Positions 1 to 35,434 of a DNA stretch of 35,434 bases are shown here, piece by piece. The first letter of the stretch is position 1. Each line of letters starts with the position of its first letter. The notes beneath the pieces are model-generated. The model worked only from the letters and a program-made list of their open reading frames with translations, made no database searches and was not told the DNA's origin. The position numbers and the translations under genes are program-made. This DNA is from Candidatus Saccharicenans sp. (GTDB taxonomy: Bacteria; Acidobacteriota; Aminicenantia; Aminicenantales; Saccharicenantaceae): contig JASEFX010000020.1 in the NCBI GenBank assembly GCA_030018265.1, positions 1-35,434 of the forward strand. Reading direction: 5' to 3'.

Positions 1-210
1 TATCGTGAAGTAGGCTCCCGTAGAAGAAATGTTCTCCAGGATAGTTTTTTTTCTGAATTGTTTTCCCTGAGGAAGTTGCCCTGCTATTTCTGCCGGAAGA
101 GGCAGCTCAAACCTCCATTCCCGGCGCCTGTTGACGGCCACAGGTGTGGCTGTTTTTCTGGCTGAAACCGATTTTTTCTTCCTGGCTTTGGTCTTGTTTT
201 TTTCAGTCAT
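1..210 (-). CDS. PilZ-domain protein, N-terminal part (runs off window)
   Basis: The ATG is at 210-208 and the frame stays open to the left edge, so about 70 residues are visible. The first 25 residues are rich in Lys, Arg, Ser and Thr and look disordered. They are followed by a PilZ-like start: an RRREWRFELPLP segment (RxxxR-type arginines) and then ENISSTGAYF, which fits the [D/N]xSxxG half of the c-di-GMP-binding signature. PilZ domains bind cyclic di-GMP and pass the signal on by protein contacts. The start lies 18 bases after the stop of the LuxR-type gene on the same strand, with GGAG in that gap, so the two are probably co-transcribed. Two further PilZ-like genes lie upstream on the same strand. 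The motif is visible; the ligand is inferred. The gene is cut by the window edge, not shown to be broken. Confidence 0.75.
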   Translation of the reverse strand, partial: MTEKNKTKARKKKSVSARKTATPVAVNRRREWRFELPLPAEIAGQLPQGKQFRKKTILENISSTGAYFTI

Positions 211-228
211 GGTTACTCTCTTTGCTCC

Positions 229-939
229 TTAAAATAAAGCAGAATTGATGGCATAGAGAGCCAGCTGCAACCGGCTGTGGGTGCCGAGTTTCGAATAAAT
301 GCTTTTAATGTGAGAGCGAACGGTATTCTTGCTGATAAACATTATTTTGGCTATTTCTTCGTTGCTCTTTCCCTGGCCGATTAACCTCAGCACCTGAAAT
401 TCCGTCGGTGTTAGCTGGTCGAGGGTGCTCTCTTTCATGTCCCGGCCGACGACCGAAATGATCCGGTCCATGATGGTCGACATTTTGTCCCTCGGCAGCC
501 AGATTTCTCCTTTGTTGACCACGCTGATGGCTTCCGGGAGCTGCTGGGCCGGGTCGTTAAGGTCAAAATATCCCCGGGCTCCGGCGTTGATCAGGTTGAT
601 AATTTCTTCATGAGAAGGGATGTTGCCAAGAAGCAACAGCTGAGTTTTAATCTGCGGCTTGATCACTTCTTTTATGGCTTTGCATATTTCTTTCAGGTGG
701 GGCAGCGGTTCCAGGTTGGCAAAGAGGATCACCTGGGGTTTCAGCTGCTTGATGGCTTCCATAAAATTTTCTATCGTGCCCCTTTCCACCGTGGCCACTT
801 CAATCCTTTTATCAGTTTCCAGCGCATTCAGGATTCCGGTCAGCAGCAGGTCTGACGGGCAGTATATCAGGACGGAAATTTTTTCGAGGCTGGCAGGTTC
901 CTTTTTGATGACTGCGGTTTTAACTTGTTTCTTAGGCAT
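229..939 (-). CDS. LuxR/NarL-type regulator with degenerate receiver domain
   Basis: This 236-residue protein has the layout of a NarL/FixJ response regulator. Residues about 20-150 form a receiver-like alpha/beta domain and residues about 174-236 a LuxR helix-turn-helix (LTPTEFQVLRLIGQGKSNEE, then FISKNTVRSHIKSIYSKLG), which binds DNA as a dimer. The receiver lacks its chemistry. The acidic pair near the N-terminus is replaced (VLIYCPSD), the phospho-acceptor position reads VILFANLE with Ala where Asp is expected, and the conserved Lys near GARGYFDLND is absent. Phosphorylation control is therefore unlikely, and the domain may sense a ligand or partner. AAGGGC before the ATG is a weak ribosome site. 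A TTGACA-N17-TAATAA promoter lies upstream, and a PilZ protein follows 18 bases downstream, which suggests a link to c-di-GMP signalling. Family assignment is firm; the signal is unknown. Confidence 0.88.
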   Translation of the reverse strand: MPKKQVKTAVIKKEPASLEKISVLIYCPSDLLLTGILNALETDKRIEVATVERGTIENFMEAIKQLKPQVILFANLEPLPHLKEICKAIKEVIKPQIKTQLLLLGNIPSHEEIINLINAGARGYFDLNDPAQQLPEAISVVNKGEIWLPRDKMSTIMDRIISVVGRDMKESTLDQLTPTEFQVLRLIGQGKSNEEIAKIMFISKNTVRSHIKSIYSKLGTHSRLQLALYAINSALF

Positions 940-977
940 GCCCTTTTACCCCTTGCATCGTAATCATCTAAAAAAAT

Positions 978-1006
978 TTATTAATACATTCAACCGGATG
1001 TGTCAA
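978..1006 (-). promoter_or_regulatory. Sigma70-type promoter for the LuxR-type regulator
   Basis: Read on the minus strand, TTGACA (1006-1001) is separated by 17 bases from TAATAA (983-978). The predicted transcription start is near 971, about 30 bases before the ATG at 939. It lies just after the terminator-like hairpin at 1071-1103. Confidence 0.65.
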
Positions 1007-1070
1007 GCAAAATAATTCAGACGGAGAGGTTATAAATTTTCCTGGAGTTAATTTTTCTGGCGCTGGAATC

Positions 1071-1103
1071 AAAAAAGAGCCAGACTTTTGGAAAGAAAAA
1101 GTC
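1071..1103 (-). terminator. Probable rho-independent terminator after the 1120-1515 gene
   Basis: On the minus strand a 7-bp stem (GACTTTT / AAAAGTC, 1103-1083, 7-base loop) is followed a few bases later by a run of six T (1076-1071). The stem is AT-rich, so it is a modest terminator. Its place, between one gene's stop and the next promoter, supports the call. Confidence 0.45.
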
Positions 1104-1119
1104 AACCGGGAAATATGAG

Positions 1120-1515
1120 TCAGCGGCTGGCCGTGGAAAGCGGCTGAAGTCTGTATTTCCTTCTCAGTTCAAGAGTTACCAGATGGCCACTCCGACCCTG
1201 ACCGTTGAGCTCGACCTTCTTTACTTCCCCGGAAATTTCCAGAAGCAGGGGGTGAATGAGCAGGGGAGTGGCCGGAATCTTCATACTCAGCCGCAGGATA
1301 CTGCCGATGCTGACGGGGGTTTTCAGATAAAAACGCGCCTCCCGCGCGCTGGCTTCGAGAAGTTCAGTCGTTTCTTTAAATTTTCGGCCGGAGGCGTTTT
1401 CCCCTTCAACCAAAGCCGGAAGGGAAAGCTCCAGCGGGAGCTCCCCCCTCCGATCTCCGGTTACGCCTTGGATGGAGGTTTTATTTATTAAATTGTCTGA
1501 AATACCGCTTCTCAT
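1120..1515 (-). CDS. PilZ-like protein with lost c-di-GMP motif
   Basis: This 131-residue protein resembles the gene products at 1-210 and 1685-2059. A variable N-terminus leads to DRRGELPLELSLPALVEG, then KETTELLEASAREARFYLKT, several beta strands, and a LVTLELRRKYRL end. The length and strand pattern fit a stand-alone PilZ beta barrel. However, the [D/N]xSxxG motif has become EASAREA and the RxxxR arginines are not cleanly kept, so c-di-GMP binding is doubtful. GGGAG lies four bases before the ATG. It is separated from the downstream LuxR gene by a hairpin and a promoter, and from the upstream paralogue by another hairpin, so it may be its own transcription unit. Assignment to PilZ rests on similarity to its neighbours, not on a full motif. 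Confidence 0.6.
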   Translation of the reverse strand: MRSGISDNLINKTSIQGVTGDRRGELPLELSLPALVEGENASGRKFKETTELLEASAREARFYLKTPVSIGSILRLSMKIPATPLLIHPLLLEISGEVKKVELNGQGRSGHLVTLELRRKYRLQPLSTASR

Positions 1516-1571
1516 TTCGCTCCCATTTTCTATGGATTAATTTAAATGGCAATCACTCCAGAGGATGAAAT

Positions 1572-1610
1572 AAAGGGTGATTTTCCGCTTGAAAAATCTC
1601 ACCTTTTTTA
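1572..1610. terminator. Hairpin with U-runs between two PilZ-like genes
   Basis: AAAGGGTGA plus TTTTC pairs with GAAAA plus TCACCTTT, with a small bulge, around a short loop. T-rich sequence follows on both strands (TTTTTT on plus, TTTATTTC on minus). Its position just after the stop of the 1685-2059 gene fits a terminator for that minus-strand gene. Confidence 0.5.
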
Positions 1611-1684
1611 ACCACGATGCTACTCTTCAATAGATAGACGTTCAGCTGTCATTTTTTTTCTCAGACCGGGCATAATGCGTATGA

Positions 1685-2059
1685 TCATAATTCTTCCCCG
1701 GCACCGATAAAATAACGGGAATCCAGCTCAAGGGTCACCCGGCGCAGCTCGCGGTTTCCGGCCACTGGCTCCGAATCCGTAACCCTGCCCTTTATAACCA
1801 GAGCCAGAGGTTGTCCTTCGGACAGTTTTGGAGGCAGATCGATGACCAGTTTCAGGACAGACTTGCGTTCGACCGGGGTTCGGAGCATAAAGCTCGCCCT
1901 TTCGCAGCTTATGGTGGTGAGACTGGAAACCTCCCTGAATTCCCGCCCCCGGGCGTCCAGTCCGGAAACGGTCATGGGTAGCGGGAGACTGAACTCCCTG
2001 GTTTCACCCCTGATCTCTTCCTTTCCTGGTATTCGTGATTTCCGGTTTCTGAGGTTCAT
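1685..2059 (-). CDS. PilZ-like protein, degenerate motif
   Basis: This 124-residue protein is a paralogue of the gene products at 1120-1515 and 1-210. The shared pattern is TREFSLPLPMTVSGLDARGR, then TISCERASFMLRTP, a run of beta strands (VLKLVIDLPP, LALVIKGRV) and RRVTLELDSRYFIG at the end. In the second PilZ motif the Ser is kept (TISCERA) but the Asn/Asp and Gly are not, so cyclic di-GMP binding is uncertain. AAGGAAG before the ATG at 2059 is a plausible ribosome site, and a TTGAAA-N17-TTAAAT promoter lies at 2129-2101. The short products of this set look like members of one signalling family that has expanded locally. No enzymatic residues are seen. Confidence 0.6.
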   Translation of the reverse strand: MNLRNRKSRIPGKEEIRGETREFSLPLPMTVSGLDARGREFREVSSLTTISCERASFMLRTPVERKSVLKLVIDLPPKLSEGQPLALVIKGRVTDSEPVAGNRELRRVTLELDSRYFIGAGEEL

Positions 2060-2100
2060 GGTTTCCGCTTCCTTTTTCTTAAAAACCCTGTTCGCCTGGG

Positions 2101-2129
2101 ATTTAATCAGCTACCGGAATTCTTTTCAA
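2101..2129 (-). promoter_or_regulatory. Candidate promoter for the 1685-2059 PilZ-like gene
   Basis: On the minus strand TTGAAA (2129-2124, one mismatch to consensus) is 17 bases from TTAAAT (2106-2101, two mismatches). A small hairpin (CATCC-TTCA-GGATG, 2131-2144) lies just upstream. Confidence 0.4.
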
Positions 2130-2209
2130 TCATCCTTCAGGATGAAAAAAAGGGTTAAAATATAATCACCCCCGGGTTTTACCCTGCCGCCGGACGCTCA
2201 CCCCGTTTC

Positions 2210-2238
2210 TTGACAAAAAATGACCGGCTGGATATTAT
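2210..2238 (+). promoter_or_regulatory. Strong sigma70-type promoter of proS
   Basis: TTGACA (2210-2215), a 17-base spacer and TATTAT (2233-2238) make a near-consensus promoter. The expected start of transcription is near 2245, followed at once by the GGAGGT ribosome site (2252-2257). This rules out translation from the in-frame TTG at 2210, which is itself part of the -35 box. Confidence 0.8.
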
Positions 2239-2266
2239 TAGCCAGAAAACTGGAGGTAGATTGAAG

Positions 2267-3715
2267 GTGAGCGAAGAAAGACTTGTAACTCAGATTACTC
2301 CGAAAAGCGAAGATTTTTCTCGCTGGTATCTTGACCTCATCCGCCGGGCAGAACTGGCTGATTATGCCCCGATGAAGGGGATGATGGTCATCAGACCCTA
2401 CGGATATGCCATCTGGGAAAACATTCAGAGGCTTCTGGACAGACGGATAAAAGCGCTCGGGCATGTGAATGCTTACTTCCCGCTCTTTATACCGGAAAGT
2501 TTTCTCAGGAAGGAAATGGAGCACCTTAAAGGCTTTGCCCCTGAAGTTGCCTGGGTGACTCATGGAGGAGACGACGAACTCGAAGAAAGGCTGGCTGTGC
2601 GGCCCACTTCCGAAGCGATCATAGGTTACATGTATTCAAAATGGATTCAGTCCTGGCGTGACCTGCCAATTTTAATAAATCAGTGGGCCAATGTGGTTCG
2701 CTGGGAAAAAGTTACCAGGCCTTTCCTGCGGACGACCGAATTTCTCTGGCAGGAAGGGCACACCGCTCACGAAACGCGGGAAGAAGCTCAGGAAGAGACC
2801 CTGCGCATCCTTGAAATGTACCGGGAGTTTGTGGAAAGCGAACTGGCCATTCCGGTGGTTCACGGCCGGAAAACCGATAGAGAAAAGTTCGCCGGAGCTG
2901 AAGCCACCTATGCTATTGAAGCGTTGATGTCTGACGGTAAAGCCCTGCAGATGGGAACCTCGCACAATCTCGGGCAGCACTTTGCCCGTGTTTTCGACAT
3001 CAAATTTGAAGACCGCAATCAAAAACTGCAGTATGTCTGGCAGACCTCCTGGGGAGTTTCTACCAGGTTGATCGGGGCTCTGGTGATGTCTCACGGGGAT
3101 GATAACGGTCTGGCCTTTCCGCCTCAGGTGGCTCCGATCCAGGTGATAATCGTGCCTATTTCCATAGGCAACTGGAAAGAAACTGTTCTGCCGGTAGCCA
3201 ATCAGGTTAAGGATGCGCTCGGCCGGGCCGGTTTCCGGGTGCATCTTGACGACCGGACCGAGCATACTCCCGGCTGGAAATTTGCTGAATGGGAGATGAG
3301 AGGAGTTCCTCTGCGGCTGGAAATAGGGCCCAGAGACGTGCAGAAAAATCAGGCGATCGCCGTGCGCCGGGATAGCAAGGAGAAAATCAGCCTGGACATA
3401 TCCGGTCTCGATAAAAAAGTGGAAGAAATGCTGACAGTCGTGCAGAAGGCGCTTTTCCAGAAGGCGCTTGATTTTCAGAGAGAAAACACGAGGGAAGCCG
3501 GGAATTACGAAGAATTCAAAAAAATCATCGAAGACAGGCGAGGCTTCATCAAAGCCTTCTGGTGCGGGAACGAGGAATGCGAGGCCAGAATCAAGGAAGA
3601 GACCATGGCCACCATCAGGGTGCTGCCGCTTGAACAACCGGCGCTGAAAGCGGAACGCTGCGTGTGCTGCGGAAAGGAAGCTGCCGCTCTGGCCTATTTT
3701 GCACGCTCTTATTGA
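2267..3715 (+). CDS. proS: Prolyl-tRNA synthetase, archaeal/eukaryotic type
   Basis: Charges tRNA-Pro with proline in the cytoplasm. The 482-residue length and lack of an editing insertion mark the short archaeal/eukaryotic-like form (ProS type 3), unlike the roughly 570-residue type common in bacteria. Visible class II features include the RPTSEAIIGYMYSKWIQSWR region, the TRPFLRTTEFLWQEGHTAH motif and the GTSHNLGQHFA motif. The C-terminal domain holds two Cys clusters (WCGNEEC and CVCC), expected to bind zinc, and ends in ARSY, the terminal Tyr typical of this type. The frame is open from 2210, but GGAGGT at 2252-2257 and the promoter at 2210-2238 point to GTG at 2267 (TTG at 2261 is the alternative). 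pcm follows after 55 bases and is probably co-transcribed. Confidence 0.95.
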   Translation: MSEERLVTQITPKSEDFSRWYLDLIRRAELADYAPMKGMMVIRPYGYAIWENIQRLLDRRIKALGHVNAYFPLFIPESFLRKEMEHLKGFAPEVAWVTHGGDDELEERLAVRPTSEAIIGYMYSKWIQSWRDLPILINQWANVVRWEKVTRPFLRTTEFLWQEGHTAHETREEAQEETLRILEMYREFVESELAIPVVHGRKTDREKFAGAEATYAIEALMSDGKALQMGTSHNLGQHFARVFDIKFEDRNQKLQYVWQTSWGVSTRLIGALVMSHGDDNGLAFPPQVAPIQVIIVPISIGNWKETVLPVANQVKDALGRAGFRVHLDDRTEHTPGWKFAEWEMRGVPLRLEIGPRDVQKNQAIAVRRDSKEKISLDISGLDKKVEEMLTVVQKALFQKALDFQRENTREAGNYEEFKKIIEDRRGFIKAFWCGNEECEARIKEETMATIRVLPLEQPALKAERCVCCGKEAAALAYFARSY

Positions 3716-3770
3716 AGCTTTTATATAGATAGAGTCAGATAGCGATAGCTTGCGGAAGCCAGGAGGGGGC

Positions 3771-4409
3771 GTGAACGAGGAGTCGGGTTATCTTAAGGCG
3801 AGAAGGGAGATGGTGGAAAACCAGATCCGCCGCCGCGGGATCACCGACGAAAAAGTTCTCCAGGCAATGCTCAAAGTTCCCCGCCATCTTTTTGTTCTCG
3901 AAAGCTGGCGCGAGCTGGCTTACAGCGATGAACCGCTGCCCATAGGCGAGGGGCAGACTATTTCCCAGCCTTACATCGTGGCTTACATGACTGCTGCCCT
4001 CAATCTGCAGAGCGATGAAAAAGTTCTGGAAATCGGCACGGGCTCCGGTTATCAGACAGCGATCTTAGCCGAAATTGTGGCAGAAGTTTACACGGTGGAA
4101 CTGATTCCGGAACTTTCCCGCCGGGCGCAGGCTGTTCTACAGGAACTCGGATATACAAAAATCCATTTCAGGATAGGGGACGGGACGCTCGGCTGGCCGG
4201 AATATGCTCCCTACGATGCCATTCTGGTGGCGGCCGCTCCGGCTTCAGTGCCTGTCCCACTGGTAGAGCAGCTGAAAGTTGGAGGAAGAATGATAATTCC
4301 AGTTGGAGTTGATTTTCAGGAATTGGTGCTGGTCACCAGAAAGAAAAAAGGCTGGGACGAAAAAAGATTGATCGGTGTTCGGTTTGTTCCGCTGATTACT
4401 GTCCATTGA
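3771..4409 (+). CDS. pcm: Protein-L-isoaspartate O-methyltransferase
   Basis: Methylates isoaspartyl residues in age-damaged proteins using S-adenosylmethionine, beginning their repair in the cytosol. The SAM-binding motif I is clear (VLEIGTGSGYQTAILAEI), preceded by the family motif GEGQTISQPYIVAYMT and followed by YTVELIPEL (motif post-I) and YDAILVAAA. The chosen start is the GTG at 3771, four bases after AGGAGG; the frame is also open from a TTG at 3750, which has no ribosome site. This gives 212 residues, normal for the family. It lies between proS and a DUF192 gene on the same strand with short gaps, so one transcript is likely. Nothing is missing. Confidence 0.94.
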   Translation: MNEESGYLKARREMVENQIRRRGITDEKVLQAMLKVPRHLFVLESWRELAYSDEPLPIGEGQTISQPYIVAYMTAALNLQSDEKVLEIGTGSGYQTAILAEIVAEVYTVELIPELSRRAQAVLQELGYTKIHFRIGDGTLGWPEYAPYDAILVAAAPASVPVPLVEQLKVGGRMIIPVGVDFQELVLVTRKKKGWDEKRLIGVRFVPLITVH

Positions 4410-4452
4410 AAGTTTTATGGTTTGGAGATAATCTAGTCCCGGGAGGAGAAAC

Positions 4453-4953
4453 TTGAAAATATCCGACCTGTTTACCAGAACCCTGCTGATAGCCTCTCTC
4501 GGACTGGCCCTGATAACTCAGGTGTTCTGCCAGTCAAACCGTCCCGACAGGTTTATTAAAGTTTATCTGCCGGGCGGAAAAGAAATTACCGCCGAGCTGG
4601 CTGTTACTCCGGCCGAACGGGCAAGGGGACTGATGTTAAGGGAAAAGCTTGAAGCTGATCAGGGTATGCTCTTCGTGTTTGAGGAAGAGGACCTGTATTC
4701 CTTCTGGATGAAAAACACTCTCATCCCGCTCGATATTATCTGGCTGAATTCTCACCAGCAGATCGTCCACATCGAAAAAAACGTTCCGCCCTGTCTGCGC
4801 GAGCCCTGCCCCAGTTATACTCCCCGTCAACCGGCGCTCTATGTGCTGGAACTTAAAGCCGGAGAGGCGGAAGCCAACAACCTTCAGCTTTATCAACGGG
4901 TATCTTTTATTCTGCCTGAATGGGTAAAGAAAAAAATCAGCAGGCGCGGATGA
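4453..4953 (+). CDS. Exported DUF192 family protein
   Basis: This 166-residue protein has an N-terminal signal segment (LLIASLGLALITQVFC; the Cys may be a lipid site, but the context is not a clean lipobox). The mature part carries the DUF192 signature: ERARGLMLREKLEADQGMLF, then FWMKNTLIPLDIIWLN, and a late YVLELKAGEAE stretch. The family is small, often secreted, and has no settled biochemical role. GGGAGGAG before the TTG at 4453 fixes the start. It ends 24 bases before the converging pseudopilin gene. It may share a transcript with proS and pcm, since the intergenic space is only 43 bases. Confidence 0.88.
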   Translation: MKISDLFTRTLLIASLGLALITQVFCQSNRPDRFIKVYLPGGKEITAELAVTPAERARGLMLREKLEADQGMLFVFEEEDLYSFWMKNTLIPLDIIWLNSHQQIVHIEKNVPPCLREPCPSYTPRQPALYVLELKAGEAEANNLQLYQRVSFILPEWVKKKISRRG

Positions 4954-4977
4954 TGGGTGGAAATTAAGCTCCCGGCT

Positions 4978-5583
4978 TCACTTTCCCGTCAGGTATATCA
5001 ATTCCGGTTTTTTGCCGGGTGCCTGTCCGTAATAAAAAAGCCAGCGGTGGTAATATTCTTCATCCATGTAAATCTTGATCGATTTCTGCTGTGAAGAGCT
5101 GACCACCCCGACGATGCGAGGAGCGCGAATTTTTTTTAGACTGTCTTCAGGAACTACCAGAAGTCTATCCACGGTGGCAGCGCCGACCGATTTTTCCTGC
5201 TGTTTTGCTGGTTGCCCGGATTCCGGAAGAAGCAGCAGATGCCATTTTCCGTCTTCAGCCATCGGGTCCTGGTAGAGTTTTCTCAGGCACCGTTCTTTGA
5301 CCAGTTCTTCGAGGGAAGAAGGATAGCTTCCAGGTTTTTTCTGCTGGTAAAGTCTTATGGCTTCAACATACTGACGGCCGCGAAAAATCAATTCTTCTTC
5401 TTTCTCCCGGCGGAGTTCTGTTTCCAGCACCGGAATGGCCACCAGCAGGCCGACCCCCATCAAGGCAATCGCAATCATGAGCAGGAGCAGGGTGTAACCT
5501 TTAGAAGGCTTTCTTGCAGAGAGAATAACTTCAGCGTTTCTGATTTCTTGTCGGGAATCAGTGAAAAAATGATTTGAACGCAT
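4978..5583 (-). CDS. Pseudopilin-like protein lacking Glu5
   Basis: This 201-residue protein has a prepilin leader: a charged N-terminus, then KPSKG before YTLLLLMIAIALMG, so prepilin peptidase should cut after Gly. The hydrophobic helix continues into LRREKEEELIFRGRQYVEAI, typical of type II secretion pseudopilins. A soluble C-terminal part has GKWHLLLLPESG and RIVGVVSS stretches and ends ELIYLTGK. Mature position 5, normally Glu, is Leu, as in some tip or minor pseudopilins. It is the last of three pseudopilin genes behind rpsO-pnp. Its start lies 14 bases after the previous stop, with only a weak ribosome site. It could be a minor subunit of a secretion or pilus machine encoded elsewhere. 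Confidence 0.8.
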   Translation of the reverse strand: MRSNHFFTDSRQEIRNAEVILSARKPSKGYTLLLLMIAIALMGVGLLVAIPVLETELRREKEEELIFRGRQYVEAIRLYQQKKPGSYPSSLEELVKERCLRKLYQDPMAEDGKWHLLLLPESGQPAKQQEKSVGAATVDRLLVVPEDSLKKIRAPRIVGVVSSSQQKSIKIYMDEEYYHRWLFYYGQAPGKKPELIYLTGK

Positions 5584-5597
5584 CGCCCGTGAGATTT

Positions 5598-6038
5598 CTA
5601 CCAGGTGTTGTAGAAGGTTCCGTCGAGAGCCCTGGCTTCCGAGCCGGATTTCACGTCAATTATCCCCAGGTTTTCACCCGGAATGTATTCATCAGCCGGC
5701 GGCATCTGCCTGATTTCCACCCAGGTTTCGTTAGAGCCGGTTATCGGGTCGACCGGAATGGCTTTCAGATATTTTTCCTCAACCAGCGCCTGCAGGCTCG
5801 GAGGATATCTGTGCTTATCCTGATAATACTGGTCAATCATCTTTCTCATGATGAACAGGTTCTCTTTGAGCACGGCTTCTTTTGCCCTCTTTACCGACAT
5901 CTGATACTGGGGAACGGCCACACCCAGAAGAATTCCGATTATGCTGAGGACGATGAGAATTTCTATAAGAGTAAACCCACGGATCGACCCCGGCTGGCCC
6001 GGGATGGTCGGATTACCAGTCCCGGTACCTGGTGCCAT
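5598..6038 (-). CDS. GspG-like pseudopilin
   Basis: The leader ends IRG before FTLIEILIVLSIIGILLG, a standard type IV prepilin cleavage site with Glu5, followed by QYQMSVKRAKEAVLKENLFI and YPPSLQALVEEKYLKAIPVD, the pattern of GspG-type major pseudopilins. The end (ALDGTFYNTW) matches that of the upstream paralogue (ALDGTRYRDW). The frame is open to an ATG at 6080, but that would overlap the upstream gene by 68 bases. The ATG at 6038 gives 146 residues and a 26-base overlap, and the leader is then a more usual length. It is the middle gene of three pseudopilins after pnp. It would be inserted in the inner membrane before assembly into a short pseudopilus. Confidence 0.86.
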   Translation of the reverse strand: MAPGTGTGNPTIPGQPGSIRGFTLIEILIVLSIIGILLGVAVPQYQMSVKRAKEAVLKENLFIMRKMIDQYYQDKHRYPPSLQALVEEKYLKAIPVDPITGSNETWVEIRQMPPADEYIPGENLGIIDVKSGSEARALDGTFYNTW

Positions 6039-6525
6039 CGAGCGCTTTTCCCTCGCTTCGAGTATAGACGTCATAAACATTCTGTCCCCCCCAGGTGTCA
6101 GAATCGGGTTTATCCTGATATGACCGCAGACCCCAGTCGCAGGAGTTGGTCATCGGGTCAAGAGGTATCCTTCTCAAAAATTTGACGGTAACCTTTTTCG
6201 TGGTTTTTCTGCCTGATTCGTCTGTAAATTCCTGCTCGATCTCCACGCCGTTGACCAGGGTTTCAAGGTCTGGCGGATAACCGAAGCTTTCCGGAGTGGT
6301 CTTGATCTTCTTCTCGTCAGCCAGTCTCTTGTATTCGTCTATGGCCTGGCGGATCATCCTCAAACTCTGCTGGAGCTGTATTTCTTTTTCTCTTTTGACG
6401 GCGGTTTCGATTACCGGAATGGCCACCGCGGTCAGGAGCGCCAGAATAGAGAGGGTAACCACCATTTCCAGAAGAGTAAACCCGGATGGATTTGTTTTCC
6501 GGAATTGGCCGACCGTCACGGTCAT
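6013..6525 (-). CDS. GspG-like pseudopilin with insertion
   Basis: This 170-residue protein begins with a short leader (MTVTVGQFRKTNPSG) cut before FTLLEMVVTLSILALLTAV, with Glu5 present. A helix with IQLQQSLRMIRQAIDEYKRL follows, then FGYPPDLETLVNG. After this comes a charged stretch with DESGRKTTKKVTVKF not found in the next paralogue, and then RRIPLDPMTNSCDWGLRSYQ. The C-terminus ALDGTRYRDW is shared with the 5598 gene product. The ATG is 11 bases after the pnp stop with no clear ribosome site, so translation may depend on coupling to pnp. As a probable major pseudopilin it would form the core of a pseudopilus. Duplication with the 5598 gene is likely. Confidence 0.87.
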   Translation of the reverse strand: MTVTVGQFRKTNPSGFTLLEMVVTLSILALLTAVAIPVIETAVKREKEIQLQQSLRMIRQAIDEYKRLADEKKIKTTPESFGYPPDLETLVNGVEIEQEFTDESGRKTTKKVTVKFLRRIPLDPMTNSCDWGLRSYQDKPDSDTWGGQNVYDVYTRSEGKALDGTRYRDW

Positions 6526-6536
6526 TGTATTAAAGC

Positions 6537-8735
6537 TTAAAACTTGTTGCGATCAGTCCTCGGACGTGGCTGGTTGAAGCCATGGCTTCGCCGGTCTCGG
6601 TCATGAAAATGGCCGGGACCACGGCGGTCGCCACCAGGTGAAGGACGGCGAGGAGCTGTTTCTTCCAGAGCTTTCTTGCTCAGGCGGATGCGGTTGTTTT
6701 CCTCGTCGATGTCGATGACCTTGACCGTGATCGTCTGCCCCAGCTTGATCTCGTCTTTGATGTTTCTGACGCGGTAGGGTGCCACTTCGGAGATGTGAAG
6801 CAAACCAACGATGTTCGGCAGGATTTCCACGAAGGCGCCGTACTCTTCCAGCCGGACAACTTTTCCGGTGTAAACTTTGCCCAGCTCCACTTCCACCGTG
6901 ATTTCCCGGATCATCTGGCGGGCTTTTTCCGCCGATTCCATGTCGGCCGCGGCGATGGTGATCTTGCCGGTTTCTTCTATGTCGATCTTCGCGTTGGTCG
7001 CGGCGATGATTTTCTTGATCATTTTTCCGGCTGGACCGATAACATCGGGCACTTTTTCCGGGTTGATGAACAGAATTATTATCCGTGGAGCATAAGGAGA
7101 AAGTTCAGGCCTCGGCTCGGGCAGAACGGCCTTCATCTTTTCCAGCACCTTGAGTCTGGCCTGCCTGGATTGCATCAGGGCTTCTCTGAGTATCTGCGGC
7201 GTGAGATAAGGAATCTTCAGGTCCAGCTGGATGGCGGTGATGCCCTTTTCCGACCCGGTTACTTTGAAATCCATATCGCCGTAGTGGTCTTCAAACCCGG
7301 CGATATCCGTCAGGATGGCGTATCGATCGCCTTCCTTGACCAGACCGGTGGCTATGCCGGCGACCACGGTTTTCAGCGGCACTCCGGCATCCATCAGCGC
7401 CAGGACTCCGCCGCACACCGTCGCCATTGAAGAGGATCCGTTTGATTCCAGAATGTCAGAAACGATCCGGATGGTGTAGGGGAATGTTTCTTCGTCGGGG
7501 ATGGCCGGAAGGATGCCTTTCTCGGCCAGAGCACCGTGTCCGATTTCTCTCCGCCCGGGGGCTCTCATGAAAGAAACTTCACCAACACAGAAAGGCGGGA
7601 AGTTGTAATGCAGCATGAATCTTTTTTCCGATTCTTCGCCCAGGCCGTCGAGAATCTGGACATCTTCGAAAGTGCCAAGTGTCACCGTGGCCAGACACTG
7701 GGTTTCTCCTCTGGTAAAGAGGGCAGAACCGTGCGTCCTGGGCAGGAGTCCCACTTCGATGCTGATCGGACGGATTTCGTCAAAAGCCCGGCCGTCAGCC
7801 CGGCGGCCTTCGTTCAGGATTAACTCCCGCACGAGCTTTTTCTGAAGTTCGTAGAAAATCTCCCTGGTCTCGGCGATTTCCTCGGTGTTTTCCCTGGGAA
7901 TCGCAGACAGCAGGCGGTTGAGGATTTCTTCGCTGGCTTTCTCGCTCGCTTTTTTCTGTTTCAGCTGGATGGCCTGCAGCAGCTCTTCCCGGATTTGTTC
8001 CTCTATCTTTTTTACCTTTTCCGGGTCGGGCGTTTTTGCCTGAACGGGAAGCTTCTGGATGTTCAGCTGGCTGAACAGTTCTTTCTGGGCCTGGATGATC
8101 TTCTTGATTTCTTCGTGGGCCAGAATTATTCCTTCTAAAACCTTTTCTTCTTCCACCTCGCTGGCGCCGGCTTCGATCATGCAGATGCCGTCTTCGTTAC
8201 CCGCGACCACCATGTTCAGCGAAGAATGCTCCAGCTGGCTCACTGTCGGGTTGATGATAAACTGATTGTCAACCAGACCTACTTTGACCGCTCCCAGCGG
8301 GGTGGTAAACGGAATCTCTGATAAATACAGAGCGGCCGAGGCACCGATAATGCCGAGGGTGTCAGGTTCGTTTTCCAGGTCGGCTGACAGCAGAAGAGCC
8401 ACAACCTGAGTATCCTGAAAATAACCTTTTGGAAAGAGGGGTCTGATCGGTCTGTCAATCAGCCTGGCCACGAGGATTTCTCGTTCGGAAGGCTTACCTT
8501 CGCGTTTGAAGAAACCGCCAGGAATTTTGCCGGCGGCATAGGTATTCTCGCGGTAATCAACAATCAGCGGGAGGAAATTCTTTTCTCCGGAAACTTCTTT
8601 CTTGCAGGTGGCGGTTACCAGCATGATGGTGTCACCGTAGCGCACCAGGGCTGAACCGTCAGCCTGCCGTCCAACTTTGCCGAGCTCTATGGATAGAGTT
8701 CGACCACCGATTTCAAGGCTTATAGTATTTGACAT
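6537..8735 (-). CDS. pnp: Polyribonucleotide nucleotidyltransferase (PNPase)
   Basis: Phosphorolytic 3'-to-5' exoribonuclease that degrades and tails RNA as a trimer. The 732 residues show the full domain order: first RNase PH domain (from residue 1, with AAGKIPGGFFKREGKPSERE), helical linker, second RNase PH domain (RADGRAFDEIRPISIEVGLL, later GSSSMATVCGGVLALMDAGV), KH domain (VPDVIGPAGKMIKKIIAATN) and S1 domain (GKVYTGKVVRLEEYGAFVEI, GLLHISEVAP). An Arg-rich tail of about 40 residues (with RRPSPGGDRRGPG) ends the protein and may add RNA contacts. It lies 28 bases after rpsO, the common rpsO-pnp pair, and is followed within 11 bases by pseudopilin genes, which is not the usual downstream partner. 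The ribosome site before the ATG is weak. Confidence 0.98.
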   Translation of the reverse strand: MSNTISLEIGGRTLSIELGKVGRQADGSALVRYGDTIMLVTATCKKEVSGEKNFLPLIVDYRENTYAAGKIPGGFFKREGKPSEREILVARLIDRPIRPLFPKGYFQDTQVVALLLSADLENEPDTLGIIGASAALYLSEIPFTTPLGAVKVGLVDNQFIINPTVSQLEHSSLNMVVAGNEDGICMIEAGASEVEEEKVLEGIILAHEEIKKIIQAQKELFSQLNIQKLPVQAKTPDPEKVKKIEEQIREELLQAIQLKQKKASEKASEEILNRLLSAIPRENTEEIAETREIFYELQKKLVRELILNEGRRADGRAFDEIRPISIEVGLLPRTHGSALFTRGETQCLATVTLGTFEDVQILDGLGEESEKRFMLHYNFPPFCVGEVSFMRAPGRREIGHGALAEKGILPAIPDEETFPYTIRIVSDILESNGSSSMATVCGGVLALMDAGVPLKTVVAGIATGLVKEGDRYAILTDIAGFEDHYGDMDFKVTGSEKGITAIQLDLKIPYLTPQILREALMQSRQARLKVLEKMKAVLPEPRPELSPYAPRIIILFINPEKVPDVIGPAGKMIKKIIAATNAKIDIEETGKITIAAADMESAEKARQMIREITVEVELGKVYTGKVVRLEEYGAFVEILPNIVGLLHISEVAPYRVRNIKDEIKLGQTITVKVIDIDEENNRIRLSKKALEETAPRRPSPGGDRRGPGHFHDRDRRSHGFNQPRPRTDRNKF

Positions 8736-8763
8736 GGTTTAAACTCAATTTTACGGCGGATGC

Positions 8764-9030
8764 CTATTTTCTCAGGTTTAATTTGCTGATCAGAGCCAGA
8801 TATCTTTCTCTGTCAGTCCTTTTCAGGTACTCCAGAAGCCGTTTCCTCTGCCCGACCAGCTTCATCAGACCGCGGCGGGAATGAAAATCCTTTTTATGGG
8901 TCTGGAAATGGGTGATCAGCTGGTTGATCCTCTCGGTGAGCAGAGCAACCTGAACTTCCGGAGAACCGCTGTCTGCCGGATGAAGTTGATTTTCCTGAAT
9001 GATTTTCGTTTTTAATTCTTTCGTCAACAC
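8764..9030 (-). CDS. rpsO: 30S ribosomal protein S15
   Basis: This 88-residue protein binds 16S rRNA in the platform of the small subunit. The S15 pattern is clear: [20 protein letters not shown], then [20 protein letters not shown] and [20 protein letters not shown]. The start codon is GTG at 9030 behind AAGGAG (spacing 8 bases). A candidate promoter is at 9057-9085. If used, it leaves only about 20 bases of leader, too short for the leader fold by which S15 represses its own synthesis in several bacteria. pnp follows in the same direction. Confidence 0.98.
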
Positions 9031-9056
9031 GCTCTTTACTCCTTTTTAACTCGTAA

Positions 9057-9085
9057 ATAATAGCAGAAATAGAGAAAAAAGTAAA
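9057..9085 (-). promoter_or_regulatory. Candidate promoter of rpsO-pnp
   Basis: On the minus strand TTTACT (9085-9080) is 17 bases from TATTAT (9062-9057). The -10 is close to consensus and the -35 is weak. It lies in the gap between the 56-aa gene and rpsO. Confidence 0.45.
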
Positions 9086-9136
9086 ATATTGAATCTACTG
9101 CTGGAAAAAGGAATTCTCCCGGGCTTTTCTCAGGGA

Positions 9137-9307
9137 TTAATGGCTTCCGGTCAGGACTTTTTTCCTGGCCAGCAGCGCCCGGGCATAACGGGATTTCCAG
9201 TGCCCTTCATTCTTTTTAATCTCTTCCAGCTTGGCTTCAATTTCAGCCAGAGTTAACCTGTTGATTTTCTTATTTTTATTGCTTTTTTCAGCTGCAGAGT
9301 CAGCCAT
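9137..9307 (-). CDS. Small basic helical protein, 56 aa, unknown function
   Basis: A short frame with strong translation and transcription signals. The ribosome site AAGGAGGA (9320-9313) is five bases before the ATG at 9307, and a TTGTCA-N17-TATTAA promoter lies just upstream. The product starts MADSAAEKSNKNKKINRLTL and continues AEIEAKLEEIKKNEGHWKSR, then YARALLARKKVLTGSH. After a polar lead it should form one or two amphipathic helices, and it is rich in Lys and Arg, so it may bind nucleic acid or a ribosome-related partner. It sits just ahead of rpsO-pnp on the same strand. No family is recognised. A different minus-strand frame (9253-9435) overlaps it but has no ribosome site. Confidence 0.72.
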   Translation of the reverse strand: MADSAAEKSNKNKKINRLTLAEIEAKLEEIKKNEGHWKSRYARALLARKKVLTGSH

Positions 9308-9340
9308 TTACATCCTCCTTCAGCAGAAAAAGAGTATATT

Positions 9341-9369
9341 TTAATAACAGAAAAAGAGAAGTTTGACAA
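9341..9369 (-). promoter_or_regulatory. Promoter of the 56-aa gene
   Basis: On the minus strand TTGTCA (9369-9364, one mismatch) is 17 bases from TATTAA (9346-9341, two mismatches). The start of transcription would be near 9334, about 27 bases before the ATG, leaving room for the strong ribosome site. Confidence 0.55.
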
Positions 9370-9557
9370 GAGGCCGTCGTTTTCCCCGGGCAGCGGGCGT
9401 TTCTGCTTGAAAAAAAGGAGAAAAACAGGGTTCACAGGGCTGAGACTTCCGGAAAATCTACCTTCGGGTGTCGCCGGCGAAGTGCTCCCTGAAGCGGTCT
9501 GGACGAATCTTGCACCTCCGGAGAATATGTTTTATCCTTGAGCGAAGGAATTTTAAC

Positions 9558-11243
9558 ATGAGCGTTGAGACCATAAACCGCAGAGATTTTTTAAGGAAAA
9601 CCGGGAAGGCGGCGCTGGGTGCGGCTGGCCTTATTTTAACCGGAAACCGTTGCGGTTCCGGTCTATTTGACCTGGTGATCAAAGAAGCTCTGGTGGTGGA
9701 CGGGAGCGGTCGGAAGGCTTTTCTGGCGGATGTTGGTCTTCAGGGCAAATTTATTAAATTCATCGGAAAAATCGGAAATGCCCGGGCCAGGCATACTATT
9801 GAGGCCCGCGGGCTGGTTCTGGCTCCTGGATTCATAGATGTGCATAACCATACTGACGTTCAGCTTCTGGTCTGTCCTACAGCTGACAGCCTCGTCCGTC
9901 AGGGGATAACCACGGTGGTCGGGGGCAACTGTGGCTCTTCCCGTTTCCCTTTCACCCCGGAAATGCTGGAGGAGGAGAATCGTTACCTGAAAGATGAACT
10001 CGGAATAGAGGCGGACTGGAGGGACCTGGACGGATTTTTTAGTCGCCTGTCCGCTCAGCGCATCGGAATAAACTATGCCACGCTGGTGGGGCAGGGGACG
10101 ATCCGGGCGGCCGTTGTTGGTTATTCCGACAGGAATCCCTCGGCCGAAGAACTGCGCCGGATGAAAGAGCTGGTGGCTATCGCCATGAAGCAGGGGGCTT
10201 TTGGACTTTCCACCGGTCTGGAATACGCTCCAGGAAGCTTTGCTTCCACCGGAGAGCTGATAGAGCTGGCCTCGGTACTCAGGGATTTTAACGGTGTGTA
10301 CGCCACCCACATGCGTGATGAAGAGGATGAAGTTCTTGAGGCAGTTGATGAAGCGATAGAGATAGCCGAAAACGCCCGCGTGGGTCTTCAGATTTCCCAC
10401 TTAAAAGTCGGCTATCCAAGAAACTGGAATAAAATCGATGCTCTTCTGGAAAAGATTGACCGGGCGGCGGAGAAAGTCATCAGAGTCACAGCTGACGTCT
10501 ATCCTTACACTGCTTTTGCCACCGGTCTCAGCATCTTTTTCCCGCTCTGGGTCAGAGAGGGGAAAAAGGAGGATTTTCTCGGAAGGCTCAGGAATCCTGA
10601 CCTTCAGGGAAGACTGCGTCAGGCGATAGAAGAAGCGGAAAAGAACGTCGGCTCCTGGGATAGAGTTCTGATCTCGGCGGTCAGAACTCCGAAGAACCGT
10701 CCTCTTGAAGGGATGAGCCTTCTTCAGGCCGCCGAGTTTCAGAGAAAGGATATTTTTGCTTTCATTCGCGACCTTCTTCTGGAAGAAGAAGGTCAGGTGT
10801 CGATGGTCTGTTTTGCCATGAGCGAAGAAAATTTAAGAAAAATTATCAAACATCCGTTGACTTTTATCTGCACTGACGGTGAGCTGGCCTCCACCCGCGG
10901 GATCCTCTCTCGCGGGAAACCTCATCCGCGCTACTACGGAAGTTTCCCCAGGGCTATCGCTGAATACGTGAGAAAAGAAAAGCTTCTGTCTCTTGAAGAG
11001 ATGGTCAGAAAGATGACCTCTGCCCCGGCGGCCAGATTTGGCTTCAGGCGAAGGGGGCTGATCAGGGAAGGGTTTTACGCAGATTTAGTTCTTTTTGACC
11101 CGGAGAAAATCCAGGACAGGGCCACCTATGCCGACCCCCACAGATATCCTGATGGTATCGGCTGTGTGCTGGTCAACGGGCAGGTGGCCTTTGACGGCCA
11201 GGAGATGACCGGCCGGCTTGCTGGAGAGATTCTTCGGCGGTAA
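9558..11243 (+). CDS. N-acyl-D-amino-acid deacylase-like amidohydrolase, Tat-exported
   Basis: Predicted zinc amidohydrolase that removes acyl groups from N-acyl-D-amino acids or related D-peptides. The chosen ATG at 9558 follows AAGGA and gives 561 residues; the frame is open from 9468 but upstream residues are not protein-like. The N-terminus has a twin-arginine signal (NRRDFLRKTGKAALGAAGLI), so export in folded form is likely. Metal-site motifs include APGFIDVHNHTDVQ (HxH), VVGGNCGSSRFPF (with the Cys seen in D-aminoacylases), YATHMRDE, LQISHLKVG and CTDGELAST. The C-terminus has AAARFG-type helices and GFYADLVLFDPE, normal for the composite domain. An M23 peptidase follows 63 bases later. 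Together they could act on D-amino-acid-containing peptidoglycan fragments, but this is inference. Confidence 0.88.
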   Translation: MSVETINRRDFLRKTGKAALGAAGLILTGNRCGSGLFDLVIKEALVVDGSGRKAFLADVGLQGKFIKFIGKIGNARARHTIEARGLVLAPGFIDVHNHTDVQLLVCPTADSLVRQGITTVVGGNCGSSRFPFTPEMLEEENRYLKDELGIEADWRDLDGFFSRLSAQRIGINYATLVGQGTIRAAVVGYSDRNPSAEELRRMKELVAIAMKQGAFGLSTGLEYAPGSFASTGELIELASVLRDFNGVYATHMRDEEDEVLEAVDEAIEIAENARVGLQISHLKVGYPRNWNKIDALLEKIDRAAEKVIRVTADVYPYTAFATGLSIFFPLWVREGKKEDFLGRLRNPDLQGRLRQAIEEAEKNVGSWDRVLISAVRTPKNRPLEGMSLLQAAEFQRKDIFAFIRDLLLEEEGQVSMVCFAMSEENLRKIIKHPLTFICTDGELASTRGILSRGKPHPRYYGSFPRAIAEYVRKEKLLSLEEMVRKMTSAPAARFGFRRRGLIREGFYADLVLFDPEKIQDRATYADPHRYPDGIGCVLVNGQVAFDGQEMTGRLAGEILRR

Positions 11244-11306
11244 AGTTTAGCGCGACAGAGTTTAGTAAAAAATCAGCGCATTGTGATAGAATTGACAGGT
11301 TAAAAA

Positions 11307-12212
11307 ATGTTGAGATTCAGAAAATTTTCTGTTCTTATATTTCTGTTTCTTCCCTTCTTTCTGCCGGTCATTCAGCCGCTGGCCAGCAGAGCTGAAACCC
11401 GGATTATCGAATCAGCAACCGGAGATGTTTTTGAACTTCGCTACCGCCAGCTCCAGCCAGGAGAACCGCTGGCTGTTGTCTGGAAAAACGCCGTTTCTGA
11501 TTTTGCCGGAGTGTATTTCGGCGAGAGCAGCTTCTGGTTGAAGAGAGACGACCGACCGGGGCAGTTTCTTCTCCTGGGGTTTGACGTGATGTCTGAACCG
11601 GGAAGAAGGGTTGTCGAAATACAGCTCTGGTCCGGAGGACAGATTAAACAGAAGCTGAACATCGAGCTGGAGATAGCCGTGCGCGATTTTCCAAAAAAGA
11701 AGTTGACCGTGGCTCAGAAATACGTGACTCCGCCGCGCGAAGTTCTCGATAGAATAAAAAGGGAAGCCGAGCTTCTGTCTCTGGTTTACAGTTCGAGCAG
11801 CTCCGAATGGCTGGCCGAAGGTTCTTTTATCCTGCCCTGCGAGGGAAAACTTTTTCCGAATTTCGGTCAGCGGAGAATTTACAACAACGTCCCGCGCTCG
11901 GTGCATACCGGGGTTGACATAGCGGTCCCGCCTGGACATCCAATTAAAGCCACCAACTCCGGCCGGGTGGTGCTGGCTTCTGACCTTTATTATTCAGGTA
12001 AGACAGTTATCATTGACCACGGTCTGGGTCTTTTCAGCAGCTACGCCCATCTTTCGAAACTGCTGGTTAAAAGAGGTCAGATGATAAAGAAAGGCGAGCT
12101 GGTCGGGCTGGCCGGCTCAACCGGTCTTTCCACCGGACCGCATCTTCACTGGGCGGTGAAAATTTATGAAGCCAGGGTTGACCCGCTGGCGCTTCTTGAA
12201 CTGGAATTTTAG
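11307..12212 (+). CDS. Secreted M23 (LytM/NlpD-type) metallopeptidase
   Basis: This 301-residue protein has a signal peptide (FSVLIFLFLPFFLPVIQPLA), a beta-rich middle domain of about 130 residues (with GDVFELRYRQLQPGEPLAVV) and a C-terminal M23 domain. Zinc and catalytic motifs are intact: HTGVDIAVPPG (HxxxD), SSYAHLSKL and GPHLHWAV. M23 enzymes cut glycyl or D-alanyl cross-bridges in peptidoglycan. The final line KIYEARVDPLALLELEF is typical. The ribosome site (AGG) is weak. It follows the D-aminoacylase-like gene and may share its transcript. A perfect 7-bp hairpin overlaps its stop codon. Confidence 0.92.
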   Translation: MLRFRKFSVLIFLFLPFFLPVIQPLASRAETRIIESATGDVFELRYRQLQPGEPLAVVWKNAVSDFAGVYFGESSFWLKRDDRPGQFLLLGFDVMSEPGRRVVEIQLWSGGQIKQKLNIELEIAVRDFPKKKLTVAQKYVTPPREVLDRIKREAELLSLVYSSSSSEWLAEGSFILPCEGKLFPNFGQRRIYNNVPRSVHTGVDIAVPPGHPIKATNSGRVVLASDLYYSGKTVIIDHGLGLFSSYAHLSKLLVKRGQMIKKGELVGLAGSTGLSTGPHLHWAVKIYEARVDPLALLELEF

Positions 12213-12230
12213 AATCCATTCCCGGATTCT
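12211..12230 (+). other. Hairpin overlapping the M23 gene's stop
   Basis: AGAATCC-ATTCCC-GGATTCT is a perfect 7-bp stem with a 6-base loop. No T-run follows on the plus strand, so this is not a standard rho-independent terminator. It may protect the 3' end of the mRNA. Confidence 0.4.
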
Positions 12231-12328
12231 GAACCAGAGGCGGTTGAATCTGCCTGCCAGCAAAACAGTGTTGTTTACTGCAGCTGCTGCTGAGTTTCGA
12301 CTGTCTTTAAGTTTTATTCCAGGAGAAT

Positions 12329-12354
12329 CTTATCTGATTAATTCTTCAGATAAG
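12329..12354 (-). other. Hairpin overlapping the S9 peptidase stop
   Basis: CTTATCTGA and TCAGATAAG form a perfect 9-bp stem around an 8-base loop that holds the TAA stop of the S9 gene. There is no strong T-run downstream on the minus strand. It may stall or shape the 3' end of this mRNA. Confidence 0.4.
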
Positions 12355-14383
12355 TTGCCAGCCAGTCGAGCACGGTTTTCCACCAGAGCTGAGCGTTGAG
12401 GGGTTTCTGCACGAAATGGTCTTCGTCCGGAAAATACAGCAGTTTGCTTGGAACTCCCATTCTCTGGAGAGAGGTGAAAAACTGCAATCCCTGTTCCAGC
12501 GGCACCCGGAAGTCATTGGCTCCATGAATGACCAGAGTCGGTGTCTTAAGGTTCTGAACGTAATAGCTGGGGGAAAATTTCTGGTACATTTCCGGATTCG
12601 TCCAGGGAGTCCCGCGGTATTCCCACTCAGGAAACCAGAGTTCTTCGGTCGCGCCGTATTCGGAGCGCAGGTCGAAGACTCCGGCGTGGCTGATGAGGCA
12701 GTTGAAAATGTCGGTCTGACCGGCTATCCAGTTTACCAGGTAGCCGCCGTAGGAAGCGCCCGCGGCCGCCAGTCTGGTTTTATCTATGAAGTTGTACTGC
12801 TCTCGGAGATAATTTACGGCGTTGATTATATCCCGGTAAGGTTTTCCGCCCCAGTCTCCGCTGATCGAATCGGTAAAGGCCTGGCCGTAGCCGGTGCTTC
12901 CGTGGAAGTTTACCATCGCCACCACATACCCTCCAGCCGCAAACATCTGGGCGTTCCAGCGATAGTGGAATTGGTCAGACCAGGCTCCCTGCGGTCCGCC
13001 GTGAACTAACATCAGCAGAGGATATTTTTTCCCGGGATCAAAAAAAGGGGGTTTGAGAAGAAGCCCGTGGACCGGGTCACCTTCGGATTGAAACCAGAAA
13101 TCCTCGGCCGGATTCATTTCGAGCGCCTGAAGCAACTTTCCGTTTACGTCGGTAAGTTGTTTCAGAGTCTTTCTGGCCGGATCAATAGAGTAAACGTCTG
13201 CCGGATGGTTTATGGATTGTTTAAGAGCATAAATTGTTCGGCCGTCAGGAGAAATTCTGATGGAGCTTAAATAGTGGCCTTCGAGCACTTTTTCTATCCG
13301 GCCTTCCGGCCAGGTGGCTCTGAAAAGAGCTGTTCTGGCTTTTTCCTCGCAAAGAAAATATAGTGAACGGCTGTCGGGTGCCCAGAGGAATTCGCTGAGC
13401 GAATAATCGATTTTTTCAGTCAGGTTGGTGAAAGTTTTTTTCTGGCGGTCGTAGATGATGAGGTCAAGTTTATCCGCTTCAAATCCGGGCCTGGACATCG
13501 CCCGGTAGGCCAGGTAACGTCCGTCGGGTGAGTATTTCGGGTCGATGTCGTTTGCCCGGCTGGCGGTCAGTTTCTCCAGGTACCTGCCGTCCGGAGAGGT
13601 CAGAAAAACATCGTTGTTTGTGCCCAGTCCGAGTTTAAGCTCCGGGTCAACGTTGCGCACAAAGGCTATTTCCCGCTCATCAGGTGAGATAGAGTAGTCG
13701 AGCTCTCCTCCCAGGGCGATCGGCGGTGTGTCATAATCTCCGGGGGTCAGGTCCACCGGGTTCCCGCCATCCAGCGGAAACAGGAAAAGATGGCTTCTCG
13801 TGCCGTCAAACCAGGAATTCCAGTGGCGGAAAAGCAGATGGTCGTAGATTCTGGCCTTTACCCGGCTTTTTGCCTGTTCTTCAAATTTCCGGCGGTTGGA
13901 CTCAAGGTCGGGACAATCCGGATAAACAGAGCTGGCCACAAGCAGGAATCGACCGGACTTCGACCAGGCAAATGAGTTCACGCCGCCGGGAAAATCAGTC
14001 AGCTGACGGGGTTCCCCGCCGGTGGTCGGAATAACCCAGACCTGAGGAGAACCGCTTCTCGAGGAAATGAAGGCCAGCTGTTTTCCATCGGGCGACCAGC
14101 GCGGCGAGAAGTCCGCAGCCGGACCGAAGACAAAAGGAACAGGATCTCCGCCGGAAACCGGCACCAGATAAATGTCGCTGTTTCCGCGATTCTGTTCGAG
14201 ACTCATCGCGGTAATGACCAGCGCCAGAGTTCTGCCGTCTGTAGAGATCTGGGGGTCGGAAACCCTTTTAATTTTTATAAAATCGTCGAAGGTCAGAGCT
14301 TTTCTGGTCTGAGCCTGGGCTGCGTTCAGAATCAAACTTATGATAATTATCGAGAAGAAAAATCTGAGAAAAGGTTTTTTCAT
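12338..14383 (-). CDS. Secreted S9 family serine peptidase (acylaminoacyl-peptidase-like)
   Basis: Predicted 681-residue exported peptidase of the prolyl oligopeptidase family. A signal peptide (MKKPFLRFFFSIIIISLILN, then AAQA) is followed by a beta-propeller domain with PD40-type repeats such as FSPRWSPDGKQLAF and PKYSPDGRYLAYR, and a C-terminal alpha/beta hydrolase. The catalytic triad is visible: Ser in GASYGGYLVNW (about 544), Asp in HGANDFRVP (about 624) and His in PDEDHFV (about 656). The start is the ATG at 14383, six bases after AGGAGG. An upstream in-frame ATG at 14425 lies inside the -10 box and cannot be used. It probably trims peptides in the periplasm, in line with the other peptidases nearby. 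Confidence 0.94.
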   Translation of the reverse strand: MKKPFLRFFFSIIIISLILNAAQAQTRKALTFDDFIKIKRVSDPQISTDGRTLALVITAMSLEQNRGNSDIYLVPVSGGDPVPFVFGPAADFSPRWSPDGKQLAFISSRSGSPQVWVIPTTGGEPRQLTDFPGGVNSFAWSKSGRFLLVASSVYPDCPDLESNRRKFEEQAKSRVKARIYDHLLFRHWNSWFDGTRSHLFLFPLDGGNPVDLTPGDYDTPPIALGGELDYSISPDEREIAFVRNVDPELKLGLGTNNDVFLTSPDGRYLEKLTASRANDIDPKYSPDGRYLAYRAMSRPGFEADKLDLIIYDRQKKTFTNLTEKIDYSLSEFLWAPDSRSLYFLCEEKARTALFRATWPEGRIEKVLEGHYLSSIRISPDGRTIYALKQSINHPADVYSIDPARKTLKQLTDVNGKLLQALEMNPAEDFWFQSEGDPVHGLLLKPPFFDPGKKYPLLMLVHGGPQGAWSDQFHYRWNAQMFAAGGYVVAMVNFHGSTGYGQAFTDSISGDWGGKPYRDIINAVNYLREQYNFIDKTRLAAAGASYGGYLVNWIAGQTDIFNCLISHAGVFDLRSEYGATEELWFPEWEYRGTPWTNPEMYQKFSPSYYVQNLKTPTLVIHGANDFRVPLEQGLQFFTSLQRMGVPSKLLYFPDEDHFVQKPLNAQLWWKTVLDWLATYLKN

Positions 14384-14423
14384 CGACGGCCTCCTGAATT
14401 TTTTGCCTTTGTTTTTCTTAAGC

Positions 14424-14452
14424 ATTATAATTCATCAGAAGATTTCAGGCAA
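14424..14452 (-). promoter_or_regulatory. Promoter of the S9 peptidase
   Basis: On the minus strand TTGCCT (14452-14447) is 17 bases from a consensus TATAAT (14429-14424). The ATG at 14425-14423 overlaps the -10, so translation must begin further down at 14383. Confidence 0.65.
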
Positions 14453-14547
14453 AAAAATTCGCTTCTGACTTTTTAATTTATCGAAGATGTGGAAAAATAA
14501 ACCGGAATGCAGTAAATTTCGTATTACTGTTTAAGAAAAATACCGGG

Positions 14548-15459
14548 ATGAGCATAGAACTTCAGAATATTCATTTTTCCTACGGCCGGATTAAGGCACT
14601 TAACGGAGTGAGTCTTTCGGTGGGAGAGGGCGCGACCGGCCTTCTTGGACCGAACGGCGCCGGAAAAAGCACGCTGATCAGGATCATGCTCGGATTTCTC
14701 GTTCCGGATGAGGGGGAAGGTCGGGTTCTCGGTTATGACCTGAGAACCGAGCAGAAACAGATACGCCGGCTTGTCGGTTACATGCCGGAAGAAGATTGTT
14801 ACATTCCTGGCATGGATGCCGTCACCTTCACCGCGATGATGGGCGAACTTTCTGGAATGCCCCGGCAGGAAGCGATGAAGAGGGCTCATGAAGTCCTTTT
14901 TTACGTCGGACTCGGCGAGGTCCGCTACCGTCAGATTGACACCTATTCTGCCGGGATGCGGCAGCGTCTGAAGCTGGCCCAGGCTCTTGTTCATGACCCG
15001 AAGCTTCTTTTTCTGGATGAACCCACAGCGAACCTGGACCCGACCGGCCGGCAGGAAATACTGGAATTGATAAGGGAAGTGGCTTCGGTCCGGGAGATCA
15101 GGGTTCTACTTTCGTCTCATATTCTTTCGGATATCGAACTGGTTTGCCATCAGGTGGTGATCATCAACAGGGGAGAAATAGTGGCCACGGGCAGGCTGGA
15201 GGATTTGAGGATGATCAACTACCAGCTTTTTGAGCTCAGGGTCAGGGGTGAAACCGGAGCTTTCAGGCGAGAACTGGAAGAGGCTGGCTGCCGCCTGGAA
15301 GAAACTGAAGATCATTTGTTAAAAATCTATACGCCCCCTGATTTTGACCGCCGGCAAATTTTTCTGAGCGCTGCCCGCAACCGAGTTCAGATCAGGCATT
15401 TTGTCTGCAGCCGCACCTCTCTTGAAGACCTTTTTGCCAGGGTGGTTGGAGTGGATTGA
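14548..15459 (+). CDS. ABC transporter ATP-binding protein (first of two)
   Basis: This 303-residue ATPase is of the NatA/CcmA type. Walker A is GPNGAGKST (about 34-42), the signature is YSAGMRQRLKLAQAL, Walker B is LLFLDEPTANLDP, and the His loop is LLSSHILSDIE. A C-terminal domain of about 80 residues follows, ending in a LEDLFARVVG stretch as in many ABC-2 exporters. The ATG at 14548 has no good ribosome site. Its TGA stop overlaps the ATG of the permease gene by one base, so the two are translationally coupled. It should power the 15459 permease. The substrate cannot be read from the sequence. Confidence 0.93.
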   Translation: MSIELQNIHFSYGRIKALNGVSLSVGEGATGLLGPNGAGKSTLIRIMLGFLVPDEGEGRVLGYDLRTEQKQIRRLVGYMPEEDCYIPGMDAVTFTAMMGELSGMPRQEAMKRAHEVLFYVGLGEVRYRQIDTYSAGMRQRLKLAQALVHDPKLLFLDEPTANLDPTGRQEILELIREVASVREIRVLLSSHILSDIELVCHQVVIINRGEIVATGRLEDLRMINYQLFELRVRGETGAFRRELEEAGCRLEETEDHLLKIYTPPDFDRRQIFLSAARNRVQIRHFVCSRTSLEDLFARVVGVD

Positions 15460-16331
15460 TGACCGAGGTCAGAGAAAAGGGTTATCATCACTGGGAAGGC
15501 CAGCTGCAGGAGAAGAAATGGGTCTTCTGGCCGATAACCAGAACCGGTATCAAACTGGCATTCGAACGCCGCCGTTTCAAGTTTCTTTTTGCCTGCTCTT
15601 TTCTTCCAGCCATCAGCTATGCCGTCGGCATATACATTTCCGAGCGTCTGGAAGATTTTAAGTTTATGGCCCGGGGAGCCGAAAGAACACTTCAGGTCAA
15701 CCCGGCCTTCTTCAAGTCTTACCTGAGCCTGGACCTGATATTCTTCATGATACTTCTGCTGATGGCTCTCGGTGGAGCCGGTCTGATAGCTGATGACTTT
15801 CGTCATCGGGCGATTCAACTTTATCTGGCTCGCCCGATTACCAGAAATGATTATCTGATCGGGAAAGCCGGGGTGGTGGTGTTTTTTGTCGGTCTGCTGA
15901 CGCTCCTTCCGGCTATCATTCTGTTTGTGCTGAAACTGCTTTTCTCTGGTAGCTTCAGATTCTTTCTGGATTATCCCTGGCTGATCCTTTCGATAATTCT
16001 TTATTCAGTGCTGCTGATGATCTTTTTCACCTGCTACATTCTTCTGGCGTCCTCTCTCAGTCAGAATAGGAATTATGTGATAGCTATTATATTTGCCGCC
16101 TACTATCTGTCGGAAATTGCCCGGGGCATTTTCTACGCGATTTTCAGGTCGCCGTATTCGATTCTGCTGTCAATTCCCGGAAATCTGCAGCAGGTGGCGG
16201 CGGGATTTTTCCGGGTGAAACCGGCGACCGCGGCCTCCTGGTATCTGTCGTTTCTGGCGGTGGTTATTTTCTGTCTGCTGTCGTATTTTTTAATCAGGCG
16301 CAAGCTGAAAGCGGTGGAGGTCATCCGGTGA
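15459..16331 (+). CDS. ABC-2 type permease (first of two)
   Basis: This 290-residue membrane protein begins with a soluble stretch (REKGYHHWEGQLQEKKWVFW). It has about six hydrophobic segments, including SFLPAISYAVGIYIS, SLDLIFFMILLLMALGGAGL, AGVVVFFVGLLTLLPAIILF and ILYSVLLMIFFTCYILLASS, and ends LAVVIFCLLSYFLIRRKLKA. The IADDFRHRAIQLYLARPITR segment is the typical cytoplasmic element of ABC-2 permeases. The ATG overlaps the ATPase stop (TGATG) and the stop overlaps the next gene's GTG (GTGA), so the set is made in fixed ratio. Partner: the ATPases on both sides. Confidence 0.88.
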   Translation: MTEVREKGYHHWEGQLQEKKWVFWPITRTGIKLAFERRRFKFLFACSFLPAISYAVGIYISERLEDFKFMARGAERTLQVNPAFFKSYLSLDLIFFMILLLMALGGAGLIADDFRHRAIQLYLARPITRNDYLIGKAGVVVFFVGLLTLLPAIILFVLKLLFSGSFRFFLDYPWLILSIILYSVLLMIFFTCYILLASSLSQNRNYVIAIIFAAYYLSEIARGIFYAIFRSPYSILLSIPGNLQQVAAGFFRVKPATAASWYLSFLAVVIFCLLSYFLIRRKLKAVEVIR

Positions 16332-17254
16332 CGGCCGTGATCGAAGCCAGGAATCTTTCCCGCTGGTACGGTAACATTCTGGGCATTAGTGAAATCAACC
16401 TGGATATCAACCAGGGAATAACCGCCCTTCTCGGCCCGAACGGAGCCGGAAAATCCACCTTCATGAAAATAATCACGGGCCAGCTGAAGCCAAGCCTGGG
16501 TCAGGTCAGGATTTTAGGACAGCCGGTCTGGAATAATTTCAGGCTTTTCCGCAGGCTTGGGTTCTGTCCGGAAGCTGACGCCTTTTATGAAGACCTGAAC
16601 GGAATGGAATTCCTGACCGGTCTGCTGCGTCTCTGCGGTTTCAGCCGCGAGGAGTCTGAAGCTCGCACCCGATGGGCTCTGGAAACGGTCGAACTTCAGG
16701 CGGCTTCATTGCGTCCAATCAGAAGTTACAGCCGCGGGATGAGACAGAGGCTGAAAATCGCTCAGGCTTTTGCTCACGACCCGGACATTCTGATTCTTGA
16801 TGAACCGTTGAACGGGCTCGACCCGCTGAGCAAACGGCAAATCATAAAATTGATTAAAGAATTCAGGGATGCCGGCAGGACGATCGTCGTCTCCAGCCAT
16901 GTGCTGCCTGAAGTTGAAGCCCTGACCTCAGAGATAATTCTTATCCATCACGGGAAGATTCTGGCCCGGGGAGACGTGCATTTTATCCGGGAGCTGCTCG
17001 ACACCCATCCCCACAAGATCAGAATTCAGTCGCAGGCTTTTCGCCTTCTGGCTAAACTGCTGGCGGTTGAAGATTATATTCTCAACATTACTTTTGAGCC
17101 GGAGCGGCAGGCGGTCGTTTTTGAAACCCATCACCGCGATCATTTTTTCAACAGGCTCAATGAACTCCTTCTCGAGCACGGCCTGGACATCGAAGAGATC
17201 ACCTCTCCCGACGACAACCTTCAGGCAGTTTTTGATTACCTGGTGGGGAAATGA
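16328..17254 (+). CDS. ABC transporter ATP-binding protein (second of two)
   Basis: This 308-residue ATPase is homologous to the 14548 product. Walker A is GPNGAGKSTF, the signature is YSRGMRQRLKIAQAF, Walker B is ILILDEPLNGLDP, and the His-loop region is VVSSHVLPEVE. The C-terminal 90 residues end DDNLQAVFDYLVGK. GTG start at 16328 overlaps the stop of the upstream permease by four bases. The next permease begins one base after its stop. Two complete ATPase-permease pairs in one transcript suggest either two related exporters or a single heteromeric one. The substrate is unknown. Confidence 0.93.
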   Translation: MTAVIEARNLSRWYGNILGISEINLDINQGITALLGPNGAGKSTFMKIITGQLKPSLGQVRILGQPVWNNFRLFRRLGFCPEADAFYEDLNGMEFLTGLLRLCGFSREESEARTRWALETVELQAASLRPIRSYSRGMRQRLKIAQAFAHDPDILILDEPLNGLDPLSKRQIIKLIKEFRDAGRTIVVSSHVLPEVEALTSEIILIHHGKILARGDVHFIRELLDTHPHKIRIQSQAFRLLAKLLAVEDYILNITFEPERQAVVFETHHRDHFFNRLNELLLEHGLDIEEITSPDDNLQAVFDYLVGK

Positions 17255-17255
17255 A

Positions 17256-18038
17256 ATGAAACAGGAAATTCAGAGGGTTTTTTCCTTCAGTCTTTTTGCC
17301 GGGATTAAATCCAGGCGCAGCCGCACTTTCTTTCTGATCAGTTCAGCGGCCATTCTGATGGCGCTGGTCATAAGAATTTACAGGCTGGCGGGCAACTGGA
17401 CCGAAGACAGCCAGGTTATTTTCCAGAATTTTCTCATGTCTTTTTTCCTTCAATTTTTGATCGTCATCCTGGCGCTTTTTTACGGCAGTTCCATGGTTGT
17501 CGAGGAAATCGAAAACCGGACGCTGCCCTATCTGACAACCCGTCCTCTGAGGCGGGCGGCTATCATCGCCGGCAAGTACTTTGCCAGTCTGACGCTTACC
17601 ACGGTGATGCTTTTCTCCACCCTCCTGATTTCCTATCTTATTCTTAACCTGGATTCTGATTTCAGTATAAAACATCTTCTGACGGTAATCCGTTATGCTG
17701 CGGTTCTCTGGCTCGGTCTGGCCGCTTACCTGGCTTTTTTCAGTTTTCTCGGAACCTGGTTGAAGAAACCGGTCCTGGTCGGACTCGCTTTTGGTTTTGG
17801 CTGGGAAAGTGTGATTCAGTATTTCCCGGGTACCACCCAGAAATTATCGATGGCCCATTATCTGAAATCGTTGCTCCCGCAGTTCACTACGAGCGCCGGA
17901 AAGCTGGGTTTTCTTTTTATCCGGCTCGAACCAACCAGACCCTGGCTGGCAGTGCTGATACTGCTGGCTATCGCTTCTGTGTCTCTGGTGCTGGCCTGTT
18001 TGATTTTTAGCTTTAAGGAATATCTTTTTGAGGATTGA
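17256..18038 (+). CDS. ABC-2 type permease (second of two)
   Basis: The chosen ATG at 17256 comes one base after the ATPase stop; the frame is open further upstream but that is inside the ATPase gene. The 260 residues show six hydrophobic stretches, including FFLISSAAILMALVIRIYRL, SFFLQFLIVILALFYGSSMV, ASLTLTTVMLFSTLLISYLI, YAAVLWLGLAAYLAFFSFLG and WLAVLILLAIASVSLVLACL. EIENRTLPYLTTRPLRRAAI is the ABC-2 cytoplasmic element. It pairs with the 16328 ATPase. The last gene of the set; the converging lipoprotein gene ends 27 bases away. Confidence 0.87.
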   Translation: MKQEIQRVFSFSLFAGIKSRRSRTFFLISSAAILMALVIRIYRLAGNWTEDSQVIFQNFLMSFFLQFLIVILALFYGSSMVVEEIENRTLPYLTTRPLRRAAIIAGKYFASLTLTTVMLFSTLLISYLILNLDSDFSIKHLLTVIRYAAVLWLGLAAYLAFFSFLGTWLKKPVLVGLAFGFGWESVIQYFPGTTQKLSMAHYLKSLLPQFTTSAGKLGFLFIRLEPTRPWLAVLILLAIASVSLVLACLIFSFKEYLFED

Positions 18039-18065
18039 ACGGCGGAAGATATCTCGAAAATTCCT

Positions 18066-19091
18066 TTAAAAGTCTTCTCTCTCGATAAACAATTCTGATG
18101 GTTTTTCACGGGCTTCAGGCATCTTTTCTTTCAGAATTTTCTTGAAATTTTCCAGAAGTTCTTCTCTGAGGTTTATGTAGATTTTCACGTACCGCTGGCT
18201 AAGGGTAATTTCCAGTGAATTAAGAGCCTGACTGATTTCCGGGATTTCTCCGCTGAGCCCGAGCCCGAGGGCTTTTAACCCGAGCAAAGTATCGGCAATC
18301 TGTTTGAGGTCAGCCTGAGCGCCGGCGTAGATTTTGATTTCCAGCTGATAGCTCTGCTGCCGGTAATGGGTGAAGGAAGAAACGTGCCGCACTTTTGTCA
18401 GAAGTTTCAGGGCTGGATTTTCTCCGCTTTCGGCTTCCATCAAACCCGGAGGAAATGTCAGCCAGCTGAAGGTCAGTGAATTCATGTTGAGATCTTTGAG
18501 AAAAGGTTTTATCTGTTTATTGCTGTAAAGATCTGGAATATTTCCCCTGTAAACGTCAATTATTTTTTTGACGGCTTTTTCCGACCCTATGGCTATGTTC
18601 GAGCCGTCGAGGAAAGCCAGACAGGCCACGGCCGATTCTTCTATTTCGATAAAGGGAAAGTAAGGAAGGTCCTGGTAAAATTCCAGTGTCGAATCTTCCT
18701 GATTTTCAGAGGGCAGCAACTTCGACCGGTCGTATTTCAGGTTCGCCAGCAGCACAGCGTTTTCAGCCGGTCGGTTGATATCCCCGATGATGGCCACGGC
18801 TATCAGAAAGACGTCATTCTTCAGGTTGACAAAGGCTTCTGCCTTTTTACGATAACCTTCAAGTTCTCCTGTTTCGCTTAAAACTTTTTCTACAATTTTC
18901 AGGTTCATCAGGCGGTTCCAGTCAGCCACCAGGAAGGCGCTGGTGTCGGCCGGAAGCAGAGTGAGCATATCCTGAGCGACGGCTTTTCCAGCTACCGGAA
19001 CTTCAGGCGCCCGGGAGCAGCTGGAAGCGAGCAAAATAATTAAAGAAAAAATCAGACAAAAAACGAATCTGGATTCTTTACTGGCAGGCAT
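18066..19091 (-). CDS. Lipoprotein, DUF3352-like, unknown function
   Basis: This 341-residue protein has a lipoprotein signal: a hydrophobic stretch (FVFCLIFSLIILLASSC) with a good lipobox at LLASSC, so it should be lipidated and held in a membrane facing the periplasm. The mature part starts with LTLLPADTSAFLVADWNRLM, a pattern like DUF3352-type proteins, then shows an alpha/beta repeat with VFLIAVAIIGDI and IAIGSEKAVKKIIDVYRG. The start is the ATG at 19091, six bases after GAGGAG; the ATG at 19097 abuts the ribosome site and is unlikely. It diverges from the M24 gene. A 9-bp inverted repeat lies in its leader. Function is not known; the family link is moderate. Confidence 0.7.
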   Translation of the reverse strand: MPASKESRFVFCLIFSLIILLASSCSRAPEVPVAGKAVAQDMLTLLPADTSAFLVADWNRLMNLKIVEKVLSETGELEGYRKKAEAFVNLKNDVFLIAVAIIGDINRPAENAVLLANLKYDRSKLLPSENQEDSTLEFYQDLPYFPFIEIEESAVACLAFLDGSNIAIGSEKAVKKIIDVYRGNIPDLYSNKQIKPFLKDLNMNSLTFSWLTFPPGLMEAESGENPALKLLTKVRHVSSFTHYRQQSYQLEIKIYAGAQADLKQIADTLLGLKALGLGLSGEIPEISQALNSLEITLSQRYVKIYINLREELLENFKKILKEKMPEAREKPSELFIEREDF

Positions 19092-19111
19092 GATCATCTC
19101 CTCTAATTGAT

Positions 19112-19148
19112 ATAAGAAGGCTCTCCCCTCCGGGTTTACCCTTCTTAT
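19112..19148 (-). promoter_or_regulatory. 9-bp inverted repeat in lipoprotein leader
   Basis: ATAAGAAGG (19112-19120) and CCTTCTTAT (19140-19148) are perfect arms with a 19-base spacer. They lie between the -10 candidate at 19161-19156 and the ribosome site, so this is either an operator or a 5' hairpin in the mRNA. Confidence 0.45.
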
Positions 19149-19155
19149 CAGCCTT

Positions 19156-19161
19156 ATTATA
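19156..19161 (-). promoter_or_regulatory. -10 box (TATAAT) for the lipoprotein gene
   Basis: A consensus TATAAT on the minus strand, without a clear -35 (TTTTAT at 17 bases). The transcription start would be near 19150, immediately before the inverted repeat. Confidence 0.45.
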
Positions 19162-19188
19162 CTTTTATTTTAATAAGAATAAAACTTC

Positions 19189-19218
19189 TTGCCAGATGCG
19201 GTCATTTCAATGTTTAAT
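19189..19218 (+). promoter_or_regulatory. Promoter of the M24 peptidase
   Basis: TTGCCA (19189-19194) is 18 bases from TTTAAT (19213-19218). Each box has one mismatch to consensus. It diverges from the lipoprotein promoter. Confidence 0.5.
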
Positions 19219-19250
19219 ATTTAACCTGAATTTAAGAGCAGGGTGGTCTC

Positions 19251-20582
19251 ATGAAAAGAGATGTCAGAAGAATTATTTATCCGGTTCTTTTGCTGACGGC
19301 TTTTCTCTGGCACTCTTCTCCGGAGCTTTTATGCCTGCCGGAAAGTCCAGTGATACTGCCGGTGAGGGAACAGGCGCGGGTGGTCAACCTCTGGCTGGAA
19401 AAGAGGCTCGAGACGATACTGCCGGAAATCATGAGAAGAGAAGGCGTGGATATGTGGGTGGTTATCTGCCAGGAGTACAACGAGGATCCTGTTTTTCTCA
19501 CACTGGTGCCCTTTGAGTATCTTTCAGCCCGGAGGCTGTCGATGCTGGTTTTTTATGACCGGGGGCCGGAGAAGGGCCTGGAAAGGTTTTCTGTCAGCCG
19601 TTATCCGATAGGCAAGTTTTATCCGACTGTCTGGAATCCCGACCGGGAGCCTGATCAGTGGCAGGTGCTGGCCAGAGAAATCAAAGCACGCAAACCGAAG
19701 AAAATTGGCATAAACGAGTCGGAGACTTTTGCTTTTGCTGACGGACTGACTGCGACCAATAAAAGCCTGCTGGTGAAAAATCTCGGGCCCGAGTATGCAA
19801 GACGGCTGGTTTCGGCTGAAAAAATAGTCGTCGGCTGGCTCGAAAGGAGGCTGCCGGAAGAAATAGAAGTTTATCATCATATTGCCCGGATCGCCCATCG
19901 AATCATAAAAGAAGCCTTCTCCAGCGCAGCGATTACACCCGGCATAACTACCACCGATGATGTCAGATGGTGGATCTGGGAGAAAATCCATTCGCTCGGT
20001 CTGCGCACCTGGTTTTCACCCACGGTGGACATCCAGAGACCGAAAAATTCACCCTTTAAGGATAATGTTGTACGCAGGGGAGACCTGCTTCACTGTGACG
20101 TCGGAATAACTTACCTCGGGCTCTGCACCGACCATCAGGAGCTGGCCTACGTTTTGCGCCCGGGGGAAACGGAAGCGCCTGAGGGGCTGAGAAAGGCGCT
20201 GTCCATCGGCAACCGTCTGCAGGATATTCTCGTGGCTGAAATGGTCGCAGGGAGAACGGGCAATGAGATTCTGGCAGCGGCTCTTAAAAAAATGAGGGCG
20301 GAAGGAATCAAAGGAAGCATTTATTCCCATCCGCTCGGATTTCACGGCCATGCGGCCGGGCCGACCATAGGTCTCTGGGACAGACAGGATGGCGTTCCCG
20401 GGCAGGGAGACTACCCTCTTTATTACGATACCTGTTATTCGATAGAGCTTAATTGCCGCGTGGCGGTGCCCGAGTGGGATAATCAGGAAGTGTTGATCGG
20501 TCTCGAGCAGGATGCTTCATTTACCCGGGAAGGTATTGTTTTTCTTGACGGTCGCCAGACACAGTTGCATTTGATCCGTTAA
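19251..20582 (+). CDS. Secreted M24 family metallopeptidase (Xaa-Pro-peptidase-like)
   Basis: This 443-residue protein has a signal peptide (IIYPVLLLTAFLWHS), a creatinase-like N-terminal domain (residues about 50-200) and a C-terminal pita-bread domain. The five metal ligands can be seen: Asp283 in HCDVGI, Asp294 in CTDHQE, His360 in HPLGFHGH, Glu399 in SIELN and Glu419 in IGLEQD. M24 enzymes cut N-terminal residues, often before proline. The ATG follows AGGGTGG. A secreted form fits peptide use outside the cytoplasm, along with the S9 peptidase 291 bases downstream. Some M24-like proteins are not peptidases, but the ligands here are complete. Confidence 0.88.
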   Translation: MKRDVRRIIYPVLLLTAFLWHSSPELLCLPESPVILPVREQARVVNLWLEKRLETILPEIMRREGVDMWVVICQEYNEDPVFLTLVPFEYLSARRLSMLVFYDRGPEKGLERFSVSRYPIGKFYPTVWNPDREPDQWQVLAREIKARKPKKIGINESETFAFADGLTATNKSLLVKNLGPEYARRLVSAEKIVVGWLERRLPEEIEVYHHIARIAHRIIKEAFSSAAITPGITTTDDVRWWIWEKIHSLGLRTWFSPTVDIQRPKNSPFKDNVVRRGDLLHCDVGITYLGLCTDHQELAYVLRPGETEAPEGLRKALSIGNRLQDILVAEMVAGRTGNEILAAALKKMRAEGIKGSIYSHPLGFHGHAAGPTIGLWDRQDGVPGQGDYPLYYDTCYSIELNCRVAVPEWDNQEVLIGLEQDASFTREGIVFLDGRQTQLHLIR

Positions 20583-20873
20583 ATATAAGTTTGAGCCGGC
20601 GGCCGGTCCGATTTTTTCAATCGGTAGATTTTCTTCAAGCGGAGGCGATTTCTGATCAGCCTTATTGCTAAGCCAGGTCAACTCGAACTGAAAGAAGCAC
20701 GCTTGATTTGAGGTGAACGCATCCTGATAGTCATCGAGAGTAGGTCCTGACGATAAAAATTTCTGTTGCCAGAAATCAGGACAATCAGAGAAAATATTCA
20801 TCCTGACTCTGTGGACAAAATTCCGGAGTCAGAGTTATGTATATTTCGAAATAAAAACCTTCAGGAGACTAAG
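20583..20873 (+). other. Non-coding gap with hairpin and inverted repeat
   Basis: The longest gene-free stretch in the window, about 290 bases. A hairpin CCGATT-TTTTC-AATCGG (20608-20624) follows the M24 stop and may be a weak terminator. A 7-bp inverted repeat, CTGACTC (20803-20809) with GAGTCAG (20826-20832), surrounds a TGGACA at 20812-20817 that could be a -35 box. No clear -10 at the right distance was found. No convincing small gene is seen. Confidence 0.45.
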
Positions 20874-23510
20874 ATGAAATTGAGTAACCTGGTCTGCTCT
20901 CTGAGAAAAAACCTGGTGGCGAGGACAATTCTGGCGCTGGTCCTGATTCTGGCCGCGGCCGCTCTGGCTTTTCCCGAAAAAGCCAATTATGAGCTGGCCT
21001 CGCGCTGGACCCCGGCGAAAGTGGCCAAACTGGTATTCGACCTTTCGGTCGAACCTCGCTGGTTGAAAACAGGAGACCGCTTCTGGTACAGCTTCGAGAC
21101 GCCGGAAGGCAAGTTCTGGTATCTGGTCGACCCCGCCACCCGGACGAAAAAACCTCTTTTTGATAATGCCCGTATGGCGGCAGAGTTGACTAAAATTCTT
21201 CTCACTCCTTATGATGCTCAGCATCTGCCGATCAAAACGATAAAATTTGTTAAAAATGAGACGGCCATTCAGTTTGAGATTGAAGTTCCGGTGGAAAATG
21301 ATCTCCGGGTTGACGGTCAGGTGGTAAAGGCCCGCGAGCTGGAAAAGAGATTTCTTGATCGGGAAAAAGAGAAGGAAAAAGAGCAGGATACCGAAATGGA
21401 TAAAACCAGAGTAGAAAAAGCTCCGGCCAGAGAGCCCGAGAAAAAGACTGTGACGCTTGGTTTTGAGTATGACCTGAAAACCGCCCGGCTGTCTCTGATC
21501 AAGGACTATCAACCGAAACCCAGAAGACCCCGCTGGGCTTCTGTGTCTCCGGACGGGAAATGGGTGGTTTTTGCTCGCGGTCATAATCTGTTTATGATGG
21601 ATGCCGAAAACTTCGCCCGGGCTCTGAAGAAACCTGACGATAAAACCATTCAGGAAATTCAGCTGACCGATGACGGCGAGGAAAATTACAGTTTCAGCCG
21701 CCGTCTCCGCAGCGACGAAATAAGGGAATTTGAGAAGGATGAGAAAGACAGAAAAGACTTCAGGCGCCCGCCGATCACCATTTTCTGGTCCCAGGATTCA
21801 AAGAAGATTGCCTGCATCCGTCAGGATGAAAGAAAAGTTGGTGACCTCTGGGTGATCAACAGCCTGGCCAATCCAAGGCCGGTCCTGGAAACCTATAAGT
21901 ACGGTATGCCTGGCGAGGAAAACCAGCCCCAGCCGGAAATACTGGTTTTTGACCTGACAAGCAAAAAGCGGGTCAGGGTGAAAGCGGAAAAGTTTAAGGA
22001 CCCGAGCTATAACATCTTTACCGCTCCGCGGAAAGCAGCTGCTGAAGATCCTGAGGAGCCCCGACCGCCGCTCTGGCTGGCAGAAACCTCCGACCGTCTT
22101 TACTTCGGACGACAGACCAGAGACCTTCACGGCTATGAAGTCTGTGTAGCCGATACTGAGACCGGAGAAGTAAAGATGCTGATCAGCGAAAGGCTCAACA
22201 CCTACGTCGATTATCAACCGCTTCGACTGGTTAACGACGGGAAAGAACTTATCTGGTGGTCGGAAAGAGACGGCTGGGGTCATTATTATCTCTATGACGG
22301 CGAGGGTCGTCTGAAAAATCAGATAACATCCGGCGAGTTCAACTGCCAGGGTATAGTCGGGGTGGATGAAAAAAACAGGGTGCTTTACTTTACGGCCTGC
22401 GGTCGGGAAAAGGGAGAAGACCCGTATTATCTGCATCTTTACCGGGTGAAGCTTGATGGAGGAGAGATAAAACTGCTCACTCCTGGCAATTTTAACCATC
22501 AGGTTTCGATGGCTGATTCCACCGGCTATTTTGTGGTCAACTATTCCCGCGTGGACGTCGCGCCGCGGGCTGACCTTTATGACGCTGCCGGTAGAAAACT
22601 CCTGGAACTGGAAGCGGTGGATCTCAGCCGGTTGCTGGAGGCTGGTTTCAAATTTCCTGAAACCTTCAAGGTTAAAGCAGCAGACGGAATCACGGACCTT
22701 TATGGAGTTATGTACAAACCATTCGATTTTGACCCGGGCAGAAAATATCCGATTATAGCTTATGTCTATCCGGGCCCCCAGACCGAAAGTGTCTCGAAAA
22801 GTTTTTCGCCAAGAAACCAGAATGTGGCCCTGGCCCAGCTTGGCTTCATCGTGATCGAAGTAGGCAATCGCGGGGGAAGTCCGATGCGCTCGAAGTGGTA
22901 TCACAATTATGGCTACGGCAATCTGAGGGATTACGGTCTGGCCGATAAAAAATATGCGATTGAACAGCTGGCGGCGCGCCATGATTTTATCGACATAAAC
23001 CGGGTTGGTATCTATGGACATTCTGGCGGCGGTTTTATGACGGCTGCGGCCATGCTGGTATATCCGGATTTCTTTAAGGTGGGCGTGGCTTCTTCCGGAA
23101 ACCATGAGAACAACATTTACAACCGCTGGTGGAGCGAAAAGCACCACGGAGTTAAAGAAGTGGTGGATAAAGATGGACAGATAAAGTTTGAATACAGCAT
23201 AGACACCAACTCAGAGCTGGCCAGGAACCTGAAAGGACGCCTGCTGCTGGTAACCGGTGACATCGACGATAACGTCCATCCGGCCAACACCTTGCGGCTG
23301 GCCGCGGCGCTCATTAAAGCGGGGAAGAGGTTTGATTTCTTCATATTTCCGGGTCAGCGTCACGGGTTTGGCGATATGAATGATTACTGGTTCTGGATCC
23401 GGGCGGATTACTTCGCCCGGCATCTTCTCGGCGATTATTCTCAGACGGTCGACCTGATTGAGCTTCAGCGGGAGTGGGAGCAGAGCGGCGAAAAGAAAAG
23501 AGGCAGATGA
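20874..23510 (+). CDS. Large secreted S9 peptidase, dipeptidyl-peptidase IV-like
   Basis: This 878-residue protein starts at the ATG at 20874 after AGGAG. A signal peptide (TILALVLILAAAALAFPEKA) leads to a beta-propeller half with DPP IV-like features, then an alpha/beta hydrolase. The triad is intact: Ser about 717 in YGHSGGGFM, Asp about 798 in GDIDDNVHP and His about 830 in GQRHGFGDMN. It should release dipeptides or short peptides outside the cytoplasm. An unusual charged loop rich in Glu and Lys (near residues 155-200; for example DREKEKEKEQDTEMDK) interrupts the N-terminal half. Length is above the usual 700-750 residues, in part because of this loop. Two S9 peptidases within 9 kb fit a peptide-feeding lifestyle. 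Confidence 0.94.
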   Translation: MKLSNLVCSLRKNLVARTILALVLILAAAALAFPEKANYELASRWTPAKVAKLVFDLSVEPRWLKTGDRFWYSFETPEGKFWYLVDPATRTKKPLFDNARMAAELTKILLTPYDAQHLPIKTIKFVKNETAIQFEIEVPVENDLRVDGQVVKARELEKRFLDREKEKEKEQDTEMDKTRVEKAPAREPEKKTVTLGFEYDLKTARLSLIKDYQPKPRRPRWASVSPDGKWVVFARGHNLFMMDAENFARALKKPDDKTIQEIQLTDDGEENYSFSRRLRSDEIREFEKDEKDRKDFRRPPITIFWSQDSKKIACIRQDERKVGDLWVINSLANPRPVLETYKYGMPGEENQPQPEILVFDLTSKKRVRVKAEKFKDPSYNIFTAPRKAAAEDPEEPRPPLWLAETSDRLYFGRQTRDLHGYEVCVADTETGEVKMLISERLNTYVDYQPLRLVNDGKELIWWSERDGWGHYYLYDGEGRLKNQITSGEFNCQGIVGVDEKNRVLYFTACGREKGEDPYYLHLYRVKLDGGEIKLLTPGNFNHQVSMADSTGYFVVNYSRVDVAPRADLYDAAGRKLLELEAVDLSRLLEAGFKFPETFKVKAADGITDLYGVMYKPFDFDPGRKYPIIAYVYPGPQTESVSKSFSPRNQNVALAQLGFIVIEVGNRGGSPMRSKWYHNYGYGNLRDYGLADKKYAIEQLAARHDFIDINRVGIYGHSGGGFMTAAAMLVYPDFFKVGVASSGNHENNIYNRWWSEKHHGVKEVVDKDGQIKFEYSIDTNSELARNLKGRLLLVTGDIDDNVHPANTLRLAAALIKAGKRFDFFIFPGQRHGFGDMNDYWFWIRADYFARHLLGDYSQTVDLIELQREWEQSGEKKRGR

Positions 23511-23574
23511 GCTGGCTGTGGCTCTTAATAACGGGAGGCCTTCTGGTAAAATAAATTTATTAAGGGACTGAGCG

Positions 23575-24177
23575 ATGACTCTGGATGAAATCATAAAAAG
23601 CCGGCGCAGCATAAGGAGATATCTTGAACGTCCGGTGGAAAGGGAGAAGATTGTGGCCTGTCTGGAAGCAGCCAGACTGGCACCTTCAGCCGAGAATGCC
23701 CAGCCCTGGCGGTTTCTGGTGATAGACGATCCCGGGCTCAGAGAGAAAGTGGCAGAAAAGGCTTTTTCCGGCATCTATTCTTTCTGCCGTTTTGCCGCCC
23801 GGGCGCCGGTACTGGTTCTTCTTCTGGCTAAAAAGGATTTTCTTGCAAACAGACTCGGCCGGCTGGTGCAGGGGACTCAGTTTTATCTGCTGGACCTGGG
23901 GATAGCCGGAGAACACTTTGTGCTGAAGGCTGAAGAACTCGGACTGGGCACCTGCTGGATCGGCTGGTTCAACATCAGAGGTCTTCGAAAACTATTGAAG
24001 ATTCCGCACAGATACCAGCCGGTGGCCATCATTTCGGTGGGCTATCCGGCCAGCCGTCCGCCCGGAGAACACGTGAGGAAGAAGCTGGAAGAGATTGCCT
24101 GGTTCAACCGGATTGAAGAAGCTGGAAGCACGGGGCTGGAAGAATCGGAAAAGAATAACTTCAGTGATGGTTATTAA
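23575..24177 (+). CDS. Nitroreductase family flavoprotein
   Basis: This 200-residue protein carries the FMN-binding pattern of the family: IKSRRSIRRYLERPV at the N-terminus (Arg residues contact the FMN phosphate), LAPSAENAQPWRF, and later AEELGLGTCWIGWF and AIISVGYPA. Such enzymes use NAD(P)H to reduce nitro compounds, quinones or related substrates. The start is ATG at 23575 with a loose ribosome site. It lies 64 bases after the S9 gene and overlaps or closely precedes the metallophosphoesterase gene. The substrate is not shown by the sequence. Confidence 0.9.
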   Translation: MTLDEIIKSRRSIRRYLERPVEREKIVACLEAARLAPSAENAQPWRFLVIDDPGLREKVAEKAFSGIYSFCRFAARAPVLVLLLAKKDFLANRLGRLVQGTQFYLLDLGIAGEHFVLKAEELGLGTCWIGWFNIRGLRKLLKIPHRYQPVAIISVGYPASRPPGEHVRKKLEEIAWFNRIEEAGSTGLEESEKNNFSDGY

Positions 24178-25363
24178 TCAAAATCAATCAGCCGAAAAAC
24201 TTATGAGGAGAAAGGATTTGATTCTGTTTTTGCTTATTGTTTTATCGATCTACGGCTTGCTGAATGGTTATTTGATATGGCGGGGCTCACAGGCGCTGTC
24301 CGGTCTCAGATATGGCCGGCTGCTTTTCATGCTGGTTTTTCTGAGCTCGATGTTAGCTTATCCTGTCGGAAGGATTCTCAACAGCCGCTGGCCCTCTCAT
24401 TTTAATGAGTTTCTTATTTCAGCCGGTTCCTACCACCTGGCCTTGATGCTCTATCTTTTCCTTTTTCTCCTGGTCAGGGATATAATTCGCGGACTGGTGA
24501 AGATTTCCGGCGCCTCGCTGGCCGGCGCTTCCTGGCTTCAAGTCAGAAATCCAGCCTCCTTTATGTTTATCGCCGCTTTAACCCTGACGGTGATTTTTCT
24601 CGGCCATTTGAACGCGATAAATCCGAGGTTAAAGACGATCGAAATCAAAATAGATAAAAAGAGGCCAGCCGGGTCAGAGTTGAGAGCGGTCCTCATTTCT
24701 GACATTCATCTGGGAACGATAAACCGCTCGAACCGGCTGGAAAAACTGGTGGAAAAAATTAACAGGTTGAATCCGGATATTGTGTTTCTGGCGGGAGATA
24801 TAGTTGATGAGGGCGTTTCTCTGGAAGAAGAAGAAAAGATGGTAGGGCTGCTGCGTCAGATTCACATCCCGCTCGGACTTTATGCCTGTCCCGGAAACCA
24901 TGAATATTACAGCGGATTTGAAAAAAGTATTTCTTACTTAGAAAAGGCCGGGGTGAGGGTTCTTATCGACCGGGCGGAAAAAGTAGACGGCTGGCTTTAT
25001 GTAATAGGCAGGATGGACCGGACGGCGGAGAGAGCCGGGCAAAGGCGTCTATCGCTTGAAGAAATTATCGAACGAGATGGAGTGGACCGCACCTGGCCGC
25101 TGGTGGTGCTTGACCATCAACCGCTGAATCTGGGCGAGGCGGTCCGGGCAGAAGTTGACCTCCAGCTCTCCGGTCACACTCATGCCGGCCAGCTTTTTCC
25201 TCTTAACCTTATCAATAAACTGATCTATGAACAGTACTGGGGGTATCTGAAAAAAGGAAAAACCCACATCTATGTTTCTTCTGGAAGCGGAACCTGGGGT
25301 CCGGCAGTCAGAACCGGCAGCCGTTCGGAAATAGTGCTGCTGAAGATCGTTACAGGAGATTGA
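24167..25363 (+). CDS. Membrane-anchored metallophosphoesterase
   Basis: Calcineurin-like phosphoesterase with an N-terminal membrane part of about four helices (LILFLLIVLSIYGLLNGYLI, LLFMLVFLSSMLAYPV, LALMLYLFLFLLVRDI, FMFIAALTLTVIFLGHL). The catalytic domain has all the motifs: ISDIHLGTI (DxH), LAGDIVDEG (GDxxD), PGNHEYY (GNHE), LDHQPLNL and SGHTHAGQLF (GHTH). The family includes YkuE/YaeI-type enzymes acting on lipid-linked substrates. The start is uncertain: ATG at 24167 overlaps the nitroreductase by 11 bases, ATG at 24203 is the alternative, and neither has a clear ribosome site. Its stop directly abuts the stop of the converging OmpH-like gene. Confidence 0.88.
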   Translation: MVINQNQSAEKLMRRKDLILFLLIVLSIYGLLNGYLIWRGSQALSGLRYGRLLFMLVFLSSMLAYPVGRILNSRWPSHFNEFLISAGSYHLALMLYLFLFLLVRDIIRGLVKISGASLAGASWLQVRNPASFMFIAALTLTVIFLGHLNAINPRLKTIEIKIDKKRPAGSELRAVLISDIHLGTINRSNRLEKLVEKINRLNPDIVFLAGDIVDEGVSLEEEEKMVGLLRQIHIPLGLYACPGNHEYYSGFEKSISYLEKAGVRVLIDRAEKVDGWLYVIGRMDRTAERAGQRRLSLEEIIERDGVDRTWPLVVLDHQPLNLGEAVRAEVDLQLSGHTHAGQLFPLNLINKLIYEQYWGYLKKGKTHIYVSSGSGTWGPAVRTGSRSEIVLLKIVTGD

Positions 25364-25909
25364 TTATTTTTTCGTTGATTTGCTGGCGTCGTAACGTTTG
25401 ATCACTTCCTGGGTGATATCGAGTTCGGGGTGGTAATAAATCAATCCTGAAGTGCTCAGGTCAAACACCAGTTCATAACCCTGTTCTTTGATGATTTCGT
25501 CCACCACCGCCAGCATTTCTTCCCTGATTCTCTTTATGATCTGGCTCTTCAGCTGTTCAAAGTCCCTGGTGTTTTCCTGTTCGTATTTCAGCCGTTCGGC
25601 TTCTTTCCGGTCGATCTCCTGCTGCAGCTTCTTTCTGGCTTCAGGGCTAAGCGTGAGCTCCTGGCTGGCGAGTTTTTGTCTTAAGTTTTTAATTTCTTCA
25701 TCTCTTCTTTTGAGCTCGGATTTGATCTGTTCTTCTCTTTCCTGGAGGATGGCCACAGCCTTCTTGCCTTCGAGCGACTGGTCGAAAGCCTTCTGGGAAT
25801 CAACCACAGCCACCTTCACCCTGTTCTGCGCGGTAAGCGGAAGAGTCGGGATCAAACAGAACAGCAGCAGCCAGAGAAATAGATTTTTTTTCCGGCGGGA
25901 AGTATTCAT
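25364..25909 (-). CDS. OmpH/Skp family periplasmic chaperone
   Basis: This 181-residue protein has a signal peptide (NLFLWLLLFCLIPTLPLTA, then Q) and a long coiled coil (EREEQIKSELKRRDEEIKNL and on, about residues 55-140), followed by GYELVFDLSTSGLIYYHPEL, the conserved C-terminal fold of OmpH/Skp. Skp holds unfolded outer-membrane proteins in the periplasm, so this supports a two-membrane cell. The start is ATG at 25909, six bases after GGAGG; a TTG two codons earlier abuts the ribosome site. It follows the aminotransferase gene after 24 bases and is the last gene of the long minus-strand run. The stop abuts that of the converging phosphoesterase. Confidence 0.9.
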   Translation of the reverse strand: MNTSRRKKNLFLWLLLFCLIPTLPLTAQNRVKVAVVDSQKAFDQSLEGKKAVAILQEREEQIKSELKRRDEEIKNLRQKLASQELTLSPEARKKLQQEIDRKEAERLKYEQENTRDFEQLKSQIIKRIREEMLAVVDEIIKEQGYELVFDLSTSGLIYYHPELDITQEVIKRYDASKSTKK

Positions 25910-25933
25910 CTTCAACCTCCTGTTATCCCGGGC

Positions 25934-27049
25934 TCAGGGTCTCATGGCTGAAATCACTTCAGCCACTCTTTCCAGCGCTGCCTGCAGATACTCCGGCGGA
26001 GAGCCGTAACCGAGGCGCAGGTGTTGATCTAGTTCAAAGTGATCCCCCGGAACCAGAAGCACGCTCTTTTCCTTAAGAATTTTTTCCACCAGCTCGGTGG
26101 AATTAACCGGCAGGTTATAGCGGGTGAAAAGAATGGCTCCGGCGCGGGGAGGCAGGTAGCTGAAAAGGCCATCAAAGCTTTTCAACCAGTTTTCCAGAAG
26201 CGGGAGGTTGTGATTGAGAATCTCACGCGTTCTTTTCAGTATTTTCTGCCTTCTTTCGGGTTCAAGAACTCGAGTGGCCAGATGGTCAGTGAGAGCCGAA
26301 ACGGAAATGGTGGTGTAATCATGGTAAGTCCAGATTTTTTTCACCACTTCCAGCGGTCCGGCCAGCCAGCCGAGGCGCAGCCCGGGAAGTCCGTAAGCCT
26401 TGGACAGACCTGAGACCACCAGCACTCTATCATAACTTCCCCAGAAAGAGGGAGTTTCCTGACCGTTCAATTCGGCTCCCCGGTAAACCTCATCAGCCAG
26501 AATCCAGGCGCCCACTTTTTCTGCCTGTTTGATTATTTCGTTTCTGGCTTCCTCGGTCAGAATCGAGCCTGTCGGGTTGTTCGGATTCGTCAGGATGATC
26601 ATTCTGGTGTTGCCGTTGACCTGCTTCCTGAGTTCGTCCGGGTCCGGCTGCCAGCCGAGCTCGGGTCGGAGCCAGAACGGCTTTACTCTCGCCCCGAAAG
26701 CCCTGGCCAGTCCCCACATCTGCATGTAATTCGGAAGTTCGAAAACCACTTCATCTCCCGGTTCGAGCAGAGACCACATCAGCAGAAAATTGGCTTCGGA
26801 AGAACCGGCGGTCACCATGATCTGCTCCGGGTCCATGTTCGGATAAAGACGGGCGATGTTTTCTCTCAGGGCCGGCGTACCGTTAGTCTGGGTGTAACCG
26901 AGTTCAACCCGCGTCAGTTCTTCCAGTTCTTCAGGCGACAGCAGCTCTCGCAGAGTTAACGGGTGGACGCCGCTCTCAGAGAGATTGTAATCAACCAAAT
27001 TTTCCCAGAGCGACTGCATTCTTTCCATCTTAAAAATTTCGATTTTCAT
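25934..27049 (-). CDS. PLP-dependent aminotransferase class I/II
   Basis: This 371-residue fold-type I aminotransferase shows the usual sites: TAGSSEANFLLMW (cofactor phosphate), LTNPNNPTGS, ILADEVYRG (Asp to the pyridine nitrogen) and VVSGLSKAYGLPGLRLGW with the Schiff-base Lys. The end has LRLGYGSPP, where Arg binds the substrate carboxylate. The amino acid it acts on is not evident; its general form is like aminotransferases placed in biosynthesis clusters. The ATG at 27049 has AAGGA about ten bases upstream. It lies 34 bases after the Oxa1-like gene and 24 bases before the OmpH-like gene. Confidence 0.9.
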   Translation of the reverse strand: MKIEIFKMERMQSLWENLVDYNLSESGVHPLTLRELLSPEELEELTRVELGYTQTNGTPALRENIARLYPNMDPEQIMVTAGSSEANFLLMWSLLEPGDEVVFELPNYMQMWGLARAFGARVKPFWLRPELGWQPDPDELRKQVNGNTRMIILTNPNNPTGSILTEEARNEIIKQAEKVGAWILADEVYRGAELNGQETPSFWGSYDRVLVVSGLSKAYGLPGLRLGWLAGPLEVVKKIWTYHDYTTISVSALTDHLATRVLEPERRQKILKRTREILNHNLPLLENWLKSFDGLFSYLPPRAGAILFTRYNLPVNSTELVEKILKEKSVLLVPGDHFELDQHLRLGYGSPPEYLQAALERVAEVISAMRP

Positions 27050-27083
27050 CGGTTAAATCCTTCGTATGAATTTATGGGCATGA

Positions 27084-27914
27084 TTAAATTTCAACCCTGA
27101 AAACTCCCTTGAGAGCAAAGCCAAAAATTATCGACAGGAGGAAATAGGCCACCAGCCAGTGGAAGGAGATTCCGGCAAATTCCAGCCTGGATTCCGGCAG
27201 AACCAGCTCGACCCGGGTGAGCAGCGAATCGGCCGGAAGGGGCTTTTCTCCAGGATGGAGAAGTTCCTGCCAGAGGTTTTTTCTCACTCTGACCGGCGAG
27301 ACCCTGGTGAGCGATCTGTTTGTGGCCGGAATGCTTTTAAGATACCGCTCTCCGTCAACCGTTATAATTACCGGCTTTCCGGTCGCTCCGGTCACTCTCA
27401 ACCTCCAGGAAACCTCAGCTTCGTCGATAATTCTGACGGGAGGCGTTTCCAGCTGCAGTCCTGCGGGCGTTTCCACTTCCAGGTTTAGTTTCATCAGGTC
27501 CACAGATTTGATAAAACGGGCTTTGAGAAGAAAAGTTTCATCTTTCGCTGGAATCCGGTAACTAAACCAGAGGTTCAACTGGGCCAGCAGCAGGAATATC
27601 GGAATTATCATAACCAGCAGAGGTTTCAAATTGTAGGAAAGATACCGGAGATTGGCTGCCAGGAGTTCTTTCTGGGAATTCAGTTGTGTCCGGAAATCAT
27701 TCTGGTACAACCTGATTTCGAGCAGGTGAGCTTTAATCCTCTCCCTGGCTCTTTTTATTCCGGCCTGGTCAGAAGTTTTTTTGTAAACAAAGAGCATCAG
27801 GAGCGCGGTAAGCAGTGAAATCACCAGCATGGCTATCCACGGATGAAAACTGGCCAGTGGCATAAAAATAATTCTGATAAGAGTTCCCAGAGCGCTGTTC
27901 AACCACCAGAGCAT
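27084..27914 (-). CDS. Oxa1/EMC3(DUF106)-like membrane protein with inserted periplasmic domain
   Basis: The chosen ATG at 27914 is 19 bases after the stop of the small RHH-like gene and gives 276 residues; the frame is open to 28040 but that overlaps this gene. Layout: an amphipathic start (LNSALGTLIRIIFMPL), TM1 about 25-44, a charged helical hairpin about 47-94 (GIKRARERIKAHLLEIRLYQ), TM2 about 97-118 (LKPLLVMIIPIFLLLAQLNL), a beta-rich region of about 130 residues, and TM3 at the C-terminus (WLVAYFLLSIIFGFALKGVF). TM1, cytosolic coiled coil, TM2 with a KP-start, and TM3 is the core of the Oxa1 superfamily (YidC, archaeal DUF106, EMC3, TMCO1), which insert proteins into membranes. The beta domain would be periplasmic. 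Similarity is by eye; function is inference. Confidence 0.6.
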   Translation of the reverse strand: MLWWLNSALGTLIRIIFMPLASFHPWIAMLVISLLTALLMLFVYKKTSDQAGIKRARERIKAHLLEIRLYQNDFRTQLNSQKELLAANLRYLSYNLKPLLVMIIPIFLLLAQLNLWFSYRIPAKDETFLLKARFIKSVDLMKLNLEVETPAGLQLETPPVRIIDEAEVSWRLRVTGATGKPVIITVDGERYLKSIPATNRSLTRVSPVRVRKNLWQELLHPGEKPLPADSLLTRVELVLPESRLEFAGISFHWLVAYFLLSIIFGFALKGVFRVEI

Positions 27915-27933
27915 GCGGATTTTTTCTCTGAAC

Positions 27934-28125
27934 TCAGGAAATGTAACCGAGCCCTTTGAGTCTTTTTTTAATTTCCTCTTCCGAATCGGCTCCTTCGAAT
28001 TTAGCCACTTCTTTTTCCAGCAGATGCACGATGAATTCATCGGCTGAGCTGTATCCGGCCACCTCCGCTATTTTTTTCACCTTCTCGTACAGCTCTTTTT
28101 CCAGCTTGATTCTGGCTTTTCCCAT
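27934..28125 (-). CDS. Small ribbon-helix-helix-like protein, 63 aa
   Basis: The ATG at 28125 follows AAAGGAG at good spacing; a GTG two codons earlier overlaps that site. The product begins MGKARIKLEKELYEKVKKIA and continues EVAGYSSADEFIVHLLEKEV, which fits the beta-helix-helix layout of CopG/Arc-type DNA-binding or antitoxin-like proteins. It ends with a charged stretch and IKKRLKGLGYIS. It is placed 46 bases after a phosphodiesterase gene and 19 bases before the Oxa1-like gene, so it is co-transcribed with both. No toxin partner is visible, so a regulator or an accessory of the membrane protein is more likely than a toxin-antitoxin pair. DNA binding is not proven. Confidence 0.72.
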   Translation of the reverse strand: MGKARIKLEKELYEKVKKIAEVAGYSSADEFIVHLLEKEVAKFEGADSEEEIKKRLKGLGYIS

Positions 28126-28171
28126 GGCCACTCCTTTCCTTTATTCCGGTTTCTTCCTGCCCGGAGCCTGA

Positions 28172-30172
28172 CTAAAAAACCGGGCGTCCTGTCATCCCAG
28201 AGGGAATTTTAATCCCGAAAAGCGATAAAATTCCAGCGGTAACATCCTCGAGCGCCGGCTGCTCCAGACGCGAGGGCCGGTTGGCCAGCAGCACTCCCGG
28301 GATCAACCCCGGGGCGGTCATATGATCCCCGCTCCATTTCTGCGGGTTGTTTTCGATGATTTCCCGGGGAAAATTTCCGAGCGGGGAGTTCCAGGATATA
28401 CGGTAGTTGCGGTTGAAGCCCAGGATTATGTCCGGAGCCTCCGTAACGTAGGGCCCGCTGTAAACTTCTTCTGTGATGTAAGCTTTAAGAATGACCCTTT
28501 CTCCGGTTTCCGGGTCGGTTATCTGTTCGAGTTTGCGGGCGAGCTCGCGCAGCAGACTCTGTTTTTCCTCCGGGCGCACGATTCCCCCGGCTTCCCGACC
28601 TTTAAGGTTGAGATAAAGCGCATTCAGCCCGACTCCGTAGGCTCTGGACCTTGACCAGTCGGTTGTCTGAAAAAGAGTAACTTCCTCAGGTTTCGTACCC
28701 GGTCGCAGTACATGATAGCCGTTGCGCAGAAGCCAGGTGTTCAGATTGAATCCTTTTCGGAACGGACAGAAACCGTGGTCGGACATAACGATGATGACCG
28801 TCCGGCTGTCTGTCTTTTCCATGGCCAGCTGCAGCGCCCGGTCCATCTGCTGATAGGTTTTTTCAATTACCTGCCCGAATTCCGAAGCGAGTTTTTCGTT
28901 GTAGGCCGGATGGTCACGGTCAATCAGCCGGAAGAACATATGCTGGCGCTGGTCGGCGTTGGAGAAATAGAAGAAGAGGAGACCAGACCTGAAATTTTTT
29001 AGCTCATCCTCCAGCATTGCCATCGATTCCTGGTAGACAAGCTCATCCTGGTAGAGAAATTCTTTTTCGTCCAGAACGTCGTTTTCGAGCGCGGCTGTGT
29101 CCGCCGGCAATCCTTTGGTAAAAAACGGGCCGAATTTTTTAGCCAGCTCGCGCGAGTAACTCTCCGGTGTGCTCAGCGGAAGCGCCGGGTCGGCCGGGTC
29201 GATATTAATCGGGCTTACATAAAGCTTGAATTTAGGCCTAACCTCTTTAAGATAGAACTGGCAGATGCCGCTGACGGTCTGGGTCGGGATGAATTCAAAC
29301 CTGATTCTTTTCCAGCCGCTCCATTCCTTCTCTCTGAGGATAAATTCCTGTCCCTGCAGGGAAATCTTGGCCACCTGATGAACCGGGTCTATGAACACCC
29401 TGAAATCGACGAAAGTTTCCGGGTTGCCCTTTACAAAAGGGTTATTCGGACCGGGGATTTTCGCCTCCACTCGATTTCCGATCACGTAGACATAATGAAC
29501 GCGTCCGCCTCCGCCGTATTCTTCAGTTACTGTTTTGTATTCGTTTGTGTAGTAATTGAAGAGGCCGTAATAGCCTTTCAGGTCCGGAGTTCCCATGCCG
29601 GAAAAGGTCTTCTGTCTGGTTTCCACCGGAGGATAATTGGATGGGATTTTGAAAATGGTGGCGGGAATATCATAATCTTCGAGAATCTGCCAGAAAGCTC
29701 TTCCTCGCCTGAGATTTCTTATTTCTCCGCCGGAAAGGGGAATGTGGTATTTGCCGAGCTTGAGGTTATGTCGGGGTGGCAGACTTTCCGAGGCGGAAAA
29801 TACAGGGAGATAGGTCCGCGGGTCGCGGTGGACAAAGTCAAAGATGGCGTGGCCACCCGGGTTGGTACCGGTTATGAAATTCGCCCAGGCCACCGGACTC
29901 TGCGGGGGGATGCTGGAGCCGAGCGGCAGAAAAGTTCCGGAAGCCGCCAGTTTCTTGAAGTGGGGGAGGAGTCCGGCTTCGATAAACCGGTTTACCAGTA
30001 TCGTGTCGAGTCCATCCATACCGAGCACCAGCACTTTCAGACCGGTTTCACGCCGGCCGGCGGTTTTCAGAAAGGCTTCAGTCGGGGACAGAAGCAGTCC
30101 GGCTGAGGTGCCCAGAATGAGCTGAAGGAACTCGCGTCGTCTTAGAGCTTCTTCACTTCTTCTTCCGGACAT
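28172..30172 (-). CDS. Alkaline-phosphatase-superfamily phosphodiesterase, Tat-exported
   Basis: This 666-residue protein starts at the ATG at 30172, overlapping the upstream gene by 20 bases; the longer frame to 30316 lies inside that gene. A twin-arginine signal (RRREFLQLILGTSAGLLLS) suggests folded export. The type I phosphodiesterase sites are intact: VLGMDGLDT (metal Asp), QSPVAWANFITG (Ser nucleophile), NADQRQHMFF (Asp and His), IVMSDHGF and WSGDH. Between residues about 190 and 340 a beta-rich insertion holds GYYGLFNYYTN and CQFYLKEVRPKFKLYVSPIN; the 30153 protein has the same insertion, so the two are duplicates. It should hydrolyse phosphodiesters, perhaps on lipid or glycan carriers, outside the cytoplasm. 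The substrate is unknown. Confidence 0.87.
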   Translation of the reverse strand: MSGRRSEEALRRREFLQLILGTSAGLLLSPTEAFLKTAGRRETGLKVLVLGMDGLDTILVNRFIEAGLLPHFKKLAASGTFLPLGSSIPPQSPVAWANFITGTNPGGHAIFDFVHRDPRTYLPVFSASESLPPRHNLKLGKYHIPLSGGEIRNLRRGRAFWQILEDYDIPATIFKIPSNYPPVETRQKTFSGMGTPDLKGYYGLFNYYTNEYKTVTEEYGGGGRVHYVYVIGNRVEAKIPGPNNPFVKGNPETFVDFRVFIDPVHQVAKISLQGQEFILREKEWSGWKRIRFEFIPTQTVSGICQFYLKEVRPKFKLYVSPINIDPADPALPLSTPESYSRELAKKFGPFFTKGLPADTAALENDVLDEKEFLYQDELVYQESMAMLEDELKNFRSGLLFFYFSNADQRQHMFFRLIDRDHPAYNEKLASEFGQVIEKTYQQMDRALQLAMEKTDSRTVIIVMSDHGFCPFRKGFNLNTWLLRNGYHVLRPGTKPEEVTLFQTTDWSRSRAYGVGLNALYLNLKGREAGGIVRPEEKQSLLRELARKLEQITDPETGERVILKAYITEEVYSGPYVTEAPDIILGFNRNYRISWNSPLGNFPREIIENNPQKWSGDHMTAPGLIPGVLLANRPSRLEQPALEDVTAGILSLFGIKIPSGMTGRPVF

Positions 30173-32369
30173 CGGACCTGGCCTTTTTATTTTTGTTTTT
30201 TTCTGATTCTTCTTTTTCCATTTTACCCGATTTATCAGAAAGAAGCGATCGGCCATCCATGTAGGACGGAACCGGCACCCCGAACAGTTCGAGCACGGTT
30301 GGAGCCAGGTCGGCAATCCGGGGGCTGCTGGCGGCGAGTTTCAGGTTGCTGAAAAGAACACCGGGGACAAGCTCCGGGTCCAGGCAATGGTCTCCCGACC
30401 AGGCTTTCCGGTTGTCCTCGATAACCACCCGGTTGACCCGGCCTGTAGCCGAATCCCAGGAAGCCCGATAACCTTCATTGTAGGCGACTATCAGATCCGG
30501 TGCGTTATCCCTGTAGGGTCCGTGGTATATTTTTTCGGCGTCTATCACCCGGTTGATCGCCACGGTTCCTTTTTCCGTATCTTTCAACCCGGAGAGTTTT
30601 TCCATCAATTCCTGTTTTAGCTTCCGGCTTTCTTCCCCGGGTTCAACAATTCCCTGAGCTTCTCGTCCTCTGAGGTTAAGGTAGATACCGGCCAGTCCTA
30701 GCGCGTAAGCTTTCGTCCGGCTCCAGTCGACCTGTTTGAACCATTCCTCGCTTTCGCTCGCGCCCTCTTTCAGCTGAAGATAGCCGTTCAGATAAAGCCA
30801 GGAGTTGAGGTTGACGCCGCGGCGGAATGATTTGAAACCGTGGTCGGACATTATAATAAGGCAGTCATGCTCTCCCAGTTGTTCCAGGACTCTTCCCACC
30901 AGAGAGTCCATCCGGCGGTACAGGTCTTCTATAACTCGATCTCCATCTCCTGACCTGGATGGGGCCGGACAGGCGGGATGAGCGCGGTCGAGATAGCGCC
31001 AGAACATATGCTGAATGCTGTCGGTGGTTTCAAAAACGCAGACCACCACACCGCGTGTGGTTTTCCTCAACCCGTTGAAGAAAATTTTTTCCCAGTCCTG
31101 ATGGAAGGAATAAGCGAGGTCCAGGAAGGCTTTCTCCGGCAGGACACCTTCGTTCAGCGCCCAGGTGTCGTTGGCTTCTCCCAGGGTGACGTAGCTTCCG
31201 AACAGTTTTGCCAGATAGGGAGCGTATATGAAAGGATGCGAGATCGGGAGCGCCGGCTTTTCCGGGTCTAGGTTGAGCGGTGTGAGATAAAGCTCAAAGT
31301 GAGGCTTCAGGCTCAGAAGGTAAAACCGGGCGATCCCTCTTATTCTGAATCCCGGACCGGCTTTGAAGGTCAGCTTTATCCAGGGGGAGAATTCTCCCTT
31401 TTTGAGAAGGAAGCGTGTGTCTGAAACCTCCACCTCGGCTGTCTCGCTCTCAGGATGAAGGCGGATGGTCATCGGCAGGCGGATTTCCTCCGGATTTTTA
31501 AGCAGCGTGTTTTCCGGGCCGCCGATGAAGGTTCTGACGGTTTTACCTTCAAGCTTTACCAGCCGGGTTTCTCCTCCTTCTTTTTTGTTCAATCTCTCAG
31601 GATTGGTGGTGTAAAAAAAGAAGGTTCCCTGGCTTCCCTTGAGGTCGGGAAGACACATTCCGCTCAGGAGGTGTCCGTTGAATTTTTCCGGGGGAAAGGT
31701 GATGGGCACCCGGAGAACCGTGGAGAAAATACCCTGCTGGCCGAGTATTTTCCAGAAAGGCTGGCTTTTCCGCTGAAGCTTTATCTCCGGTTTGCTGAGC
31801 GGTATACGGTATTTTCCCAGAGTGAAATAGCGTCGCGGCGGTCCGATCCTGGCTGAGGACAGGTCGGGCAGATAATTTTTCGGGTTGCGGCTTAAGAAAT
31901 CAAAAATGTTGTGCTTTGACGGCTCGCAGCCGGTCATAAAAGAAGACCAGGCGACGGGGGAGATTGCCGGAGTGGTTGTCCGCAGGCGGGAATAGGTGCC
32001 TTCTTTCTTTAACCTGAGGAAATTCGGCAATTTGCCGTCTGCCATGTATTTTTCCACCAGCGTCGGGTCCAGCCCATCAAAACCGAGAATGACCACCCGC
32101 TCCACCCGGCTTTTGCGGTAAGCCTTCTGACCTTTAAGCAATCTTATGAGCAGCCGGAAGGGCCAGGTGAGGAAAGAGAAAAATGCCAGGAAAAAAGTCA
32201 GGAAAAAAACCAGAAACGATGAAAGGAAGGCAAAGCCGGCCCCCGGACCGATGTAAGCCAGAAGCGGTGTGGACAGAATAAAGAGGGAAATAAACAGCAG
32301 CGTTGAAGCTCTCAGCCTCGAAGCTGACCCGACCCTGGTTGCCTGTTTCTCCCTGCCTTCAACTTTCAT
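30153..32369 (-). CDS. Membrane-anchored alkaline-phosphatase-superfamily phosphodiesterase
   Basis: This 738-residue protein has two hydrophobic segments near the N-terminus (STLLFISLFILSTPLLAYIG, and SSFLVFFLTFFLAFFSFLTW) around a PGAGFAF motif, and then the catalytic domain. Active-site motifs are complete: ILGFDGLDP, ISPVAWSSFMTG (Ser nucleophile), TTDSIQHMFW, IIMSDHGF and WSGDH. A beta-rich insertion (about 240-400) with IRGIARFYLLSLKPHFELYL matches the next gene's product. The end is a Lys/Glu-rich tail. Its ATG overlaps the upstream stop by four bases (ATGA), and its end overlaps the next start, so the three phosphodiesterases are coupled. Likely faces the periplasm while held in the inner membrane. 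Confidence 0.88.
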   Translation of the reverse strand: MKVEGREKQATRVGSASRLRASTLLFISLFILSTPLLAYIGPGAGFAFLSSFLVFFLTFFLAFFSFLTWPFRLLIRLLKGQKAYRKSRVERVVILGFDGLDPTLVEKYMADGKLPNFLRLKKEGTYSRLRTTTPAISPVAWSSFMTGCEPSKHNIFDFLSRNPKNYLPDLSSARIGPPRRYFTLGKYRIPLSKPEIKLQRKSQPFWKILGQQGIFSTVLRVPITFPPEKFNGHLLSGMCLPDLKGSQGTFFFYTTNPERLNKKEGGETRLVKLEGKTVRTFIGGPENTLLKNPEEIRLPMTIRLHPESETAEVEVSDTRFLLKKGEFSPWIKLTFKAGPGFRIRGIARFYLLSLKPHFELYLTPLNLDPEKPALPISHPFIYAPYLAKLFGSYVTLGEANDTWALNEGVLPEKAFLDLAYSFHQDWEKIFFNGLRKTTRGVVVCVFETTDSIQHMFWRYLDRAHPACPAPSRSGDGDRVIEDLYRRMDSLVGRVLEQLGEHDCLIIMSDHGFKSFRRGVNLNSWLYLNGYLQLKEGASESEEWFKQVDWSRTKAYALGLAGIYLNLRGREAQGIVEPGEESRKLKQELMEKLSGLKDTEKGTVAINRVIDAEKIYHGPYRDNAPDLIVAYNEGYRASWDSATGRVNRVVIEDNRKAWSGDHCLDPELVPGVLFSNLKLAASSPRIADLAPTVLELFGVPVPSYMDGRSLLSDKSGKMEKEESEKNKNKKARSDVRKKK

Positions 32370-33664
32370 TTAAGTTTTTTCAGAATGATGCCGGCCAGGT
32401 TTTCTATCGCCAGGTCAGGACCGTGGTCTTCCGTGGACCAGAAAAACGCGTCATCCCAGGTGTGCATTCCCTGAAGGTAACTGCGCCCGAAAACTTCTTT
32501 CTTCCTGATCGACCCTTTCAGGTCAAAACCGGGCTCGGAGACCACTATCAGGTCCGGACCCCGGGAAGTGTAGCGGCCGCTGTATACCTCTTCAGCCATG
32601 AAAACCTGACGGACTACCCGACGACCGTTGTACTCGAGTTTTTTCAAACGTTCGGCAATTTCTTCTCTCAGTTTCTTCCGCTCGGATTTCTCCACCCGGC
32701 CTCTGGGAAATTTATTTTTCAGGTTGAGGTAGATGCGGTTGGGGTCGAGAGCAAAGGCGACAGTTTTGCTGGAAATGTCGTTCAGGCTCCTGGGTTCCGG
32801 GGTGTTGAACGAAAGGTATCCGTTCTGAGCCAGCCAGGCATTCAGGTAAACTTCCTGGACTATTCCGGTAAAACCATGGTCGGAAAGGATAAAGAAATTC
32901 TCCTCGCTCTCGTTCATTTTTTTGAAGGCATTCAGTATTTTCCCTATGATGCGGTCTATCTGCTGGTAAAAATCGAGAAAATATTGATGGAATGGATGTG
33001 AGGTGTCTTCGTAAGCGGACCAGAGAAAGTGGTGCAGACGGTCAGTGCAGGTGATAACAAATTCAAAATAATCCCAGTCCTGTTCCCAGAAATAATTCAG
33101 GGCTTTCTGATGGCTGGCCATCGTTTTGGAAATTTCCTGCCAGAGGACGGCCGGATTGTCGACCACCTTGCCGGAATCCACGTCAATCTGGTATCCCATC
33201 TGCTCGAGGGTGGAAAAGTAGCTCTGAGGAAAGACTGACCGGGAGAGGTCTACCGCTACAAACCCGGAAATCAGCACGCCGTTGACCCGTCTGGCCGGGT
33301 AGGTGGAAGGCTGGTTGATGACGATGCTCTTAAGGCCGCGTTTTCCGAGCTGATCCCAGATCGTATCTGATTTGACATCAAGAAAGTTGGGAATTCTGAG
33401 GTCATAGGTTCCCGGTTTGAAATCGGTAAACCCGAAAATCCCGTGAGTTCCGGGGTTGGCTCCGGTCATGAAATTTGTCCAGGAAACGGCCGAGATTTCC
33501 GGCAGACTGGCTTTCATCCGGTGCAGATGGCCGGCATCCAGAAGCCTGGAGACGGTGCTCATTGCCCCGGATTTAGCCAGATTCAGGAGCATCGAATGGG
33601 GGACACCGTCGAGTCCGACAACACAAACCTTTCTGCGGGGTCTGGACTTTTTTATGATGGCCAT
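32366..33664 (-). CDS. Cytosolic alkaline-phosphatase-superfamily phosphodiesterase
   Basis: The shortest of the three (432 residues), without a signal or membrane segment, so probably cytoplasmic. Motifs are VCVVGLDGVPH, EISAVSWTNFMTG (Ser nucleophile), TCTDRLHHFLW, FILSDHGF and a late QGMHTW with the final metal His. The beta-rich insertion of the other two is absent. The start must lie before the first strand, VCVVGLDG; ATG at 33664 is the only reasonable choice, with TTG at 33691 less likely. There is no ribosome site, and the promoter at 33702-33675 leaves only a few bases of leader, so translation may be leaderless. It opens the eight-gene run that ends at 25364. Confidence 0.86.
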   Translation of the reverse strand: MAIIKKSRPRRKVCVVGLDGVPHSMLLNLAKSGAMSTVSRLLDAGHLHRMKASLPEISAVSWTNFMTGANPGTHGIFGFTDFKPGTYDLRIPNFLDVKSDTIWDQLGKRGLKSIVINQPSTYPARRVNGVLISGFVAVDLSRSVFPQSYFSTLEQMGYQIDVDSGKVVDNPAVLWQEISKTMASHQKALNYFWEQDWDYFEFVITCTDRLHHFLWSAYEDTSHPFHQYFLDFYQQIDRIIGKILNAFKKMNESEENFFILSDHGFTGIVQEVYLNAWLAQNGYLSFNTPEPRSLNDISSKTVAFALDPNRIYLNLKNKFPRGRVEKSERKKLREEIAERLKKLEYNGRRVVRQVFMAEEVYSGRYTSRGPDLIVVSEPGFDLKGSIRKKEVFGRSYLQGMHTWDDAFFWSTEDHGPDLAIENLAGIILKKLK

Positions 33665-33674
33665 TTGCCAGATT

Positions 33675-33702
33675 ATTATAGCACCAGGCAACCGGCTGTC
33701 AA
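33675..33702 (-). promoter_or_regulatory. Consensus promoter of the phosphodiesterase run
   Basis: On the minus strand TTGACA (33702-33697) and TATAAT (33680-33675), both perfect, are separated by 16 bases. The start of transcription should be about 33666-33669, 2-5 bases before the ATG at 33664. Confidence 0.8.
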
Positions 33703-33745
33703 TTTTGGAAAAGCAGTATGGTTTTTATTTTGCTGAAAATAAATA

Positions 33746-33766
33746 ATTTACCGGGATTCGGTAAAT
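33746..33766 (-). terminator. Terminator of the disulfide oxidoreductase gene
   Basis: ATTTACCG and CGGTAAAT form a perfect 8-bp stem with a 5-base loop that abuts the TGA stop. On the minus strand it is followed by TATTTATTTTC, a U-rich tract. It separates the oxidoreductase gene from the phosphodiesterase promoter. Confidence 0.65.
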
Positions 33767-34458
33767 CAGTTCGGCTCCACTCCGCCAGCCTTCAGTACCT
33801 GTTCCAAGAACATTTCTTCGGGGACGGCTCCTTCGAGCGACAGTGTATCGTTAAAAATGGTCTTCGGAACGCCGAACACCTCATATTTCTGAGTCAATTC
33901 TGGAAATTCGGTGGCTTCGATCATCGAGGCTTTAACCAGAGGAGACTCCAGGGCCATCTGATGGCCGAGGCGAACGGCGATCGGGCAGTAAGGGCAGGTG
34001 GGAGTAACGAACACCTGAATGTTCACTTCTTTCTGCAGTTTTTTCAGCGCCTCTTTGGTTTCCGGGCTTAATTCGGTTTCTCCCCGGCTGACATCAACGA
34101 TGGATTCCAGCAGGCTCATGAACTCATAGCCTGAGGGAATTCCAAAAAAGCGAATTCCATAATCCCGGTCGCCCATAATCACGATGGCCGGAACTTTATC
34201 GATTCCAAACTCGGCCGCCCGCTCCGGTTCCTTCTCCAGTTCGTAGACGGTTAAGTTGATTTTGTCGGTGAGAGAAGCCAGCTCTTCCAGAAGTTGTTTG
34301 GTTTCAGGACAGAAACCGCATTCTTCCCCGGCTGTCTGACCCGGGATAATCAAAGGGCTTCTTTCTTTGGTGAAATATACCAGGTTGACCGGGTTGATCA
34401 GCTCGGCCGCGAATTTTTTCCGGGTAAAATCCCTGACTTCTTCGTTAAGCAGTTGCAT
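33766..34458 (-). CDS. Protein disulfide oxidoreductase, archaeal PDO type
   Basis: This 230-residue protein has two thioredoxin folds in one chain, each with a CxxC site: CGFC at 47-50 and CPYC at 155-158 in VTPTCPYCPIAVRLGHQMA. The cis-Pro residues follow at about 90 and 198. The linker region with RFFGIPSGYEF and SIVDVSRGETEL closely resembles the well-known PDO of thermophilic archaea such as Pyrococcus. These enzymes make or shuffle disulfides in the cytosol, and are common in thermophiles. No signal peptide is seen. The ATG at 34458 follows GGAG by seven bases. It diverges from the class III aminotransferase and has its own terminator. Confidence 0.9.
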   Translation of the reverse strand: MQLLNEEVRDFTRKKFAAELINPVNLVYFTKERSPLIIPGQTAGEECGFCPETKQLLEELASLTDKINLTVYELEKEPERAAEFGIDKVPAIVIMGDRDYGIRFFGIPSGYEFMSLLESIVDVSRGETELSPETKEALKKLQKEVNIQVFVTPTCPYCPIAVRLGHQMALESPLVKASMIEATEFPELTQKYEVFGVPKTIFNDTLSLEGAVPEEMFLEQVLKAGGVEPN

Positions 34459-34485
34459 CTGCCATCTCCTTTATAAAATAAATTT

Positions 34486-34505
34486 AATTCCTATAATTCC
34501 TATAA
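34486..34505. repeat. Short direct repeat upstream of the disulfide oxidoreductase
   Basis: AATTCCTAT is repeated twice in tandem, followed by AA. On the minus strand this reads as TTATAGGAA units in the promoter region of the oxidoreductase gene. It may be a pair of regulator half-sites or chance in AT-rich DNA. Confidence 0.35.
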
Positions 34506-34579
34506 GTTTTATACAATTTTAATACGAAATCGGTCAGGAATCAATCCCCCGCAGTTTGATTGACTTTGCCTGGTGATTG

Positions 34580-34594
34580 AGCTTAAATTAAGCT
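34580..34594. promoter_or_regulatory. 15-bp palindrome in a divergent promoter region
   Basis: AGCTTAA-A-TTAAGCT is a perfect palindrome about 37 bases before the aminotransferase ATG. It overlaps a weak TTGAGC-N16-TAATAT promoter candidate (34578-34605), so it could be an operator. Confidence 0.4.
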
Positions 34595-34630
34595 TCACTT
34601 AATATTACTCTTTTATAAGCTGAATGTAAA

Positions 34631-35434
34631 ATGAAAAAGTTACTAACTTATCTGCAGCGAGAATACCAGAAAAAAACTCCCCGCAGCTCCATGCTTTTTC
34701 GCCGCGCTACCCGGATGATGGTGCGGGGCGGAAGCCATACGCTCAGGCTCTGGAAACCATATCCTTTCTATCCGACCTCGGCCGCCGGCGCCCGGGTTAC
34801 GGATATTGACAGAAACAGCTATCTGGATTACTGGCAGGGACATTACGCGAACATTCTCGGTCATAACCCCGAAGTCATCCGCCGAGCTCTGGAACCTTAC
34901 GTTTCCAGAGGGCTTCTCCACACCGGTTTTGAGTCATCCGTCCAGGTTGAACTCGCTGAGAAGTTGATCGCCAGTCTCCGCCAGCGAGGTCTGAAGATTC
35001 GCTTCACCACCTCCGGTACTCTGGCTTCGACCTACGCCGTCATGTTAGCCATGGGATATACCGGAAGAGAATATGTGCTCAAAGTGGGCGGCGGCTGGCA
35101 CGGAGCTTCTCCGTTTCTGCTGAAAGGAGTTAAATTTCATCCTGGCCAGGGATTCAGGGCGGTGGATTCAGCCGGTTTGCCTGCGGATTTCTCCCGTAAA
35201 ATACTGGTCACCAGGTTCAACGACGGTCAGCATCTGAGCGACATTTTCAAAAAATACGGCCACAGACTGGCCGCTTTCATCATCGAGCCGTTTATCGGCG
35301 TCGGCGGATTCCTTTTCTGTTCGCGCGAATATCTGGAGCTGGCCAGAAAACTCTGCCATCAGTATGGTGTGGTGTTGATTTTTGATGAAATCATCTCCGG
35401 TTTCAGGTTCTGCGCTTCCGGGCTGCAGACGATC
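34631..35434 (+). CDS. Class III aminotransferase (glutamate-1-semialdehyde aminomutase-like), truncated by window end
   Basis: The frame is open from the ATG at 34631 to the window edge, giving 268 residues. It reads as a fold-type I, class III PLP enzyme: RVTDIDRNSYLDYWQGHYA, then FTTSGTLASTYAVMLAMGYT, KVGGGWHGAS, AFIIEPFIGVGGF and VVLIFDEIISGFRF, where Asp contacts the cofactor. The Schiff-base Lys lies beyond the window. In HemL-type enzymes the phosphate-binding motif is usually SGTEA; here it is SGTLAS, so the role may not be heme synthesis. No ribosome site stands before the ATG. It diverges from the disulfide oxidoreductase. The gene is not broken, only cut by the window. Confidence 0.87.
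   Translation, partial: MKKLLTYLQREYQKKTPRSSMLFRRATRMMVRGGSHTLRLWKPYPFYPTSAAGARVTDIDRNSYLDYWQGHYANILGHNPEVIRRALEPYVSRGLLHTGFESSVQVELAEKLIASLRQRGLKIRFTTSGTLASTYAVMLAMGYTGREYVLKVGGGWHGASPFLLKGVKFHPGQGFRAVDSAGLPADFSRKILVTRFNDGQHLSDIFKKYGHRLAAFIIEPFIGVGGFLFCSREYLELARKLCHQYGVVLIFDEIISGFRFCASGLQTI

Follow-up and report, generated by a model that had tools for sequence, protein, structure and literature searches.

A minus-strand gene in the window, the 35,434-nucleotide stretch of Candidatus Saccharicenans DNA analysed here, encodes a membrane protein (P0001; here called INS, like its gene) that, judged by sequence comparison, is very probably an Oxa1-superfamily protein of the DUF106/EMC3/TMCO1 branch. 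INS is bound by strict linkage to a four-gene operon consisting of PDE2, PDE3, RHH, and INS itself. For this protein we computed kinship, topology signals, an extra domain, co-occurrence with YidC, and linkage to the operon in gene order and in presence; that it serves as a dedicated membrane partner of its own operon, rather than as a general insertase, is a proposal to which we give about an even chance. The features discussed below are as follows.

32366–33691, minus strand: PDE1, a phosphodiesterase without an evident signal (PF01663, E 3e-40)
30153–32369, minus strand: PDE2, an AP-superfamily phosphodiesterase with an N-terminal signal/TM hairpin around AYIGPGAG (PF01663, E 2.8e-32)
28172–30316, minus strand: PDE3, an AP-superfamily phosphodiesterase with a Tat-type signal, RRREFLQLILG (PF01663, E 4.2e-32)
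27934–28125, minus strand: RHH-like protein of 63 aa with a conserved C-terminal LKGLGYIS (RHH_1 below cut-off)
27084–27914, minus strand: INS, a three-TM EMC3/DUF106-like protein with a predicted periplasmic beta domain (profiles, AlphaFold model)
INS aa 2–20, minus strand: amphipathic, EH1-like helix preceding TM1 (AlphaFold helix)
27783–27842, minus strand: INS TM1, aa 25–44, H1 equivalent (AlphaFold helix 25–47; hydropathy 2.46)
27627–27782, minus strand: INS cytosolic hairpin H2/H3 (predicted), aa 45–96, net positive (AlphaFold helices 50–69 and 74–117)
27564–27626, minus strand: INS TM2, aa 97–117, H4 equivalent (model, hydropathy, MJ0480 alignment)
27162–27563, minus strand: INS beta domain, aa 118–251, at the h4h5 position (model strands, Ig-like folds, near-zero net charge)
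27111–27161, minus strand: INS TM3, aa 252–268, H5 equivalent (helix 253–268; weak colinear stretch with MJ0480 172–197)

The INS gene, which is EMC3/DUF106-like, runs on the minus strand from an ATG at 27914 to a stop codon at 27086–27084 and encodes 276 aa; the plus strand of the same interval is broken by in-frame stops. A sequence-only reading of this DNA had placed the feature at 27084–27914, coordinates that proved exact, and had left the minus strand unstated; the existence and layout of the feature are confirmed. INS is intact, without internal stops, in 55 of 60 related genomes (39–73% identity), its orthologues across the phylum share the start at or near the same place in the alignments, and these alignments describe one unbroken family with conserved positions spread along the full length. 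Because the frame is free of stops in those 55 genomes and the start is kept across the phylum, sequence conservation indicates that INS is a real gene. A 318-aa version beginning at an upstream in-frame ATG, as given in the ORF listing, was rejected: the added stretch overlaps the 63-aa gene, and relatives begin at 27914 or a few codons away. The host genome (2.37 Mb in 105 contigs, completeness 90.6%) belongs to the Aminicenantia, and the closest sequences in the INS tree are those of Candidatus Saccharicenans, at 71% identity.

EMC3_TMCO1 (PF01956) was the only Pfam family to match P0001 at E < 1 (E 9.9e-5, 22.6 bits, Pfam cut-off 27.1); PF02096 (60KD_IMP) gave no match to P0001 at E up to 10. 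NCBIfam gave none. EMC3_TMCO1 matches 34 of 52 INS relatives, with most members scoring under the cut-off and one relative from the same phylum reaching 29.0 bits. By Pfam's own rule, P0001 is thus not a PF01956 member, though it appears to be homologous. We did not accept the EMC3_TMCO1 match as sole proof of the EMC3 branch, since true YidC proteins of Acidobacteriota also score 21–25 bits with this profile. When the INS family profile was searched against all PDB chains, it matched MJ0480, an archaeal DUF106 protein, at E values of 2.7e-10 and 1.6e-10; no YidC entry was matched in this search, and EMC3 or TMCO1 structures were not matched directly. The alignment with MJ0480 is colinear, with 40 bits from TM1-hairpin-TM2 and 7 bits from TM3, and one INS sequence alone matches MJ0480 at E 4.2e-4. 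Profile–profile comparison of INS gave P values of 5e-8 to 9e-8 against the matched fragment of MJ0480, which formed the archaeal side of this comparison, and was not significant against Acidobacteriota YidC.

Relatives from Planctomycetota, which we call type B (L237–L246) to distinguish them from the type A proteins of phosphodiesterase operons, bear on the same question. Type B proteins score 33.5 and 38.1 bits with EMC3_TMCO1, above the cut-off of 27.1, and can be aligned with type A (254 columns, E 2.7e-23) in a stretch that takes in the beta domain. The two types thus have in common an architecture that includes the beta domain, whereas type B genes follow genes for a PQQ-propeller membrane protein and a PPDK_N/PEP-utilising enzyme in place of the phosphodiesterases and RHH of type A. 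In L238 and L246, the type B protein is fused to the PPDK-like enzyme. Because the INS profile matches MJ0480 and these planctomycete relatives exceed the Pfam cut-off, INS is very probably homologous to the DUF106/EMC3/TMCO1 branch. The matches to EMC3_TMCO1 and MJ0480, with no YidC entry beside them, agree with the earlier assignment to the Oxa1 clan, and the MJ0480 match and the relatives of the same build that pass the cut-off bear out its further claim that the protein resembles DUF106 and EMC3 rather than YidC.

An AlphaFold2 model of INS, calculated with 52 natural sequences (mean pLDDT 91.5, pTM 0.81), has in order an amphipathic helix at residues 2–20, TM1, a helical hairpin, TM2, the beta domain, and TM3, and the hydropathy profile matches this helix layout. 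The order of TM1, charged hairpin, TM2, and TM3 noted earlier is therefore seen both in the sequence and in the model. TM2 (aa 97–117) reads LKPLLVMIIPIF. The beta domain, said in the sequence-only reading to comprise about 130 beta-rich residues, has 134 (aa 118–251), with 11 short strands between 127 and 251 in the model. Residues 121–201 resemble Ig/filamin folds (Z 5–6, rmsd 2–3 Å over ~75 residues), a match that is modest and of a common kind. The mean composition of the hairpin in 52 members is 10.4 K+R versus 3.6 D+E, and in the same members the C-terminal tail is basic and the beta domain neutral. Because basic hairpins and C termini flank a neutral beta domain, the positive-inside rule predicts that the hairpin and C terminus of INS are cytosolic and that the beta domain is periplasmic. 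In the PPDK fusions of L238 and L246, one more hydrophobic helix separates the enzyme from the INS-like core, which fits a cytosolic PPDK-like enzyme followed by a core that starts outside. The positive-inside counts, together with the extra TM in both natural fusions, thus point the same way as the earlier suggestion that the insert faces the periplasm.

Comparison with structures was less informative. Searches of PDB folds with the whole INS model (Foldseek, VIA-align) gave match lists filled by the Ig-like domain, and residues 1–118, modelled without TM3 (pTM 0.57), gave generic two-helix matches; MJ0480's own chain, EMC3, and YidC were absent among the rows shown for these searches. A 5c8j row in the fold list was not counted as support for MJ0480, as it concerns chain E, and its range and its rank among antibody Fabs suggest a Fab chain. 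For the fold proposed earlier, the predicted helix order is that of Oxa1, and the PDB fold lists are uninformative about three-helix packing. Over the three TMs, INS has on average 6.3 polar residues versus 9 in MJ0480 and in the YidC of its own genome. In TM3, type A proteins have ~1 polar residue, on average about one Ser/Thr with almost no amide or charged residue, versus 4 in MJ0480 and 5 in the genome's own YidC. The core of the INS family is better conserved than the Ig domain.

In Oxa1 proteins, the core helices are named H1, H4, and H5, H2/H3 forms the cytosolic hairpin, and the most variable parts are H2/3 and h4h5 (Lewis and Hegde, PMC8675477). Bacterial YidC has its additional TMs in h4h5, and the P1 periplasmic domain of Escherichia coli YidC precedes the first core helix (PMC8675477, Table 1). 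INS has much in common with MJ0480 of Methanocaldococcus jannaschii (PDB 5c8j, PF01956): both have an amphipathic N-terminal helix, and in both TM1 ends with (D/N)Q, TM2 contains (K/R)PM...P, and TM3 begins with W. They differ in the segment that joins TM2 to TM3, which is short in MJ0480 (a protein of 207 aa) and 134 residues long in INS, in the more polar TM3 of MJ0480, and in the phosphodiesterase operon that surrounds INS. EMC3 and TMCO1 share with INS the three-TM core and kinship to PF01956, but INS has a predicted periplasmic domain at h4h5. YidC (PF02096) belongs to the same superfamily, and YidC of diderms also has a large periplasmic domain; in YidC that domain precedes the first core TM, whereas the beta domain of INS sits between TM2 and TM3, and INS has three TMs against six in YidC, five of them conserved.

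On the minus strand of the window, PDE1, PDE2, PDE3, and the 63-aa RHH gene are followed by INS as the last gene of the run; downstream on the same strand lie genes for an aminotransferase and then an OmpH/Skp-like protein. PDE1 is part of the operon in gene maps of many Aminicenantia. The listed ORF of PDE3 is probably N-terminally extended, with a true start nearer 30170. To measure linkage, we used a non-redundant set of 126 type A loci that were found via INS and not via its neighbours. The RHH gene is directly upstream of INS in 117 of the 119 loci with enough sequence, and PDE2 and PDE3 both lie ≤3.5 kb upstream of INS in 91 of 91 loci. Among 297 Acidobacteriota genomes, 76 have INS and PDE3, 1 has INS only, 3 have PDE3 only, and 217 have neither (Fisher p 5e-66, a value not to be read literally, as the PDE3 line was set post hoc at a score gap and the genomes are related). 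Two of the three PDE3-only genomes have the gene on short contigs, and in G128 the contig stops inside the RHH gene. One acidobacterial genome (G210; L257 and L258) has orthologues of PDE3 and PDE2 at separate places, without INS or the operon; this genuine exception offers a natural setting in which to ask if PDE3 functions by itself. Elsewhere in the PDE superfamily, proteins occur freely where INS is absent.

Rearranged operons also occur, with PDE2 after INS in L100, PDE3 after INS in L192, and a foreign gene between RHH and INS in L184 and L186. What looked like a fusion of PDE3 to RHH in L203 did not hold up on inspection, and the RHH gene seemed missing from some gene maps merely through the reading frame picked.

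The PDE2/PDE3 pair is present in many Acidobacteriota and Planctomycetota and is, to our knowledge, uncharacterised. In 83 of 92 PDE2 sequences, the N terminus consists of a signal/TM, YIGPGAG, a second TM, and basic residues; the remaining sequences are mostly ORFs with misplaced starts. This pattern predicts that PDE2 has a membrane hairpin with a very small loop outside and its catalytic domain in the cytosol. By simple patterns, 64 of 106 PDE3 sequences have a Tat-type signal and 18 of 106 a lipobox, predicting a periplasmic enzyme. The three consecutive AP-superfamily phosphodiesterases of the window (28172–33691, minus strand) differ in predicted location, with no signal, a TM hairpin, and a Tat signal.

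The host genome has its own ordinary YidC, encoded on a different contig (213 bits with PF02096), and YidC is also encoded in 8 of 8 other INS host genomes tested (9 of 9 with the host genome), which are labelled Desulfobacterales, Sumerlaeota, Chloroflexi, Dadabacteria, Deltaproteobacteria, Planctomycetota, or bacterium. Because its own genome and those eight others encode YidC, INS is not a replacement for YidC. A search for EMC6 (PF07019) gave no match in the 90.6% complete host genome, but the control genomes too scored below the cut-off, which makes this a weak test. We found INS in 77 of 297 sampled Acidobacteriota genomes, with about three quarters lacking it, in 11 of 297 Desulfobacterota genomes, in 47 of 246 genomes of the phylum of a Planctomycetota-labelled MAG (types A and B), in 1 of 201 genomes of another phylum, represented by a lone MAG, and in records labelled Dadabacteria and Sumerlaeota; these phylum labels are the submitters' own, and some records are possibly mis-binned. 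The earlier description of a second insertase-like protein fits the separate YidC of the genome, but its expectation that such a protein would be unusual in bacteria has to be tempered, as INS is no isolated case and is widespread in some phyla. The INS tree splits strongly into types A and B (support 100/100), and the labelled phyla do not each form one clade, a scatter that could reflect transfer, loss, or mislabelling.

Because PDE2 and PDE3 accompany INS in 91 of 91 loci, RHH does so in 117 of 119, and INS and PDE3 are present together in 76 genomes, we favour a dedicated assembly role for INS, which at present we would put slightly short of an even chance. In this mechanism, the periplasmic domain of ~130 residues would have taken the place of the short extracytoplasmic loop that joins the second core helix to the third. 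Oxa1-type proteins take membrane segments with short loops; the cytosolic hairpin and three-helix core of INS would take up the membrane hairpin at the N terminus of PDE2, which may then stay bound to INS as a partner. Outside, the Ig-like domain would hold or position PDE3, exported by its Tat or lipoprotein signal, and the enzymes of both membrane faces would thereby be assembled at one place. We infer the physical complex, the role of PDE2 as a client, and any insertion by INS from the computed linkage and topology.

The main rival to dedicated assembly is that INS, though derived from Oxa1, no longer inserts proteins and is a scaffold whose core serves just to anchor and organise the phosphodiesterases in type A or the PPDK-like enzyme in type B, with all insertion left to the true YidC and SecY. 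We consider this possible, if somewhat doubtful. The reduced polar strip of TM3 (~1 residue, versus 4 in MJ0480 and 5 in the genome's YidC), the PPDK-like enzyme and PQQ propeller that partner type B, including natural PPDK fusions, and the presence of YidC wherever tested would all suit a scaffold. TM1, the hairpin, and TM2 are nevertheless kept better than the Ig domain, beyond the needs of a mere anchor, and the polar count over the three TMs is just modestly lower (6.3 versus 9). A very different alternative makes INS a transport or flipping subunit whose membrane groove carries a lipid or head group with a phosphate from one phospho-enzyme to another across the membrane, one enzyme being cytosolic and the other periplasmic. 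The partners in both operon types do indeed carry out phosphate chemistry (AP-superfamily phosphodiesterases or PPDK-like enzymes), and PDE2 and PDE3 are predicted to lie on opposite membrane faces; the topology of PDE2 is, however, itself a prediction, we know of no Oxa1-superfamily protein that flips lipids, and we regard a flipping role as improbable.

Strict linkage to one operon makes it less likely that INS is a general-purpose second insertase that serves many clients alongside YidC. Such a role would be in keeping with a core of the class found in proteins whose insertase activity is proven (EMC3: PMC8887752) and with the separation of INS from YidC in sequence, but INS tracks one phosphodiesterase pair one-to-one and is missing from about three quarters of the sampled Acidobacteriota, and we give this role little credence. 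It would be more surprising still if INS fell outside the Oxa1 superfamily altogether, as a membrane-anchored Ig protein with a helical hairpin arisen by chance. Fold searches gave no Oxa1 structure among the rows shown and most INS members score under the Pfam cut-off, as such a protein would; against this, the MJ0480 match (1.6e-10) has the right elements in the right order, and type B intermediates with the same architecture score above Pfam's cut-off, leaving a chance origin very improbable indeed.

In published reviews and trees, the Oxa1 superfamily is represented by YidC in bacteria and by the three-TM DUF106/EMC3/TMCO1 proteins in archaea and eukaryotes (PMC8675477, PMC8887752); in one of them, archaeal sequences were drawn from PF01956 and its non-archaeal members were treated as EMC3 and TMCO1 (PMC8675477). 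Among open-licence papers, we found none on bacterial PF01956 proteins or on EMC3 in Planctomycetes. INS therefore represents a lineage for which we found no description, not one unseen by software, because some bacterial members would already carry a label in Pfam-based databases. One broader reading, which we believe and doubt in equal measure, is that several bacterial phyla possess, beside YidC, a separate archaeal/EMC3-type lineage that bears a periplasmic Ig-like domain and is now the membrane subunit of phospho-enzyme modules, these being pairs of AP-superfamily phosphodiesterases in one type and PPDK-like enzymes in the other. A broad bacterial lineage of three-TM proteins with an extra periplasmic domain would supply a branch now missing from this picture of the Oxa1 superfamily. 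INS is also a natural case of an Oxa1-type core tied to specific partner enzymes, and this tie makes client specificity testable with one operon and one suspected client hairpin.

Other features of the neighbourhood recur elsewhere. Upstream of the operon, at 33766–34458 on the minus strand, lies a gene for a two-domain glutaredoxin/thioredoxin-like protein (Thioredoxin_3), and a protein of this kind precedes PDE1 in several close relatives. The tail of the RHH protein is nearly invariant, SEEEIKK(R/K)LKGLGYIS. A similar tail, L..LGY[ILV], is found in a second RHH protein of the same genome, encoded beside a sulfate adenylyltransferase and another AP-superfamily phosphodiesterase, and tails of this kind also end APS-kinase-like and sulfatase-like ORFs (loci L206; L086, L088, L162, L117, L203, and L102).
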